NCBI RefSeq assembly: GCF_002953195.1
Contig: NZ_CP026377.1
Location: 1,674,001-1,738,000, forward strand
Direction of reading: 5' to 3'
DNA from: Mixta gaviniae
Lineage (GTDB): Bacteria; Pseudomonadota; Gammaproteobacteria; Enterobacterales; Enterobacteriaceae
Length of the DNA stretch: 64,000 bases
Positions 1 to 64,000 of this stretch are shown in pieces (the first letter of the stretch is position 1; every line of letters begins with the position of its first letter). Below the pieces are notes generated by a model. The model ran no database searches and was not told the DNA's origin. It was given only the letters and a program-made list of their open reading frames with translations. A program made the translations under genes and the position numbers.

Positions 1-563
1 CGACGGGTGTCGGTACGTTCGTTTTTGCCCTGATACTGAACCGCGAAGTTCCAGCCATCCACCAGGCCAAAGAAGTTAGTGTTACGGTAGGTCAGCAGAC
101 CGGTGCTGCGGCCGTTCATAAAGTTATCGGAGTAACCGGAATCACCGCCGAATTCAGGCAGCATATCGGTCCAGCCGATAGCGTCATACACGACGCCGTA
201 GTTACGGCCGTAATCGATGGAGCCGAAGTCGCCGAATTTCAGACCGGCAAAGCCCAGACGGGTTTTGTTGCCGTTCTGCGCGTCGCTGCTGCCTTCAGAG
301 TTGTTAGCCTGAACGTTATATTCCCACTGGCCGTAACCGGTCAGTTGATCATTGATCTGGGTTTCGCCTTTAAAGCCGAAACGAACATAGGTCTGGTCGC
401 CGTCGCTGGCGTAACCGTCATCATCAGAGAAGTAATGCAGACCGACAGCTTTACCATACAGATCCAGCTTATTGCCGTTTTTATTATAGATTTCCGCTGC
501 ATTTGCTGCTCCGGCAGCTAACAGAGCAGGAATAACCACTGCCAGAATGTTGCGCTTCATCAT
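1..563 (-). CDS. ompF: Outer membrane porin OmpF (3' part missing)
   Basis: General porin, a trimeric 16-stranded beta-barrel that lets small hydrophilic solutes cross the outer membrane. The visible N-terminal part (about 187 residues) begins [18 protein letters not shown] and has a signal peptide ending ANA, followed by the mature start [16 protein letters not shown] typical of OmpF/OmpC. Aromatic-rich strands such as YGQWEYNVQ and [15 protein letters not shown] follow. The second Met is also possible, but OmpF proteins usually begin MMKRN. Lying next to asnS, as in E. coli, favours OmpF over OmpC. The rest of the gene is beyond base 1. Confidence 0.93.
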
Positions 564-796
564 TTTTTATTACCCTCATTGGAGTTATTTGGACACCTGC
601 CACTGCCGTCAAGAATTCTTTACAAATGCCTGATCAGAGTTTGGTGTCTTCCTGTGTCTGCTGGCATCTTTCCATTCGCCGGCAGGTAATTCTACTCCGA
701 AAATGCTACTAAACTCTAATAGTAGTTTCAATAGGAAAATATGTATTACAAAATGTAAAAACAGGGGAACTTTGTGAGATATCTCAAAATTTACAA
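564..796 (-). promoter_or_regulatory. ompF promoter and leader with OmpR-like boxes
   Basis: AT-rich stretch between the asnS terminator and ompF. On the minus strand, bases 761-734 read TTTTTACATTTTGTAATACA and continue into ATATTTTCC. This resembles the OmpR-binding C-boxes upstream of E. coli ompF, which have the TTACAT/TACATATT pattern. Closer to the gene is a leader of roughly 100 bases ending in GAGGGTAATAAAAA before the start. An interrupted dyad CTACTA-8-TAGTAG lies at 706-725. OmpR control is established for ompF; these exact sites are inferred by eye. Confidence 0.5.
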
Positions 797-827
797 AAAT
801 AAAAAAAGGCTGACAGAGTCAGCCTTT
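797..827 (-). terminator. Rho-independent terminator of asnS
   Basis: Ten-base perfect stem (805-814 with 818-827, loop AGA). Read on the minus strand it is followed by TTTTTTTATTTTTG. It lies 37 bases after the asnS stop codon. Confidence 0.85.
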
Positions 828-863
828 GTATATATATGAATTTCTTATATTTAATGCCAGATT

Positions 864-2264
864 TTAGAAACTGGCGTTGCGCGGCGTACGTGGGAATGGG
901 ATAACGTCCCTTACATTTTGTACGCCGGTGACATAAGCGATCAAACGTTCGAAACCTAAACCGAAGCCGGAATGGGGCACGGTGCCGTAACGGCGCAGAT
1001 CGCGATACCACCAGTAATCTTCTTTATTCAGGCCCATCTCATTGAGGCGCTGGTCCAGCACGTCCAGGCGCTCTTCACGCTGCGAGCCGCCGATGATTTC
1101 ACCGATACCCGGCGCCAGCACGTCCATCGCCGCCACGGTCTTCCCGTCTTCGTTAAGGCGCATATAAAAAGCCTTAATTTCTTTCGGATAATTTTTTACC
1201 ACCACCGGCGCTTTGAAATGTTTTTCCGCCAGATAGCGTTCGTGTTCGGAAGAGAGGTCGATACCCCATTCAACCGCATTCTCAAACGTCTGTCCGCTGG
1301 CCAGCAGGATATCGATGGCGTCGGTGTAATCCACGCGCGCGAAATCGGCGGTAACGAATTTTTCCAGGCGGCTGACCGCTTCTTTGTCTACGCGCTCGGC
1401 GAAGAAGGCCATGTCATCGGCGCGCTCATCCAGTACTGCCTTAAAGACATATTTCAGCATCGCTTCCGCCAGGTCAGCGGCGTCATCCAGCGAGGCGAAG
1501 GCGATTTCCGGCTCCAGCATCCAGAACTCTGCCAGATGGCGGCTGGTGTTAGAGTTTTCAGCGCGGAAAGTGGGGCCGAAAGTGTAGATTTTTGACAGCG
1601 CGCAGGCGTAGGTTTCGCCGTTCAGCTGGCCGGATACGGTCAGGAACGCTTCTTTGCCGAAGAAATCTTCATTGAAGTCGACTTTACCCTGTGCGTCGCG
1701 CGGCAGGTTTTCCATATCCAGCGTGGAGACGCGGAACATCTCGCCGGCACCTTCGGTATCGGAAGCGGTGATCAGCGGCGTGGAGACCCAGAAATAGCCA
1801 TTTTCATGGAAAAAGCGATGCAGCGCCTGCGCCAGCGTATGACGCACGCGCGCGACGGCGCCGATCAGGTTGGTGCGCGGACGCAGATGCGCCACTTCAC
1901 GCAGATATTCGATGCTGTGACGTTTCGCCGCCATCGGATAGGTGTCGGGATCTTCCACCCAGCCCACCACTTCTATTGCAGTCGCCTGAATCTCAAAACT
2001 CTGTCCCTGGCCCGGAGATTCAACCACTTTGCCGGTAACGATAACGGAACAACCGGTCGTTAAACGCAGCACTTCGCTCTGGTAATTAGGCAGAGAATTA
2101 TTGACGACAGCCTGAACGGGATTAAAGCAGGAGCCGTCATACACGGCGACAAAGGAAATACCGGCTTTTGAATCTCTTCGGGTACGCACCCAACCGCGCA
2201 CGGTGACTTCATCGCCAACCGCAACCTGGCCGAGCAGTACGTCCGCTACAGGCACTACGCTCAT
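864..2264 (-). CDS. asnS: Asparaginyl-tRNA synthetase
   Basis: Class II aminoacyl-tRNA synthetase that charges tRNA-Asn in the cytoplasm. The protein has 466 residues, the usual length. An N-terminal OB-fold anticodon-binding domain (about 17-100, [19 protein letters not shown]) is followed by the class II catalytic core: motif 2 around [20 protein letters not shown] and motif 3 [15 protein letters not shown] near the C-terminus, ending [10 protein letters not shown]. It is a single gene with its own terminator, between ompF and pncB as in E. coli. Start ATG at 2264; the next gene upstream (pncB) ends 194 bases away. Confidence 0.97.
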
Positions 2265-2422
2265 AAAGTTCTCTCTTTATTAGTTCGAAAATAAACAGGT
2301 TAACCCCGAATTTAGGGCTAATCTATGTTACTTGCCGTCGGGCAGGACACAAGCAGAATTCGCCGCTGGCGGAAAGTTTTCTGGTTATTTCGTCGATTAG
2401 CGGGCGGGCGGGGTGGAGAAGG

Positions 2423-2453
2423 GCGTCAGCACGCGGAAAAAACGTGCTGACGC
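2423..2453 (-). terminator. Stem-loop after pncB
   Basis: Perfect 11-base inverted repeat GCGTCAGCACG / CGTGCTGACGC with a 9-base loop, 6 bases past the pncB stop. On the minus strand the T-run is in the loop, not after the stem, so it may be a 3'-end stabilising hairpin or an imperfect terminator. Confidence 0.45.
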
Positions 2454-2458
2454 ACCCA

Positions 2459-3664
2459 TCAGCTGGCTTTTTTCACCAGCGGCAGATCAAAGGCTTTGCG
2501 CAGGGCGCGGACAAAGGCTTTATCGTGGCAGATGGTTTTGCCTGGGCTGTCGGAGAGCTTCGCCACCGGCTTGCCGTTGCACTCCACCAGCTTGATGACG
2601 ATATTAAGCGGTTTGACCTGCGGAATATCGCAGGTCAGACGCGTGCCGATGCCGAACACCACATTGGTGCGCTGGCCGAAATGGCGATAGAGATCGACTG
2701 CCTTGTTGAAATCCAGATTGTCGGAGAAGACCAGCGTCTTGCTGTGCGGATCGATATCCAGCTTTTCATAGTGCGCCAGCGCTTTCTCGCCCCACTGCAC
2801 CGGATCGCCAGAATCGTGGCGCAGCCCCTGATAGCGATTGGCGAAGCCGGGACCGAAATCGCGCAGGAAGGCGTCCATGGTGATGCAGTCGGTCAGCGCG
2901 ATGCCGAGCTTATCATCATATTCATCCAGCCAGGCCTGCAGCGCCGCGCGTTGGCTATTGGCCAGCACCGGGCTGATTTGCTGATGCGCCTGGAACCACT
3001 CGTGCGCCTGAGTGCCGACCGGCGTAATGTCGAGCCGGCGGGCGATATCGTAGTTGCTTGAGCCCACCAGCCACGGGAAATCGCGCTGTAGAGTGCTGAC
3101 GATAGCGAACTGTACGTCGCGGGAAAAACGGCGGCGGGTGCCGAAATCCATCAGGCGGAAGCGCGACAGATCGATATCCGCCGTGACCTGCCTGAAGTCG
3201 TCGATTTTCTGCAGCAGGCGCTCCACCGCCATCTCCGGCGTCGCCTGCGGCGAACGGTGGCGATGCACCACTTCGCTGATCAGCGCCAGCAGCGGCACTT
3301 CCCACATGATCACTTCGCGCCACGGCCCGCTGATACGAATATCGAGCTTGCCGTCGTGGTTGCGTACCTGAACCTGATCGGGGTTATAACGAAACGCCTT
3401 CAGCCAGTCGAGGTAATCCTGTTTAAAGAAGGGGCGGCCGGCGAGGTAAGCGTACTCCTCATCGCTCAGCGCCAGCTGTTGCATATGCGCAATCTCGGCG
3501 CGGATCTCATCGGCATAGATACCTAACAGATCGTCGCCCCGGCAACGGAACTCTGCGGTAACGGTCACGTTGTGATAGCGATGAAATACAGCCTGCTGCA
3601 TATGAAGCTTGTAGGCATCGGTATCAAGCATCGTGGTTAAAATCGGGGAAGCGTATCGTGTCAT
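2459..3664 (-). CDS. pncB: Nicotinate phosphoribosyltransferase
   Basis: Joins nicotinate to PRPP, with ATP, to make nicotinate mononucleotide in the NAD salvage (Preiss-Handler) pathway. The 401 residues match the family length. The N-terminal [24 protein letters not shown] is the signature region, and [11 protein letters not shown] near residue 220 carries the histidine that is phosphorylated in characterised homologues. The start at 3664 (MTRYASP) fits the family. An in-frame ATG at 3679 would add five residues, but the GAGAGG sequence directly touches it, so neither start has an ideal ribosome-binding site. Divergent from pepN, as in E. coli. Confidence 0.95.
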
Positions 3665-3915
3665 GGTGCGTTTCAGCATCCTCTCGCGCGGGGCGTTTCC
3701 GTAGGGGTAAACAGGTCTTCAGGACAAAAAGTATAACCTGCCAGCAGATTTATTGAAGCCAATCACAGCATAAAACGGGGGAAAGGTCGAGGAGAAACGT
3801 ATGGCTGTTAACAGGATGTAGCATTAACTGCGAAAAGCGCCGTTTCGACGTGGCAAGCTGCAGGCAACCGGAATAGACTTAGCGGGTTAAATCATTGTAG
3901 ACGCGAGAAGAATGT

Positions 3916-6531
3916 ATGACGCAAAAGCCGCAAGTGAAGTACCGCCATGACTACCGTGCGCCGGATTACACCATTACCGATATCGATCTGACCTTTAATC
4001 TTGACGCCAGCAGCACGCGCGTCACGGCGGTCAGCAAAGTGAAACGCCTCGGTGAGAGTCAGGCCGCGCTGCGCCTTGACGGTGGAGATTTAACGCTGAT
4101 TTCGCTGATGGTGGATGAACGCCCGTGGCAGGATTACCGTCTGGAAGAGGGCGCGCTGGTGCTGACCAACCTGCCGGACAGCTTCACCCTGACCATCGTT
4201 AATGATATTCATCCCGATGCCAACACCGCGCTGGAAGGGCTTTATCAGTCCGGCGAGGCGCTCTGCACCCAGTGTGAAGCGGAAGGCTTCCGCCACATTA
4301 CCTGGTATCTGGATCGTCCCGACGTGCTGGCGCGCTTCACTACCACGCTGATCGCCGATCGCGCGCGCTACCCCTTCCTGCTCTCCAACGGCAACCGCCT
4401 GGAAGCGGGGCAGATGGATGATGGCCGCCACTGGATCAAATGGCAGGATCCCTTCCCTAAACCCTGCTACCTGTTTGCGCTGGTGGCCGGTGATTTCGAT
4501 ATCCTGCGTGACAGTTTCACCACCCGTTCCGGCCGCGACGTCGCGCTGGAGATCTATGTCGATCGCGGCAACCTCGACCGCGCCGACTGGGCGATGACCT
4601 CGCTGAAGAACAGCATGAAATGGGATGAGGAGCGCTTCGGGCTGGAGTATGACCTTGACGTCTTTATGATTGTCGCGGTCGATTTCTTCAATATGGGCGC
4701 GATGGAGAATAAAGGGCTGAATATCTTTAACTCCAAATATGTGCTGGCCAAGGCGGAGACCGCTACCGATAAAGATTATCTCGGCATCGAGGCGGTGATC
4801 GGCCACGAATATTTCCATAACTGGACCGGCAACCGCGTCACCTGCCGCGACTGGTTCCAGCTTAGCCTGAAAGAGGGGCTGACGGTGTTCCGCGATCAGG
4901 AGTTCAGCTCCGATCTCGGCTCGCGCGCGGTGAACCGTATCGATAACGTACGCATTATGCGCGGCGCACAATTTGCCGAAGACGCCAGCCCGATGGCGCA
5001 TCCGATCCGCCCTGATCAGGTGATTGAGATGAATAACTTCTATACCCTGACGGTGTATGAGAAGGGGTCGGAAGTGATCCGCATGATGCATACCCTGCTG
5101 GGCGAAGAGAATTTCCAGAAAGGCATGCAGCTCTACTTTGAGCGCCATGACGGCAGCGCCGCTACCTGCGATGATTTCGTGCAGGCGATGGAAGACGCCT
5201 CGCATATCGATCTGACGCAGTTCCGCCGCTGGTACAGCCAGTCCGGCACGCCGGTTATCACCGTGCGCGACGACTATAACCCGGAGCTGGAGCAGTACAC
5301 GCTGCACGTTACTCAGGCGACGCCGCCGACCGCCGATCAGCATGAAAAGCTGCCGCTGCACATTCCGCTCGATATTGAGCTGTATGATGACAAAGGCGAG
5401 CCAATCCCGCTGCAGCATAACGGCGAAACGGTGCATCATGTGCTGAACGTCACCGAAGAGTTCCAGACCTTTATTTTTGATAAGGTCTATCACCAGCCGG
5501 TGCCGTCGCTGCTGCGCGAGTTCTCCGCGCCGGTGAAGCTCGATTACAGCTGGAGCGACGCGCAGCTGACCTTCCTGATGCGTCACGCCCGCAACGATTT
5601 CGCCCGCTGGGATGCGGCGCAGAGCCTGCTTGCCACCCATACCAAACTCAACGTTGCGCGTTATCAGCAGGGCCAGCCGCTGTCGCTGCCGCTGCATGTC
5701 GCCGACGCGTTCCGCGCGGTGCTGCTGGACGAGCAAACCGATCCGGCACTGATGGCGCTGATCCTGACGCTGCCGGGTGAAAACGAAATTGCCGCGCTGT
5801 TCGACACCATCGATCCGGAAGCGAACGCCGCGGTGCGCGATGCGCTGATGCGTACGCTGGCCGTCGAGCTGGCGGACGAGTGGCTGGCGGTCTATAACGC
5901 CCACCAGACGCCGGAATACCGCGTTGCGCATCGCGATATCGGCGAGCGCGCGCTGAAAAACGTCTGCCTGAGCTACCTGGCGCTGGGCGATGCCGCGCTG
6001 GCCAACCGCCTGGTGCAGGCGCAGTATCAGCACGCCAACAACATGACCGACGCGCTGGCTGCGCTGACGGCAGCGGTTATGGCGCAGCTGGAGTGCCGCG
6101 ATGAGATGCTGCGCGTCTGGGATGAGCGCTGGCACCAGGATGGCCTGGTGATGGACAAGTGGTTTATGCTGCAGGCGACCAGCCCGTCACCGGATGTGTT
6201 GACGCGCGTGCGCGAGCTGTTGCATCACCGCGCCTTCAGCATGGGCAACCCGAACCGCGTCCGCTCGCTGATCGGCGCCTTCACCTCAGCCAACCCGGCC
6301 GCGTTCCACGCTAAAGATGGCAGCGGCTACCGCTTCCTGGTGGAGATGCTGACCGATCTTAACCGGCGCAACCCGCAGGTCGCGGCGCGCATGATCGAGC
6401 CGCTGATCCGCCTGAAGCGCTATGACGCGGATCGTCAGCAGATGATGCGCAGCGCGCTGGAAGAGCTGCAGGGGCTGGAGAAACTCTCCGGCGATCTGTA
6501 TGAGAAAATCAGCAAAGCGCTGAACGCCTGA
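3916..6531 (+). CDS. pepN: Aminopeptidase N
   Basis: Broad-specificity M1 zinc metalloaminopeptidase that removes N-terminal residues from peptides in the cytoplasm. At 871 residues it matches E. coli PepN (870). The substrate-recognition motif GAMEN lies near 261-265. The zinc motif HEYFH is at 297-301 with the second ligand glutamate near 320 (NWTGNRVTCRDWFQLSLKEG). The C-terminal helical domain is complete, ending GDLYEKISKALNA. It is a single gene with a strong palindromic terminator. A 681-residue open frame runs antisense through it but is a coding shadow. Confidence 0.98.
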   Translation: MTQKPQVKYRHDYRAPDYTITDIDLTFNLDASSTRVTAVSKVKRLGESQAALRLDGGDLTLISLMVDERPWQDYRLEEGALVLTNLPDSFTLTIVNDIHPDANTALEGLYQSGEALCTQCEAEGFRHITWYLDRPDVLARFTTTLIADRARYPFLLSNGNRLEAGQMDDGRHWIKWQDPFPKPCYLFALVAGDFDILRDSFTTRSGRDVALEIYVDRGNLDRADWAMTSLKNSMKWDEERFGLEYDLDVFMIVAVDFFNMGAMENKGLNIFNSKYVLAKAETATDKDYLGIEAVIGHEYFHNWTGNRVTCRDWFQLSLKEGLTVFRDQEFSSDLGSRAVNRIDNVRIMRGAQFAEDASPMAHPIRPDQVIEMNNFYTLTVYEKGSEVIRMMHTLLGEENFQKGMQLYFERHDGSAATCDDFVQAMEDASHIDLTQFRRWYSQSGTPVITVRDDYNPELEQYTLHVTQATPPTADQHEKLPLHIPLDIELYDDKGEPIPLQHNGETVHHVLNVTEEFQTFIFDKVYHQPVPSLLREFSAPVKLDYSWSDAQLTFLMRHARNDFARWDAAQSLLATHTKLNVARYQQGQPLSLPLHVADAFRAVLLDEQTDPALMALILTLPGENEIAALFDTIDPEANAAVRDALMRTLAVELADEWLAVYNAHQTPEYRVAHRDIGERALKNVCLSYLALGDAALANRLVQAQYQHANNMTDALAALTAAVMAQLECRDEMLRVWDERWHQDGLVMDKWFMLQATSPSPDVLTRVRELLHHRAFSMGNPNRVRSLIGAFTSANPAAFHAKDGSGYRFLVEMLTDLNRRNPQVAARMIEPLIRLKRYDADRQQMMRSALEELQGLEKLSGDLYEKISKALNA

Positions 6532-6550
6532 CGGGCAAGCGTTAATGCGT

Positions 6551-6578
6551 AAAAAGGGCGGCCCGGGCCGCCCTTTTT
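6551..6578. terminator. Bidirectional terminator between pepN and ssuB
   Basis: Perfect 28-base palindrome (AAAAAGGGCGGCCC and its complement) with A-run and T-run flanks. It can end transcription of pepN (+) and of the ssu operon (-). Confidence 0.85.
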
Positions 6579-6600
6579 TATTGCCCGCCATTCGCGGCTC

Positions 6601-7385
6601 TCAGCGTTGGGCATAGCGCGCTTCCGCCGCCGCAGGCTGCGCGCGCTGCATCACCCGCTCCAGCACTTGCGCCTCCAGCTCCGCCAGACGCGCGGAGCCG
6701 CGCCGGCGCGGACGCGGCAGCTCGATGGTCAGATCGAGCCCAATCTTTCCCTCCTCAATCAGCAATACCCGATCGGCCAGCGCCACCGCCTCGCTGACGT
6801 CGTGGGTCACCAGCAGTACGGTAAAATTTTGCTGAAGCCAGAGATTCTCAATCAGCTCCTGCATTTCAATGCGCGTCAGGGCGTCCAGCGCCCCAGCGGC
6901 TCGTCCAGCAACAGCAGACCGGGCTGGTGGATCAGCGCGCGCGCCAGCGCTACGCGCTGCCGCTGACCGCCAGAGAGCGCGGCGGGCCATTCGCCGGCGC
7001 GATCGGCAAGGTTTACCGCCTCCAGCGCCTGCATCGCCGCCGGACGCCAGTCGCCGCGCAGACCCAGCCCGACATTATCGATTACCCGCTTCCAGGGCAG
7101 CAGACGCGCGTCCTGAAACATCAGCCGCGTCTCCTCGCGCGCGCTGGCAAGCGGTGCCTGACCCGCCAGCAGCGCACCTTCGCTGGGCGACTCCAGCCCG
7201 GCGAGCAGGCGCAGCAGGGTGCTTTTGCCACAGCCGCTGCGCCCCACCACGGCGACAAACTGGCCGGAGGGAATATGCAAATCGATGTTCTGCAGAATTG
7301 CGCGATCGCCAAAGCGTTTGCTGATGCCCTGCAGGCCGACCGGGGTGCCGGCGTTAAGGCGCGCCGGCGTTGAGACGAGGTTCAT
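6601..7385 (-). pseudogene. ssuB: Sulfonate ABC transporter ATP-binding protein SsuB, frameshifted
   Basis: ATPase subunit of the alkanesulfonate importer SsuABC. From ATG 7385 ([13 protein letters not shown]) the frame carries Walker [10 protein letters not shown], the Q-loop region, signature LSGGQRQR and Walker B LLLLDEP. After DEPLG it then shifts frame. The expected continuation [14 protein letters not shown]...[14 protein letters not shown] lies in another frame and runs to the stop at 6601. A run of four C at 6891-6894 (G on the coding strand) would need one more base to restore a 261-residue protein, close to E. coli SsuB (255). The H-loop histidine (THD) lies beyond the break, so an unrepaired product would be inactive. 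It overlaps ssuC by ATGA. This is either a real mutation or a homopolymer sequencing error. Confidence 0.88.
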
Positions 7386-8173
7386 ACTGCAGCCTCCTTC
7401 TGTTGATAAGCAGGATGCCAGCGCAGCCACAGCCGCTCCAGCAGTACGGCGCTGACGTCGGCCAGCTTGCCCAGTAGCGCGTAAAGCACAATCGCTACCA
7501 CGACCACATCGGTTTGCAGAAACTCGCGCGCGTTCATCGCCAGATAGCCGATGCCGGCGTTGGCGGAAATGGTCTCGGCGACGATCAGCGTCAGCCACAT
7601 TAACCCCAACGCGAAGCGTATGCCGACCATGATTGAGGGCAGGGCGCCGGGCAACATCACCTGAGTAAACAGGCGCCAGCCGGAAAGGCCGTAGCTGCGC
7701 GCCATCTCCACCAGGCCGCGATCAATATTGCGAATACCGTGAAAGGTATTGAGGTAGACCGGAAACAGGGTGCCGAGGGCAACAAGAAAAATCTTGGCCG
7801 ATTCGTCGATGCCGAACCATAAAATCACCAGCGGGATCAGCGCCAGATGCGGAATATTACGCAGCATCTGCACCGAAGTATCCAGCAGGCGCTCGCCCCA
7901 GTATGACGCGCCGGCGATCAGGCCGAGCGTCAGGCCGATGGCGCCGCCGATAGCGAAGCCGGTCAGCGCGCGCCAGCTGCTGATGGCGAGGTGCTGCCAC
8001 AGTTCGCCGCTGGCGCTCAGGCGCCAGAAGGTCAGCACTACGCTCTCCGGCGCAGGCAGAATACGTGTGGAGAGCCATCCACTCTGTGAGGCGATCTGCC
8101 ATGCCGCCAGCAGCAGTACCGGCAGCAGCCAGGGGACCAGCGGATGCCGGGCGATCGATGTACGCTTACTCAT
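7382..8173 (-). CDS. ssuC: Sulfonate ABC transporter permease SsuC
   Basis: Inner-membrane permease of the alkanesulfonate importer. It has about six membrane helices and the EAA-loop region [26 protein letters not shown], which contacts the ATPase. From ATG 8173 ([10 protein letters not shown]) it has 263 residues, exactly the E. coli length. This ATG has GAGGGG six bases upstream, whereas the ATG at 8179 touches the same sequence and is less likely. Its stop overlaps the ssuB start, indicating translational coupling. It lies 11 bases after ssuD. Confidence 0.95.
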
Positions 8174-8184
8174 CGTCATCCCCC

Positions 8185-9330
8185 TCAGCGCTGGGCGACT
8201 TTTTGCGGCGCGAAATCGTGCGCCACCGCTTCGCCATGCGCCTGCACCTTGCGCGGTGCAGGCACTTCAGGCACCGCCAGGTCGAGATGGGGGAACAGCA
8301 GCTCGCCGACGCGATACGCCTCTTCCAGGTGGGGATAGCCGGAGAGAATAAAAGTTTCGATGCCGAGATCGGCGTACTCCTGCATTCTGGCGGCGACGGT
8401 TGGGCCATCGCCCACCAGCGCCGTGCCGGCGCCGCCGCGCACCAGGCCGACGCCGGCCCAGAGGTTCGGGCTGATCTCCAGCTGGTCGCGGCGGCCGTTG
8501 TGCAGCGCGGCCATCCGCTGCTGACCGACTGAGTCGGTGCGCGCCAGCGCCGCCTGCGCTTTGGCGATGGTCTCGTCATCGAGATGAGAGATTAAACGCT
8601 CAGCGGCCTGCCAGGCTTCGGCGTTGGTTTCGCGTACGATAACGTGCAGACGGATGCCGAAGCGCACTTTTCGGCCCTGCGCCGCCGCTTTAGCGCGAAC
8701 CTGCTCAATCTTCTCTTTCACCAGCGCCGGCGTCTCGCCCCAGGTGAGATAGACATCCACCTGCTCCGCCGCCAGATCCTGCGCCACCGGCGAGGAGCCG
8801 CCGAACCAGAGCGGCGGGCGCGGCTGTTGCACCGGCTTAAACATCAGTCGCGCGCCGCGTACCTGCAGATAATCGCCCTGATAATCAACGGTTTCCCCCT
8901 CCAACACGCGCCGCCAGATACGGGTAAACTCGGCCGATTCGGCATAGCGTTCGGTGTGATCGAGGAACACACCGTCGCCCGCCAGCTCCTCGGGATCGCC
9001 GCCGGTCACCAGGTTGAACAGCGTGCGGCCGTTGGAGAGGCGATCAAGCGTCGCCGCCTGGCGCGCCGCCTGGGTCGGCGAAATCACGCCGGGTCGCAGC
9101 GCTACCAGAAAACGCAGCCGCTGCGTTACCGGGATCAGCGAGGCGGCCACCAGCCAGGCATCTTCGCAGGAGCGCCCGGTCGGGATCAGCACGCCGCCGA
9201 AGCCGAGGCGATCCGCCGCCTGCGCTATCTGCTGTAAATAGCCATGATCGACCGGACGCGCGCCTTCCGCTGTGCCCAGATAGTGACCGTCGCCGTGGGT
9301 GGGTAAAAACCAGAATACGGATAACGCCAT
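8185..9330 (-). CDS. ssuD: FMNH2-dependent alkanesulfonate monooxygenase SsuD
   Basis: Flavin-dependent monooxygenase that splits alkanesulfonates into an aldehyde and sulfite, releasing sulfur under sulfate limitation. It uses FMNH2 supplied by SsuE. Length is 381 residues, identical to E. coli SsuD, with the bacterial luciferase-like barrel. Recognisable stretches are [15 protein letters not shown] at the N-terminus, [24 protein letters not shown] in the middle and the active-site loop region [16 protein letters not shown]. Part of ssuEADCB; transcription of this operon in E. coli needs the LysR-type activator Cbl and responds to CysB. Confidence 0.97.
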
Positions 9331-9345
9331 GATAGTTCTCCTGAC

Positions 9346-10305
9346 TCACTGAACGGTTGCGCCGCGCCAGATATGGCTGGCGACATCGAGCTTCACGGGA
9401 AGCAGATGATTTTGATAAAAGAGGTCGGCGGTGCGCTGCTGCGCCTGCGCCGTCTGCTGGCTAACCGGCGCAATATGGGTCGGCGGCCGGTGGTCGAGAT
9501 AGCTGGCGATCACCGCTTCAGGCAGGCCCATGCTCTGCGCCAGCAGCGTAGTACTTTGCGCGCGCTGGCTCTGCGTCAGGCTGTCCGCCTGGCTGAATAT
9601 ATCCAGCACCGACTGGATGAAAGCGCCGTGGGCCTGCGCGTAGCTGCGGGTAGCAAGATAGAAGGAGCCGGTGAGGTTCAGCGCGCTGCCGTCGGTCAGC
9701 ACCCGCACGTTGCCCTGCTGCAGCGCGGCGGAATAGTAGGGATCCCAGATGGCCCAGGCATCGACGTTGCCCTGCTGAAACGCGGCGCGCGCGTCGGCGG
9801 GGGTCAGCCAGACCGGCTGAATATCCTGGAAACTCAGGCCCGCCTGCTGCAGCGCGCGCAGCAGCAGATTATGCGAGCTGGAGCCTTTCTGCAGCGCCAC
9901 CTTGCGGCCCTTCAGATCGGCGACCGTTTTGATCGCGCTGGTGCCGGGCACCAGAATCACTTCCGCCTTCGGCTTGGGCGGCTCCGCGCCGACATACAGC
10001 AGGTCGGCGCCTGCCGCCTGTGCGAAAAGAGGCGGAATATCGCCGGTGCTGCCGAGATCGATGCTACCGACGTTAAGCGCCTCCAGCATCTGCGGCCCGG
10101 CGGGGAACTCCACCCAGCGGATCTGCGTCGAGGGGTAGCGCTGCTCCAGCAGGCGGTGGGTTTTCGCCAGCACCATGCTGACCGAGCCTTTCTGATAACC
10201 GATGCGGATCGCCTCCGGCGCCTGCGGCGCGGCGTGAAGCGCGGCGCTGACACTCAGCAGCCCGGGCAGCAACAGGGCAATGAACTGACGAACAACAGAT
10301 TTCAT
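9346..10305 (-). CDS. ssuA: Sulfonate ABC transporter substrate-binding protein SsuA
   Basis: Periplasmic binding protein that delivers aliphatic sulfonates to SsuBC. From ATG 10305 (MKSVVRQFIALLLPG) it has 319 residues, the E. coli length, with a cleavable signal peptide ending SAALHA. AAGGAG lies just upstream of this ATG, so the longer open frame starting at 10383 is rejected. Typical family segments are IRIGYQKGSVSMVLAK, STGDIPPLFAQAAGADLLYVG and WAIWDPYYSAAL. It lies between ssuE and ssuD with short gaps of 10 and 15 bases, indicating one transcript. Confidence 0.96.
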   Translation of the reverse strand: MKSVVRQFIALLLPGLLSVSAALHAAPQAPEAIRIGYQKGSVSMVLAKTHRLLEQRYPSTQIRWVEFPAGPQMLEALNVGSIDLGSTGDIPPLFAQAAGADLLYVGAEPPKPKAEVILVPGTSAIKTVADLKGRKVALQKGSSSHNLLLRALQQAGLSFQDIQPVWLTPADARAAFQQGNVDAWAIWDPYYSAALQQGNVRVLTDGSALNLTGSFYLATRSYAQAHGAFIQSVLDIFSQADSLTQSQRAQSTTLLAQSMGLPEAVIASYLDHRPPTHIAPVSQQTAQAQQRTADLFYQNHLLPVKLDVASHIWRGATVQ

Positions 10306-10315
10306 GGCGCTCTCC

Positions 10316-10867
10316 TTATACCGCCTGCGCCAGCCGCGCTTCGCGCTGCTGCAGGGCGTAATAGAAGGTTGAGAGCGCATCATCGAGACGGCTGGCGAGC
10401 AGGTCGCTCAGCGCCGGCGTGCGATCGTAATGGGCGATCTGGCTGTCGTCGGCGAAGACGCCGTGCAGCACCTCTTGCGCTTTCAGCGCATTAAGCACCG
10501 GCTTCAGGGCGTAATCTACCGCCAGCATATGCGCCACCGTACCGCCGGTTGCCAGCGGCAGCACCACCTTATGCTCCAGCGCGCGCTCCGGCAGCAGGTC
10601 CAACAGCGTTTTCAGCGCGCCAGAAAACGACGCTTTATAGATGGGTGTGGCGACGATCAGGCCGTCCGCCGCTGCCAAATCCTCTTTCAGCGCCAGCAGC
10701 GCGGGGGAGTCGAAACGCGCGTAGAGCAGATCTTCCGGACGAAAATTGTGAATGTTCCAGGGGGTCACCTCAATGCCGCGCTGCTCCAGCGCATGCTGGC
10801 ACAGGGTTAATAACGCCGTGGACCGCGAGGGGAATCGCGGGCTTCCCGCCAGAGTAATAACGCGCAT
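10316..10867 (-). CDS. ssuE: NAD(P)H-dependent FMN reductase SsuE
   Basis: Provides reduced FMN to the monooxygenase SsuD. At 183 residues it is slightly shorter than E. coli SsuE (191). The flavodoxin-like fold shows the phosphate-binding motif LAGSPRFPSRSTALL at the N-terminus and ATPIYKASFSGALKTLLDLLP around residues 75-95. It is the first gene of the ssuEADCB operon. The 245-bp AT-rich region upstream should hold the Cbl/CysB-dependent promoter, but no individual site could be called with confidence. Confidence 0.95.
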   Translation of the reverse strand: MRVITLAGSPRFPSRSTALLTLCQHALEQRGIEVTPWNIHNFRPEDLLYARFDSPALLALKEDLAAADGLIVATPIYKASFSGALKTLLDLLPERALEHKVVLPLATGGTVAHMLAVDYALKPVLNALKAQEVLHGVFADDSQIAHYDRTPALSDLLASRLDDALSTFYYALQQREARLAQAV

Positions 10868-11080
10868 AGCCGCTCCTTATAACTATAAGTTATTGGTTAA
10901 ATATTATTGAGAACTTATGGCTTCATACTGGCAGAGGGGGCGACGACGCTTAAATGATTTATCCGGTAATAGAAAGCCGTTTTTGCGCTAAAGCAGGGCG
11001 CGGCGGGCGGGTTATACGGTTAACTGGCGTCACGATTTAACATTTCTGGCTTTTTAGCGCCGTTATGCCGGATAATAACG

Positions 11081-11098
11081 TCCCGTTTGCCACCGGGA
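11081..11098 (+). promoter_or_regulatory. Possible pyrD leader hairpin
   Basis: TCCCG and CGGGA (8-base loop) form a short stem ending a few bases before the pyrD ribosome-binding site AGGAGAG (11102-11108). In E. coli and Salmonella, pyrD translation is controlled by a leader hairpin that forms only when transcription starts at one of two alternative bases depending on CTP/GTP levels. The hairpin here is in the right place; the start-site switch itself cannot be read from the sequence. Confidence 0.35.
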
Positions 11099-11112
11099 AT
11101 TCAGGAGAGCCC

Positions 11113-12123
11113 ATGTTTTACCCCCTCGCACGTAAAGCGTTATTCCGCCTTGATGCGGAGCATGCCCATGAACTGACTCTGCAACAGCTGCGCCGTATCG
11201 GCGGCACGCCGCTGGAAGGCTTGATTCGCCAGCGTTTACCGGCGCGTCCCGTTAAATGTATGGGGCTGACATTTAAGAATGCGCTTGGCCTGGCGGCCGG
11301 ACTGGATAAAAACGGCGAATGCATCGATGCGTTCGGCGCGATGGGCTTTGGTTTTGTCGAGGTGGGTACGGTTACGCCGCGCCCTCAGCCGGGTAACGAC
11401 AAGCCGCGGCTGTTTCGCCTGATTGAGGCGGAAGGGATTATTAATCGTATGGGTTTTAATAACCTGGGCGTCGATCGGCTGGTCGAAAATGTAAAACGCG
11501 CCAGCTTCAACGGCGTGCTGGGCATCAATATCGGTAAAAATAAAGATACGCCGGTGGAGCAGGGCAAAGAGGATTATTTGACCTGTATGGAAAAGGTCTA
11601 TCCGCATGCCGGATATATTGCGGTGAATATTTCTTCGCCGAATACGCCGGGATTAAGAACACTCCAATATGGCGAGGCGCTCGATGATCTGCTGATGGCA
11701 ATAAAAGCGCAGCAGAAATTGCTGGAAAAGCGCCATCTGAAATATGTGCCGGTGGCGGTAAAAATTGCGCCAGATCTTTCTGAAGAGGAGCTGGTGCAAA
11801 TTGCCGATAGCCTGGTGCGCCATCAAATTGATGGCGTTATCGCCACCAATACCACGCTGGATCGTTCGCTGGTGAACGGAATGAAATATAGCGACGAAGC
11901 GGGCGGTTTGAGCGGGCGGCCGGTGCAGCTGCGCAGCACCGAGGTTATTCGCCGGCTCTCGACTGAATTACAGGGCGCATTGCCGATTATCGGCGTCGGC
12001 GGTATCGACTCGCTGGTGGCGGCGCGTGAAAAAATAGCGGCGGGCGCCACCCTGGTGCAAATCTATTCCGGCTTTATTTATAAAGGCCCCGATCTGATTA
12101 AAGAGATTGTGACGCATCTCTGA
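11113..12123 (+). CDS. pyrD: Dihydroorotate dehydrogenase (quinone)
   Basis: Fourth step of de novo pyrimidine synthesis: oxidises dihydroorotate to orotate and passes electrons to quinone at the inner membrane. The class 2 enzyme has 336 residues from ATG 11113 ([14 protein letters not shown]), the E. coli length. The N-terminal amphipathic helices associate with the membrane. The catalytic serine lies in [16 protein letters not shown], and the FMN-binding C-terminal segment is [28 protein letters not shown] precedes this ATG; the open frame extends upstream to 11065 but family and ribosome-binding site favour 11113. Confidence 0.97.
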
Positions 12124-12317
12124 CCTTCCTGAAGAATCTGGCCGGGGGCTTTTAATCTGTTTCCGGCTGGTTTATATTTTGTACATTCTTTGTTCCTGAC
12201 AGGATATTTATTATTTACGGCGCACGCTATTTTTGCCGTCTCTGACGAACATCGATTATTGCTTCAGGTTGGCGATTAACCTGGATTTCACAACCCTCAA
12301 CCGTAGTAAGGCAAACC

Positions 12318-13004
12318 ATGAGGATAAAACCCGACGACAACTGGCGTTGGTTTTTCGACGCAGAGCAGGATCGTATGATGCTCGACCTGGCGGATGGTAT
12401 GCTGTTTCGCTCCCGTTTTCCCCGCAAAATGCTGACGCCCGACGCGTTTCGTGACGCGGTTTTCAGCGTTGACGACGCGGCGCAGTTTTTCGCCTGGCAG
12501 GAGAGCTGCCGCGCCGCGCCGCTCAGCGAAGAGCAGCGCGATGAACTGCTGCTGAACGCGCTGGCGGCCTGGCGGTTTCTCAAGCCGCTGATGCCGAAAA
12601 GCTGGCACTTTCGCGTTTGCCCGCGTGCCCACTGGCAGCCGGGCGAAAGCGATCTGGTGACGGTGACGCTCGGTGAGAACGGCGAAGAGGCGCGCCTGCT
12701 GGTGATTGAAGCGGGAGAGAGCGCGGCGCTCTGTATTCTGGCCCAGCCGGAGCTGCTGGTGGCCGGAAAAACCATGCTGCTGGGCGACGCCATTAAAATC
12801 ATGCACGATCGCCTGCAGCCGTGGCACGCTGAGCAGACGCAGCGCTACGCCCGGCCGGCTAAGCGGCCCGCCGCCTCAGGCGAGTTCGATATCGCCGGCG
12901 GGAATGCAGCTGCAGCTGAGGAGGGTGCCGTCATCGCGCACCGCATCCTGCTTCAGCGCCTTCACCTGGCCGGAAACCAGCCGCATCTCGCAGCTGCCGC
13001 ATAG
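12318..13004 (+). CDS. zapC: Cell division protein ZapC with run-on C-terminus
   Basis: FtsZ-binding protein that stabilises the Z-ring. Residues 1 to about 170 match ZapC well ([48 protein letters not shown]). E. coli ZapC stops at 180 residues, whereas this frame continues to 228. It reads about 130 bases antisense into the 3' end of ycbX, giving a low-complexity Ala-rich tail ([15 protein letters not shown]). Stops in another frame (TGA 12830, TAA 12860) lie where the normal end would be, so a small indel near 12.82 kb may have removed the native stop. Tail-to-tail with ycbX. The ZapC domain itself looks intact. Confidence 0.88.
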
Positions 13005-13985
13005 CCCTGCGCGACAGCTGTAGGGGATGCGATAGCCCTGCATTTCCAGCTGCTCAAGCAGCACCTGCTGATTATTGCCGCTGAAGCGGCTGCCCTGATA
13101 GCTGATGGTGACGCGGCTCTCCGCCTCCCTCTCCACCTGGAGTGTCTCCGTTATCTTGCCTGCGCCGTACTGCCGCGGCGCCTGCGTTTCCAGCACCTCC
13201 AGCCTGTCGCCGACGCGTATCACGCCGCTGTTGCACGCCAGCAAATTGAGGCCGAAATCAACATCGCCGCTCTCATCCTGCGCGCTGCGGAAACCCTGTA
13301 GCGTTTTCAACGGCTCGCCGTCGGGATGCTTTTCGCCGCGCTCCGGGCTGATGGTGGTGAAAACGCAGCGGCTGCAGGGCTTTGCCACCTCAAACTCGAC
13401 GTCCCCGACGCGCACGCGCGCCCAGCTATCCTCTTCCCAGGCGCGCGCGCCGGTCACCGCCAGATTAGGGCGAAACTGCTCAAGGCGAATGCCCGCAGCG
13501 CAGCGCTGCTGCAGATCGTAGAGCGACGCTTCATTCACCAGCAGAAAAGGGTAGCCGTCGGCAAAGCCGAGCGGCACTTCAGGACGGCGTTTCACCCGGC
13601 GCGTCATCTCCGGGCCGACCCAGCGCAGCTGCACCGGACGCGGAAAGAAGCCGCTTAGCCAGTCGTTGATGGCCGGCGGCGCAATGCGTGCGGTAAAGTG
13701 ATTGCCCCAGACTTCGGTTTCCGCCGCCTGCGGCTGGAAATCGGCAAAACGCAGCGCGGCGCGGCTGCCGTCCGGTGCCTGCAGCCACAGCCCATCAGGC
13801 ATCAGCGCCGGAATAAACTGTACCAGCTGCGGATGCTGGCGCGCGGTAATAAAGGTGCCGTCAGGGGTAGTCAGCATAAAAAGGCGATCGAAAGCCAGCC
13901 CGCTCTCCGCGACCTGCGCATACGAGATCTGCAGCGCGCGCATCGATTTAACCGGATGAATAAACAGGCGTGACAGGACAATCAT
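12876..13985 (-). CDS. ycbX: MOSC and 2Fe-2S domain protein YcbX
   Basis: Molybdenum-cofactor-dependent reductase component. In E. coli it detoxifies N-hydroxylated bases such as 6-hydroxylaminopurine. Length is 369 residues, the same as in E. coli. An N-terminal MOSC beta-barrel domain (1-120, [21 protein letters not shown]) and a MOSC domain (about 120-270) contain [17 protein letters not shown], whose cysteine is the usual cofactor ligand. The C-terminal plant-type ferredoxin domain has the cysteine pattern CRAGLCGSC and a fourth cysteine in LLSCSC. GGAGAG precedes the start. Its last 129 bases overlap the run-on zapC frame. Confidence 0.95.
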
Positions 13986-14121
13986 AGGGCTCTCCGTGCT
14001 GGGGTGTCGCGACGGCCCGCCACGACAACAGGAATCTGCGGCTAAAGGAAGCTAACTTTATGACATGCGGCGGCGATTAGCTATAATGCGCAGCAATTTT
14101 CCCAATACTGTAAGTGACGAT

Positions 14122-16233
14122 ATGAATTCTCTGTTTGCCAGTACGGCGCGTGGGCTCGAAGAGCTGTTAAAGAGTGAACTGGAGGCGCTGGGGGCGCAAG
14201 ACCTCCAGGTTGTCCAGGGCGGCGTGCATTATCAGGGAGACGATCGTTTAATGTATCGCAGCCTGCTGTGGAGCCGCCTCGCGTCGCGTATTCTGCTGCC
14301 GCTGAGCGAATGTTCGGTCTACAGCGATCTTGACCTCTATCTCGGCGCGCAGGCGATCGACTGGACCAATCTGATCGATGGCACCTTCGCCGTGCATTTC
14401 AGCGGCACCAATGAGGCGATCCGCAACAGTCAGTTTGGCGCCCTGAAAGTGAAAGACGCGATTGTCGACAGCTTTACGCGTAAAAACCTGCCGCGTCCCG
14501 ATGTCGATCGCGAGCAGCCGGATGTGCGCATTAATGTCTGGCTGAATAAAGATACCGCCAGCATCGCCCTGGATTTAAGCGGTGAAGGGATGCATCAGCG
14601 CGGCTACCGCCAGCAGACCGGCATAGCGCCGATGAAAGAGAACCTGGCGGCGGCCACCGTACTGCGCTCCGGCTGGCAGCCGGGCGCGCCGCTGCTCGAT
14701 CCGATGTGCGGATCCGGCACCCTGCTGATCGAAGCGGCGCTGATCGCCGCCGATCGCGCGCCGGGGCTGAATCGCCGTCATTGGGGCTTTAAAGGCTGGA
14801 AAGCGCATCAGCCGGAGCTGTGGCGCGAGCTGATCGACGAAGCGCAGACGCGCGCGCGTCAGGGAGTGCAGCACACTACCTCGCGCTTCTTTGGCTATGA
14901 TAATGACGAACGCGTGCTGGAGCGCGCGCGCGGCAACGCCCGCCGCGCCGGCGTGGCCGATCTCTTCACCTTCGGCGTACAGGATGTGACGCAGCTGCGC
15001 AATCCGCTGCCTGAAGGGCCGGCCGGTACGGTAATCAGCAACCCGCCATACGGCGAGCGTCTGGAGAGCGAACCGGCGCTGATTGCGCTGCACAGCCAGC
15101 TGGGCCGCGTGATGAAAAGCCAGTTCGGCGGCTGGAACCTCTCGCTGTTCAGCGCCTCGCCCGATCTGCTCAGCTGCCTGCAGCTGCGTGCCGAACGCCA
15201 GTTCAAGGCGAAAAACGGCCCGCTCGAGTGCGTGCAGAAAAACTATCAGCTGGCGGCCAGCAGCGGTGAAAGCGCACCGGCGCAGATCGCGGAAGATTAC
15301 GCCAACCGCCTGAAGAAAAACATGAAAAAGCTGGATAAGTGGGCGCGTCAGGAGGGCATTGAATGTTATCGCCTGTATGACGCCGACTTGCCGGAATATA
15401 ACGTCGCCGTTGATCGCTACGCCGACTGGGTGGTGATTCAGGAGTATGCGCCGCCGAAAACCATTGATGCCCTGAAAGCGCGTCAGCGTCTGTTTGATGT
15501 TATCAGCGCTACGTTGACGGTGCTGGAGCTGCCGGCCAACCGTCTGGTGCTGAAAACGCGTGAAAAGCAGAAGGGCAAAAGCCAGTATCAGAAGCTGGGC
15601 GAGAAAGGCGAATATTTTGAGGTGCGCGAGTTTAATGCCCGCTTCTGGGTCAACCTTACCGACTATCTCGACACCGGCCTGTTTATCGATCACCGCCTGG
15701 CACGTCGTATGCTGGGGCAGATGAGCAAGGGCAAAGATTTCCTTAACCTGTTCGCTTATACCGGCAGCGCCAGCGTTCATGCCGGGTTGGGCGGCGCGCG
15801 TTCCACCACCACGGTCGATATGTCGCGCACCTATCTGGAGTGGGCGGAGCGCAATATGCGTCTCAACGGCCTGAGCGGCCGTCAGCATCGGCTGATGCAG
15901 GCGGACTGCCTGAGCTGGCTGCGCGAGAGTCACGAGCAGTTCGATCTGATCTTTATCGATCCGCCGACCTTCTCCAACTCGAAGCGCATGGAGGATAGCT
16001 TTGACGTGCAGCGCGACCATCTGCAGCTGATGCGCGATCTGAAGCGCCTGCTGCGCGCCGGTGGCACCATTATGTTCTCTAATAACAAACGCGGTTTTAA
16101 GATGGACCATGAGGGGCTGGCCGCGCTCGGCCTGCGCGCTCAGGAGATCACCGCCAAAACGCAGTCGCAGGATTTCGCCCGCAACCGTCATATTCACAAC
16201 TGCTGGCTGCTTACGCACGCCGGTAAGGAATAA
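14122..16233 (+). CDS. rlmL: Bifunctional 23S rRNA methyltransferase RlmKL
   Basis: Fused enzyme that methylates G2445 (N2, RlmL part) and G2069 (N7, RlmK part) of 23S rRNA. From ATG 14122 ([17 protein letters not shown]) it has 703 residues, one longer than E. coli. The THUMP RNA-binding domain is in the first 160 residues. The first methyltransferase has [14 protein letters not shown] and catalytic NPPYGERL near 307. The second has [13 protein letters not shown] and [14 protein letters not shown] near 612. The frame is open upstream to 14065, but the family start is 14122. Followed after 5 bases by uup, suggesting co-transcription. Confidence 0.97.
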
Positions 16234-16238
16234 GCTGT

Positions 16239-18161
16239 ATGTCATTAATTAGTATTCACAACGCTTACCTCTCTTTCAGCGATGCGCCGCTGCTGGACTA
16301 TACCGAGCTGCATATCGAAGAGAATGAGCGCGTCTGCCTGGTCGGGCGCAACGGCGCCGGTAAATCGACACTGATGAAAATCATCAGCGGCGAGCAGCCG
16401 CTGGATGACGGCCGCATCATTTATGAGCAGGATCTGGTGGTGGCGCGTCTGCAGCAGGATCCGCCGCGCAATATCGCCGGTACGGTCTATGATTTCGTCG
16501 CCGAAGGGGTGGCGGAGCAGGCAGAGCATCTGAAAGCCTATCACGCCATTTCGCATGTGGTGATGAACGATCCCAGCGACAAAAACCTCAACGAGATGGC
16601 GCGCCTGCAGGCGGTGCTGGATCACCATAATCTCTGGCAGCTGGAATCGCGCATCAACGACGTGCTGGAGAAGATTGGCCTGCAGCCGGAAGTGGAGCTT
16701 TCTTCTCTCTCCGGCGGCTGGCTGCGCAAAGCGGCGCTGGGCCGCGCGCTGGTCAGCAATCCGCGCGTGCTGATGCTGGATGAGCCGACCAACCATCTGG
16801 ATATCGAAACCATCGACTGGCTGGAAGGTTTCCTGAAAACTTTCCAGGGCAGCATCATCTTTATTTCCCACGACCGTTCCTTTATCCGCAACATGGCTAC
16901 GCGCATCGTCGATCTCGATCGCGGCAAGCTGGTCTCCTGGCCGGGCGACTATGATAAATACCTTGCCGGTAAAGAAGAGGCGCTGCGTGTGGAAGAGATG
17001 CAGAACGCCGAATTCGACCGCAAGCTGGCACAGGAAGAGGTCTGGATCCGTCAGGGCATCAAGGCGCGCCGTACCCGTAACGAAGGCCGTGTGCGCGCGC
17101 TGAAGGCGCTGCGCCGTGAGCGCTCAGAGCGCCGTGAGGTGATGGGCAAAGCGCAGATGCAGGTGGAAGAGGCCTCCCGCTCCGGCAAGATTGTCTTTGA
17201 GCTGGAGAACGTTAACTACAGCGTTGCCGGCCGTCAGCTGGTGAAAGATTTCAGCGCCCAGGTGCAGCGCGGCGATAAGATTGCGCTGATCGGCCCGAAC
17301 GGCTGCGGCAAAACCACGCTGCTGAAACTGATGCTGGGCCAGCTTCAGGCGGATAGCGGCCGCGTACATGGCGGTAGCAAGCTGGAAGTGGCCTACTTCG
17401 ACCAGCACCGCGCCATTCTCGATCCCGATCGCACGGTGATGGATAACCTGGCCGAAGGTAAGCAGGAAGTGATGGTCAACGGCAAGCCGCGTCACGTTCT
17501 CGGCTATCTGCAGGAGTTCCTGTTCCATCCGAAGCGGGCGATGACGCCGGTGCGTGCGTTGTCCGGCGGCGAGCGCAACCGTCTGCTGCTGGCGCGCCTG
17601 TTCCTGAAGCCCAGCAACCTGTTGATCCTGGATGAACCGACCAACGACCTGGATGTAGAAACGCTGGAGCTGCTGGAAGAGTTGATCGACGGCTATCAGG
17701 GTACCGTGCTGCTGGTCAGCCACGATCGTCAGTTCGTCGACAATACCGTGACCGAATGCTGGATCTTCGAAGGCAACGGCGAAATCGGTGCCTTTGTCGG
17801 CGGTTACCATGATGCCCAGCAGCAGCGTGCCGCCTCCCGGCAGAGCCGCGCCGCGGTAAAAGCGTCGGCCCCGGTGGAAAAAAGCGCCAGGGTTGATACG
17901 GTTAAAAGCGACGCCGCAAAACAGCCCGCCGCCAAGCTAAGCTATAAGCTGCAGCGCGAGCTTGAGCAGCTGCCGCAGCAGCTGGAGGCGCTGGAAACGC
18001 AAATTGCGCAGCTGCAGGCGCAGATGGCGGATGCCAGCTTCTTCAGCCAGCCGCACGATAAAACGCAGCCGGTGCTGGATGCGCTGGAGCAGGCGGAGCA
18101 GCAGCTGGAAAGCGCGTTTGAACGCTGGGAACATCTGGAATCGCTGAAAAACGGCGCCTGA
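16239..18161 (+). CDS. uup: ABC-F ATPase Uup
   Basis: Soluble ABC-F protein with two ATP-binding cassettes and no membrane domain. Members act on ribosomes or nucleic acids; loss of uup raises transposon precise excision in E. coli. It has 640 residues. Cassette 1 has Walker A GRNGAGKST near 36-44, signature LSGGW near 157 and Walker B VLMLDEPTNHLD. Cassette 2 has GPNGCGKTT near 353, signature LSGGERNR and LLILDEPTNDLD. The linker holds the Arg-rich RTRNEGRVRALKALRRERSERR, and a C-terminal coiled coil from about residue 560 binds DNA in E. coli. Start ATG has AAGGAA upstream. Confidence 0.97.
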   Translation: MSLISIHNAYLSFSDAPLLDYTELHIEENERVCLVGRNGAGKSTLMKIISGEQPLDDGRIIYEQDLVVARLQQDPPRNIAGTVYDFVAEGVAEQAEHLKAYHAISHVVMNDPSDKNLNEMARLQAVLDHHNLWQLESRINDVLEKIGLQPEVELSSLSGGWLRKAALGRALVSNPRVLMLDEPTNHLDIETIDWLEGFLKTFQGSIIFISHDRSFIRNMATRIVDLDRGKLVSWPGDYDKYLAGKEEALRVEEMQNAEFDRKLAQEEVWIRQGIKARRTRNEGRVRALKALRRERSERREVMGKAQMQVEEASRSGKIVFELENVNYSVAGRQLVKDFSAQVQRGDKIALIGPNGCGKTTLLKLMLGQLQADSGRVHGGSKLEVAYFDQHRAILDPDRTVMDNLAEGKQEVMVNGKPRHVLGYLQEFLFHPKRAMTPVRALSGGERNRLLLARLFLKPSNLLILDEPTNDLDVETLELLEELIDGYQGTVLLVSHDRQFVDNTVTECWIFEGNGEIGAFVGGYHDAQQQRAASRQSRAAVKASAPVEKSARVDTVKSDAAKQPAAKLSYKLQRELEQLPQQLEALETQIAQLQAQMADASFFSQPHDKTQPVLDALEQAEQQLESAFERWEHLESLKNGA

Positions 18162-18176
18162 AATCGGGAGTAGGGT

Positions 18177-19445
18177 ATGTGTTCATCTGAACACCCGCAA
18201 CACTGGATGCTTTGTCCGCAGTGCGATCTGATGACGCAGCTGCCGCCGCTGAATACCGGGCAAAAGGCGAACTGTCCGCGCTGCCATACGACGTTGACCG
18301 CTAACTGGAGCGAGCCGCGCAAGCGGCCCTCCGGCTATGCGCTGGCTGCGCTGTTTATGCTGTTGCTGGCTAACCTGTTTCCCTTCGTCAATATGCACGT
18401 TTCCGGCCTGAGCAGCGAAATCAGCCTGATGGCGATCCCCAGAGTGATGGTCTCTGAGGATTACGCCAGCCTCGCCACGCTGTTTCTGCTGTTTGTGCAG
18501 GCGGTGCCCGCCTTCTGCATGGTGGCGATCCTGCTGCTGGTGAATCCGCTGCCGTTGCCGCAGCCGCTGCGCGTGCTGATGGCGCGCGTCCTGTTCCAGC
18601 TGAGAAGCTGGGGCATGGCGGAAATTTTTCTCGCCGGCGTGCTGGTAAGCTTCGTCAAGCTAATGGCCTATGGCGATATCGGCATTGGCAGCAGCTTTTT
18701 GCCCTGGTGTCTCTTCTGCCTGCTGCAGCTGCGCGCCTTTCAGTGTGTCGATCGGCGCTGGCTCTGGCGGCAAATCGCGCCGGAGCCGGCGCTGCCGTCG
18801 CCGCCGCGCGCCGGCGTCAGTGGGCTGCGACAGGGGCTGCGATCCTGCCCGTGCTGCACCGCGGTGCTGCCGGTCGAACGCTATCGCTGTACGCGCTGCG
18901 GCACCGGCGCGCTGGCCCGCCGTCGCCACAGTCTGCAGTGGACAATGGCGCTGCTGCTTACCTCGTTTCTTATCTATATCCCCGCCAATATCATGCCGAT
19001 TATGGTGACCGAGGCGCTGGGGGATAAGATGAGTTCCAACATTATGGCCGGGGTGATCCTGCTCTGGAGCGATGGCTCCTATCCGGTGGCGCTGGTGATC
19101 TTTATCGCCAGCATCATGGTGCCTTCGCTAAAAATGCTGGCGATCGGCTGGCTCTGCTGGGACGCACGCGGGCACGGCAGCCGCGATAGCGAAAAGATGC
19201 ATGTGGTGTATGAGGTGGTGGAGTTTGTCGGCCGCTGGTCGATGATCGACGTTTTTGTGATTGCGGTACTTTCCGCGCTGGTGCGTATAGGACAGTTAAT
19301 GAATATTTACCCGGCGGTAGGCGCGCTGCTGTTTGCAGCAGTGGTGATCCTGACGATGTTTGCCGCTATGACCTTCGATCCGCGCCTTACCTGGGATCGT
19401 GAACCAGAAAATAATCTGAAGGAGTCGAGCCTTGACGGAAAATAA
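18177..19445 (+). CDS. pqiA: Intermembrane transport protein PqiA
   Basis: Inner-membrane partner of the MCE protein PqiB in a lipid transport system that bridges the two membranes; paraquat-inducible through SoxRS in E. coli. The 422-residue protein consists of two related halves, each with a zinc-ribbon-like cysteine cluster (CPQCDLM...CPRCH near 15-40; CPCCTAVL...CTRCG near 220-245) followed by four membrane helices (e.g. ALAALFMLLLANLFPFVN). First gene of pqiABC, 15 bases after uup; it overlaps pqiB by 14 bases. Confidence 0.95.
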   Translation: MCSSEHPQHWMLCPQCDLMTQLPPLNTGQKANCPRCHTTLTANWSEPRKRPSGYALAALFMLLLANLFPFVNMHVSGLSSEISLMAIPRVMVSEDYASLATLFLLFVQAVPAFCMVAILLLVNPLPLPQPLRVLMARVLFQLRSWGMAEIFLAGVLVSFVKLMAYGDIGIGSSFLPWCLFCLLQLRAFQCVDRRWLWRQIAPEPALPSPPRAGVSGLRQGLRSCPCCTAVLPVERYRCTRCGTGALARRRHSLQWTMALLLTSFLIYIPANIMPIMVTEALGDKMSSNIMAGVILLWSDGSYPVALVIFIASIMVPSLKMLAIGWLCWDARGHGSRDSEKMHVVYEVVEFVGRWSMIDVFVIAVLSALVRIGQLMNIYPAVGALLFAAVVILTMFAAMTFDPRLTWDREPENNLKESSLDGK

Positions 19446-21075
19446 TCACGGCGTCGCGAAGGTGGAGCAGATCAAACGCTGGTCGCCGGTCTGGATCGTG
19501 CCTATCGTCACCGTCCTGATCGGTGCCTGGATCCTGTTTTATCATTTTAGCCATCAGGGCCCGGAAGTGACCCTGATCACGACCAATGCCGAAGGCATTG
19601 AGGGCGGCAAGACAGCGATCAAAAGCCGCAGCGTCGACGTCGGCGTGGTGGAAAGCGCGGTGCTGACCGATGATCTGCACCATGTGGAGATCAAGGCGCG
19701 CCTGAACGCCGGCATGGAAAAACTGCTGCACGGCGACAGCGTCTTCTGGGTGGTGAAACCGCAGGTCGGACGTGAAGGGATCACCGGCCTCGGCACGCTG
19801 CTCTCCGGCGCCTATATCGAACTGCAGCCGGGCAATAAAGGCGAAAAGCCGAACCACTATAAGCTGCTGGACGCGCCGCCGCTGGCGCCGCCGGACGCGA
19901 AAGGCATCCGCATCGTTCTCGACAGCATTAAAGCAGGTCAACTGAATCCCGGCGATCCGGTGCTGTTCCGCGGCTATCGCGTCGGTTCGGTGGAAACCAG
20001 CAGTTTCGACGCCGACAAACGCGCCATGCAGTATCAGCTCTTTGTCGCCGCGCCATACGATCGGCTGGTGACGTCGAACGTGCGTTTCTGGAAGGACAGC
20101 GGCATCGCCGTCGAGATGTCCGCCTCCGGCATGCGCGTCGAGATGGGATCGCTGACCACCCTGTTCAGCGGCGGCGTCAGCTTTGACGTGCCCGATGGCT
20201 GGGAGCTGGGCGTACCGGCGGAAAACAAGGCGGAGTATCATCTCTACGACGATCAGCGCAGCATTCAGGATTCGCTCTACAGCAAACATCTCGATTTCCT
20301 GATGTTCTTCAACGATTCGATTCGTGGCCTGCAGGCGGGCGCGCCGGTTGAATTCCGTGGCATTCGTCTCGGCACGGTGGCGGAAGTACCTTATACCGTT
20401 CCGGGCTGGAATCAGGCACTGAACAATGACTATCGCATTCCGGTGCTGGTGCGTATCGAGCCTGACCGCTTTATTAAACGTCTGGGCGCTGATTTCGATA
20501 TTCGACAGCATCTGGAAGAAGGGAAACAACGTGGCCTGCGCGCCTCGCTGAAAACGGGCAACCTGCTGTCCGGCTCGCTCTATATCGATCTCGATTTCTA
20601 CGACAAAACACCGCCGTATAAAGGACCGAACAAAGTGGCCGGGCTGGAGATCATTCCGACCGTCAGCGGCGGGCTGAGCCAGATCCAGCAGAAACTGATG
20701 GATGCGCTGGATAAGATCAACAATCTGCCGCTCAACCCGATGATCAATCAGGCTACCGGCACGCTGAAAGAGAGCCAGCGCACCCTGCGCGAGCTGCAAA
20801 AAACGCTGGATAACGTGAATAAAATCACCGCCAGCCCGTCGATGCAGCAATTGCCGCAGGATATGCAGCAGACGCTGCGCGAGCTAAACCGCAGCATGAA
20901 AGGGCTACAGCCTGGCTCGCCGGCCTATAACCAGCTGGTGGGGGATATGCAGCGGCTCGATCAGGTGCTGCGCGAACTGCAGCCGGTGCTGAAGACGCTC
21001 AATCAAAAGAGCAACGCACTGGTGTTTGAAGCCAAACCGGGCGAGGACCCGCAGCCGAAGAGGGCGAAACAATGA
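19432..21075 (+). CDS. pqiB: MCE-domain intermembrane transport protein PqiB
   Basis: Forms a hexameric, syringe-like periplasmic channel of stacked MCE rings for lipid movement between inner and outer membrane. The 547-residue protein has one N-terminal membrane helix (WSPVWIVPIVTVLIGAWILFY), three MCE domains (the first with TLITTNAEGIEGGKTAIKSRSVDVG) and a long C-terminal helix region (about 410-530) that builds the needle. It ends ALVFEAKPGEDPQPKRAKQ, as in E. coli. The start is TTG at 19432 with AAGGAG seven bases upstream, inside the end of pqiA. Overlaps pqiC by 4 bases. Confidence 0.95.
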   Translation: MTENNHGVAKVEQIKRWSPVWIVPIVTVLIGAWILFYHFSHQGPEVTLITTNAEGIEGGKTAIKSRSVDVGVVESAVLTDDLHHVEIKARLNAGMEKLLHGDSVFWVVKPQVGREGITGLGTLLSGAYIELQPGNKGEKPNHYKLLDAPPLAPPDAKGIRIVLDSIKAGQLNPGDPVLFRGYRVGSVETSSFDADKRAMQYQLFVAAPYDRLVTSNVRFWKDSGIAVEMSASGMRVEMGSLTTLFSGGVSFDVPDGWELGVPAENKAEYHLYDDQRSIQDSLYSKHLDFLMFFNDSIRGLQAGAPVEFRGIRLGTVAEVPYTVPGWNQALNNDYRIPVLVRIEPDRFIKRLGADFDIRQHLEEGKQRGLRASLKTGNLLSGSLYIDLDFYDKTPPYKGPNKVAGLEIIPTVSGGLSQIQQKLMDALDKINNLPLNPMINQATGTLKESQRTLRELQKTLDNVNKITASPSMQQLPQDMQQTLRELNRSMKGLQPGSPAYNQLVGDMQRLDQVLRELQPVLKTLNQKSNALVFEAKPGEDPQPKRAKQ

Positions 21076-21653
21076 TGAAATGGATGCCGCTGGCGATGGC
21101 TCTGGCGCTGAGCGCCTGTAGCAGCAGCACCAAAACCACCCTGTATCAGTTGCCGGCGGGAACGTCGGCGGCCACGCCGGTGACGCAGAGCGCGCTGCTG
21201 GCGGAAGCGCAGCTGCCGCTGTGGGTCGAACGGGTGGCGGTGCCAGATTATCTCGCCGGTAACGGCGTGGTTTATCAAACCAGCGATGTGAAATATGTTA
21301 TTGCGGCGAATAACCTGTGGGCCAGCCCGCTCGATCAGCAGCTGCAGCAGACGCTGGTCACCAACCTTAGCAATGCGTTGCCTGGCCGGCTGGTTTCCGC
21401 CGCGCCGCTGGGCGAACAGCACGATACGCTGAACGTCAACGTCACCGGCTTTCATGGCCGCTACGACGGGCAGGTGGTGATCAGCGGCAGCTGGACGCTG
21501 GAGCATAACGGGCGCATTATGCGCCAGCCTTTTAACCTGACGCTGCCGCAGCAGGAAGATGGCTACGACGTGATGGTCAGAACGCTGGCGCAGGGATGGC
21601 AGCAGGAAGCGCAGCGGATGGCTATGGCTTTTTCTTCGCTTAAAAATAATTAA
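21072..21653 (+). CDS. pqiC: Outer-membrane lipoprotein PqiC
   Basis: Lipoprotein of the ABC-type transport auxiliary (YmbA) family that docks the PqiB needle at the outer membrane. It has 193 residues with signal peptide MMKWMPLAMALALSACSSS and lipobox LSAC; the mature protein starts at Cys16 (Cys15 if the second Met is used). The body contains LPLWVERVAVPDYLAGNGVVYQ and NVNVTGFHGRYDGQVVISGSW. Last gene of pqiABC, followed by a clear terminator. Either of two consecutive ATG codons may be the start. Confidence 0.93.
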   Translation: MMKWMPLAMALALSACSSSTKTTLYQLPAGTSAATPVTQSALLAEAQLPLWVERVAVPDYLAGNGVVYQTSDVKYVIAANNLWASPLDQQLQQTLVTNLSNALPGRLVSAAPLGEQHDTLNVNVTGFHGRYDGQVVISGSWTLEHNGRIMRQPFNLTLPQQEDGYDVMVRTLAQGWQQEAQRMAMAFSSLKNN

Positions 21654-21668
21654 TTATTCTTAACTATC

Positions 21669-21717
21669 AATTCCGGCCCGACGAGACGTTTCTGTATTGT
21701 CGGCCGGAATTTTTTTA
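21669..21717 (+). terminator. Rho-independent terminator of pqiABC
   Basis: Long stem AATTCCGGCC-GAC (one bulged C) pairing with GTCGGCCGGAATT, followed by TTTTTTATTT; 16 bases after the pqiC stop. Confidence 0.85.
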
Positions 21718-21919
21718 TTTGCGAATCAGCTCTTTGCCTGGACCCGCGCGCGACCCGACAAGAAAACCTCTAAAAATAGCCTATTCATATGACAATGGCG
21801 TGAAATTTGCGCATTGATCTTTCCTGCCGATGGAGGTAGAACTGCATTGTGGTTGCGCATTTTGTGACCACTGTTTTCTTTCCACCAGTTCCACCATACC
21901 TGAATGAGGGAAATGAGGC

Positions 21920-22102
21920 ATGAAGAGACAGAAACGAGACCGCCTGGAACGGGCACACTCACGTGGTTATCAGGCAGGCATTACCGGGCGCTCAAAAGAA
22001 ATGTGCCCTTATCAAATGATTGAGGCTCGGTCTCACTGGTTGGGAGGTTGGCGAAAAGCCATGGAGGACAGGTCGGTCAGCGTCGCTGCGGCGATGGCGT
22101 AA
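21920..22102 (+). CDS. rmf: Ribosome modulation factor
   Basis: Small basic protein that dimerises 70S ribosomes into inactive 100S particles in stationary phase. It has 60 residues (E. coli 55), beginning MKRQKRDRLERAHSRGYQAG and containing the conserved core GRSKEMCPYQMIEARSHWLGGWRKAMEDR. The last residues (SVSVAAAMA) are slightly longer than in E. coli. A good site GAGGGAAATGAGGC precedes the start. It has its own terminator. The 200-bp AT-rich upstream region should hold the growth-phase promoter; in E. coli it responds to ppGpp and cAMP-CRP. Confidence 0.95.
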   Translation: MKRQKRDRLERAHSRGYQAGITGRSKEMCPYQMIEARSHWLGGWRKAMEDRSVSVAAAMA

Positions 22103-22124
22103 ACGCCTGGTCAGAAAAAGGATT

Positions 22125-22151
22125 AACCTCCGCGGCAGCGGAGGTTTTTTA
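22125..22151 (+). terminator. Rho-independent terminator of rmf
   Basis: Nine-base stem AACCTCCGC / GCGGAGGTT with a 4-base loop and six T; 23 bases after the rmf stop, before the end of fabA on the other strand. Confidence 0.88.
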
Positions 22152-22161
22152 TGGTGCGGTA

Positions 22162-22680
22162 TCAGAATGCGGTGGTGTCTTTAAACAGGCCCACTTTCAG
22201 ATCGCTGGCGGTATAGATGACATTGCCGTCAACCAACACTTCGCCATCCGCCACACCCATTACCAGCTTGCGGTTAATCACACGCTTGAAGTGGATGCGG
22301 TAGGTCACTTTCTTCGCGGTCGGCAGCACCTGACCGGTAAATTTCACTTCGCCCACGCCCAGCGCGCGGCCTTTGCCTTCTGCGCCCAGCCAGCCCAGGT
22401 AGAAGCCTACCAGCTGCCACATCGCATCCAGACCCAGACAGCCCGGCATCACCGGATCGCCAATAAAGTGGCAGGCGAAGAACCAGAGGTCAGGATTGAT
22501 ATCCAGCTCGGCTTCGACATAACCTTTATTAAAGTTACCGCCTTCTTCGCTCATTTTGACCACGCGGTCCATCATCAGCATATTGCCAGACGGCAGCGGC
22601 GGGCCTTCAGCGCCAAACAGTTCACCGCGACCAGAGGCAATGAGATCTTCTTTTGTATAGGATTCGCGTTTTTCTACCAT
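22162..22680 (-). CDS. fabA: 3-hydroxyacyl-[acyl-carrier-protein] dehydratase/isomerase FabA
   Basis: Dehydrates 3-hydroxydecanoyl-ACP and isomerises the product to cis-3-decenoyl-ACP, the branch point of unsaturated fatty acid synthesis. At 172 residues it is the same length as in E. coli, with a hot-dog fold. The catalytic His in [16 protein letters not shown] is near residue 71 and the catalytic Asp is at the end of that segment (about 85). It starts [20 protein letters not shown]. Neighbour of rmf and lonH, as in E. coli, where FadR activates it; no FadR site was called in the 67-base gap to lonH. Confidence 0.97.
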
Positions 22681-22747
22681 GTTTCAATAAGCCTTTTTCT
22701 AGTGAATCACGAAGGTTAGCTAACAGGTGTAAGCTGAACAACTCCGA

Positions 22748-24496
22748 TCAGCTGTGGTTAAACCAGTTTAGCCAACGCAGAGGCCAGGGGCGCTGACGCG
22801 CTTCCTGCTGATTAAATTCTGTGATGCGGTCCTGAATAGTTTGCAGCAGGCAGGGCGCATTCTCCTTTCGCCACGCCGCGCCGGTCAGCAGCGGCAGCGC
22901 CTCATCGACTTCGTTGACGGCCCAGATGTGGAACTGACCGTCGCGCACCGCGTCGATAATCTCCTGCTGCAGGCAGAGATGCCGCACGTTGGCTGCGGGA
23001 ATGATGACGCCCTGCTGGCCGGTCAGGCCACGCTGCTGGCAAACCTCGAAGAACCCTTCGATTTTTTCATTCAGCCCGCCGACCGGCTGGACGCGGCCGA
23101 ACTGATCGACCGACCCGGTTACCGCAATCTGCTGGTTAATGGGCTGTTCTGCCAGCGCGCTGATCAGGGCGCAGAGTTCCGCAAGCGAGGCGCTATCGCC
23201 GTCAACTTCTGAATAAGATTGCTCAAACACCAGCGAGGCGGAGAAGGGCAGCTGCTGATCGAGTTCCAGCTCGGCGATCAGAAACGCCTGCATGATCATC
23301 ATGCCTTTGGCGTGAATATTGCCGCCTAATTCAGCCTTGCGCTCGACATCGTTAAATTCGCCGTCGCCGACATGCACCACGCAGCTGATGCGCGAAGGTT
23401 CGCCAAAGGCGCGCGGGTGGCCGGGAAACTCAATGACCGACAGCCCGTTGATCTGCCCGGTGACGGCGCCTTCGGTTTCAATCAGGATCTGATCGAGCAG
23501 GATTTCGTCGCGCATCTGCTCCGGCAGATAGCTTTCGCGCCAGTTGCGTGCGTCGAGCGCCGCCTGCAGCGCTTCCGCATCGAGCTTGTCGCCATACTGC
23601 GCCGCTTCGCGCAGCTGGCGGCCAAGCCAGGCAGGGCAGAGCGGCAGCGTCTCCTGATCTCCACTGTAGCGCACCGATTCGCGCAGCAGCAGCGGCCAGA
23701 AATCGGGCTCAATGGCCGGCAGCGCAGCCTGATGCCCCAGCGCCGTAACCCAGCGGCACCACAGCGCCATATCTTCCTGATCTTCTACCCGCAGGCTTTC
23801 TTCATATTCGCTGTAAATCGCCAGCGAGGCCAGCTCCGGCTCCATTTCCTGAAAATCGGCCATCGCTTCGCGATCGCCGCAAAGCACCAGTTTCAGCGCC
23901 AGGGGTATGGAGGGGATGGCGACCGGCAGCGGGCGCGTTTCATCAGGCGACAGCCAGTCGAAACGACGCTGCGTCACAATCTGCTTCAGACGGAGCCACA
24001 TCAGCGGCTGCGCCAGCAAAGCACGCAGCGACAGCAGAAGAACGCCGCCGTTAGCGCGGTGGATCAGACCGGGCTGCAGGCTGATGCGCTGACCAAACAG
24101 TCGTACGCAGCCAAACAGCTGTTCTGGTTCAATCCAGTCGGCAAACTGCGCTTCGCCGCGGCTGGCGAACGGTTCATCCGCCGTTTGCGCAGGCTGCCAG
24201 CGGATCTGATCGTCATTAATCAGATAGTTACCGCCGTAAAGTGCTTTCTTCTTCCCGCCGTTATGCTGTAATGTCTGCGCCAGCAAGGCGAGGTTCTCAC
24301 TGTTTTCAGCGCAGCGGATTAGCATCAGCGGAAAAGGCGCGCTGCTGCGCTGCAGCAGACTGGCCGCATCAAACAGGCGAGGCTGAATCTCAGACAGAAT
24401 ATCGCTGTCGTCATCGCTATAATCGCGGGAGAAAAGGGGCTGGAAGCTCTCGGCATCAGGCTGTAGCGCCTGCCATGCAAGTCGGTTGCTGGTCAA
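22748..24496 (-). CDS. ycbZ: Lon-like protease LonH (YcbZ)
   Basis: Putative ATP-independent Lon-family (S16) protease. The 582 residues (E. coli 586) end in a Lon-type proteolytic domain with the serine in EVDGDSASLAEL (about 435) and lysine in GGLNEKIEGFF (about 478), which form the Ser-Lys dyad. The N-terminal part has a degraded AAA-like region without a clear Walker A motif. The start appears to be TTG at 24496 (MTSNRLAWQAL aligns with E. coli MTITKLAWRDL); no ribosome-binding site is obvious, so it may be poorly translated. Upstream of fabA on the same strand. Confidence 0.92.
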   Translation of the reverse strand: MTSNRLAWQALQPDAESFQPLFSRDYSDDDSDILSEIQPRLFDAASLLQRSSAPFPLMLIRCAENSENLALLAQTLQHNGGKKKALYGGNYLINDDQIRWQPAQTADEPFASRGEAQFADWIEPEQLFGCVRLFGQRISLQPGLIHRANGGVLLLSLRALLAQPLMWLRLKQIVTQRRFDWLSPDETRPLPVAIPSIPLALKLVLCGDREAMADFQEMEPELASLAIYSEYEESLRVEDQEDMALWCRWVTALGHQAALPAIEPDFWPLLLRESVRYSGDQETLPLCPAWLGRQLREAAQYGDKLDAEALQAALDARNWRESYLPEQMRDEILLDQILIETEGAVTGQINGLSVIEFPGHPRAFGEPSRISCVVHVGDGEFNDVERKAELGGNIHAKGMMIMQAFLIAELELDQQLPFSASLVFEQSYSEVDGDSASLAELCALISALAEQPINQQIAVTGSVDQFGRVQPVGGLNEKIEGFFEVCQQRGLTGQQGVIIPAANVRHLCLQQEIIDAVRDGQFHIWAVNEVDEALPLLTGAAWRKENAPCLLQTIQDRITEFNQQEARQRPWPLRWLNWFNHS

Positions 24497-24686
24497 AGTA
24501 ATCGCATTTGTCTTGTATTAATGAAAAGCGCGATTATACAGCTTTTCAGGCTGTTACGCACGGCAGAGATCTTACCGATTCTGGCGGCAGGCCTCGCCCT
24601 GCGAGGCTGGCGTTGCGCCTTTCTCTGCCGCAAGTAAGAAAAAAACTGTTATTCTTAGTTTGTTACCTGCTCATGATGAGATTCCG

Positions 24687-25148
24687 ATGAAATATCAGCA
24701 GCTGGAAAACCTTGAAAGCGGATGGAAATGGAAATACCTGGTGAAGAAACACCGGGAGGGTGAGCCGATCACCCGCTACGTTGAAATCAGCGCCGCCCAG
24801 GAGGCCGTGAAGGCGTTGCTGGCCATGGAAAACCATCCAATCGACGTGCTGAAGTGGATTGAGCAACATATCAATCCGGCGCTGGAAAATCGTATGAAGC
24901 AGACGATCCGCGCCCGGCGCAAACGTCATTTCAACGCTGAGCATCAGCATACGCGCAAGAAGTCTATCGATCTGGAGTACCTGGTGTGGCAAAGGCTGGC
25001 GGGACTGGCGCAGCGCCGCAGCAGCACGCTTTCTGAAACCATCGTGCAGCTTATTGAGGATGCTGAGCGTAAAGAAAAATACGCCAGCCAGATGTCTACA
25101 TTACGACAGGATCTGCAGGCAATTCTGGGAAAGGATGACGTCAGTTAA
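24687..25148 (+). CDS. matP: Macrodomain Ter protein MatP
   Basis: DNA-binding protein that organises the chromosome terminus by binding matS sites and tethering to the divisome through ZapB. It has 153 residues (E. coli 150) from ATG 24687 ([26 protein letters not shown]). The four-helix N-terminal part is followed by the ribbon-helix-helix domain ([39 protein letters not shown]) and a C-terminal coiled coil. The frame is open to 24660, but family alignment fixes the start. Its last codons lie in a 47-bp tandem duplication. Confidence 0.95.
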
Positions 25149-25220
25149 GTCATCTATTGCCGTTCAGCTTACCGGGAAAGGATGATGTCAGTTAAGTCAT
25201 CGGCTGCCGTCCAGCTCACT
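25127..25220. repeat. 47-bp tandem duplication across the matP stop codon
   Basis: Copy 1 (25127-25173) and copy 2 (25174-25220) are nearly identical: both contain GGGAAAGGATGA(C/T)GTCAGTTAAGTCATC and a diverged CTGCCGTCCAGCTCAC-like tail. Copy 1 contains the last matP codons and its stop; copy 2 repeats this in the untranslated region, so it does not alter the protein. Confidence 0.85.
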
Positions 25221-25240
25221 GCTCCTGTTTTTCGCCCATA

Positions 25241-25268
25241 AAAAAACCCCGCCGGAGCGGGGTTTTTT
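25241..25268. terminator. Bidirectional terminator between matP and ompA
   Basis: Perfect 12-base stem AAAAAACCCCGC / GCGGGGTTTTTT with loop CGGA. It serves ompA (-) and can also serve matP (+). Confidence 0.9.
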
Positions 25269-25278
25269 AACGTATTAC

Positions 25279-26352
25279 TTAAGCCTGCGGCTGAGTAACA
25301 ACGTCTTTCAGACCTTTAACTTCGATTTCTACGCGACGGTCCGGACCCAGGCAGTCGATCAGGGCGTTACGGCCTTTCACGCTGTCACAGGTGTTGCCGG
25401 TAACCGGGTTAGATTCACCCATGCCACGTGCAGAGATCTTGTCAGACGGGATACCTTTAGAAACCAGGTAGTCAACCACGGACTGAGCGCGTTTTTCAGA
25501 CAGTTTCTGGTTGTACTGGTCTGAACCGATACGGTCAGTGTAGCCCAGAACAACAACAGAACCGTCTTTCGGATCCATGGAGCTCAGCTGAGAGTACAGC
25601 TGATCCAGCGCCTGCTGGCCTTCGCCTTTCAGGGTCGCTTTGTTGAAGTTGAACAGCACGTCTGATTTCAGAGTGAAGTGCTTGGTTTCAACAACCGGAG
25701 CCGGGGCCGGAGCCGGAGCAACAACCGGTGCAGCTGCGTCATCCTGACCGAAACGGTAGGAGAGACCCAGGCTCAGCATGGCGTTGTCAGGACGCGCGCC
25801 AACGGTGCTTGCGTCGCCGATGTTGTTAACCCACTGGTAGTCCAGGCGAGTCGCCCAGTTTTTGTTCAGTGCGTATTCAACACCTACAGCAGCCAGCGGA
25901 GAAACGCCGGTGTCGTGGTCGCTGATGCGGTTGCCGGTAGCGACGTTCTGCTGAGTAGAGTCAGCACGCCATACCATGCCACCCAGACGGGTGTACACAT
26001 CCAGGTCATCCATGATCGGGTAGCTCAGTTTAGCTGCCAGCTGGATGCCCTGTGCTTTGAAAGCGCCGTTTACTACGTCGCCTTTGTTAGGCATACGGCC
26101 GAGCCAGTCGTAACCCAGCTCGAAGCCCAGATAAGGATTAGCCTGATAACCAACGAACGCACCAGCGCCCAGCTGGCTTTCGTGAGTCGGGCCATCATTA
26201 TTTACGTAGTTGTTACCGTAGTAACCAGTATCGTGATACTGAGACCAGCCCAGTTTAGCACCGGTGTACCAGGTGTCATCTTTCGGAGCGGCCTGCGCTA
26301 CGGTAGCGAAGCCAGCCAGTGCCACTGCAATTGCGATAGCTGTCTTTTTCAT
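25279..26352 (-). CDS. ompA: Outer membrane protein A
   Basis: Abundant outer-membrane protein linking the outer membrane to peptidoglycan. It has 357 residues from ATG 26352. The signal peptide [21 protein letters not shown] ends at AQA-APKDD. An eight-stranded beta-barrel (about 22-195) precedes a proline-rich hinge ([12 protein letters not shown]) and a C-terminal OmpA-like peptidoglycan-binding domain with [31 protein letters not shown], whose Asp and Arg bind diaminopimelate. The site ACGAGGCGCAAAAA before this ATG is identical in type to E. coli ompA, so the upstream frame to 26376 is leader. Confidence 0.98.
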
Positions 26353-26703
26353 TTTTTGCGCCTCGTTATCATCCAAATAGGCAAGGAGCTTAAAGCTAAG
26401 CTCTTGGTTGTAATCCTTCGCCGGGTCCTTTTGCTCGATTATTACTCTACCGGAAAACGGAGGTTATTGAGCACCCTGGCGAGATAAAGTCTACAACGTG
26501 GCGAGAAACTTACAAGTAAGATGTGAGGCCGGTCTGCAAAAAAAGGATGTTTCATACACAAATTTTAACATTCAGCGCACTTTTTAGCGCTGAAAAAAGC
26601 CTTATCTGACGCGGCAAAAGCGAGGCTCAGCCGCGTGAGAGTAGAATCAGCGGGTTATCAGAGGAAACAGACTATTTTTAGCTGAGATTTATCTTATATT
26701 TAC
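26353..26703 (-). promoter_or_regulatory. ompA promoter and long leader; sulA 3' region
   Basis: Bases 26353 to about 26500 (read on the minus strand) resemble the long ompA 5' leader of E. coli, including CGGTAGAGTAATAATCGAGC and GGATGATAACGAGGCGC. In E. coli this leader controls mRNA stability and sRNA binding. Further upstream an inverted repeat TTCAGCGC / GCGCTGAA (26571-26578 with 26587-26594) lies between sulA and ompA. No gene is seen here. Confidence 0.6.
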
Positions 26704-27213
26704 TTAATGATACAAAGTTGAGTGAATTTTCAGCCGGTTTTTTTGTCCGTCAAATGACGACGCACCGGATTGGGGCCGCATAATCAGTCCAAGCGCCTGT
26801 CCAACCGAGGCCGCTTCTTCGAGCTGGCGACGCTCATTTTCGTTAATATCCTTCGCAAACCACCCCAGCACCACGCTGTAATTTCCCGTCTGCAACGCTT
26901 TTACCATCGCCTCTACCGTACTGAAGCGCTGATGATAGGGCATGTGCATCATCTTATTCAGCGGCAAACCCGAAGCTTTCAGCCACTGACGGCTGATCTT
27001 TTGCGGCGGCGTCAGCCAAAGCTGCCAGCGCGCCTGCGTGCCGAGCTGTTGCAGCAGTGGCAGCAGCAGCATTTGCGTCAGGCCGGGTTGCGCTTCGCTG
27101 TAGCTTAATTCGCTAATCCAGCCGGTCGTCAGCGTTGAAGAGGAGAGGGCAACGCGAGAGTGGCCGACCAGAACAGAAGAGGCAAAAGAGGACTTCAGTA
27201 AATGAGTACGCAT
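26704..27213 (-). CDS. sulA: SOS cell division inhibitor SulA
   Basis: Binds FtsZ and blocks septation during the SOS response; normally degraded by Lon. It has 169 residues, the E. coli length. The conserved core is LTQMLLLPLLQQLGTQARWQLWLTPPQKISRQWLKASGLPL, then VEAMVKALQTGNYSVVLGW, and the C-terminal Lon-recognition tail is LKIHSTLYH. A strong LexA box lies 20 bases upstream of the start. The first 35 residues differ from E. coli, as usual in the family. Between ompA and tfoX, as in E. coli. Confidence 0.95.
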   Translation of the reverse strand: MRTHLLKSSFASSVLVGHSRVALSSSTLTTGWISELSYSEAQPGLTQMLLLPLLQQLGTQARWQLWLTPPQKISRQWLKASGLPLNKMMHMPYHQRFSTVEAMVKALQTGNYSVVLGWFAKDINENERRQLEEAASVGQALGLIMRPQSGASSFDGQKNRLKIHSTLYH

Positions 27214-27232
27214 GATTATCAGCTCATGTGGT

Positions 27233-27252
27233 TACTGTATGGATATACAGTA
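27233..27252 (-). promoter_or_regulatory. LexA (SOS) box of sulA
   Basis: TACTGTATGGATATACAGTA contains the CTG-N10-CAG core and differs little from the consensus TACTGTATATATATACAGTA. It lies 20 bases before the sulA start codon, where it would overlap the promoter. Confidence 0.95.
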
Positions 27253-27423
27253 ATGCGATGACGGGTTAAGATCAACCTCATTTTTTGAAAACGTCTCGCA
27301 CTTTTAATATGTAAATGCGTGCAAGCTGATTTAGTAATTGAACCGTTAATCAGAATTGCCTATGTTTTTAGCTGATGAAAAACAGGGGGTTAGTCACAGT
27401 TTCTTAAGGAAAAGGAGCAGCAT

Positions 27424-28041
27424 ATGAATTCGCATCAACGGATTGCCCAGTCAAAAGCGCAGCTGGCTTCATTAGGGAAGATCACCGTTCGTTCGCAGTT
27501 TGGTGGCTACAGTCTGGCGGTGGAGAAAATTGTTTTCGCGCTGATTGCCGACGGCGAACTCTATCTGCGCGCCAGCGAAAACCTCAGCCGTTATCTCGAT
27601 AAACAGTCGCTGGCGCCGCTGGTCATCAATAAAAGAGGGCTGCCGGTGACGCTGCGCTACTATCGCATTGATGAGGCGCTGTGGCGCGATCGGCCGCTGC
27701 TGATTGCGCTGTCGAAATCCGCGCTGGCGCTGGCGCGGCGGCAGAAAAGCGAGCAGCAGGCTAAAGCGCGCGTTAAAGATTTGCCGAATATGGGGGTGCG
27801 CATGGAGATGCTGCTGCGTGAAATCGGCATCGATAGCGTCCACGCCCTGCGCGAGGCGGGCGCTAAAGATTGCTGGCTGCGCCTGCGCGCCCTCAATCAG
27901 CATCTGGGGCTAAATTGCCTGCTCGCTCTGCAGGGCGCCATATCCGGAAAACATCAGGCGGCGCTGCCTGCAGAGGTAACAGAAGAGCTGCGTTACTGGT
28001 TTTATTCCACGCTAAACGCCGATAAGGCGCGCCGCGGTTAA
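27424..28041 (+). CDS. sxy: TfoX/Sxy family DNA transformation regulator
   Basis: Coactivator that works with CRP at CRP-S sites to switch on natural-competence and DNA-uptake genes. It has 205 residues (E. coli 209). N-terminal TfoX domain (about 15-110): SLGKITVRSQFGGYSLAVEKIVFALIADGELYLRAS. C-terminal helix-hairpin-like domain: LPNMGVRMEMLLREIGIDSVHALREAGAKDCWLRLRA. AAGGAG precedes the ATG. Divergent from sulA; its stop overlaps the yccS stop by 4 bases. Confidence 0.94.
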   Translation: MNSHQRIAQSKAQLASLGKITVRSQFGGYSLAVEKIVFALIADGELYLRASENLSRYLDKQSLAPLVINKRGLPVTLRYYRIDEALWRDRPLLIALSKSALALARRQKSEQQAKARVKDLPNMGVRMEMLLREIGIDSVHALREAGAKDCWLRLRALNQHLGLNCLLALQGAISGKHQAALPAEVTEELRYWFYSTLNADKARRG

Positions 28042-30182
28042 CCTTCCGGGGCTGCCAGCTGTTTTTTTAGCTGGGCGATTTCCGGAAGCAGGGCGATCAG
28101 CAGGCCTATCTGTTGCAATACCAGCTGTCCTTTTGAGTCCGCCTCGCTCTCCAGCAGGCCGATACGCGCCGAAAGGTCGCTTAAAATCTGCTGCGCCTGC
28201 TGCTCGCTGACGATATTGACCTGCAGCACGTCATCCACGTAGCAGACCGCATCATCCAGCAGCTGCAAGAGTGCTGGCTGCGTGATTTTTTCGCGGTGTG
28301 CGCCAAGCGCGGAGATATAGCTTAGGAACGAGTGATTCAGGCAGAGCAGGCGAAAAGCCGCCTCGCGCTGCAGCGGGTCGGGGCGCAGTTCGGTAGAGAG
28401 ATTAGAGACCACCGAAGCCAGCTCGGCATCGCCGTTGTGCGCGTCGCGGCGGGCGATGCGGTAGGCAAGGCGGTTATCTTTGCCCTGATGATACTGTTCG
28501 AGGATCGCATCCAGATAGCGACAGTTGGCGGTTAAGGTCTTTTCCGCCACCGCTGGCAGCCGACGGAAGCGCCAGTCCGGCCAGATAAAGCTGACCGCCA
28601 GCCACGCGAGGCCGCAGCCCAGCAGCGTATCGACAATGCGCGGCACCGCGACGTCGAAACCTTCTCCCAGCAGGTTAAAACAGAGCAGTACCAGCAGCGT
28701 GATAAACATAGTCGCATGCGCGTACTGCACCTGACGAAAGGCGAAAAACAGCACGCCCGTTAGTACAATCAGCAGCAGCTGGCCATCAACCGAGGGCACC
28801 AGCCACAACACCGGCAGGCCGATGGCGATACCCGCCAGGGTACCGATGATGCGCAGCGCCAGCCGACGGCGGGTGGCGTTATAACCGGGCTGGCAAACGA
28901 ACAGGCCGGTCAGCAGGATCCAGTAGCCGCGTTGCAGGCCGGTAAGCTGGATAAACGCGTAGCCGACGCACAGCAGCAGCGACATGCGCACCGCGTGACG
29001 GAACAGCGGCGATTCCGGCGTCAGATGGCGGCTGATGCGCAGGCGGATATCGCTCCAGCCGGTGAGCCCTTCACTGGAGAGATGCGTATCGCTACCGCCG
29101 TGGTGCGCCTGCTCCAGCGCCTGTTCCGATTCGATGGTCGCCAGCTGGGCATCGATCGCTTTCAGGTTGCTGAGCAAATAGCGCAGCGCTTTTTGCCGCG
29201 CCTTGTCCTGTGCGGTGTCCGGCAGCCGCTCCAGCGCCGCCTGCAGATGGCTGAACGCCAGTTCAAAGCGGGTATCGTGCTGATAGCTCTGCCGCAGCAA
29301 AATCGCATCGGACAGCTGGCGACAGGCCAGCGCCTGCATGGTCAGCAGCCGCTGGAAGCGAAACAGAATCTCGCTGTAGCGCCACTCCTGACGCAGCGCG
29401 TGATACTGCACATGCGAAGAGCTGGCGCGCTCATGGATATCCTGCGCGACAAAATAGTAGTGCAGCGTGCGGCGTGTGCCGCGCTGCCCCCGATCGCCGC
29501 GCAGACGGCTCTGGATCGAGGTTTTAGTCTCGTTAAGCACCGCCACCAGCTTGCTGTTGGCCATCGCCACTTCCACCAGGCCGCGATCGTCATTTTCCGC
29601 CACATCCGGATCGAACAGATTGGCCTTGGCTTCGAGGTAATGTGCCAGCTGGCTGTAGCTGCGCGCCAGGTTCTCCTGCAGGGGGCGGATAGGAAACAGC
29701 AAATGTCCCGTCAGCGTCAGCAAGTTATACCAGACGGCGCCCAACAGCAGCAGCGCCGGCTGCAGATACCACTGCGGAAACAGGCTGACGCCCAGCATGG
29801 TATAGATGGCGATAAGCAGCGCGCCGAAGGCGATAGTGGCGTAGCGTTGTCCCAGCGCGCCCAGCAGAATAAAGCCCCAGGCGGAGATCGCCAGCCCAAT
29901 GATAAACAGCCAGGGATGAGGGAAAAGCAGCTCTACCGAGACCGAAGCGATACAGAAGCAGAGCAGGGTAATCAGCAGATTGCGCAGACGACCGGCAAAG
30001 CGGTCGTCAAGGTCAGCCAGCGCGGCGGCGACCACGCCGAGCGTCAGCGGCAGCGTCCAGACAATTTGCTGGATCCACCAGGGAAAGGCAGCGGCACCCG
30101 CCAGCGCAAGAAAAATCCGGGTTAAATATAACCCGGTACTGTTGGCGGTATAGCGACGCAAACCTGCGGTCAGCGCTATCAT
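28038..30182 (-). CDS. yccS: FUSC-family inner membrane protein YccS
   Basis: Inner-membrane protein of the YccS/YhfK (FUSC) family. It has 714 residues in two halves: an N-terminal membrane segment (helices at about 10-180, e.g. LFIIGLAISAWGFILLGALGQRYATIAFGALLIAIYTMLG) and a second set near 395-530 (e.g. GYWILLTGLFVCQPGYNATRRRLALRIIGTLAGIAIG), each followed by a helical cytoplasmic domain. The family resembles aromatic-acid exporters such as AaeB, but the substrate is unknown. Lies 12 bases downstream of yccF, so probably co-transcribed. Confidence 0.93.
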   Translation of the reverse strand: MIALTAGLRRYTANSTGLYLTRIFLALAGAAAFPWWIQQIVWTLPLTLGVVAAALADLDDRFAGRLRNLLITLLCFCIASVSVELLFPHPWLFIIGLAISAWGFILLGALGQRYATIAFGALLIAIYTMLGVSLFPQWYLQPALLLLGAVWYNLLTLTGHLLFPIRPLQENLARSYSQLAHYLEAKANLFDPDVAENDDRGLVEVAMANSKLVAVLNETKTSIQSRLRGDRGQRGTRRTLHYYFVAQDIHERASSSHVQYHALRQEWRYSEILFRFQRLLTMQALACRQLSDAILLRQSYQHDTRFELAFSHLQAALERLPDTAQDKARQKALRYLLSNLKAIDAQLATIESEQALEQAHHGGSDTHLSSEGLTGWSDIRLRISRHLTPESPLFRHAVRMSLLLCVGYAFIQLTGLQRGYWILLTGLFVCQPGYNATRRRLALRIIGTLAGIAIGLPVLWLVPSVDGQLLLIVLTGVLFFAFRQVQYAHATMFITLLVLLCFNLLGEGFDVAVPRIVDTLLGCGLAWLAVSFIWPDWRFRRLPAVAEKTLTANCRYLDAILEQYHQGKDNRLAYRIARRDAHNGDAELASVVSNLSTELRPDPLQREAAFRLLCLNHSFLSYISALGAHREKITQPALLQLLDDAVCYVDDVLQVNIVSEQQAQQILSDLSARIGLLESEADSKGQLVLQQIGLLIALLPEIAQLKKQLAAPEG

Positions 30183-30194
30183 AGCGTTGTCACC

Positions 30195-30641
30195 TTACTG
30201 ATAACGGCGGCGCGCATTAGCTTCACGCGCGGCGCGCGCTTCTTCGGTGGAGACCACGCGGCGTCCCACCGGCCAGAGCGCGATCGCCGCCAGCTTGAAA
30301 TTAGCGATGCCGACCGGGATGCCGATAATAGAGATGCACTGCGCGATCCCGATCATGATATGGGAAATGCAGATCCACCAGCCGAAGAAGATAAACCACA
30401 AAATGTTAAGCAGCGTGCCGCCGGTGTTCAGCAGCGCGTTGCGTTGATCGGGGCGTAGCTCATCAACATGTACCGCTTCATTGCCATAGGGCACCAGAGA
30501 GAGTTTAGTAATTTCCCAGCAGGAGCGCGTTAGCGGCAGGGTAAAGATCAACACGATGCTGACCAGGGTGGCGAACAGCCAGCTCAGGGTGGTAAAGAAA
30601 CCGCCCAGCACAAAATTAAGGATATTCAAAACGGTACGCAT
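30195..30641 (-). CDS. yccF: Inner membrane protein YccF
   Basis: Small inner-membrane protein of unknown function with 148 residues, the same length as in E. coli. It consists of two related YccF (DUF307) units, each with hydrophobic helices (LNFVLGGFFTTLSWLFATLVSIVLIFTLP; GTLLNILWFIFFGWWICISHIMIGIAQCISIIGIPVG). Starts MRTVLNILN. Divergent from helD and upstream of yccS in a two-gene unit. Confidence 0.93.
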   Translation of the reverse strand: MRTVLNILNFVLGGFFTTLSWLFATLVSIVLIFTLPLTRSCWEITKLSLVPYGNEAVHVDELRPDQRNALLNTGGTLLNILWFIFFGWWICISHIMIGIAQCISIIGIPVGIANFKLAAIALWPVGRRVVSTEEARAAREANARRRYQ

Positions 30642-30775
30642 TACGGTTTCCTGTAGAAAACGGCATGAATCAAAGATAACAGCGTTTGATTGTAACCTGT
30701 TTTAACGGTGGAGCGGTAAACTGCAGACCGGTAGACTAGCCACCAACAGAATCCGCCTAACTTTGGTTATCACGC

Positions 30776-32830
30776 ATGGAATTAAAAGCAACCTCGCTTG
30801 GCAAACATCTGGCGCAGCATCCCTATAATCGGGTGCGGCTGCTCAGCGCCGGAGTGGAAGTCAGCGGTGAAAAACATGAGTACCTGATCCCGTTTAATCA
30901 GCTGCTGGAGGTGAAATGCAAACGCGGGGTGATCTGGGGCGAGCTGGAGTTCACGCTGCCGGATGAAAAGGTGGTGCGGCTGCACGGCACCGAGTGGCAG
31001 GAGACGCAGCGTTTTTACCACTACCTGACGCATGCATGGCAGCAGTGGAGCGCCGAGATGAGCGTTATCAGCGCCGGGGTGCTAACCGCAACAATCGCTG
31101 AGCTGCAGCAAATCGAAGCGCAGGATAGCTGGCTGAAGCGAAGCGAGCTGGCGCAGATGCAGGCGAAAATAGAAGAGGCATTTAGCGCGCTGCCGATGCC
31201 GGTCGCCCGCCTCGACAGTTTTGACAACTGCCGCGAGCCTGGCCTGCAGTGTCAGCAGTGGCTGCGCAGCGGCGAAGCGATGCTGGCCCGGCGCAACGCT
31301 GCCTGGACCGAACGCATGCTGGAGCAGCATGCGGATTTTTTCGCGACGGTAGAGTCGACGCCGCTCAATGCCTCGCAGGCGCGCGCGGTGGTCAACGGCG
31401 AAGATGCGCTGCTGGTGCTGGCGGGCGCCGGCAGCGGCAAAACCTCGGTGCTGGTGGCGCGCGCGGGCTGGCTGCTGCAGCGTCGACAGGCGCAGCCGCA
31501 GCAGATTTTATTGCTGGCGTTTGGCCGCGAGGCGGCGGAAGAGATGAACCAGCGTATCAGCGCGCGTTTGCCGCATGAGCCTGTTGAGGCGCGCACCTTT
31601 CATTCGCTGGCGTTGCACATCATTCGCGAAGGCAGCAAGAAACAACCGGTCATCTCGCGGCTGGAAAGCGACGACGAAGCGCGGCGTCAGCTGCTGATTG
31701 AGACCTGGCGCCAGCAGTGTGCGGAGAAAAAAGCTCACGCCAGCGGCTGGCGCCAGTGGCTGACGGAAGAGCTGGAATGGACAGTGCCGGAAGGCGATTT
31801 CTGGCAGGACGAAAGGCTGACCCAGCGGCTCGCCAGCCGGCTGGAGCGCTGGCTTGGACTGATGCGCATGCATGGTGGCGCCCAGGCGGCGATGATCGCC
31901 GATGCACCTGAAGCGGTGCGCGACAGCTTCGCCAGGCGCATAAAGCTGATGGCGCCACTGCTGAAGGCCTGGAAAAGCGCGCTGAAAGACGAGGGCGCCG
32001 TGGATTTTCCGGGCCTGATGCATCAGGCGATCAATCTGCTGGAGAAAGGCCGCTTTATCAGCCCGTGGAAGCATATTCTGGTGGATGAATTTCAGGATAT
32101 TTCACCGCAAAGGGCGGCGCTGTTGGCCGCGCTGCGCAAGCAAAACCGGCAGACCAGCCTGTTTGCCGTTGGCGACGATTGTCAGGCGATTTACCGCTTC
32201 AGTGGCGCGGAAATGAGCCTGACTACCGCGTTCCATCACTATTTCGGCGCCGGCGATCGCTGCGTGCTGGAGACCACCTATCGTTTTAACGATCGCATCG
32301 GCGACATCGCTACGCGCTTCGTGCAGGAAAATCCGCATCAGCTGGTAAAACCGCTTAACAGCGTGAGCAAAGGCACTAAAAAGGCGATCTCGCTGCTGCC
32401 TGACGATAAGCTGGAGGCGCTGCTGGATAAAATCAGCGGCTATGCCGCGCCAGAGGAGCGTGTGCTGCTGCTGGGGCGTTATCATCATCTGCGACCCGCT
32501 TTGCTAAGCAAAGCCAAAACGCGCTGGCCGAAGCTGTTGCTCGATTTTATGACCATTCACGCCAGTAAAGGGCAGCAGGCGGATTACGTGATTCTGCTTG
32601 GTCTGCAGGCAGGCAGTGACGGCTTTCCCGCCGCCGCGCGTGAAACGGTGCTGGAAGAGGGGCTGTTGCCTCAGCCGGAAGATTTTCCCGATGCGGAAGA
32701 GCGCCGGCTGGCCTATGTCGCGCTGACGCGGGCGAAACAGCAGGTATGGCTGCTCTATAACCGGCAGCAGCCATCGGTATTTGTCGAGGTGTTTAAACGC
32801 CTGGGCGTGCCGCTATTGCGTAAGCCATAG
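30776..32830 (+). CDS. helD: DNA helicase IV
   Basis: UvrD/Rep-type superfamily 1 3'-5' DNA helicase. It has 684 residues, the same as in E. coli. An N-terminal accessory domain (about 1-190, FNQLLEVKCKRGVIWGELEFTLPDEKVVRLHG) precedes the motor: Q-motif LNASQARAV, Walker A AGAGSGKTSVL near 217, Walker B LVDEFQDISPQRA near 435, AVGDDCQAIYRFSGAE (motif III) and C-terminal MTIHASKGQQADYVILLG and YVALTRAKQQVW. One visible change from E. coli is a cysteine in GDDCQAIYRF where E. coli has tryptophan. No strong ribosome-binding site before ATG 30776. Confidence 0.97.
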   Translation: MELKATSLGKHLAQHPYNRVRLLSAGVEVSGEKHEYLIPFNQLLEVKCKRGVIWGELEFTLPDEKVVRLHGTEWQETQRFYHYLTHAWQQWSAEMSVISAGVLTATIAELQQIEAQDSWLKRSELAQMQAKIEEAFSALPMPVARLDSFDNCREPGLQCQQWLRSGEAMLARRNAAWTERMLEQHADFFATVESTPLNASQARAVVNGEDALLVLAGAGSGKTSVLVARAGWLLQRRQAQPQQILLLAFGREAAEEMNQRISARLPHEPVEARTFHSLALHIIREGSKKQPVISRLESDDEARRQLLIETWRQQCAEKKAHASGWRQWLTEELEWTVPEGDFWQDERLTQRLASRLERWLGLMRMHGGAQAAMIADAPEAVRDSFARRIKLMAPLLKAWKSALKDEGAVDFPGLMHQAINLLEKGRFISPWKHILVDEFQDISPQRAALLAALRKQNRQTSLFAVGDDCQAIYRFSGAEMSLTTAFHHYFGAGDRCVLETTYRFNDRIGDIATRFVQENPHQLVKPLNSVSKGTKKAISLLPDDKLEALLDKISGYAAPEERVLLLGRYHHLRPALLSKAKTRWPKLLLDFMTIHASKGQQADYVILLGLQAGSDGFPAAARETVLEEGLLPQPEDFPDAEERRLAYVALTRAKQQVWLLYNRQQPSVFVEVFKRLGVPLLRKP

Positions 32831-32831
32831 A

Positions 32832-32856
32832 CCCGCCGATACGGCGGGTTATTTCA
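32832..32856 (+). terminator. Weak hairpin between helD and mgsA
   Basis: Perfect stem CCCGCCG / CGGCGGG with loop ATA right after the helD stop, followed by TTATTTC. The mgsA stop lies in the tail of the hairpin. Confidence 0.5.
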
Positions 32857-33307
32857 GGCGCGCGCGCAGGTAATTTTGATAATCGGGGATCTGAATCGCC
32901 ACCGCCTGGCTAAACAGCGGCGAGTTAATTAAAAAATCGGCGGTGGAGCGGTTAGTGGCGGTGGGAATATTCCATACCGTCGCCAGGCGCAGCAGCGCTT
33001 TGACGTCAGGGTCGTGCGGCACGGCATTCAACGGATCCCAGAAAAAAATCAGCAGGTCGATTTTTCCTTCAGCAATCAGGGCGCCCACCTGCTGGTCGCC
33101 GCCCATCGGGCCACTGAGCATGGCGTTCACCTCAAGGCCGGTTTCGCGCTGGATCAGGTTGCCGGTGGTGCCGGTCGCGTAGAGCGTATGCGCACCCAGC
33201 AGCGCGGTATGCTGGCTGACCCATTCGAGCAGAGAGGATTTACAGTGATCGTGCGCCACCAGGGCAATTTTTTTCGCTTCGGCAAGGGTACGGCTGGTCT
33301 GCTCCAT
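32849..33307 (-). CDS. mgsA: Methylglyoxal synthase
   Basis: Converts dihydroxyacetone phosphate to methylglyoxal and phosphate, a bypass of lower glycolysis used when phosphate is limiting. It has 152 residues, the E. coli length. Active-site features are H19 in LVAHDHCK, the phosphate-binding ATGTTGN, D71 in [11 protein letters not shown] and H98 in [21 protein letters not shown]. Lone gene on the minus strand between helD and yccT, as in E. coli. Confidence 0.97.
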
Positions 33308-33376
33308 TCAGGCATCCTGTTGAGATAAGGTAAAAAAGGAAACAGAACCGAGTTTACCCCTGCCGTACGCTAAACA

Positions 33377-34027
33377 TCAACTTGCCCGTAGCGCCTTCAT
33401 CCAGATCACCAGGCGCTGGCGCGTGGCGCTGTCGACCTGATGAAACCACAGCTGTAAAAGCTGTTCGGCAGGGAGGTTAGCGCCGACCACATCAACCGGG
33501 AACTTCTCCTGTCTGACGCTTAACGGCGGCTGCTGCGCGAAACGCGGTACCGAAGCGATCTGGCCGTTGCGGTTATAGGCCATCAACGCTTTTTCCAGGT
33601 CGGTTTGTTCTCCGTTGCGCAAGGGGAGGCGATCGCGGCGGCTTGATACCGTCTCGCCTTTTTCATCCACCAGGATAAAGGCGCTGTTTTTATCAAACAG
33701 GCGGCGGTCGTGCAGGGTATCAAGCTGCGGCAGGCGAACGGAGATCGATTTCGCTTTAGCGATAAAGGTCACAATCAGCGGATCGGAGATATAGCTGCGG
33801 CGTGCGCCGTTGTGGGTCGGACCCAGATTTTTTTCAACGCGGAATAGCAACTGATGCTCGCCATTGTCCAGTTCCAGTCCTTCGGCGCCCTTAAGCAGTG
33901 AGCCTGAAATTTTGCGTCCGTCCAGCACCAGCAAATCGATATCGGGATCGAGCCTGAGCGTAGTCGCGTAACAGGATGTTGCGAACAGCAACGCAAGCAA
34001 ACCTGAGCAGATCAAACGCAGCTTCAT
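33377..34027 (-). CDS. yccT: YccT (CsgI) family periplasmic protein
   Basis: DUF2057-family periplasmic protein. In E. coli and Salmonella, YccT/CsgI acts outside the inner membrane to restrain curli assembly. It has 216 residues (E. coli 220) with signal peptide MKLRLICSGLLALLFATSCYA. The family opening LRLDPDIDLLVLDGRKISGSLLKGAEGLELDNGEHQLLFRVEK follows. No curli genes are in this window, so that role cannot be tested from context. Confidence 0.92.
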   Translation of the reverse strand: MKLRLICSGLLALLFATSCYATTLRLDPDIDLLVLDGRKISGSLLKGAEGLELDNGEHQLLFRVEKNLGPTHNGARRSYISDPLIVTFIAKAKSISVRLPQLDTLHDRRLFDKNSAFILVDEKGETVSSRRDRLPLRNGEQTDLEKALMAYNRNGQIASVPRFAQQPPLSVRQEKFPVDVVGANLPAEQLLQLWFHQVDSATRQRLVIWMKALRAS

Positions 34028-34216
34028 TATTTCTCCAAAAGGCGCACGGGAAACCCGGCAGTGAATGTATCAAATTCTTACATTATGGCAGCGTGTTAAC
34101 ATTTTAACATATTATTTTGTGCCCTGAATCGCTAAATGCGCTCATCCGTACCGCCTGTTCATTGACGCAGCAGAATTCGCCTAGAATGGGAGAACGAATC
34201 ACCTCAGGAGATGCTG

Positions 34217-34636
34217 ATGAACGACCAAATGATAGCCGATGTACTGACTTCAACCCGTACCATTGCGCTGGTGGGAGCCAGCGACCAGCCGCACCGCCCC
34301 AGCTACGGCGTGATGGCCTGGCTGCTGCAGCAGGGATATAAGGTTATCCCGGTAAATCCGGGTCTGGCGGGACAGACGCTGCTGGGGCAGAAAGTCTATG
34401 CCGCGCTGGCGGATATCCCGGAACCGGTGGATATGGTGGATGTGTTCCGTCATTCGGAGGCGGCCTGGGGCGTGGCGCAGGAAGCGATTAGCATCGGCGC
34501 GAAAACGTTGTGGCTGCAGCAGGGCGTGATCAATGAGCAGGCGGCAACGCTGGCGGCGGATGCCGGGCTGAACGTGGTGATGGATCGCTGTCCAAAGATT
34601 GAGATCCCGCGGCTGGGATTACTGAAGCACAAATAA
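34217..34636 (+). CDS. yccU: CoA-binding domain protein YccU
   Basis: Small Rossmann-fold protein of the CoA_binding_2 family; cellular role unknown. It has 139 residues from ATG 34217 (E. coli 137). Nucleotide-binding region: [35 protein letters not shown]-terminal [16 protein letters not shown]. An ATG six bases earlier (34211) touches the AGGAG sequence directly, whereas 34217 has correct spacing. Divergent from yccT and convergent with hspQ. Confidence 0.92.
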
Positions 34637-34640
34637 GCAG

Positions 34641-34676
34641 AGAAAAAGGCCTGACGAGCATCGCCAAATCAGGCCT
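34641..34676 (-). terminator. Rho-independent terminator of hspQ
   Basis: Eight-base stem AGGCCTGA / TCAGGCCT with a 14-base loop. On the minus strand it is followed by TTTTTCT; it lies 44 bases after the hspQ stop. Confidence 0.65.
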
Positions 34677-34719
34677 GCCTGACCTGCTTCGACGCTGCCC
34701 GACATAACCTCGGCAGATG

Positions 34720-35037
34720 TTAGTGACGCAAACGCGGCGCCATAAGCTGCTGACGCACCGACTCCGCCAGTTCATCCAGCGAAGGCTGTTCGGGATGAAG
34801 GATTTGCGGTTCGCCCGAGAGCTGGGCTTCGGCAAGATAAGCATGGATCGGCTCGCCGTCGTCATCTTCGGTGACCACGTGATACCAGGGCGCAGCAAGC
34901 AGCGCGTCGTTGGCGTCAACATCCTCCACGCCAGGATCGTCTAACGAGTACTCGGGATCGACATCAACCACCACTCCCAGAAAGCCCAGCATCTTGTGAC
35001 GCACCTGCTGACCAATTCCAAATTTACTGGCAATCAT
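34720..35037 (-). CDS. hspQ: Heat shock protein HspQ
   Basis: Hemimethylated-DNA-binding (YccV-like) family. HspQ was described as promoting degradation of a mutant DnaA and as a specificity enhancer and substrate of Lon. It has 105 residues, the E. coli length: [32 protein letters not shown], then [25 protein letters not shown] and the C-terminal MAPRLRH. The ATG at 35037 is preceded by TTG in frame, but the family starts MIASKFG. A GGAGG site (on CAGGAGGTATTG) lies at a good distance. Confidence 0.95.
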
Positions 35038-35099
35038 CAATACCTCCTGTCAAACATTGCCTTTACTGCCAATATGGCGGCAAAGGCATCGTTTTCAAG

Positions 35100-36290
35100 T
35101 TACAGCACGCGACAGGCGACGCCTTTCAGGTAAAGCCCTTCAGGATAGCTGGCGATCACCGGGTGATCGGCCGCCTGGCGGAACTGCTCTATAAATTGTA
35201 CATCACGGCGGGCATCTACGGCGGCGTCAGCGATGATTTTCTGGAATAAATCGGTGGGCATCAGGCCGGAGCAGGAGAAAGTCAGCAGCATACCGCCCGG
35301 GGTGAGCAGCTGCATCGCCAGCATATTGATATCTTTATAGCCGCGGCAGGCGCCCGCCAGCTGATTTTTATTTTCCACGAACTTCGGCGGGTCCATCACG
35401 ATAAGATCGAACTTTTCGCCGCTGTCGCGATAGCTGCGCAGCAGTTTGAACACGTCTTCGCGCAGGAACTGCGCTTTGCTGAGGTCCAGACCATTCAGTT
35501 CGACGTTCTGCTTCGCGACATCCAGCGCGGCCTGAGAGGTATCGACGCTGATCGCTTCGCGGCAGCCGCCCATCAGTGCGGAAACCGCAAAGCCGCCGGT
35601 ATAGGAGAAGCAGTTCAGCACGCGTTTGTCCTGCGCATAGCGGCGCGTGGCGAAACGGCTGTCGCGTTGATCCAGATAGTAACCGGTCTTATGGCCGGTA
35701 CGGATATCCACCAGCAGTTTCATGCCGTGTTCGGTAATCGGCAGCAGATCGGGCGGCAGCTCGCCGCTTACCGGACCCTGCGTCAGCGCCAGCCCCTCTT
35801 TTTTACGTACCGATACGTCGGAACGATCGTAAATGCTGCACTCGGGATAGCACTGCTGCAGCGCAGAGACGATCGCCGGACGCTGGTATTCCGCGCCGGC
35901 GGAAAGTAGCTGCAGTACCAGAAAGGTGCCGAAACGATCGACGGTAACGCCCGGCATGCCGTCCGATTCGCCGGCGATCAGGCGATAGCTGTCGAGGCCG
36001 TCGCGCGCCGCCAGCCAGTCGCGCAGCTGCTGCGCGCTCTGCAGACGACGAACAAAAAAGGCGATATCGACGGATTCATCCTGCTGCCAGCTCCAGACGC
36101 GCGCGCGGATCTGCGAATCGGGAGAAAAAGCGGCGCGGGCCAGCCATTTGCCCTGGCTGTCGCAGACGTCAATGGTTTCGCCACGCTGGGCTTTGCCTTC
36201 CATCCGGGCGACGGCGCCGGAAAAGACCCAGGGGTGACGACGGAGCAGGGACTTTTCACGGCCCTTCGCGAGAATCAATCGAACAGTCAT
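35100..36290 (-). CDS. rlmI: 23S rRNA (cytosine-C5) methyltransferase RlmI
   Basis: SAM-dependent enzyme that methylates C1962 of 23S rRNA. It has 396 residues, the E. coli length. An N-terminal PUA domain (1-80, [24 protein letters not shown]) is followed by a central beta-hairpin region and a Rossmann methyltransferase with [31 protein letters not shown] (motif IV) and [10 protein letters not shown] carrying the second conserved cysteine. Divergent from yccX. Confidence 0.97.
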
Positions 36291-36379
36291 ATTTTGCTAT
36301 GCTTACCAACGGAAAATGAGGCGACATTGTCCGGTGGATACCGGAAAAATGCAATCAACCTACATCGCAGGAGGGCGCA

Positions 36380-36658
36380 ATGACGCAGCAGTGCATAAAA
36401 GCCTGGGTTCACGGCCGGGTGCAGGGGGTGGGGTTTCGCTACAGCACCCAGGCGCAGGCGCAGCAGCTGGGATTAACCGGCTACGCGCGCAATCTGGACG
36501 ACGGCAGCGTAGAGGTGCTGGCCTGCGGCGATAGCGCGCAGCTGGAGCAGCTGCTGACGTGGTTAAAAGCGGGTGGGCCGCGTAGCGCGCGCGTCGATCG
36601 CGTTCTGACTGAACCGCATCAGCCTGCAGAAACGCCGCAGCGCTTCACCACCGGCTAA
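36380..36658 (+). CDS. yccX: Acylphosphatase
   Basis: Small enzyme that hydrolyses acyl phosphates such as carbamoyl phosphate and 1,3-bisphosphoglycerate. It has 92 residues with the acylphosphatase signature [37 protein letters not shown]; the Arg in GVGFR binds phosphate and the conserved Asn in RNLDDG is catalytic. CAGGAGG precedes the ATG. Between rlmI and tusE, as in E. coli. Confidence 0.96.
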
Positions 36659-36684
36659 ACGAGTAAAGAAGGGCGCCTGTTTCG

Positions 36685-37011
36685 TTACAGGCACTTCACC
36701 GGTTTCGGCAGGCCTGCGATTTTGGTCGCCTGCTTTGCCGGGCCGTCAGGGAAGAGACGAAACAGATAGCGGCTGTTGCCTTTCTCCTCGCCGAACTTCT
36801 GCGCCATCGCTTTCACCAACATGCGCACGGCGGGCGAGGTGTTGAATTCCAGATAGAACGCCCGAACAAAATGCACCACTTCCCAGTGCGCATCGCTCAT
36901 CTCAATCGACTCTTCCGCGGCGATTTGCAGCGCCAGCGCCTCGCTCCAGTCGGCCGGATCCAACAGATAACCCTGCGCATCGCGCGCGATTTCTTTGCCT
37001 TCGAACAGCAC
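36685..37011 (-). CDS. tusE: Sulfur relay protein TusE
   Basis: Last carrier of the Tus sulfur relay: takes persulfide sulfur from TusBCD and gives it to MnmA for 2-thiolation of tRNA wobble uridines. It has 108 residues of the DsrC family. The catalytic cysteine is the penultimate residue (KPVKCL), and the conserved block [28 protein letters not shown] is present. The start is GTG at 37011 with GAGG seven bases upstream; no ATG is available in frame. Confidence 0.95.
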
Positions 37012-37065
37012 GGTATGACCTCAATAATGGAAACTGTGCCTATCTTAGCAAAATTGCCGCCGACG

Positions 37066-37093
37066 AAAAAACAAAGCCCCGCAGAGCGGGGCT
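37066..37093 (-). terminator. Rho-independent terminator of yccA
   Basis: Eight-base stem AGCCCCGC / GCGGGGCT with loop AGA. On the minus strand it is followed by TTGTTTTTTCG; it lies 26 bases after the yccA stop. Confidence 0.85.
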
Positions 37094-37118
37094 GGATAAG
37101 GCGGGCAGCGTGGCTGGC

Positions 37119-37781
37119 TTAGTCGTTGCGCGACGAGAAGCCGAGGATGCTGAGCAAGCTGATAAAGATGTTATACAGCGAAACATAGAGGCTGATGGTG
37201 GCGCGAATATAATTGGTTTCGCCGCCGTGAATGATATTGCTGGTTTCCCACAAAATAGCGCCGGTGGAGAAAAGAATGAACAACGCGCTGATTGCCAGCT
37301 GCAAGGCCGGCAGCTGCAGGAACAGGTTAGCGATCACCGCCACCAGCAGCACCACAAAGCCCGCCATCATCATACCGCCGAGGAATGACATATCGCGGCG
37401 GGTGGTCAGCACATAGGCCGAACAGCAGAAAAAGACCAGCGCGGTGCCGCCGAGCGCCAGCGCGATAGCGTCGCCCATGCCGGCGGAGAGAAACGAATTC
37501 AGGATCGGCCCCAGGCTATAGCCGAGGAAGCCGGTAAAGGCGAAGGCGGCCAGAATGCCGGTCGGGCTGTTCGCCAGGCGATAGGTCAGAAACATCAGGC
37601 CATAAAAACCGACCAGCATCAGGATCAGGCCCGGCGCGGGCAGGTTCAGTAGCGTGCTGGCGGTCGCCGTCGCGGCAGAGAAGGCCAGCGTCAGCCCCAG
37701 CAGAAAATAGGTATTACGTAAAACTTTATGGGTGCTGAGCAGCGAAGTGCCGGCACCAGAGCGGGAAACGATACGATCCAT
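37119..37781 (-). CDS. yccA: FtsH modulator YccA (BAX inhibitor-1 family)
   Basis: Inner-membrane protein with seven helices of the Bax inhibitor-1 (UPF0005) family. In E. coli it is an FtsH substrate that protects SecY in jammed translocons. It has 220 residues from ATG 37781 ([28 protein letters not shown]), close to E. coli (219). Helices include [19 protein letters not shown] and [53 protein letters not shown] lies before this ATG; an upstream in-frame ATG at 37793 is less likely. Confidence 0.96.
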
Positions 37782-38000
37782 AATGCACCTCATACAGGGG
37801 TCACAATCTTAGCGCAGAGCATACGAAGCGGGGGAAAAAGGGAAAAGGCGTTTTACCCTTCTTTACGCGTGAAGCCGCTGATTTTGTGAGCCGACTGGCG
37901 ATAATGGCAGCAAAAAAACCGCCGTTGGCTGTTTTTCAGGCGAACGGTCAGCTTTGCTATTTACATTACCCTGAGGGGTGTTTATAGTTCGGCTCATTGC

Positions 38001-38088
38001 GGAGGGGTGGCCGAGCGGCTTAAGGCAGCGGTCTTGAAAACCGCCGATGGGAAACCATCCGAGAGTTCGAATCTCTCCTCCTCCGCCA
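38001..38088 (+). tRNA. serT: tRNA-Ser(UGA), copy 1
   Basis: 88-base class II tRNA with CCA encoded. The acceptor stem GGAGGGG pairs with CTCCTCC, the anticodon loop CTTGAAA has anticodon TGA, the variable arm is long (GATGGGAAACCATC), and the T-loop is GAGAGTTCGAATCTCTC. Same position after yccA as serT in E. coli. Confidence 0.97.
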
Positions 38089-38099
38089 TCGAATTTATG

Positions 38100-38134
38100 A
38101 CGGGCCAGCAGCGATGCTGGCCCGTTTTCGTTTT
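38100..38134 (+). terminator. Terminator after first tRNA-Ser
   Basis: Eleven-base stem ACGGGCCAGCA / TGCTGGCCCGT with loop GCGA, then TTTCGTTTT. Confidence 0.85.
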
Positions 38135-38291
38135 GCCGTCAAGTCCCGCTGCTGCGGTTTTCACCGCTGCGCTGCGAAAATAATCAGTCAGACATTTTTT
38201 GTTTTAAAGGGACTTGCACAAGCAGAATCAAGCCGTTAGACTGCGTCGCACAATATGACACGTCAGCAATCGCGGTTGCAGATGGTCTTGC

Positions 38292-38379
38292 GGAGGGGTG
38301 GCCGAGTGGCTTAAGGCAGCGGTCTTGAAAACCGCCGATGGGAAACCATCCGAGAGTTCGAATCTCTCCTCCTCCGCCA
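38292..38379 (+). tRNA. serT: tRNA-Ser(UGA), copy 2
   Basis: Identical to copy 1 over all 88 bases except one C-to-T change in the D-loop (GAGCGGC becomes GAGTGGC). It lies 203 bases downstream and has its own terminator, so the two copies appear to be separate transcription units. Confidence 0.97.
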
Positions 38380-38715
38380 CATTTCAGAGCCAGCACAGAC
38401 GTGCTGGCTTTTTTGTTGCCCGCTTTCGGCGCTGGTGGGTGCGTCTCCTTTTCCCGAGCGCGCTTTTCCCCGTCGCCGCCATCCGCTTTTCCCCCGCTGG
38501 CGCCGTTGGTAAAAAAGGTGCGCAAGTCCGAAAAACATCCCGTTGCTTTTCAATTGGCTGGCGTAACTCAACCGCGGTGTCGCGCGTCTGCTATAGTCCT
38601 GATACGATATAAGGCCTGTATTCGCGGCCCAGGCGGCGCGTCATACCTGATATCGGCTCTCACACCTCCGGTCAGGAGTCAGCAAGTCATCATCGGATCG
38701 AATGGAACAGTAACA
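38380..38715 (+). other. Intergenic region between tRNA-Ser and agp
   Basis: 336 bases with the tRNA terminator at the start. The rest shows no convincing gene; open frames here are extensions of agp or shadows. The agp promoter should lie in the last 150 bases (e.g. around GTCTGCTATAGTCCTGATAC near 38587-38606), but I could not fix it. Confidence 0.5.
38388..38415 (+). terminator. Terminator after second tRNA-Ser
   Basis: Nine-base stem AGCCAGCAC / GTGCTGGCT with loop AGAC followed by TTTTTTG. Confidence 0.88.
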
Positions 38716-40371
38716 ATGATCAAAAAACTCAGTCTTTGCGCATTGTCGGTTATTGCGGCGTTACCCTTAGGATTTTCCGCTCAGGCCGCTGATGGCGATC
38801 TGCAACTCCAGCAGGTACTTATGTTAAGCCGCCATAACCTGCGCGCGCCGCTGGCGGATAATGGCAGCGTACTGGCGCAGGCCACCAAAAAGTCCTGGCC
38901 GCAGTGGGAAGTGCCGGGCGGCGAGTTAACCACCAAGGGCGGCGTGCTGGAAGTCTATATGGGGCGCTATACCCGCGCGTGGCTGGCGCAGCAGGGGCTG
39001 ATTAAAGCCGACGCCTGTCCGCAAACAAACGAGGTTTTCGCTTATGCGAACAGCCTGCAGCGCACCGTCGCCACCGCCCAATATTTTGTCACCGGCGCCT
39101 TCCCGGGCTGCGATGTTGCGGTGACCCACCAGGATGAGATGGGCACCATGGATCCGGTATTTAACCCGGCCATCACTAACGACAGCGACGAGTTTAATAA
39201 GAAGGCGCTGGCGGCGATGAATGCGCAAGGGGAGAAGCTCAGCCTGAAGCCCGCCTTCCAGCAGCTGGAAAAAATCATCGATTACAAAAACTCGCCGGCC
39301 TGCGACGGAAAAAAACAGTGTACGCTTAGCAGCGATAACCAGAATAAATTCAGTGCGGAAAACGGCAAAGAGCCGAATGTCACGGGTCCGTTGAAGGTGG
39401 GCAACTCGCTGGTGGATGCCTTTACCCTGCAATATTATCAGGGCTTCCCGCTGGATCAGATCGCCTGGGGACAGATTAAAACCCCTGAGCAGTGGCAGGC
39501 ACTTTCCGCGATTAAAAACGGCTATCAGGATGCGCTGTTCTCCTCACCGGAGATTGCGCGCGAGGTCGCTTCGCCGCTGATTGACTATATCCGCAGCCAG
39601 CTGGTTGATCAGGATAAAGCCGCTGCGCCGAAGGTAATGCTGATGGTTGGGCACGATTCCAATATCGCCTCGCTGCTGGCGGCGCTGGATGTGAAGCCTT
39701 ATACGCTGCCGGGCCAGTATGAGAAAACGCCGATTGGCGGCCAGGTGGTGTTTGAACGCTGGCACGATGCGAAGGCGGATAAGGATCTGGTCAAAATCGA
39801 ATATGTTTATCAGACGGCCGATCAGCTGCGCGACAGCGAAGTGTTGAGCCTGAAAAATCCGCCACAGCGCGTGACGCTGCAGCTTAACGGCTGCGAGACG
39901 GACGCCAATGGCTTCTGTTCATGGCAGCAGTTCAGCGGCGTGCTGAACGCGGCGCTGCAGGGCACCGCGTTGCAGCCGGCGGCGGAAAAGCCGGCGGCCA
40001 ATGACGCTGCAGCGACGCAGCAAGATGCGGCGGCGGATAAAGCCGCTGCCGAGACCGCAGCGCAGCAGAAAGCGGCCGCTGACAAAGCGGCTGCCGATAA
40101 CGCAGCGAAAGAGAAAGCGGCAGCGGATAAGAAAGCCGCTGATAAAGCAGCGGCGGCAGAGAAGGCTGCTAAAGAAAAGGCGGCGGCAGATAAGGCGGCG
40201 GCAGATAAAGCGGCGGCCGCAGAGAAAGCCGCTAAAGAGAAAGCCGCGGCAGAGAAGGCTGCAGCGGAGAAAGCGGCGCCGGCCAGCCAGCCGAAACCGC
40301 AGACTGCGCCGAACGCTGATGCGGATAAAGCCCCGCAGTCGCCGGCAAAAGAGACCACGCCTGCGGCATAA
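38716..40371 (+). CDS. agp: Glucose-1-phosphatase (Agp) with a long Ala/Lys-rich C-terminal tail
   Basis: Periplasmic histidine acid phosphatase that scavenges glucose from glucose-1-phosphate. From ATG 38716 it has 551 residues; E. coli Agp has 413. The signal peptide is [24 protein letters not shown]. The catalytic motif is [16 protein letters not shown], the proton-donor region is [15 protein letters not shown], and conserved [15 protein letters not shown] follows the family. From about residue 416 comes a 136-residue tail of repeats such as [22 protein letters not shown], ending [20 protein letters not shown]. This low-complexity segment resembles the helical domain II of TolA and would be a long charged helix in the periplasm. 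Its function is unknown. Ribosome-binding site weak. Followed by a strong terminator. Confidence 0.92.
39973..40314 (+). repeat. Ala/Lys/Glu-rich repeat region within agp
   Basis: GC-rich imperfect repeats encoding short [16 protein letters not shown] and ADKKAADK units. The DNA is built of variants of GCGGCGGCAGATAAAGCG. Such tracts can expand or contract by slippage in steps of whole codons. Confidence 0.85.
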
Positions 40372-40386
40372 TCCGCTGAGCGCAGT

Positions 40387-40417
40387 AAAAAAGGGAGCCG
40401 ATGGCTCCCTTTTTTTA
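40387..40417. terminator. Bidirectional terminator between agp and aldehyde dehydrogenase gene
   Basis: Stem AGGGAGCC / GGCTCCCT with loop GAT, flanked by an A-run before and a T-run after. Confidence 0.88.
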
Positions 40418-40467
40418 CGCTTGCCGTCCGTCAGGCTGCAGCCATCAAACGGCCCATTCGCCTGTGG

Positions 40468-41844
40468 CTACTGGCCTGATACCACGACCAGCTTCTGGTT
40501 AACAAACTCTTTGATGCCGAGATCGGACAGCTCACGTCCGTAACCGGAACGCTTGATACCGCCAAACGGCAGCTCCGCGGCGGTATCGCTGGCAGAGTTG
40601 ATAAATACCATGCCCGTTTCAATGCGCGAGGCGAGACGTTTGCCGCGGGCGATATCACCGGTAAACACCGCGCCGCCCAGCCCGTAGTGGGAATCGTTCG
40701 CCAGTTTTACCACCTCATCATCGTTTTCCACCACGTAAACCTGCGCCACCGGGCCGAAAAACTCTTCGAAGTAAGCCGGATTGTCGCGGGTAATATTGGT
40801 TAAAATCGTCGGCTGATAAAAACAGCCCGGACCGTCAATCGCGGTGCCACCGTAGTGTAGCGTCGCACCCTGTTTAACCGCATTTTCCACCTGTTCCGCT
40901 AACGTGTCGCGCGCGCTGGCGGAAGAGAGCGGACCGAGCGTGGTGCTTTCATCCAGCTGATCGCCGATTTTCATCGCCTTAAAGGCGTCGGTGAATTTCG
41001 CCAGGAAACGATCGTAAACGCTGCGCTGCACGATAAAGCGTTTCGCCGCGGTGCAGACCTGCCCGGCGTTGCTCAGGCGCGCCTGGGTACCCTGTTTGAC
41101 CGCCTCATCAAGATCGCAGTCATCCAGCACCACAAAGACATCGTTGCCGCCCAGCTCAAGCGTGGTTTTCTTCAGGTATTTGCCCGCCTGCTGCGCCACG
41201 GCGCTGCCAGCGCGCTCGGATCCGGTCAGCGCGGCGCCCTGCACGCGATCGTCGGCGATCAGTTCAGCCACCTTATCGCTGGAGATAAACAGGTTGGTCC
41301 ATGCCCCTTCAGGCGCGCCCGCTTCGCGTACCAACTCTTCAAACAGGCTGGCGCAGTGCGGCACGATGGCGGCATGCTTCGCCAGCACCGGATTCCCCGC
41401 CGCCAGGTTAGGGGCGAGAACACGCATCAGCTGATAATAAGGGAAGTTCCACGGCTCGACGGCGACCAGCACGCCCAACGCATGGTATTCGACCCAGGCT
41501 TCGCCCAGCTCGGTAGGATAGGGGACCGGCTGCAGGAACTTTTCCGCATGCTCGGCATAATAGCGCGCGATCTGCGCGCAGATCGCCACTTCGCCGCGGC
41601 TCTGCTTCAGCAATTTACCCATTTCAACGCTGGCGACTTTCGCTAACTCCTCCGCCCGGCTGTCGATCAGATCCGCCAGTTTATGCAGTACCTGAATGCG
41701 CGGCTGAATCGGGCCTCTTGACCAGTCGGACCGCCAGAGCTGCCACGCTTTTTCCAGCGCCGATTCGACATAGTCGTCGCTGTGCGCAGGCCAGGTTTTG
41801 ATCACCTCATTGGTGGCGGGGTTTACAGATTGATAGGTAGACAT
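40468..41844 (-). CDS. NAD(P)-dependent aldehyde dehydrogenase, succinate-semialdehyde dehydrogenase-like
   Basis: Aldehyde dehydrogenase superfamily enzyme that oxidises an aldehyde to its acid. It has 458 residues of the YneI/Sad-like group. The catalytic cysteine is in NAGQVCTAAKRF (near 263), the general base in TLELGGNDVFVVLDD, the cofactor-binding turn in LTGSERAGSAVAQQAGKYL, and the oxyanion Asn region in VEPWNFPYYQLMRV. Succinate semialdehyde is a likely but unproven substrate. In E. coli agp is directly followed by yccJ; here this gene stands between them, with its own upstream terminator boundary, so it is a lineage-specific addition. Confidence 0.85.
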   Translation of the reverse strand: MSTYQSVNPATNEVIKTWPAHSDDYVESALEKAWQLWRSDWSRGPIQPRIQVLHKLADLIDSRAEELAKVASVEMGKLLKQSRGEVAICAQIARYYAEHAEKFLQPVPYPTELGEAWVEYHALGVLVAVEPWNFPYYQLMRVLAPNLAAGNPVLAKHAAIVPHCASLFEELVREAGAPEGAWTNLFISSDKVAELIADDRVQGAALTGSERAGSAVAQQAGKYLKKTTLELGGNDVFVVLDDCDLDEAVKQGTQARLSNAGQVCTAAKRFIVQRSVYDRFLAKFTDAFKAMKIGDQLDESTTLGPLSSASARDTLAEQVENAVKQGATLHYGGTAIDGPGCFYQPTILTNITRDNPAYFEEFFGPVAQVYVVENDDEVVKLANDSHYGLGGAVFTGDIARGKRLASRIETGMVFINSASDTAAELPFGGIKRSGYGRELSDLGIKEFVNQKLVVVSGQ

Positions 41845-41862
41845 GGAGGCTCCTTTTCACTG

Positions 41863-41898
41863 GCTAAAAATAAACAGGGCGGGAAATTCCCGCCCCTG
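41863..41898 (-). terminator. Rho-independent terminator of yccJ
   Basis: Stem GGGCGGGA / TCCCGCCC with loop AAT. On the minus strand it is followed by TGTTTATTTTTAG. It separates the wrbA-yccJ unit from the aldehyde dehydrogenase gene. Confidence 0.8.
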
Positions 41899-41914
41899 AA
41901 TGGCATTGCGTGGC

Positions 41915-42145
41915 TCAGACGTTTTTACGTTCGACGACCGTATCATCCCAGGTCAGGACGTCGGCCTCGGTTTTATCGAAAGCGCGGAACAGCACTTCGT
42001 CATTGCCCTGCTGGCGCCAGATCTCTTCGGCCAGCTTTTCATCGTAATTCGCCACTTCAAAAATTGCCTCAGCAATCTCAGGTGAGGTATGGCGCAGGCT
42101 TGCCCATTCGCCGACGTGATGTGCTTTGGATTGTTGCGTTGCCAT
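41915..42145 (-). CDS. yccJ: YccJ family protein
   Basis: Small cytoplasmic protein of unknown function, 76 residues (E. coli 75). Conserved block [37 protein letters not shown], ending VVERKNV. AGGAGAACATT precedes the ATG. It lies 24 bases downstream of wrbA, and the pair is an operon in E. coli, where it belongs to the stationary-phase regulon. Confidence 0.94.
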
Positions 42146-42169
42146 AATGTTCTCCTGTGTTGATTGAGA

Positions 42170-42769
42170 CTATCCGCTCAGCTTTACCGCCAGACGGGCG
42201 ACATGTTCACCCTGAAAGCGGGCGATATTCAGTTCCTCTTCCGAAGGCTGACGCGAGCCGTCGCCGCCGGCATAGGTGGAGGCGCCGTATGGCGTGCCGC
42301 CGCGCACCTGGCCGATATCGAACAGCTCTTTCGTGCCGTAGCCAATAGGAACGATCACCATGCCGTGATGGGCCAGCGTCGTCCAGGTGGAAGAGAGGGT
42401 ATGCTCTTGTCCGCCGCCGGTACCGGTAGAGGTAAAGACACTGCCCAGCTTGCCATATAGCGCGCCGGAGGCCCAAAGCCCGCCGGTGCGGTCAAGGAAA
42501 GTGCGCATCTGGCCGGACATATTGCCGAAACGGGTAGGGGTACCGAAAATAATGGCGTCATACTGCGGCAGTTCTTCTGGCGTCGCTTCCGGCGCATCCT
42601 GATCGGTTTTACCGCCGACCTGAGCAAAGCGCTCAGCATCCATGGTTTCAGGCACCCGCTTTACGGTAACCTCAGCGCCGTCAACTTTACGTGCGCCTTC
42701 AGCGACCGCTTGCGCCATGGTTTCAACATGTCCATACATTGAATAGTAAAGCACCAGAATTTTCGCCAT
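42170..42769 (-). CDS. wrbA: NAD(P)H:quinone oxidoreductase WrbA
   Basis: Tetrameric flavodoxin-like FMN enzyme that reduces quinones by two electrons, limiting redox cycling. It has 199 residues (E. coli 198). The FMN-phosphate loop is [20 protein letters not shown], with conserved [28 protein letters not shown] and [33 protein letters not shown]. First gene of wrbA-yccJ. Confidence 0.97.
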
Positions 42770-42837
42770 AGTTCGACCCCCTGTTGCATGTGTCTTGTGA
42801 TAGCTGACGACTTACCCGACGATGTCAGTCGGCCCGC

Positions 42838-42927
42838 TTATTTTTTCGAGGTATCCGGTTTTTTATCGCCAGATTCCGGCGCCTGTTTCGGATCGTCTTT
42901 GCTCTGCTGGGATTGTTTCTGGGTCAT
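42838..42927 (-). CDS. Small hydrophilic protein, 29 residues
   Basis: Short open frame starting MTQKQSQQSKDDPKQAPESG and ending KKPDTSKK, rich in Lys, Gln, Asp and Ser with no hydrophobic core. AGGAGA lies six bases before ATG 42927. It occupies the place of ymdF (between wrbA and the rut region) in E. coli, but its sequence lacks the KGG repeats of YmdF. I do not recognise its function. The good translation signal and enterobacterial-looking composition favour a real gene. Confidence 0.55.
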   Translation of the reverse strand: MTQKQSQQSKDDPKQAPESGDKKPDTSKK

Positions 42928-43070
42928 AACGTTCTCCTGTAGCAATGAAAGATAACAACAGTAAATCAGTATAGAAGAAGACAGCGAGCTTGCCTGGACG
43001 CATCGCAGGATTGACCTGTCGCGCCGGGAAAAGCACACTATGCGCCACTGTTTTTCAGGACTTTCTGAAT

Positions 43071-43994
43071 ATGATAGGCTGTTTTTCACGCTACAAATGG
43101 CGTCTCACCCTGCCGGAAGCCATTCTGATCTTTATTACGATGATCTGGGGCGGCACCTTTATGGTGGTGCATCACGCGATGACCCTGAGCGGGCCATTCT
43201 TCTTCGTCGGCGTACGCTTCGCCACCGCCGCCTCGCTGCTGCTGCTATTTTCCCTGCGCGGGCTGGGGCGTTTTACGCGCCGTGAGCTGACGGCCGGGCT
43301 GTGGATCGGCATCGCCATCGGCTGCGGCTACGGCCTGCAAACCTGGGGCATGCAGACCATTTCCGGCAGCCAGTCCGCTTTTATTACCGCGCTCTATGTG
43401 CCGCTGGTGCCGCTGCTGCAGTGGGCCTTTTTGGGCAAAATGCCGGGCGTGATGTCCTGGGGCGGTATCGCGCTCGCTTTTGGCGGCCTGCTGCTGGTGG
43501 CGGGGCCGGAAAGCGGCGGGCTGGCCTTTAGCCATGGCGAGCTGGCGACGCTGCTCAGCACGCTGGCGATCGCGGCGGAAATCATCTTAATCAGCGCCAG
43601 CGCCGGCAAAGTGGATATCCGGCGTGTCACAATCGTGCAGCTGGCGGTGGCATCGCTTTTCTCCTTTATGCTGATGGCGCCCAACGGCGAGCAGTTGCCG
43701 ACGATGTCGCCCTGGCTCTGGGTGAGCGCTCTGGGGCTGGGTGTCGCCAGCGCGCTGATCCAGGTCACCATGAACTGGGCACAGCGCAGCGTGTCGCCGA
43801 CGCGCGCGACAGTCATCTACGCCGGCGAACCGGTATGGGCGGGCGTCGTGGGCCGCATCGCTGGCGAGCGTCTGCCCGGCGCGGCGCTGCTTGGCGGCGC
43901 GCTGATCGTGCTGGGCGTACTGGTGAGCGAAATACGGTTGAAAAGGCGGGCAGAGGCGCCGCCCGCCGTCCGGGAAGAGATCCGGGAAGAGTAA
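43071..43994 (+). CDS. EamA-family (DMT superfamily) transporter
   Basis: Inner-membrane drug/metabolite transporter-type protein, probably an exporter. From ATG 43071 (MIGCFSRYKWRLTLPEAILIF) it has 307 residues. Two EamA repeats of five helices each are visible: the first with ITMIWGGTFMVVHHAMTLSGPFFFVGVRFATAASLLLLF, the second from about GELATLLSTLAIAAEIILISAS to the C-terminal helices PTRATVIYAGEPVWAGVVGRIAGERL. The frame is open to 42990, but the added residues are hydrophilic and unlike the family. Substrate unknown. It lies tail-to-tail with rutG, only 3 bases apart. Confidence 0.88.
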   Translation: MIGCFSRYKWRLTLPEAILIFITMIWGGTFMVVHHAMTLSGPFFFVGVRFATAASLLLLFSLRGLGRFTRRELTAGLWIGIAIGCGYGLQTWGMQTISGSQSAFITALYVPLVPLLQWAFLGKMPGVMSWGGIALAFGGLLLVAGPESGGLAFSHGELATLLSTLAIAAEIILISASAGKVDIRRVTIVQLAVASLFSFMLMAPNGEQLPTMSPWLWVSALGLGVASALIQVTMNWAQRSVSPTRATVIYAGEPVWAGVVGRIAGERLPGAALLGGALIVLGVLVSEIRLKRRAEAPPAVREEIREE

Positions 43995-43997
43995 AGG

Positions 43998-45326
43998 CTA
44001 GCGGTGCTGGCGCGCGATATCGGCGCCGGGCAGCGACGCGGCGCGGTGCCGCAGCAGCGCATGCAGCAGAATGGCACCGAAGGTCGCCGTACCGATGCCG
44101 CCGAGCGTAAAGTCGCCAATGCGCAGCGCAAAATCGCCTGCGCCCAGCACCAGCGTCACCGCCACCATGATCAGGCTGCCGTTCTGGTTTAAATCCACCT
44201 GGTTTTGCACCCAAATGCGCGCCCCCGCTACGGCGATCAGGCCGAACACCACAATCGAGGCGCCGCCGATCACCGGCGCGGGAATGGTGTGGATCAGCGC
44301 GCCGAACTTGGGCGAAAAGCCGAGCAGCAGGGCGATAACGGCAGCGGCGACAAACGCCAGCGTCGAATAGACGCGCGTGACCGCCATCACGCCGATATTC
44401 TCGGCATAGGTGGTCACGCCGCTGCCGCCCAGACTACCGGAGAGCAGCGTTGCCAGCCCGTCGCCGACAAAGGCGCGCCCGATATAAGGATCAAGATTGC
44501 GGCCGGTCATCGCGGCCACCGCCTTGAGATGGCCGAGGTTCTCCGCCACCAGGATCACCGCGACCGGCGCGATCAGGGTGATAGCGGAGGCGGAGAAGAC
44601 CGGCGTGGTAATCTGCGGCAGCCCCAGCCACGGAGCCTGCGCCACCAGGCTAAAGTCGACCGGCTTGCCCAGCCCCAGCCCGTTGGTCAACAGGGCATAG
44701 CAGCCCCAGGCCGCCATCAGCCCCACCAGAATCAGCAGACGCTGGATCATGCCGCGCGTAAACACCGCCGCCGAACCGATGCAGAGAATGGTCAACACTG
44801 CCATCCAGCTGTCGAACAGCGAAGCTGAAACGCTGCGCACCGCAATCGGCGCCAGGTTGAGGCCAATCGCCATCACTACCGCCCCGGTGACGACCGGCGG
44901 CATCAGCCGTTCGATCCAGCGTGTACCTGCCTTCATTACCACCACGCCGATCAGCGTATAGAGCAGGCCGCAGGCGACAATGCCGCCCAGCGCCACGCCG
45001 AGGTGCGGATTCAGTCCCTGACCGTTGAAGCCGGTTACGCCGATCACAACCCCGACAAACGCGGCGCTGGATCCCAGATAGCTGGGCACCCGTCCGCCGG
45101 TGATCAGAAAGAACAGCAGCGTACCGACGCCGGACATCATGATCGACAGATTGGGATCCAGCCCCATCAGCAGCGGCATCAACACCGTGGCGCCGAACAT
45201 CGCCACGGCGTGCTGCAGGCCGAGGATCAGCGTCTGTCCGGCAGGCAGCGTCTCATCGGGTGCGATAATGCTCCCGGCACCGACCGCCGTTTTTTTATGC
45301 CATTGAGGAAACCAGGAACGGGCCAT
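43998..45326 (-). CDS. rutG: Pyrimidine permease RutG
   Basis: NCS2-family nucleobase:cation symporter that imports uracil, thymine and xanthine for the Rut pathway. It has 442 residues from ATG 45326 (MARSWFPQWHKKTAV), the E. coli length, with 14 predicted helices. Family signatures are LGLQHAVAMFGATVLMPLLMG, the substrate-site segment VAENLGHLKAVAAMTGRNLDPYIGRAF and the QNQVDLNQNGSL loop. AGGAG precedes this ATG; an in-frame TTG at 45341 is rejected. Last gene of rutABCDFG. Confidence 0.95.
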   Translation of the reverse strand: MARSWFPQWHKKTAVGAGSIIAPDETLPAGQTLILGLQHAVAMFGATVLMPLLMGLDPNLSIMMSGVGTLLFFLITGGRVPSYLGSSAAFVGVVIGVTGFNGQGLNPHLGVALGGIVACGLLYTLIGVVVMKAGTRWIERLMPPVVTGAVVMAIGLNLAPIAVRSVSASLFDSWMAVLTILCIGSAAVFTRGMIQRLLILVGLMAAWGCYALLTNGLGLGKPVDFSLVAQAPWLGLPQITTPVFSASAITLIAPVAVILVAENLGHLKAVAAMTGRNLDPYIGRAFVGDGLATLLSGSLGGSGVTTYAENIGVMAVTRVYSTLAFVAAAVIALLLGFSPKFGALIHTIPAPVIGGASIVVFGLIAVAGARIWVQNQVDLNQNGSLIMVAVTLVLGAGDFALRIGDFTLGGIGTATFGAILLHALLRHRAASLPGADIARQHR

Positions 45327-45367
45327 TTTTTTCTCCTGCAAAGGGATAATGTGCCGTCGCGGCGGCG

Positions 45368-45892
45368 TTAACTCGCTGCCTGTCGCAACAGGTGGTGATA
45401 GCCACGATCAAACCAGATCAGGCCGGATCCCTGCGCGCTGCAGACCAGCGCCTGGGCTTCGCAAAACAGAATATCGTGCGTACCCACGCTGACGGTTCGG
45501 CTGATACGGCAGTCAAAAGAGGCGACGGCGTCGTCCAGAATCGGCGCGCCCGTTGCCAGCGTGTGCCAGCCGGCGGCGAGAAAGCGCGTCTCCATGGGCG
45601 TTTTGCCGCCGAACAGATTCGACAGCGCCTCATGGCCGGCCGCCAGCGTGTTGACGCACAGCACCTGATTTTGCGAAAACGCCGGCCAGACCGAGGCGGA
45701 TCGGTTAACACAGACCAGCAGCGTGGGCGGCGCGTCGGTAACGCTGCACACGGCCGAGGCGGTAAATCCGGCGCGCCCACCCGGCCCGTCAGTAGTGACG
45801 ATATTGACGGCGGCGCCGAGGCGCGACATGGCGTTACGAAAATCCTGTTTCTCCACGCCGGAGAGCGCGGGGACAAAGGCGGATGACGACAT
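45368..45892 (-). CDS. rutF: FMN reductase RutF
   Basis: Flavin reductase that feeds reduced FMN to the RutA monooxygenase. It has 174 residues (E. coli 164). Flavin reductase-like domain with [46 protein letters not shown] and [20 protein letters not shown]. It directly follows rutD with an 18-base gap; in E. coli rutE lies in this place. Confidence 0.94.
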
Positions 45893-45910
45893 AATGGCTC
45901 CTTAATCGGT

Positions 45911-46726
45911 TCAGGCGACGCGGCTGGCGTGCCGGGCAGTCGTTACCGGCGCGGCGTCAAGCCAGGCCAGCAGCAGGGCGTTAAAAGTGGCGCTGTCGGT
46001 AACGCTCATCGCATGGCCGCCCCAGTCCATCTGGCGTAGCGAGGCGTTGGGCAGTGCGCGGCAGAGCTGTTGCGAGCAGGTCCAGGGCACCAGCAGATCG
46101 TCGCGCGCGCAAATTGCCAGCACCGGCTGGACAATCGCCGTGGCCCGGGAATGAAAGTCGGCGCTCATTAGCGCATGCAGGCGCCGCAGCAGATTTTCCA
46201 TTCCCTGGAAATGGGCGCATTGCAGGCTCTCCTCGGCCTCAATCCGCGCCTGACTGGCGGCGAGCCAGTCGGCGGGATAGAGAAACAGCGGCTGTGCCCG
46301 CACGTACGCCTCTATGCCGACATTGAGCAGCAGATCCTGACGCACGCGAAAACAGCGGCGCGTATGGGCGTCCAGCGTCAGCCAGCCGTTAACCACCACC
46401 AGCCGGTTCAGGCGGTCGGGATAGTCAAGCGCCAGCTGCAGCCCAATCAGCCCGCCTAACGCGTGCCCCAGCAGATCAAAGCGTGCAATGCCCGCATCGC
46501 TTAGCGCCTGCGCCAGCTCGGCGGCCATATCGCGCAGGCTATAGCCTTCCGGCAGACTATCCGGATTGCTGCCGGTGCCGCGCTGATCGTAGGTCGCGAC
46601 CCGATAGCGCTGCTGCAGCGCCGACATCTGCGGCAGCCAGAAGCTGCCCAGGCCGCCAAGACCGGCGGCCAGCACGATGGTCGGGGCGCCGCTGTCGCAG
46701 CGGCCGGAAATGTCGATACGCATCAT
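45911..46726 (-). CDS. rutD: Alpha/beta hydrolase-fold protein RutD
   Basis: Thought to speed the conversion of aminoacrylate or carbamate intermediates in uracil degradation. From ATG 46726 (MMRIDISGRCDSGAPTIVLAAG) it has 271 residues (E. coli 266). The nucleophile elbow reads LLGHALGGL, with alanine in place of the usual serine, as in E. coli RutD, so it is not a classical serine hydrolase. Also typical: YDQRGTGSNPDSLPEGYS and WGGHAMSVTDSATFNALLL. It starts 4 bases after rutC ends; the second ATG (46723) has better ribosome-binding spacing and is an alternative. Confidence 0.93.
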   Translation of the reverse strand: MMRIDISGRCDSGAPTIVLAAGLGGLGSFWLPQMSALQQRYRVATYDQRGTGSNPDSLPEGYSLRDMAAELAQALSDAGIARFDLLGHALGGLIGLQLALDYPDRLNRLVVVNGWLTLDAHTRRCFRVRQDLLLNVGIEAYVRAQPLFLYPADWLAASQARIEAEESLQCAHFQGMENLLRRLHALMSADFHSRATAIVQPVLAICARDDLLVPWTCSQQLCRALPNASLRQMDWGGHAMSVTDSATFNALLLAWLDAAPVTTARHASRVA

Positions 46727-46730
46727 GGCC

Positions 46731-47117
46731 TCACTTAGCGAGATGGGCGGTGGTGGCAATTTCGATCAGCGCCTCAGGTTTGACCAGCCCGCACTGAATG
46801 CAGAAGCGCGCGGGCTTATCTCCCGGAAAATAGTCGGCATAGACCTGATTAATGGCGGCATAGTGCTGCCAGTCGGTAAGAAACAGCGCATTGAAGGTGA
46901 CATCCTCCAGCGTGCCGCCCGCGGTTTCGATCACCCCCTTGATGATCTCCAGCACGTGACGCGTCTGTGCCGCCGCATCGCCCGGACAGACCACATTGTT
47001 TTGCGCGTCGAACGGCAGCGTGCCGGAAACATACAGCACGCCGTCCGCCAGCGCGCCGGGTGAAAAAGGGGCTATCGGCGTGCCGCTGCCGGGCGGAATA
47101 ATGACCTGTTTAGGCAT
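46731..47117 (-). CDS. rutC: Aminoacrylate deaminase RutC
   Basis: RidA/YjgF-family protein of the Rut pathway that deaminates 3-aminoacrylate (or its peracid form) to malonic semialdehyde. It has 128 residues, the usual length. Motifs: [38 protein letters not shown] and the C-terminal [20 protein letters not shown]. Third gene of the operon, 11 bases after rutB. Confidence 0.95.
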
Positions 47118-47128
47118 GAGAAGGCTCC

Positions 47129-47877
47129 TTATAGCGCTGCGGCGCAGGCCGGCTGTTGTTGCGTTTCGCCATCGTTTAGCGCCGCGCAGAAGCGGCTAAC
47201 GTCCGAGACCCAGCCGAAAAAAGTTTCGATATTGAATAGCGCCGCCTGTTGGGCGAAAGGCGGGCCCGCCTGATGGGTGGCGTCCTCCAGCACGATGCCG
47301 AAATACTCCAGGAAAAAGCCGTCGCGCAGCGTCGATTCCACACAGACGTTGGTGGCGATGCCGGTAAACACCAGATGGCGGATCCCGCGGCTGCGCAGCA
47401 TCCCGTCGAGCGGCGTATGGTAAAAGCCGCTGTAGCGCGGCTTGGGCAGCACAATATCGCCCGGCTGCGGCTGCAGGCTGTCTATCAGCGCATAGTCCCA
47501 GCCGCCTTTAGCCAGCAGCGTGCCCTGTAGCTCCGGCCGGCGACGCATGGTTTTCAGCGCGTTGGATTTATGGAAGTTCGGCGAACCGGCATCGCCCGCC
47601 TCAACGTACTGGTCATCCCAGCCGTTCTGGAACCAGATAATCTGGATGCCGGCGGCGCGTGCGGCGCTGACCGCGATGGCGATATTTTCAATCACCGGCT
47701 GCGTGGTGGAGACATCAAATCCCGCGAGATCGAGATAGCCGCCCGGCGTGGCATAGGCGTTCTGCATATCCACCACGATCAGCGCGGTTTGCGCGGGCGG
47801 GAAGACGATCGCTTCAGGACGCGCGGAGAGGGTGACGGCGGCCTGCTGGCTGGCACTGGCGCAGATAACCGGCTGCA

Positions 47878-47881
<4 letters not shown>
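47129..47881 (-). CDS. rutB: Ureidoacrylate amidohydrolase RutB
   Basis: Isochorismatase-fold hydrolase that splits ureidoacrylate (from RutA) into carbamate and aminoacrylate. It has 250 residues; the extra N-terminus compared with E. coli (230) is residues 1-17 ([17 protein letters not shown]). The catalytic triad is Asp in [10 protein letters not shown], Lys in LPKPRYSGF and Cys in [17 protein letters not shown]. Its ATG overlaps the rutA stop (ATGA), a coupled pair. Confidence 0.95.
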
Positions 47882-48969
<1,088 letters not shown>

Positions 48970-49051
48970 GTGAAACCCTCATGGTTGGATGATTGCCGAT
49001 CGCGCTGCGGTGCATCCTGCCTCCTGTTCCGGCGGCGCTCAAAGGAGAGAA

Positions 49052-49067
49052 AGCAAAGGGCGTGCCA
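49052..49067 (-). promoter_or_regulatory. Sigma-54 promoter of rutABCDFG
   Basis: On the minus strand the sequence reads TGGCACGCCCTTTGCT, matching the -24/-12 consensus TGGCACG-N4-TTGCT. It lies 83 bases upstream of rutA. In E. coli the operon is induced by nitrogen limitation through NtrC and sigma-54. Confidence 0.88.
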
Positions 49068-49141
49068 TAAAAAATAAAGACAATTTATTCAGCCAGATAA
49101 CTCAAAAGGCGTAGTTTATGACCCCGCGCGCTGCGCCAAAA

Positions 49142-49157
49142 CGGACCGTTTGGTCAA
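49142..49157. promoter_or_regulatory. RutR operator candidate
   Basis: CGGACCGTTTGGTCAA matches 11 of 14 specified positions of the RutR palindrome TTGACCANNTGGTCAA; one half-site (TGGTCAA) is perfect. It sits between rutA and rutR, the expected place for uracil-relieved control. Confidence 0.7.
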
Positions 49158-49273
49158 AAAACGCTGCACAAAAAGCAGGCGGAAAGGCGCCAGGCATGTG
49201 CAGAGCCGGAGGCAGCTTTTCCCATCTCTGCTAAGATGCAGCGCGAACAGAGTGGAGAAAGGAGCAGGAGAGA

Positions 49274-49903
49274 GTGGAAAACAAGGCACCTACACGGCGC
49301 GCGCAGGCGGTAGCGGCGAAGCGCTCGGCGATCCTTGATGCTGCGCTGACGTACTTTTCGCAGTTCGGCATGCACGGCACTCGCCTGGATAAAGTGGCCG
49401 AGCGCGCCGGCGTGTCGAAAACAAACCTGCTCTACTATTTTCCTTCGAAAGAGGCGCTCTATATCGCGGTGTTAAAAGCGATCCTGGATGTCTGGCTGGC
49501 GCCGCTGCGTGCGCTGCGCGAGGATCAGGATCCGCTGGCGGCGATTCGTCACTACATCCAGCTTAAGCTCGAGGTCTCGCGCGATCATCCTCAGGCTTCG
49601 CGGCTTTTCTGCCTGGAGATGCTGCAGGGCGCGCCGCTGCTGAAGGCGGAGCTGGAGGGCGATCTTAAGGCGCTGATTGATGAGAAGTCGCGGGTGATAG
49701 AAAACTGGATCGTGCAGAAGCGGCTGGCGCCGGTAGAGCCGCAGCACCTGATTTTTATGCTCTGGGCGACGACGCAGCACTATGCGGACTTTTCCGTGCA
49801 GGTAGAGGCGATCACCGGCCGCACTCTGACTGATCCGGCGTTTTTCCAGCAAACGGTCGCCAATGTGCAGCATATGGTGATCGAAGGTATCCGTATCCGT
49901 TAG
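49274..49903 (+). CDS. rutR: TetR-family regulator RutR
   Basis: Uracil/thymine-responsive master regulator of pyrimidine metabolism. It has 209 residues (E. coli 212). The N-terminal helix-turn-helix contains LDAALTYFSQFGMHGTRLDKVAERAGVSKTNLLYYFPSKEALYIAVL. The C-terminal ligand domain has SRLFCLEMLQGAPLLKAELEGDLKALIDEKSRVIENW. The start is GTG at 49274 with GGAGCAGGAG upstream. Divergent from the rut operon, as in E. coli. Confidence 0.95.
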   Translation: MENKAPTRRAQAVAAKRSAILDAALTYFSQFGMHGTRLDKVAERAGVSKTNLLYYFPSKEALYIAVLKAILDVWLAPLRALREDQDPLAAIRHYIQLKLEVSRDHPQASRLFCLEMLQGAPLLKAELEGDLKALIDEKSRVIENWIVQKRLAPVEPQHLIFMLWATTQHYADFSVQVEAITGRTLTDPAFFQQTVANVQHMVIEGIRIR

Positions 49904-49981
49904 GCGTCGGCGAAAACTTTACTTTCAGCGCGGCGGGATCCTGCCAGGCTTAGAGCGTTAGGGTGCAACGCAGGAGCAAAC

Positions 49982-50947
49982 ATGGATTCCGTTTCACAGT
50001 GGGTTCTCGGCGCCTCGGTGTCGATGGCCGTTATGGGCCGCCGGGTGCCGCTTTGGCAATCGGCGCTGGTGGGCGCGTTCTGCGGCACGCTGCCCGACCT
50101 TGATGTGTTTCTCGATCATGGCGATGCAATCAGTAATATGACGCTGCATCGCACCGAAAGTCATGCGCTGTTCTGGCTGACGCTCATTTCTCCCCTGCTC
50201 GCCTGGCTGCTCGCCGGGGCGCTGAAGCAAACCTTTCAGTGGGTTCGCTGGTGGCCGGCTGTCTGGCTGGCATTGATTACCCATCCGCTGCTCGATTTGA
50301 TGACGGTGTATGGCACCCAGCTCGGCCTGCCGTTTACCGATTACCCCTGGGCTATCGGCAGCGTGTTTATTGTCGATCCGCTCTATACGCTGCCGCTGAT
50401 TATCGGCCTGATCGCTGCTTTTTGGCGGCGCGAAGCGCGCTGGAGCCGCGCCGGACTGGCAGTAAGCTCACTCTATCTGCTCTGGAGCGTGGCGGTGCAG
50501 GGCATCGCCACCGGGCAGACGGCGCCGCAGGTCGCGCGGCTGGCAGGCGAGAACGCGCGGCTGCTGGTCACGCCCACCGCTTTTAACACCCTGGTCTGGC
50601 GCGTGGTGGCGGTGACGCCGGAGCAATATTACGAAGGTTACTGGTCGCTGTTGTCGCCCCGGCGCCCGCTGCAGCTTAGCGCGCACTCTCGTGGCGCAGC
50701 GCTTTACCCGCAGTGGCAAGGGGATGGGGCGGTAGAGCGGGTCGCCTGGTTCAGCCACGGCTTTTTTGCGCTGCGCGAGCAGCAGGGCCATCTGCTGATC
50801 AGCGATCTGCGCATGGGCGAAGCGCCGCACTTCACCTTTACCTTCGATTTGGGCACGCCGCAGGCGCGTGATCCGCATCCGACGCGTCTGCCTTCCGCGC
50901 GGCCCTCGCTGGCGGAGAGCTGGCGAACGCTGCGTCAGCGCTTATAA
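49982..50947 (+). CDS. YdjM-like membrane-bound metal-dependent hydrolase
   Basis: Inner-membrane protein of the LexA-binding/YdjM (DUF457) family, annotated as metal-dependent hydrolases. It has 321 residues. The N-terminal half has four to five helices with conserved polar residues: GTLPDLDVFLDHGDAI, LHRTESHALFW and ITHPLLDLMTVYGTQ (likely metal ligands). The C-terminal half (about 190-321) is soluble. The substrate is unknown. No LexA box is visible upstream, unlike E. coli ydjM. It ends in a good terminator. Confidence 0.85.
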   Translation: MDSVSQWVLGASVSMAVMGRRVPLWQSALVGAFCGTLPDLDVFLDHGDAISNMTLHRTESHALFWLTLISPLLAWLLAGALKQTFQWVRWWPAVWLALITHPLLDLMTVYGTQLGLPFTDYPWAIGSVFIVDPLYTLPLIIGLIAAFWRREARWSRAGLAVSSLYLLWSVAVQGIATGQTAPQVARLAGENARLLVTPTAFNTLVWRVVAVTPEQYYEGYWSLLSPRRPLQLSAHSRGAALYPQWQGDGAVERVAWFSHGFFALREQQGHLLISDLRMGEAPHFTFTFDLGTPQARDPHPTRLPSARPSLAESWRTLRQRL

Positions 50948-50949
50948 AG

Positions 50950-50980
50950 AAAAAGGGCGAACCTCGGTTCGCCCTTTTTG
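50950..50980. terminator. Bidirectional terminator between ydjM-like gene and cycA
   Basis: Stem AAAAGGGCGAACC / GGTTCGCCCTTTT with a very short loop, A-run before and T-run after. Confidence 0.88.
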
Positions 50981-50993
50981 CGCTATCGCCCGA

Positions 50994-52388
50994 TCAGCGT
51001 GCCTTGCGGCGACGCATCCACCAGCCGAAGCCCAGCATAATAAACCACAGCGGCGTGACTATCAGCGCGTTGCGGGTATCTTCCTGCAGGGTCAGCAGAA
51101 CGATAACAAAGGCGAAGAAGGCCAGGCAGACCCAGCACATCACCTTGCCCAGCGGCATTTTAAAGGTGGACTGGCGGTGACGCTCCGGATACTTCTTACG
51201 GTACGCCATGTACGAGCAGAGGATAATGCTCCAGACGAACATAAACAGGATGGCCGAAACGGTGGTGACCATGGTGAAAACCGTCATCACGTTAGGGATC
51301 AGGTAGATCAGCGCCACGCCCGCCAGCAGGCAGAAGCAGGAGAAGAACAGCCCCGAGGTCGGCACCGCGCGCGCCGAGAGGCGACCGAAGGTGCGGTGCG
51401 CGACGCCCTGTTCCGCCAGGCCGTAAAGCATACGGCTGGTGGAGAAGATGCCGCTGTTGGCGGAGGAGGCCGCAGAGGTTAGCACCACGAAGTTAACGAT
51501 GCTGGCCGCCGCCGGCAGGCCAATCAGCATAAACATCTCAACGAACGGGCTGCGATCGGCCACCACGCTGTCCCAGGGCGTCACCGCCATAATCACCATC
51601 AGTGCCAGTACATAAAACATAATGACGCGCAGCGGAATAGCGTTGATGGCGCGCGGCAATACCTTATGCGGATCGTGGGTTTCTGCGGCGGCAGTGCCTA
51701 CCAGCTCAATGCCGACAAAGGCGAAAACGGCGATCTGGAAGCCGGCGAAGAAGCCGCTCAGCCCTTTCGGGAACATACCGCCATGATCCCAGATGTTGGA
51801 GAGCGCCGCCGTGCCGCCGCCAGGCGAGGGATAGTGCATCGCCACCAGCACGACGCCGGTAACAATCAGTGCGACGATGGCGACGATTTTAATAATCGCG
51901 AACCAGAATTCCATCTCGCCGAACATCTTCACCGTCACGATATTCAGCGCAAGGAACACCACCACGCAGAGCAGGGCGCTCATCCAGATGGAGAAATCGG
52001 GGAACCAGAGCTGGAAATAGGCGCTGATCGCCACCACGTCGGCGATGCCGGTCACCACCCAGCAGAACCAGTAGGTCCAGCCGGTAAAGTAGCCCGCCCA
52101 GGGGCCGAGCAGGTCGGCGGCGAAATCGCTAAAGGATTTGTATTCCAGATTCGACAACAGCAGCTCGCCCATGGCGCGCATGACGAAAAACAGCATAAAG
52201 CCGATGATCATATAGACGAAAATGATCGACGGTCCCGCCAGGCTGATGGTTTTCCCGGAGCCCATAAACAGGCCGGTGCCGATCGCGCCGCCGATAGCCA
52301 TTAGCTGAATATGACGATTATGCAGGCTGCGCCGGAGCTTATCCGGGCCTTCTGCTTTTTGCAGTGTACTTTTCACGTTGTCTACCAT
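50994..52388 (-). CDS. cycA: Amino acid permease CycA (D-serine/D-alanine/glycine transporter)
   Basis: APC-superfamily proton symporter in the inner membrane with 12 helices. It has 464 residues (E. coli CycA 470), with long near-identical stretches such as NRHIQLMAIGGAIGTGLFMGSGKTISLAGPSIIFVYMIIGFML and GLSGFFAGFQIAVFAFVGIELVG. Together with SsuABC and RutG it is one of several importers in the window. In E. coli cycA lies far away, so its placement here marks a rearrangement. AGGAACC precedes the ATG. In E. coli the mRNA is a GcvB target. Confidence 0.92.
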   Translation of the reverse strand: MVDNVKSTLQKAEGPDKLRRSLHNRHIQLMAIGGAIGTGLFMGSGKTISLAGPSIIFVYMIIGFMLFFVMRAMGELLLSNLEYKSFSDFAADLLGPWAGYFTGWTYWFCWVVTGIADVVAISAYFQLWFPDFSIWMSALLCVVVFLALNIVTVKMFGEMEFWFAIIKIVAIVALIVTGVVLVAMHYPSPGGGTAALSNIWDHGGMFPKGLSGFFAGFQIAVFAFVGIELVGTAAAETHDPHKVLPRAINAIPLRVIMFYVLALMVIMAVTPWDSVVADRSPFVEMFMLIGLPAAASIVNFVVLTSAASSANSGIFSTSRMLYGLAEQGVAHRTFGRLSARAVPTSGLFFSCFCLLAGVALIYLIPNVMTVFTMVTTVSAILFMFVWSIILCSYMAYRKKYPERHRQSTFKMPLGKVMCWVCLAFFAFVIVLLTLQEDTRNALIVTPLWFIMLGFGWWMRRRKAR

Positions 52389-52682
52389 GGAGTGGTTCCT
52401 GTCTGTGATGTTGTGCGGCTCTGCTGGCCGATATTTATCGTTCTTACCGGCAGGTAAGTTGGCATAAGATAGTGTAATTAACGGATTAACAGCTAATGAT
52501 TTTTGCCAATCCTACAGGATCTCTCGCCCGATGTTGGCATCATTTATTTACGTCTGGTGCAAAGGCGCAACTTTTATGCAGCATGGGTATAAAAAACGCA
52601 TCATTGCTCTCTTTTGCAGCAAACGGCGGCGGACTGACTACACTTAATCAGCAACCGCAACGGCGGCTAACGGGAGAAACAG
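52389..52682. other. Divergent region between cycA and the extensin-like gene
   Basis: 294 bases with no convincing gene. It should contain both divergent promoters; no operator was recognised. Confidence 0.45.
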
Positions 52683-53381
52683 GTGAAAGGCATCGCGATC
52701 GCGCTGATGATAATAGTGGCCGCGCTGGCGGGTTTTCCCTGGCTTAAGCATCATCTGCCGACCTACCTGAATCCCTTTGCGCCGCTCTCGGTGACCGATC
52801 CGCCCGGCTGGGTCACGCGCTATAAGCTGCAGCGTATCCGACACGATCCCGCTGCCTGTCTGGCGGTGCTGGAACGCGCGCGCGCGGCAGGGCTGGTGAA
52901 CTTTACCCGGCCGCCGCCGATGCATGGCGCCTGCCCGCTGGCGATGCCGATTCGCATCCAGCGCTTTGCCGGCGTAGGACTCAGCAGCAGCTTTCTCGCC
53001 AGCTGCCCGCTGGCGGTGAGCAGCACCATGTTTATATTGCAGGCGAACCGGCGCGCGCTTGCCGCGCCGCAGCGCTCACCGCTGCGGCAGGTCGAGCATG
53101 TCGGCAGCTACGCCTGCCGCAATATTTATCATCGCGCCCAGGGGCGACGCAGCGAGCATGCGACGGCGGACGCGTGGGATGTAACGGCGTTTCGCCAGGC
53201 GAACGGCGCGCGCATTAGCGTCGGGCGAGACTGGCGCCGGCAAGGGGCGGAGGGCGATTTGCTGCGTCAGTGGTTCAGCGACAGCTGCGTCTGGTTCGGC
53301 AATGCTCTGGGGCCGGACTACAACGCGGCGCACGCCACGCATTTTCATCTGGGGATGCAGGGCTACGGAATTTGTCGTTAG
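52683..53381 (+). CDS. Extensin-like C-terminal domain protein
   Basis: Periplasmic or membrane-anchored protein of the extensin-like_C family (PF06904), found mostly in Proteobacteria and related in fold to peptidase M15-type D-Ala-D-Ala enzymes. It has 232 residues with one N-terminal hydrophobic anchor (GIAIALMIIVAALAGFPWL). The domain (about 50-230) has paired cysteines and the likely metal-site motifs SEHATADAWDV and HATHFHLGMQGYGIC. Role in peptidoglycan processing is an inference. The start is GTG at 52683 with GGGAG upstream. Directly before the AT-rich quorum-sensing region. Confidence 0.85.
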   Translation: MKGIAIALMIIVAALAGFPWLKHHLPTYLNPFAPLSVTDPPGWVTRYKLQRIRHDPAACLAVLERARAAGLVNFTRPPPMHGACPLAMPIRIQRFAGVGLSSSFLASCPLAVSSTMFILQANRRALAAPQRSPLRQVEHVGSYACRNIYHRAQGRRSEHATADAWDVTAFRQANGARISVGRDWRRQGAEGDLLRQWFSDSCVWFGNALGPDYNAAHATHFHLGMQGYGICR

Positions 53382-53630
53382 TACCGCTGTTTTTTAGCGC
53401 ATCTGCTGAAAAAACGGCCCCCTGAAGCGTAAATTATTGTAATCGACGCCTTGTTTTCCTGAATAAAATTTAATACCGCATCTCAGTTTTTCTAATATAA
53501 ATTATAATAATCATTGGCAGAGATTATTACGCACAAATCAGAATGTTAATTTGCCTGCGTTTCATTTACGGGGCAAAACGGAGCCATCTATTAGCCTCTT
53601 TTATGTGTTGGCTTTCTATTCTGACGAAAA

Positions 53631-53645
53631 CCAGGATTATCCTGG
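53631..53645. repeat. 15-bp palindrome upstream of luxR
   Basis: CCAGGATTATCCTGG: 7-base arms around a single central T. Size and symmetry fit a homodimeric DNA-binding protein site; the protein is unknown. Confidence 0.55.
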
Positions 53646-53851
53646 ATTGCGTCTGCCCGCCACTGGGTTATAGTTTGTAGCAGATCGCAAAAATCTATTC
53701 TGTCCAAAGTGCAAGGGGATTGAATAGTTTTAAGAAAAATCTTACCCTCTGCAGGTTGGCGGTAAAGAATGTATAAAAGCAGCGCTAATGAATATAACTT
53801 TACTAAATTACAAGGATTTGATTGGTATACTTAAGGCATTAAGTTTACATC

Positions 53852-53901
53852 TGCTTAACGGACCAGAAATGCAGCATTTTTAAAGCCGCATCCGTTAAGC
53901 A
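53852..53901. repeat. Inverted repeat upstream of luxR
   Basis: Perfect 11-base arms TGCTTAACGGA and TCCGTTAAGCA separated by 28 bases, ending 105 bases before the luxR start. It may form a hairpin or a pair of operator half-sites. Confidence 0.7.
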
Positions 53902-54006
53902 ATATAATTAAAAAAATTTTTCGAGAGCATTTAATTTTTTGTTACATCGGTGGCAGTTTGACTTAAACCACGGCGCGAGCGGTCAGCGCGTACCGGTGAG
54001 GCTTTA

Positions 54007-54726
54007 ATGACGTTCGATGATTACTTTGCCTGGCGCAGGGAGGTCGAGGCTCAGTTTTTTTTACTGAATAACACTGAAGAGTTAACAAACGCGTTGCAAC
54101 AGCAGATTGAAGCGCTGGGGCTGGATCACTTTGCCTTATTTATTCGTCATCCTGTCCCTTTTACCCGGCCGAAAACCTTTCTTTTCACCACATACCCATC
54201 GAGCTGGATAAAGCGATACGATAATGAAAACTATTATGCCGTCGATCCTATTTTGCGTGAGTGTCTGCCGGGAAAATTTATAGCCTGGGGGGATGCCGTT
54301 TCGGAGAAGAATGAAATATTCTGGCGGGAGGCAAAAGCGTATGGATTGGCGTCAGGCTTTTCCTGTTCGCTGATGGCCTGCAACCGCGCGACAGGTATAT
54401 TATCGGTGGCATCAAAAAAAGCGTTAAATATGCTGCACATGATGCCGCAAAAACAGTTGAGACTGCAGTATCTTTTGGATCTGTCGCTACAAACGCTGCT
54501 GCGTTTAGATGATGTGTCGATGCGGATTTTAGATATAACCTTAAGTCCACGCGAACTGGAAATTTTAAAATGGACGGCGGAAGGAAAAACGGCTGCGGAG
54601 ATTTCATTGATACTTTCTATCTCGCCTTACACGGTTAACTTCCATCAAAAGAATTTGCAGAAGCGTTTTAACGCGCCGAATAAAACTCAGGTTGCCAGCT
54701 ATGCGGCTGCGATTGGCTTGCTGTGA
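54007..54726 (+). CDS. sdiA: LuxR-family quorum-sensing receptor, SdiA orthologue
   Basis: Transcription factor that binds N-acyl-homoserine lactones. It has 239 residues. Autoinducer-binding domain (about 20-165): the TraR/SdiA ligand residues are present as Trp in TYPSSWIKRY, Tyr, the DP pair in YYAVDPIL, Trp in FIAWGDA and Gly in GLASGFS. C-terminal LuxR helix-turn-helix (about 175-236): LSPRELEILKWTAEGKTAAEISLILSISPYTVNFHQKNLQ, almost identical to E. coli SdiA; RHPVPFTRPK also matches SdiA exactly. GAGG precedes the ATG. It sits near yecF and uvrY, as sdiA does in E. coli, but here it is followed by luxI. The gene is more AT-rich than its neighbours. Confidence 0.95.
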   Translation: MTFDDYFAWRREVEAQFFLLNNTEELTNALQQQIEALGLDHFALFIRHPVPFTRPKTFLFTTYPSSWIKRYDNENYYAVDPILRECLPGKFIAWGDAVSEKNEIFWREAKAYGLASGFSCSLMACNRATGILSVASKKALNMLHMMPQKQLRLQYLLDLSLQTLLRLDDVSMRILDITLSPRELEILKWTAEGKTAAEISLILSISPYTVNFHQKNLQKRFNAPNKTQVASYAAAIGLL

Positions 54727-54736
54727 CGAGCATTGC

Positions 54737-54756
54737 AACTACTAAATTTAGTAGTT
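54737..54756. promoter_or_regulatory. Candidate lux box
   Basis: Perfect 20-bp palindrome AACTACTAAATTTAGTAGTT, 11 bases after the luxR stop and 97 bases before luxI. Length, symmetry and position match the sites LuxR-type regulators use to activate luxI. Confidence 0.8.
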
Positions 54757-54809
54757 TCATAAGGTTAACCGGTTGTCTACCCTTCGGCCGGGGTATCAGC
54801 TGGGTAAAC

Positions 54810-54825
54810 GCCGTATGCATACGGC
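54810..54825. repeat. 16-bp palindrome in the luxI leader
   Basis: GCCGTATGCATACGGC, perfectly self-complementary, 28 bases before the luxI start. It could be a second operator or an mRNA hairpin near the ribosome-binding site. Confidence 0.6.
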
Positions 54826-54852
54826 TCAAACGAGGGAGTGCGACAGGGGAAC

Positions 54853-55473
54853 ATGATGAAGATTATCCAAACCCAGCTAAAGGATATGCCATCCTCGTTA
54901 TTGGCGGAATTGGGCAGTTATCGCTACAGCGTATTTGCGCGCGGCGAAGGGTGGTCGATACCCTCGCGGCTGAGTACGCCAGGGCAGGAGTACGATCGCT
55001 TTGACCGTTCCGACGTCACCTGGCTTATTGCCTGGCATGCGCGTCTCGGCATTTGCGGCTGCGCGCGGCTGATGCAGTGGCAGGAGCCGGGTAATATCGA
55101 AGGGATTAGCGTACCGTTCGATCGTAAAGAAGCGGTGTGGGAGATGTCGCGTTTTTCCGCACGTCTTGACGTCGATAATGAGCTGCCGCTGACCATTCTC
55201 TGGCATGCTGTGCAGCTGGCGGAGTTATCAGGCATCGATTATCTGGTCAGCGCCGCGACGCCGATGCTGGAGCAGATGTTTGAGCAGCATAAGGTGGGGT
55301 TCGAGCCCCTGACGCCGGGGCTGATTCAGTCTGAGGACAATCTGTTCGCGGTGAAAATCCCGGTGAAGCAGCAGGAGCTGGCGGAAAAATATCGCGGCGC
55401 GCGTCGCTTCAGCCCGGAAGAAGTCCTGCCTTCGCTGGGGGTTTCCATCAACTGGCAGTCGCACGGGCGTTAA
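54853..55473 (+). CDS. Acyl-homoserine-lactone synthase (LuxI family)
   Basis: Makes N-acyl-homoserine lactone from S-adenosylmethionine and an acyl-ACP. It has 206 residues from ATG 54853 (MMKIIQTQLKDMPSSLLAELG). Core residues of the family are present: Arg and Phe in YRYSVFARGEGW, Trp, Asp-Asp in QEYDRFDRSD, Arg in GICGCARLM, and Glu-Arg in WEMSRFSARLD. It looks closer to the RhlI type than to EsaI. The segment corresponding to the usual Thr-Pro-Tyr-Met-Leu stretch is replaced by QWQEPGNIEGISVPF, so chain-length specificity cannot be predicted. AGGGGAAC precedes the ATG; the frame also opens at GTG 54838. Partner of the upstream luxR. Confidence 0.94.
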   Translation: MMKIIQTQLKDMPSSLLAELGSYRYSVFARGEGWSIPSRLSTPGQEYDRFDRSDVTWLIAWHARLGICGCARLMQWQEPGNIEGISVPFDRKEAVWEMSRFSARLDVDNELPLTILWHAVQLAELSGIDYLVSAATPMLEQMFEQHKVGFEPLTPGLIQSEDNLFAVKIPVKQQELAEKYRGARRFSPEEVLPSLGVSINWQSHGR

Positions 55474-55805
55474 CGCCAGCGCGTCCAGAGCGTAATCAGC
55501 AACCATGCGGCCAGCACCCAGCAAAGCACGGCGCTGGCCAGCGCAAGCGGCAGCCGCATTATGCCGATAAAAAACCACAGCGAAAGCAGATAGAGAAAGT
55601 AGGGCAGGATAGCCCACATGCCGAACACCAGCGTGGCGCGCAGCGCCGCCGTGCCCTTATCGGTTGCGACCAGATAGTGCGCGATCAGCGCGAAGGTAGG
55701 AAACAGCGGCAGCAGACCCGCAATGTAGTAGTTCTTACTCTTCGCCAGCAGGCCGATCGCCACCACCATGAGCGCGCCAATCAGCGCCTTTAGCAACAAA
55801 CCCAT
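55470..55805 (-). CDS. GlpM family membrane protein
   Basis: Small inner-membrane protein of the GlpM family, 111 residues from ATG 55805 (MGLLLKALIGALMVVAIGLLAKS). Four helices are visible, including YYIAGLLPLFPTFALIAHYLV and LALASAVLCWVLAAWLLITLW. The family was named from Pseudomonas, where it was linked to alginate production; biochemical function unknown. The frame runs upstream to 55937, but the added residues are Arg-rich and not family-like. Tail-to-tail with luxI, overlapping by 4 bases. Confidence 0.85.
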   Translation of the reverse strand: MGLLLKALIGALMVVAIGLLAKSKNYYIAGLLPLFPTFALIAHYLVATDKGTAALRATLVFGMWAILPYFLYLLSLWFFIGIMRLPLALASAVLCWVLAAWLLITLWTRWR

Positions 55806-55872
55806 TATCTTATCCGCGGCAAAAGGCTTAACATGCGTGAAGCAGGCCGCAAAATCAATGGGTTCGCCCGAC

Positions 55873-56097
55873 TTAACGCCGATAAGCCGCCTTGATCTGG
55901 CCGATGGTCTGGCTGAAGGTTTCCGCCTGCTGTGCATCGTCCAGCTGCGCGATAACGCGCTCCATGTTGATAATCACTTTGCCTGCGTCCGCCTGGCCCA
56001 TGCCTTTTAGCATCATAGTGACCATCGCTTTCAGGCAGGCGACTTCATTCGCCAGGGTTTTTGCGTCTTCTGAAGTGGTAAAGTCGTTCTGTCCCAT
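55873..56097 (-). CDS. yecF: YecF (DUF2594) family protein
   Basis: Small cytoplasmic protein of unknown function, 74 residues, the same length as E. coli YecF. Conserved core LANEVACLKAMVTMMLKGMGQADAGKVIINMERVIAQL and C-terminal GQIKAAYRR. GGAGAAAC precedes the ATG. In E. coli yecF stands between sdiA and uvrY, so this gene anchors the locus identity. Confidence 0.94.
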   Translation of the reverse strand: MGQNDFTTSEDAKTLANEVACLKAMVTMMLKGMGQADAGKVIINMERVIAQLDDAQQAETFSQTIGQIKAAYRR

Positions 56098-56573
56098 AGT
56101 TTCTCCTTGATAAACCTGTGTAAATATTCAGGTCGCTCCGCGCGTCCTGAACGGCTAAAAGTATAACATAAATTATGAGACCGCTTTCTCACCCGACGCA
56201 GGCGACTGCGGAATAATTCACCATCTGAACCTGCGCCATAAAATAAATCGCCGCCGTTATTTTCTCAGGCGTTTTGCCGCATAGCGTCAGCAATAATAAA
56301 AAGAATAATCACCTGGGTGATTAATTTAACCTGCTGTATAAAAAGGGTTTTTAATGTTTTAACTGCGCTTTGCTTATTTTTAACGCTTTTAACTTTTTAT
56401 TATCTGAGGCGGTGGAAAAATTTCACCAGGCGGAGAATAATCGCGCTGCCGCGCGCTATTACCGTCCCCTAAAAAAACGGTGAATTATGTTCAAACCGCC
56501 CACAAAAGAGAGTAACATTAAGCCGCTTAATTAAAGTGTCCCATAAACATCACCTTTCCGGAGAAATCCTCTT
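56098..56573. promoter_or_regulatory. Divergent region between yecF and uvrY
   Basis: 476 bases, AT-rich, with no convincing open frame. The end (AGTGTCCCATAAACATCACC, then CCGGAGAAATCC) is the uvrY leader and ribosome-binding site. In E. coli SdiA activates uvrY, but no lux-box-like palindrome comparable to 54737-54756 was seen here. Confidence 0.5.
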
Positions 56574-57233
56574 TTGATTAGCATTCTTCTTGTGGATGAC
56601 CACGAACTGGTACGCGCAGGGATTCGTCGCATACTGGAAGATATCAAAGGTATTCGGGTAGCCGGCGAGGCATGCTGCGGTGAGGATGCGGTGAAATGGT
56701 GTCGCACCAATCAGGTTGACGTCATCCTGATGGACATGAATATGCCGGGCATCGGCGGCCTGGAGGCGACGCGCAAAATCGTGCGCTTCAATCCTGACGC
56801 CAAAATCATCATGTTAACCATCCATACGGAAAATCCGCTGCCGGCGAAGGTCATGCAGGCGGGGGCGGCAGGCTACCTGAGCAAAGGCGCCGCGCCACAA
56901 GAGGTGATCAGCGCCATTCGCTCGGTGCATGCGGGACAGCGTTATATCGCCTCGGATATCGCGCAGCAGATGGCGTTAAGCCAGATTGAGCCTGAAAAGA
57001 GCGAATCTCCCTTCAGCTGTTTGTCGGAACGGGAATTGCAGATTATGCTGATGATAACCAAAGGGCAGAAAGTGACAGACATTTCTGAACAGCTTAATCT
57101 GAGCCCCAAAACCGTTAACAGCTACCGTTACCGTATGTTTAGTAAACTGAATATCAGTGGCGACGTAGAGTTAACGCATCTGGCCATCCGGCATGGCCTG
57201 TTTAATGCGGAGTCGTTGATCAGTAGTGAATGA
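56574..57233 (+). CDS. uvrY: Response regulator UvrY (GacA)
   Basis: FixJ/NarL-type regulator of the BarA-UvrY two-component system, which turns on CsrB/CsrC sRNAs. It has 219 residues. Receiver domain (1-120): acidic pocket [12 protein letters not shown], phospho-acceptor Asp54 in [12 protein letters not shown], and MLTIHTENP and SKGAAP (switch and Lys). HTH (about 150-205): [44 protein letters not shown]. The start is TTG at 56574, as in E. coli. Its stop overlaps uvrC by 8 bases. Confidence 0.97.
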
Positions 57234-59058
57234 AGTCTTTGACGCAAAATCTTTTCTGAAAACTGTCACCAGTCAGCCCGGCGTATATCGCATGTATGAC
57301 AGTGGCGGCACGGTTATCTACGTTGGCAAAGCCAAGGATCTGAAGAAACGCCTCAGCAGCTACTTCCGCAGCAACCTTGCCAGCCGTAAAACCGAAGCGC
57401 TGGTGGCCAATATTCAGCATATTGATGTCACCGTTACGCACACCGAAACCGAAGCGCTGTTGCTTGAGCATAACTACATTAAGCTCTACCAGCCTCGCTA
57501 TAACGTGCTGCTGCGCGACGATAAATCCTATCCCTATATCTTTCTGAGCGGCGATCCGCATCCGCGCCTGGCGATCCATCGCGGCGCTAAACATGCCAAA
57601 GGTGAATATTTCGGCCCGTTCCCCAACGGCTACGCGGTGCGTGAAACGCTGGCGCTGCTACAGAAAATCTTTCCCGTACGGCAGTGTGAAAACAGCGTCT
57701 ATCGCAACCGTTCGCGCCCTTGTCTGCAATATCAGATTGGCCGCTGCCTGGGGCCGTGCGTCGCCGGGCTGGTGAGCGAAGAGGAGTATGCGCAGCAGAC
57801 GGAATATGTGCGCCTTTTCCTGTCGGGGAAAGACGATCAGGTGCTGAATATGCTGGTCAGCCGCATGGAGCAGGCCAGCCAGTCGCTGCGTTTTGAAGAG
57901 GCCGCGCGTCTGCGCGATCAGATTCAGGCGGTTCGCCGCGTCACTGAAAAGCAGTTCGTCTCCAATCAGGGCGATGACCTGGATGTGATCGGCGTCTCCT
58001 ACGATGCGGGAATGGCCTGCCTGCACGTGCTTTTCATTCGTCAGGGCAAGGTGCTGGGCAGCCGCAGCTATTTTCCTAAAATTCCGGGCGGCACCGAGCT
58101 GGCGGAAGTGGTGCAAACTTTTGTCGGGCAGTTTTATCTGCAGGGCAGCGAGGCGCGTACGTTGCCGGGTGAGATCCTGCTCGATTTCGAATTGCCGGAG
58201 CGGGAGCTGCTGGCGGAGTCGCTGAGCGAACTGGCCGGACGCAAAATTCATATTCAAAGCCGGCCGCGCGGCGATCGCGCCCGCTATCTGAAGCTGGCGC
58301 GCACCAACGCGGCGACGGCGCTGGTGACCAAATTAACCCAGCAGTCCACCATCCATCAGCGATTGACGGCGCTGGCTGAGGTGCTGGATCTGCCGCAGAT
58401 CAAGCGCATGGAGTGTTTTGACATTAGTCATACCATGGGCGAGCAGACGGTCGCCTCCTGCGTGGTGTTTGACAGCAACGGCCCGGCGCGCGCGGAATAT
58501 CGCCGCTATAATATTACCGGCATTACGCCCGGCGATGATTATGCCGCAATGAACCAGGTGCTGCGCCGCCGTTACGGCAAGGCGCTGGAGCCGGAAAAAG
58601 TGCCGGACGTGATCCTGATCGACGGCGGCAAAGGGCAGCTGGCGCAGGCGAAGCAGGTTTTCGCTGAGCTGGAGGTCAGCTGGGATAAAGATCACCCGCT
58701 GCTGCTGGGCGTAGCGAAAGGCAGCGATCGTAAAGCGGGCCTGGAAACGCTGTTTCTCCAGCCGGAAGGCGAGGGCTTTTCTTTGCCACCCGATTCGCCA
58801 GCGCTGCACGTGATCCAGCATATTCGTGACGACTCTCACAATCATGCGATTACCGGGCATCGCAATAAACGCGCCAGGGTGAAAAATACCAGCGCGCTGG
58901 AAAGCATTGAGGGCATCGGCCCGAAACGACGCCAGCAGCTGTTAAAATATATGGGCGGCCTGCAGCCGCTGATGAACGCCTCGGTGGAGGAGATAGCCAA
59001 AGTACCCGGCATTTCCCACGCCCTGGCGGAGAAAATCTTTTACTCGTTAAAACACTAG
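57226..59058 (+). CDS. uvrC: Excinuclease ABC subunit UvrC
   Basis: Nuclease of nucleotide excision repair that cuts on both sides of a lesion after UvrAB loading. It has 610 residues, the E. coli length. N-terminal GIY-YIG domain ([29 protein letters not shown]) for the 3' cut, Cys-rich insert ([15 protein letters not shown]), UVR domain ([18 protein letters not shown]), RNase H-like domain for the 5' cut ([31 protein letters not shown]) and C-terminal double helix-hairpin-helix. GTG start at 57226 inside the uvrY end, so the two are coupled. Confidence 0.98.
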
Positions 59059-59128
59059 CATTGAAACGCCGGTGGCAATGTAGCAACATACGGGTAAACC
59101 CTACTCATGCCAGACAGTTAGCGTACCT

Positions 59129-59677
59129 ATGCAATTGAATATTCCGACGTGGCTCACCCTGTTTCGTGTCGTCCTGATTCCTTTTTTTGTACTGGCATTC
59201 TATCTGCCGTTTCACTGGGGGCCGATGGCGTGCGCCATCATCTTCGTGGTGGCGGCGATCACTGACTGGTTCGACGGCTTTCTCGCCCGACGCTGGAAGC
59301 AGTCCACCCGCTTTGGCGCCTTTCTCGATCCGGTCGCTGATAAGGTAATGGTTGCGATGGCGCTGGTGCTGGTGGCGGAGCAGTTCCACGCCTGGTGGAT
59401 TACCCTGCCGGCGGCAACCATGATCGCGCGTGAAATCATTATCTCTGCGCTGCGCGAATGGATGGCGGAAATCGGCAAGCGTAGCAGCGTGGCCGTCTCC
59501 TGGATCGGCAAGGTAAAGACAACCGCGCAGATGCTGGCGCTGGTGGCGCTGCTGTGGCATCCCAACGAGCTGGTTTCCGGTATCGGGGTGGCTGCATTGT
59601 ATATCGCTGCGGTGCTGACCTTCTGGTCAATGTTCCAGTATTTGAGCGCCGCGCGCGGCGATCTGTTTGAAGGTTGA
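59129..59677 (+). CDS. pgsA: CDP-diacylglycerol-glycerol-3-phosphate 3-phosphatidyltransferase
   Basis: Inner-membrane enzyme that makes phosphatidylglycerophosphate, the committed step to phosphatidylglycerol and cardiolipin. It has 182 residues, the same as in E. coli. The CDP-alcohol phosphotransferase motif DG-x2-AR-x8-G-x3-D-x3-D is complete in [20 protein letters not shown] and the following DPVADK. Helices include [21 protein letters not shown]. It lies 70 bases after uvrC and upstream of the tRNA cluster, as in E. coli. Confidence 0.97.
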
Positions 59678-59825
59678 TCGATGCGATGTAAAAAGCAGCA
59701 AACGGTGCAAAAGTGCGGATAATTTTATTGACTCATTTCTTCAGGTCAGTAGAATGCAACGCATCGACAGGCGAGACGCTCGCCAGAAGATGAAAGAAAT
59801 CAGTAGCTTGGTAATTTACTGAAAT

Positions 59826-59901
<76 letters not shown>

Positions 59902-59953
59902 GATTGCCATCAATATTTAGATTGTCCGGTTCCGGGCAATCACACAGAATAAA

Positions 59954-60027
59954 GGCGCGTTGGCAGAGTGGCCATGCAGCGGATTGCAAATCCGCCTACC
60001 TCGGTTCGACTCCGGGACGCGCCTCCA
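59954..60027 (+). tRNA. cysT: tRNA-Cys(GCA)
   Basis: 74 bases with encoded CCA. Acceptor GGCGCGT pairs with ACGCGCC, anticodon GCA in GATTGCAAATC, T-loop GGTTCGACTCC. Second of three clustered tRNAs. Confidence 0.97.
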
Positions 60028-60037
60028 ATTTACACCC

Positions 60038-60124
60038 GCCCGGGTGGTGAAATCGGTAGACACAAGGGATTTAAAATCCCTCGGCTGTATGGCTGTGCGG
60101 GTTCAAGTCCCGCCCCGGGCACCA
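60038..60124 (+). tRNA. leuZ: tRNA-Leu(UAA)
   Basis: 87-base class II tRNA with encoded CCA. Acceptor GCCCGGG pairs with CCCGGGC, anticodon TAA in GGATTTAAAATCC, long variable arm (CGGCTGTATGGCTG), T-arm GCGGGTTCAAGTCCCGC. Confidence 0.97.
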
Positions 60125-60779
60125 TATAAAGCACCGAATAAAATCAAAGCAATAAGTAGTAATGTCGTGACCGCCTAAGGGCGGTTTTTTTGTTTTTGTC
60201 CTGCTTACACCCAGGCCGTCCGCGCTTTACCTCTCTTTTCCTCCCTGCGCTTACAGCGCAAACCCTGGTTCCCACTGTGGCGTGGCTGGCCGGAGTGCTT
60301 GATCGCCGGGCGCTGCCTGGCCCCTGTGGTGGTGGGCCGATCCTGCCTTTTGCCAGGCGTGACTGGCGGTAAGTGATAAAAGCGTAAATGACAGCGTTCT
60401 GTTGGCACCCTTAACCCGCCGGCGGCGTTTTTCTGCCGGCCGAAACGGCGCGCAGCAGGAGAGTCGCCGCCGGGTTCTGGCGAGGGGGCGGTAACGGCTT
60501 TACCATTGAAAAGCGTTTTATAGTTACAACATACTAAAAAAGAAAGCTAACACTCCACTCGGCAGCGTGCCGACAACGGCTAAACAGCCACAGAAAGGGC
60601 AGGGTTTGATAAACAGCAAAAGAGAAGCGTCTGAAAGGCGCATAATGGCGCTTTCCTAATCCTGTTCGCTTGCCTGTTTCGTCACAGCCGCATCTGCCGT
60701 GCCGGGAGGGGCAGCTAACCCGCGCCTTGCCGGCTCGCTCTGCCGACAGGCGATAACCTAACTTCTGTCACTATTCGCT
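60125..60779. other. Gene-free region after the tRNA cluster
   Basis: 655 bases. The first 70 hold the tRNA-operon terminator. The rest has only short frames with no family resemblance (one of 60 residues at 60190-60372 lacks a ribosome-binding site). No copy of the leuZ 3' end or other direct repeat, and no integrase, is visible, so there is no evidence of an integrated element. The promoter of the DUF1275 gene should lie near the end. Confidence 0.5.
60166..60192 (+). terminator. Terminator of the tRNA operon
   Basis: Short stem CCGCC / GGCGG, then TTTTTTTGTTTTTG, 47 bases after leuZ. Confidence 0.8.
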
Positions 60780-61502
60780 ATGTTAATTTGTCAGGATGAG
60801 GCCAGAACATTCGTTACCGACAGCCGGCTGGCCGCCACGCTTGCGCTGGTCGCAGGCGCGCTTAATACCGCCGCGTTTGAAGCCGTCGGCTTTTTTTCCG
60901 CCAATATGACCGGCAACGTCTCGTCGCTCTCTGAGCGGCTGGCACGCGGCGAACTGTCGGTCGCGCTCTTTTTTCTTGAAATCGTCTGCCTGTTTATTCT
61001 CGGCTCCGTCTTTTCGACGCTGCTGATCAACCACGGCCGGCGGCGCGGCATCCGTTCCGTTTATGCCATTAACATCTTGCTGGAGGCGCTGCTGTTGCTG
61101 CTGCTGGGCTGGGTAGAGGCGTGGCTGGCGCCGCGTTCGTCCGGTACGCTGATGATCCTCAGCCTGAGCTTTTTGATGGGGCTGCAAAATGCGGTGGTGA
61201 CGCGTATCTCTAACGCGCGCGTGCGCACCACGCATGTGTCGGGAACCGCAACCGACGTCGGTATTGAGGTGGCGATGCTGCTCGATATCGTGCGGCGCAA
61301 AGAATCGCCGGAGTATACGCCGGTTTATCTGCAACGGCTGCTGCTGCACGGCGCCACGCTGGCGGCGTTTTTACTGGGCGGAGTAGGGGGGATTTGGCTC
61401 TATCGCCTGACGGGCGAAGCCTTTCTGCTGGTGGTCGGCGCTTTGCTGGCGCTACTGGCGCTCGCCTATCTCTGCAAAGCCCGACGCCAGCGCGTACAGT
61501 AG
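60780..61502 (+). CDS. DUF1275 family membrane protein (YoaK-like)
   Basis: Inner-membrane protein of unknown function with 240 residues and six to seven helices. Family signatures are ALVAGALNTAAFEAVGFFSANMTGNVSSLSERLARGE near the N-terminus and LMGLQNAVVTRISNARVRTTHVSGTATDVGIEVAML in the middle. Lone gene, convergent with the SulP transporter. No ribosome-binding site of good quality is seen before ATG 60780. Confidence 0.88.
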   Translation: MLICQDEARTFVTDSRLAATLALVAGALNTAAFEAVGFFSANMTGNVSSLSERLARGELSVALFFLEIVCLFILGSVFSTLLINHGRRRGIRSVYAINILLEALLLLLLGWVEAWLAPRSSGTLMILSLSFLMGLQNAVVTRISNARVRTTHVSGTATDVGIEVAMLLDIVRRKESPEYTPVYLQRLLLHGATLAAFLLGGVGGIWLYRLTGEAFLLVVGALLALLALAYLCKARRQRVQ

Positions 61503-61522
61503 AGGCCGCCACGCGGCGGCCT
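61503..61522. terminator. Hairpin between DUF1275 gene and SulP transporter gene
   Basis: Stem AGGCCGCC / GGCGGCCT with loop ACGC directly between two convergent stop codons. It lacks a T-run, so terminator activity is uncertain. Confidence 0.45.
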
Positions 61523-61527
61523 GCTGC

Positions 61528-63030
61528 TTAAAGCGTGCCGCTCAGCCGGCGATGGAAATCGCTGCTGCGCGTATCCAGGCCGATAATGGTGACCTTCGCC
61601 TGATAACGCTGGTAGCGGTTTTCAATCGCATCGAGCGCCGCCACGCTGGAGGCGTCCCAAATTTGCGCATGGGTTAAATCGATGGTCACATCCTGCGGAT
61701 CGTGCGCGTAGTCAAAATGTTCGAACAGGTCGTTGCTGCTGCCGAAAAAGAGCGGCCCACGCACGGTATAACGTACCGCTTTGCCATCGGCGCTCAGCTG
61801 CCGCTCGGCATGGATCACATGCGCCACGCGGCGGGCAAACAGCAAAATGGCGAACAGCACGCCGCCCACCACGCCGATCGCCAGGTTGCCGGTCCAGACG
61901 GTTGCTGCGACTGTCAGCAGCATGGTGACCGTCTCCGAGATCGGAATGCGCTTCAGCGTGGCAGGCTGCAGGCTATGCCAGTTCACGGTCTTCAGCGCCA
62001 CAATCATCATAATACCCGCCAGCACCACCATCGGGATCTGCGCCATCACCGCGCTAAGGCCGGTGACCAGTAATAACAGCACCAGCGCGGCGGCAACGGT
62101 TGAGACGCGGGTACGCGCCTTGCCCAGCTCAACGTTGACGATAGTCTGGCCAATCATCGCGCAACCGGCGATACCGCCGTAAAAGGCGGCGAGGATATTC
62201 CCGACGCCCAGCCCCCAGCACTCACGGCGCTTGCTGGAGGGCGTATCGGTCAGATCGTCAACCAGCTTGGCGGTCAACAGGGATTCCATCAGGCCGACCA
62301 GCGCGATGCTTATCGCGGTCGGCCAGACAATCTGCAGCGTGGCGAGATCCAGCGGCACCGCCAGCTGATTCAGGCCGGGCAGGCCAGCCTGCATCGGGCC
62401 TTCATCCCCGACGTTCGGCACCTGCAGTCCACAGAAGACGGCGATGGCGGTGATCACCACAATCGCTACCAGCGGCGAAGGCACGCTTTTCAACAGACGC
62501 GGCAGCAGCAGCACGATAGCCAGCGTCAGCGCGAACAGCAGCCATACCGGCAGCGCCTGGCCCCAGACATGCGGCACCTGCGCAAAAAAGATCAGCACGC
62601 CCAGCGCATTGACAAAACCGAGCATCACCGAGCGCGGAATATAGCGCATCATGCGCGCCAGCCCGGCAAGGCCGAACAGGATCTGGATAACCCCGCCCAT
62701 CAGCACCGCAGGCATAATGTATTCGATGCCGTGCGCGCGCACCATCGGGCCGATGACCAGCGCCACCGAACCGGCGGCGGCGGTCACCATCGCGGGCCGT
62801 CCGCCCAGCACGGAGAGCGTCAGCGCCAGCACGACCGAGGCGATCAGGCTCACTTTCGGGTCAACGCCGGCGATCACGGAAAATGAGATCACTTCCGGGA
62901 TCAGCGCCAGTGCGGTAATTACGCCGGCAAGGCACTCGCGCGTCAGTAATGTGGGCGAGCGTAGCACGCGGGCCACGGTTAACGCGCTGTCGACGTGCTT
63001 TGTCTCGCTCGTCGCAGAGGGGGTAGTCAT
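61528..63030 (-). CDS. SulP family inorganic anion transporter with STAS domain
   Basis: Inner-membrane transporter of the SLC26/SulP family (sulfate, bicarbonate or dicarboxylates). It has 500 residues. Membrane part (about 30-400): ECLAGVITALALIPEVISFSVIAGVDPKVSLIASVVLALTLS and the family signature GGIAGCAMIGQTIVNVELGKARTRVST. The C-terminal STAS domain (about 410-490) has VTIDLTHAQIWDASSVAALDAIENRY, with the DASSV serine typical of anti-sigma-antagonist folds. The specific anion cannot be told from sequence; the short STAS and overall length recall bicarbonate-type SulP proteins more than E. coli DauA. Confidence 0.9.
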   Translation of the reverse strand: MTTPSATSETKHVDSALTVARVLRSPTLLTRECLAGVITALALIPEVISFSVIAGVDPKVSLIASVVLALTLSVLGGRPAMVTAAAGSVALVIGPMVRAHGIEYIMPAVLMGGVIQILFGLAGLARMMRYIPRSVMLGFVNALGVLIFFAQVPHVWGQALPVWLLFALTLAIVLLLPRLLKSVPSPLVAIVVITAIAVFCGLQVPNVGDEGPMQAGLPGLNQLAVPLDLATLQIVWPTAISIALVGLMESLLTAKLVDDLTDTPSSKRRECWGLGVGNILAAFYGGIAGCAMIGQTIVNVELGKARTRVSTVAAALVLLLLVTGLSAVMAQIPMVVLAGIMMIVALKTVNWHSLQPATLKRIPISETVTMLLTVAATVWTGNLAIGVVGGVLFAILLFARRVAHVIHAERQLSADGKAVRYTVRGPLFFGSSNDLFEHFDYAHDPQDVTIDLTHAQIWDASSVAALDAIENRYQRYQAKVTIIGLDTRSSDFHRRLSGTL

Positions 63031-63209
63031 AATTTGCAGGCTCTTATTGTCTTAGTATGATGCGGCGACGCGCACCGTAAATCTGAAAGGGATGAATTGT
63101 CCGGGCAGGACAAGCGCGGTATGTTACCGTTAATTGGGCATGGACACCAGTTCAGCCCCGCCGCCGTCCAGTGAAGGGGCCGGCACCATCATAGTCAGAG
63201 GGGAAAAGG

Positions 63210-63599
63210 ATGCAGCTACGTATCGCCAGACCGGTCAACGATTTACACCGCAGCCAGCAGCTCTACTGCCAGGGAATGGGTATGCAACTGCTGGGGGAGT
63301 TTAGCGATCATCAGGGGCACAGCGGCATTATGCTCGGCTACGCGGGCGAAAGCTGGCATCTCGAATTTACTCATTGCCTTCATCATCCGGCCGCGCCAGC
63401 CTCGACCGCGGAAGATTTGCTGGTGCTGTATCTGCCTGAGGAAGCGGTATGGCTGGCGCGTTGCGAAGCGATGCAGGCGGCGGGCTTCCGGACGATTACG
63501 CCCTTCAACCCTTACTGGGAAACCGCCGCCCGCACTTTTATCGATGAAGATGGCTACCGCACGGTAATACGTCTCGGCAGCTGGCCTGCGGTTAGCTGA
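63210..63599 (+). CDS. VOC superfamily protein (glyoxalase/bleomycin-resistance fold)
   Basis: Vicinal-oxygen-chelate fold protein with 129 residues (YycE-like). Two beta-alpha-beta-beta-beta modules are visible: IARPVNDLHRSQQLYCQGMGMQLLGEF with WHLEFTHC, and DLLVLYLPEEAVWLARCEAMQAAGF with NPYWETAARTFIDEDGYRTVI. Possible metal ligands are few (His in WHLEF, Glu, Asp). Substrate unknown. A GGGAAAAGG site precedes the ATG. It overlaps the ymgB-like gene by 8 bases, tail to tail. Confidence 0.85.
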   Translation: MQLRIARPVNDLHRSQQLYCQGMGMQLLGEFSDHQGHSGIMLGYAGESWHLEFTHCLHHPAAPASTAEDLLVLYLPEEAVWLARCEAMQAAGFRTITPFNPYWETAARTFIDEDGYRTVIRLGSWPAVS

Positions 63600-63852
63600 G
63601 GATATCGTCCTCAGTTTTATGCACCACCAGTTCCAGCACGTGACGATAAATATCCAGCGTCACCACGTCGCTTTCCAGCTCCAGGCGTTGGATCAGCTTA
63701 GTGATAATCGCTTTATTGTTTATCGGCTGACCCGCCTGGAGGATCTCGGCGACAACGGTGCCAAGAATTTCCATCTCATTAATCGCCGCGCTTTCCTGCT
63801 TATTAAAGTACTCAGCAATTTCCTTGTCGGTCTGGGGTGTCATAGTCTGCAT
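63592..63852 (-). CDS. YmgB/AriR family biofilm and acid-resistance regulator
   Basis: Small helical protein of the YmgB/AriR family; in E. coli AriR (88 residues) affects biofilm formation and acid resistance. It has 86 residues. The conserved C-terminal half reads PINNKAIITKLIQRLELESDVVTLDIYRHVLELVVHKTEDDI, closely matching AriR (VNNKNIILSLIHSLE...TADDM). AGAGGA lies at good distance from ATG 63852. Lone gene at the window end; the remaining 148 bases show no further gene. Confidence 0.85.
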   Translation of the reverse strand: MQTMTPQTDKEIAEYFNKQESAAINEMEILGTVVAEILQAGQPINNKAIITKLIQRLELESDVVTLDIYRHVLELVVHKTEDDILS

Positions 63853-64000
63853 GTCAGTCCTCTTTAACGCGGCCAGCGCGCGTTAAGGCTTATAGTATCG
63901 GGCGATATCGGCCGTTGCCTGGCCGGGTTTAAAGGGGTAACACGGTAACGAACAATGCGAAACAGGATGCAGCACATCCTTCAGACGAAAAAAAACCTCT

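Follow-up and report, generated by a model that had tools for sequence, protein, structure and literature searches.

Mixta gaviniae probably has, at its sdiA locus, a LuxR/LuxI quorum-sensing circuit that is intact and under selection and whose orthologues are PhzR/PhzI in Pantoea and the sdiA-linked ExpR/ExpI in Erwinia, a reading from sequence comparison to which we give a probability of roughly 80%. The window that we analyzed is a stretch of 64,000 nucleotides from a genome of one contig (4.53 Mb), and it holds both genes of the pair, intact and in an sdiA-uvrY-uvrC neighborhood, as the original prediction of a complete pair at the sdiA locus had it. In the proposed circuit, LuxI would build a signal of the homoserine-lactone type from SAM and an acyl donor, and SdiA would bind it. 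SdiA with its signal would then sit on a palindrome that overlaps the -35 region and alter luxI transcription, closing a local autoregulatory loop. From the promoter geometry, activation of luxI is likelier, and repression is possible.

The sdiA-linked luxI arrangement in Erwinia and Pantoea was described in 2012 with the same argument (PMC3474713) and is also covered in the available text of a review (PMC12086679). Hence, the proposal that the SdiA lineage retained its synthase in these two genera was already in print for both, and the original interpretation, though largely right, was anticipated; what Mixta contributes is a further genus. The 2012 paper says nothing of an operator or of receptor losses; neither the palindrome, nor its disappearance along with sdiA, nor receptor-first decay is described there or in the portions of the review that we consulted, and we make no wider claim of novelty. 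Judged by titles and the beginnings of abstracts, none of the papers listed for Mixta with quorum sensing and homoserine lactone is about this locus.

Locus, receptor and synthase

Table 1 Features of the sdiA-luxI locus, in positions of the window
Feature	Position	Strand	Basis or remark
sdiA (phzR/expR-type), LuxR-family receptor-regulator	54007..54726	+	239-aa ORF, domain searches, tree
lux box, perfect 20-bp palindrome AACTACTAAATTTAGTAGTT	54737..54756	.	predicted SdiA operator of luxI
Conserved luxI core-promoter element GTTGTCTACCCT	54772..54783	+	sequence; putative -10 role
AGGGG, probable luxI ribosome-binding site	54845..54849	+	read from sequence
luxI (phzI/expI-type), acyl-homoserine-lactone synthase homologue	54856..55473	+	205 aa; 206 aa if ATG 54853
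glpM homologue, PF06942	55470..55937	-	between luxI and YecF-like ORF; outside the circuit
YecF-like small ORF, 74 aa	55873..56097	-	synteny marker
uvrY/sirA-type response regulator	56574..57233	+	synteny marker; domains called
uvrC	57226..59058		neighbor of the pair

The predicted neighbors yecF, uvrY and uvrC are all found, with the glpM homologue lying between luxI and the small ORF; we take the latter to be YecF, the response regulator to be of the UvrY type and the gene after it to be uvrC. Chance or mis-annotation of either gene of the pair is ruled out by the domain matches together with linkage conserved in 64/68 loci. The first luxI ATG follows the sdiA stop by 126 bases. The longest luxI frame opens at GTG 54838, with ATG candidates at 54853 and 54856. 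Because AGGGG sits six bases 5' of ATG 54856 and most of 20 aligned LuxI relatives have a MKIIQ-like start, ATG 54856 (or 54853) is favored over the GTG, and ATG 54856 appears to be the best reading of the start. Among named relatives, Mixta theicola and M. tenebrionis lie closest, in five-row clades supported at 100/100 (SdiA), 100/97 (UvrC) and 97/97 (LuxI). In M. theicola, luxI ends about five codons early (L105:5604-5618) and is otherwise open. The SdiA and UvrC of Mixta mediterraneensis (L128) group with Pantoea, not Mixta, perhaps through a misnamed genus or a transfer.

The receptor matches the Autoind_bind (92.5 bits) and GerE (67.1 bits) profiles, and among solved structures it comes closest to an engineered RhlR variant, E. 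coli SdiA and RhlR. It is identical to E. coli SdiA at 105 of 236 residues overall (44%), and from E. coli residue 173 on the HTH has 46 of 68 residues in common with it, so that the two are similar and the earlier wording "near-identical" was an overstatement. The stretch RHPVPFTRPK, also named beforehand, is indeed identical in the two proteins, and TVNFHQKN is likewise unchanged. Y63, W67, Y71, D80, W95 and S134 (E. coli numbering) are retained and S43 has become A, all of them residues that we count under AHL binding, presumably their role.

Our LuxR tree has 55 rows, including 28 paired SdiAs and 19 solo SdiAs (E. coli SdiA from the PDB among the solos). The paired SdiAs are one clade (100/100), and paired and solo SdiAs together are one clade (96/96), outside which RhlR is the next branch (100/96); according to a tool warning, long branches may meet among the outgroup rows. 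Solo SdiAs are not one clade in the free tree, and constraining them to one is unrejected (p-AU 0.364; 0.097 with three solos fewer). The window protein thus falls within the SdiA clade, as predicted, and the outcome set in advance as a refutation, a place outside it, did not occur. It groups with the SdiAs and separately from the remaining LuxR proteins, among them RhlR, and it is a LuxR homologue adjoining uvrY/sirA-uvrC, in agreement with the criteria of Sabag-Daigle & Ahmer 2012. On tree and synteny, the receptor is an SdiA orthologue. The NCBIfam equivalog model for SdiA (NF007561, cut-off 350) is not reached by the window SdiA (273.8 bits), nor by any of the 16 synthase-linked SdiAs among the matches listed; it is passed in 103 of 392 genomes, none of which is among the 20 that carry a LuxI of the sdiA-linked clade. 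In Pantoea stewartii (L139) the sdiA frame has only 222 aa, and its match to the window SdiA ends at residue 221.

LuxI passes PF00765 (Autoind_synth) marginally, with 27.7 bits against a cut-off of 24. Across 20 carrier genomes, the sdiA-locus LuxI reaches E <=0.001 in 16 and the cut-off in 13, and surveys built on Pfam will under-count it. The family's R, F, W, D, D, R, E and R positions, presumably the catalytic residues that the original prediction mentioned, are present and near-invariant across 74 LuxIs. A single-sequence search of solved structures gives one relative, the AHL synthase TofI (3p2f, 59 bits). An AlphaFold model (pLDDT 77, pTM 0.78) is best matched by AHL synthases, which suggests their GNAT-like fold. 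In Foldseek TofI (PDB 3p2f/3p2h) comes first, with 27–30% identity in the structure alignments, and it ties with the CoA-dependent RpaI and BjaI; given this tie, we dropped an attempt to read acyl specificity from the fold. In the LuxI tree the branch leading to the sdiA-linked clade measures 5.8 changes per column, and long branches meet there; the clade has a conserved C-terminal stretch that is missing from most of the distant LuxIs aligned.

Measured against five same-genus relatives, dN/dS is 0.016–0.036 for luxI and 0.083–0.092 for sdiA. Both genes are under purifying selection, which rules out a pseudogene reading. Both genes are open, with a conserved palindrome between them, in keeping with the probable circuit.

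The locus shares its position beside uvrY/sirA, its gene order and its SdiA-clade receptor with PhzR/PhzI of Pantoea and the sdiA-linked ExpR/ExpI of Erwinia, and LuxI relatives in loci with Pantoea or Erwinia titles are 57–84% identical to the Mixta LuxI. E. coli and Salmonella have an orthologous receptor in the same neighborhood, but as a LuxR solo with no synthase, and no box was seen behind the solo sdiA genes examined. Of the receptors outside SdiA, RhlR of the Pseudomonas aeruginosa RhlR/RhlI system stands closest in the tree. The EsaR/EsaI and EanR/EanI type is also a LuxR/LuxI system, but has a convergent gene order and a synthase that is canonical by PF00765 (256 bits) and only 22% identical to the sdiA-linked one. 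Outside the window there is a second, canonical and convergent LuxI/LuxR pair (L225:3545-4913; G000:C1:3736544-3737912; PF00765 256 bits), which we take to be EsaI/EsaR-like. One same-genus genome has a third LuxI-family gene (G230:C10:137206-137730; PF00765 127 bits).

Distribution of the pair and loss of sdiA

LuxI matches occur in 35 of 392 genomes of the (broad) family, 20 of these at 58–100% identity. We also scanned 68 named loci, which were drawn by luxI and therefore cannot count luxI losses. They are titled Pantoea, Mixta, Erwinia, Winslowiella or Izhakiella, apart from L110 and L111 (Enterobacter), L169 (Enterobacteriaceae bacterium) and L158 (Enterobacterales bacterium). Taking as intact an sdiA match of >200 bits and >210 residues, sdiA is found intact about 120–150 bp upstream of luxI in 64/68 loci; in the other four it is stop-broken (L146, an insect symbiont by title), a relic (L164, E. 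psidii) or absent (L161, E. endophytica; L170, Erwinia sp. OLFS4). The pairs of L110 (Enterobacter ludwigii) and L111 (E. cancerogenus) are Pantoea-like, with a LuxI at 82%, and these two loci are likely mislabelled.

Among 37 Erwinia-genus genomes, luxI has no internal stops in 36 and sdiA is full length in 33. Three have luxI without intact sdiA (G293; G775, where sdiA is a relic; G791, where it is in pieces with stops), none has sdiA without luxI and one has neither (G788). The same state, luxI present and sdiA missing, is seen in two further genomes, G086 and G064. The UvrC tree lacks G791; on it, the luxI-only label needs four changes, three of them forced by starred branches. With luxI-only genomes and no sdiA-only ones, it is the receptor that gets lost within Erwiniaceae, the reverse of the enteric line, and an intact luxI after sdiA loss in several lineages indicates that the synthase has some use without SdiA. 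A further LuxR, next to a second LuxI, remains in G086, G064 and G293 and could use the LuxI signal. A non-exhaustive literature search found no earlier report of a lineage that lost sdiA but retained luxI; LuxIs described as solo or orphan are on record in other bacteria, judging by the title of PMC7862692 and by the use of the term in PMC4288048.

The palindrome behind sdiA and the luxI promoter

The box starts ten bases 3' of the sdiA stop, and the boxes of relatives vary within the pattern AACTRCYANNNNTRGYAGTT. In part of the loci the changes are matched on both arms (CTACC/GGTAG, CTGCC/GGCAG); of 68 sites, 43 have complementary bases at box positions 7 and 14, and 64 have them at 5 and 16. 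Where sdiA is intact, the box is retained in 63 of 64 named loci, 58 of them exact and five with one or two mismatches; none of 13,205 random 200-bp windows from the same loci has a site with <3 mismatches. The one exception among the 64 is Pantoea sp. 1.19 (L166), which keeps sdiA and luxI without a recognizable box (best 6 mismatches).

The box fares differently where sdiA is damaged. It has one mismatch in each of the two cases with broken sdiA (L146 and G791), three in the one relic (E. psidii), and at best five or six in the four without sdiA (L161, L170, G086 and G064). Although the numbers are small, a box kept with a broken receptor, decaying with a relic and gone with an absent one is the order expected if SdiA uses it. 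A lux box that follows the receptor through evolution, as in a cognate autoregulated pair, is thus what we find, with Pantoea sp. 1.19 as the exception.

A scan of 16 paired genomes met the exact box in 13, each time at the sdiA-luxI locus and nowhere else. Across 40 genomes, sites with <=1 mismatch are not in excess over a reversed-pattern control, so this box gives no wider SdiA regulon. In G000, G130 and G230, a one-mismatch box, at chance level by the control, lies 84 bp before a gene that we take to be FlgM-like (L221:3055-3074; G000:C1:1771254). Exact boxes were also seen in two solo genomes, between ORFs of doubtful standing (G071) and inside a long frame (G270).

In 60 of 67 loci, TACCCT (54778-54783 in the window) starts at a distance of 41 bases from the start of the box. 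We read it as the putative luxI -10; its centre and that of the box are 34 bp apart, a spacing that we take to be LuxR class II promoter geometry. The element reads TATTCT in L138 and L161, two of the loci printed; L161 has lost sdiA and the box yet retains it in this form. A sigma-70 scan found no consensus promoter for luxI. An inverted repeat TACCC...GGGTA spans 54778-54795 around the predicted luxI start site; it is partly conserved, and stronger in some Erwinia and Winslowiella.

Signal, origin and alternative readings

Sabag-Daigle & Ahmer state that ExpI and PhzI make oxoC6 (3-oxo-C6-HSL), citing Venturi 2004 for E. amylovora and Morohoshi 2007 for P. ananatis (PMC3474713). The published product claim rests on this E. 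amylovora work and on P. ananatis signals that, in the part of PMC7883899 available, are later credited to EanI, the other synthase; the same part reports that the P. ananatis strain PA13, once mutated in eanI, gave no signal in TLC and with a Chromobacterium indicator. An sdiA-linked luxI is carried by P. ananatis LMG 2665 (L116). For E. pyrifoliae, the accessible text of PMC2827408 describes a genome with one SdiA-like pair (45% to SdiA) and expRI absent, AHL-negative in the CV026 and NTL/pZLR4 biosensors, and its authors propose an unknown signal. To the extent of these sources, the literature on AHL output leans against a standard short-chain AHL. Excerpts of two further papers report phenotypes of phzI insertion mutants, in symplasmata of P. 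eucalypti (PMC4989142) and in amoeba grazing of P. ananatis BRT175, where phzI adjoins phzR/sdiA by locus number (PMC4863597); these phenotypes count against a silent synthase.

Against the circuit as a whole we count the biosensor-negative E. pyrifoliae and the signal-free PA13 mutant, both from partly available papers, the position of LuxI barely over and of SdiA under their profile cut-offs, the boxless pair of Pantoea sp. 1.19, the survival of luxI after sdiA loss, the sigma-70 scan and the long-branch warning. The second LuxI/LuxR pair would supply another LuxR, for example an EsaR-like protein (the name is our assumption), that binds the box in place of SdiA, which would then not regulate luxI. 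We consider this improbable, since G086, G064 and G293 lost sdiA and the box despite a LuxR gene beside their second luxI, and the box is present in G240, G367 and G353, where PF00765 finds no second synthase. That the pair is a decaying, non-functional remnant, as the broken or lost sdiA of some relatives might suggest, is very improbable given the low dN/dS of both genes, the near-invariant family residues and the conserved box. A working pair could still differ in its product: tentatively, the divergent LuxI may use another acyl donor (for example aryl-, branched- or long-chain), giving a signal that is not a classical short-chain AHL and that standard biosensors miss. The PA13 and E. pyrifoliae negatives, in the available text, and the unknown signal proposed for the latter fit this, as do the very long LuxI branch, the clade's own C-terminal stretch and the fold tie between TofI and the CoA-dependent RpaI and BjaI. 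However, the closest solved relative by sequence, TofI, is filed as an AHL synthase, fold ties tell little about substrate, low expression may explain negative bioassays, and the negatives bear on the matter only if the synthase of E. pyrifoliae is a member of this clade and PA13 has the gene.

The intact circuit, our preferred reading, can be combined with either of two histories. The published scenario, in which enterics would have lost the synthase and the circuit would be ancestral, as the original prediction had it, is reasonable. Alternatively, the synthase was gained beside sdiA in the Erwiniaceae ancestor and never lost from the enteric line, and the circuit is derived, which we regard as possible but rather unlikely. 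On the UvrC tree, solos fall on one side of a fully supported split (100/100), and the pairs with the luxI-only loci on the other, which favors a gain. So does the missing trace behind solo sdiA: a box with <=3 mismatches in 0 of 49 loci, and no luxI match by tblastn in 19 of these. The core promoter element has three mismatches in one of the 49 and four to five in the rest, like random pieces. The LuxI sister group, whose unplaced position also suits a gain, is not placed in the tree because the branch is too long, and no intermediate LuxI relative is found among the proteins listed, the best 120 of 2710 matched all being in the same clade. A clean old deletion would, however, leave no relic, solo SdiAs bind AHLs in hosts that produce none, and RhlR, the receptor closest to SdiA, has a synthase partner of its own (PMC3474713).

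The paired loci are a natural experiment, in which a sharply conserved operator follows SdiA, and the product of the synthase would name the ligand that the SdiA lineage evolved with. More speculatively, the signal of this LuxI clade may lie outside the range of standard AHL biosensors and be the original SdiA ligand. If so, AHL detection by SdiA of E. coli and Salmonella would be a relaxed by-product of a receptor tuned otherwise, and the site that SdiA bound ancestrally would be the conserved palindrome.
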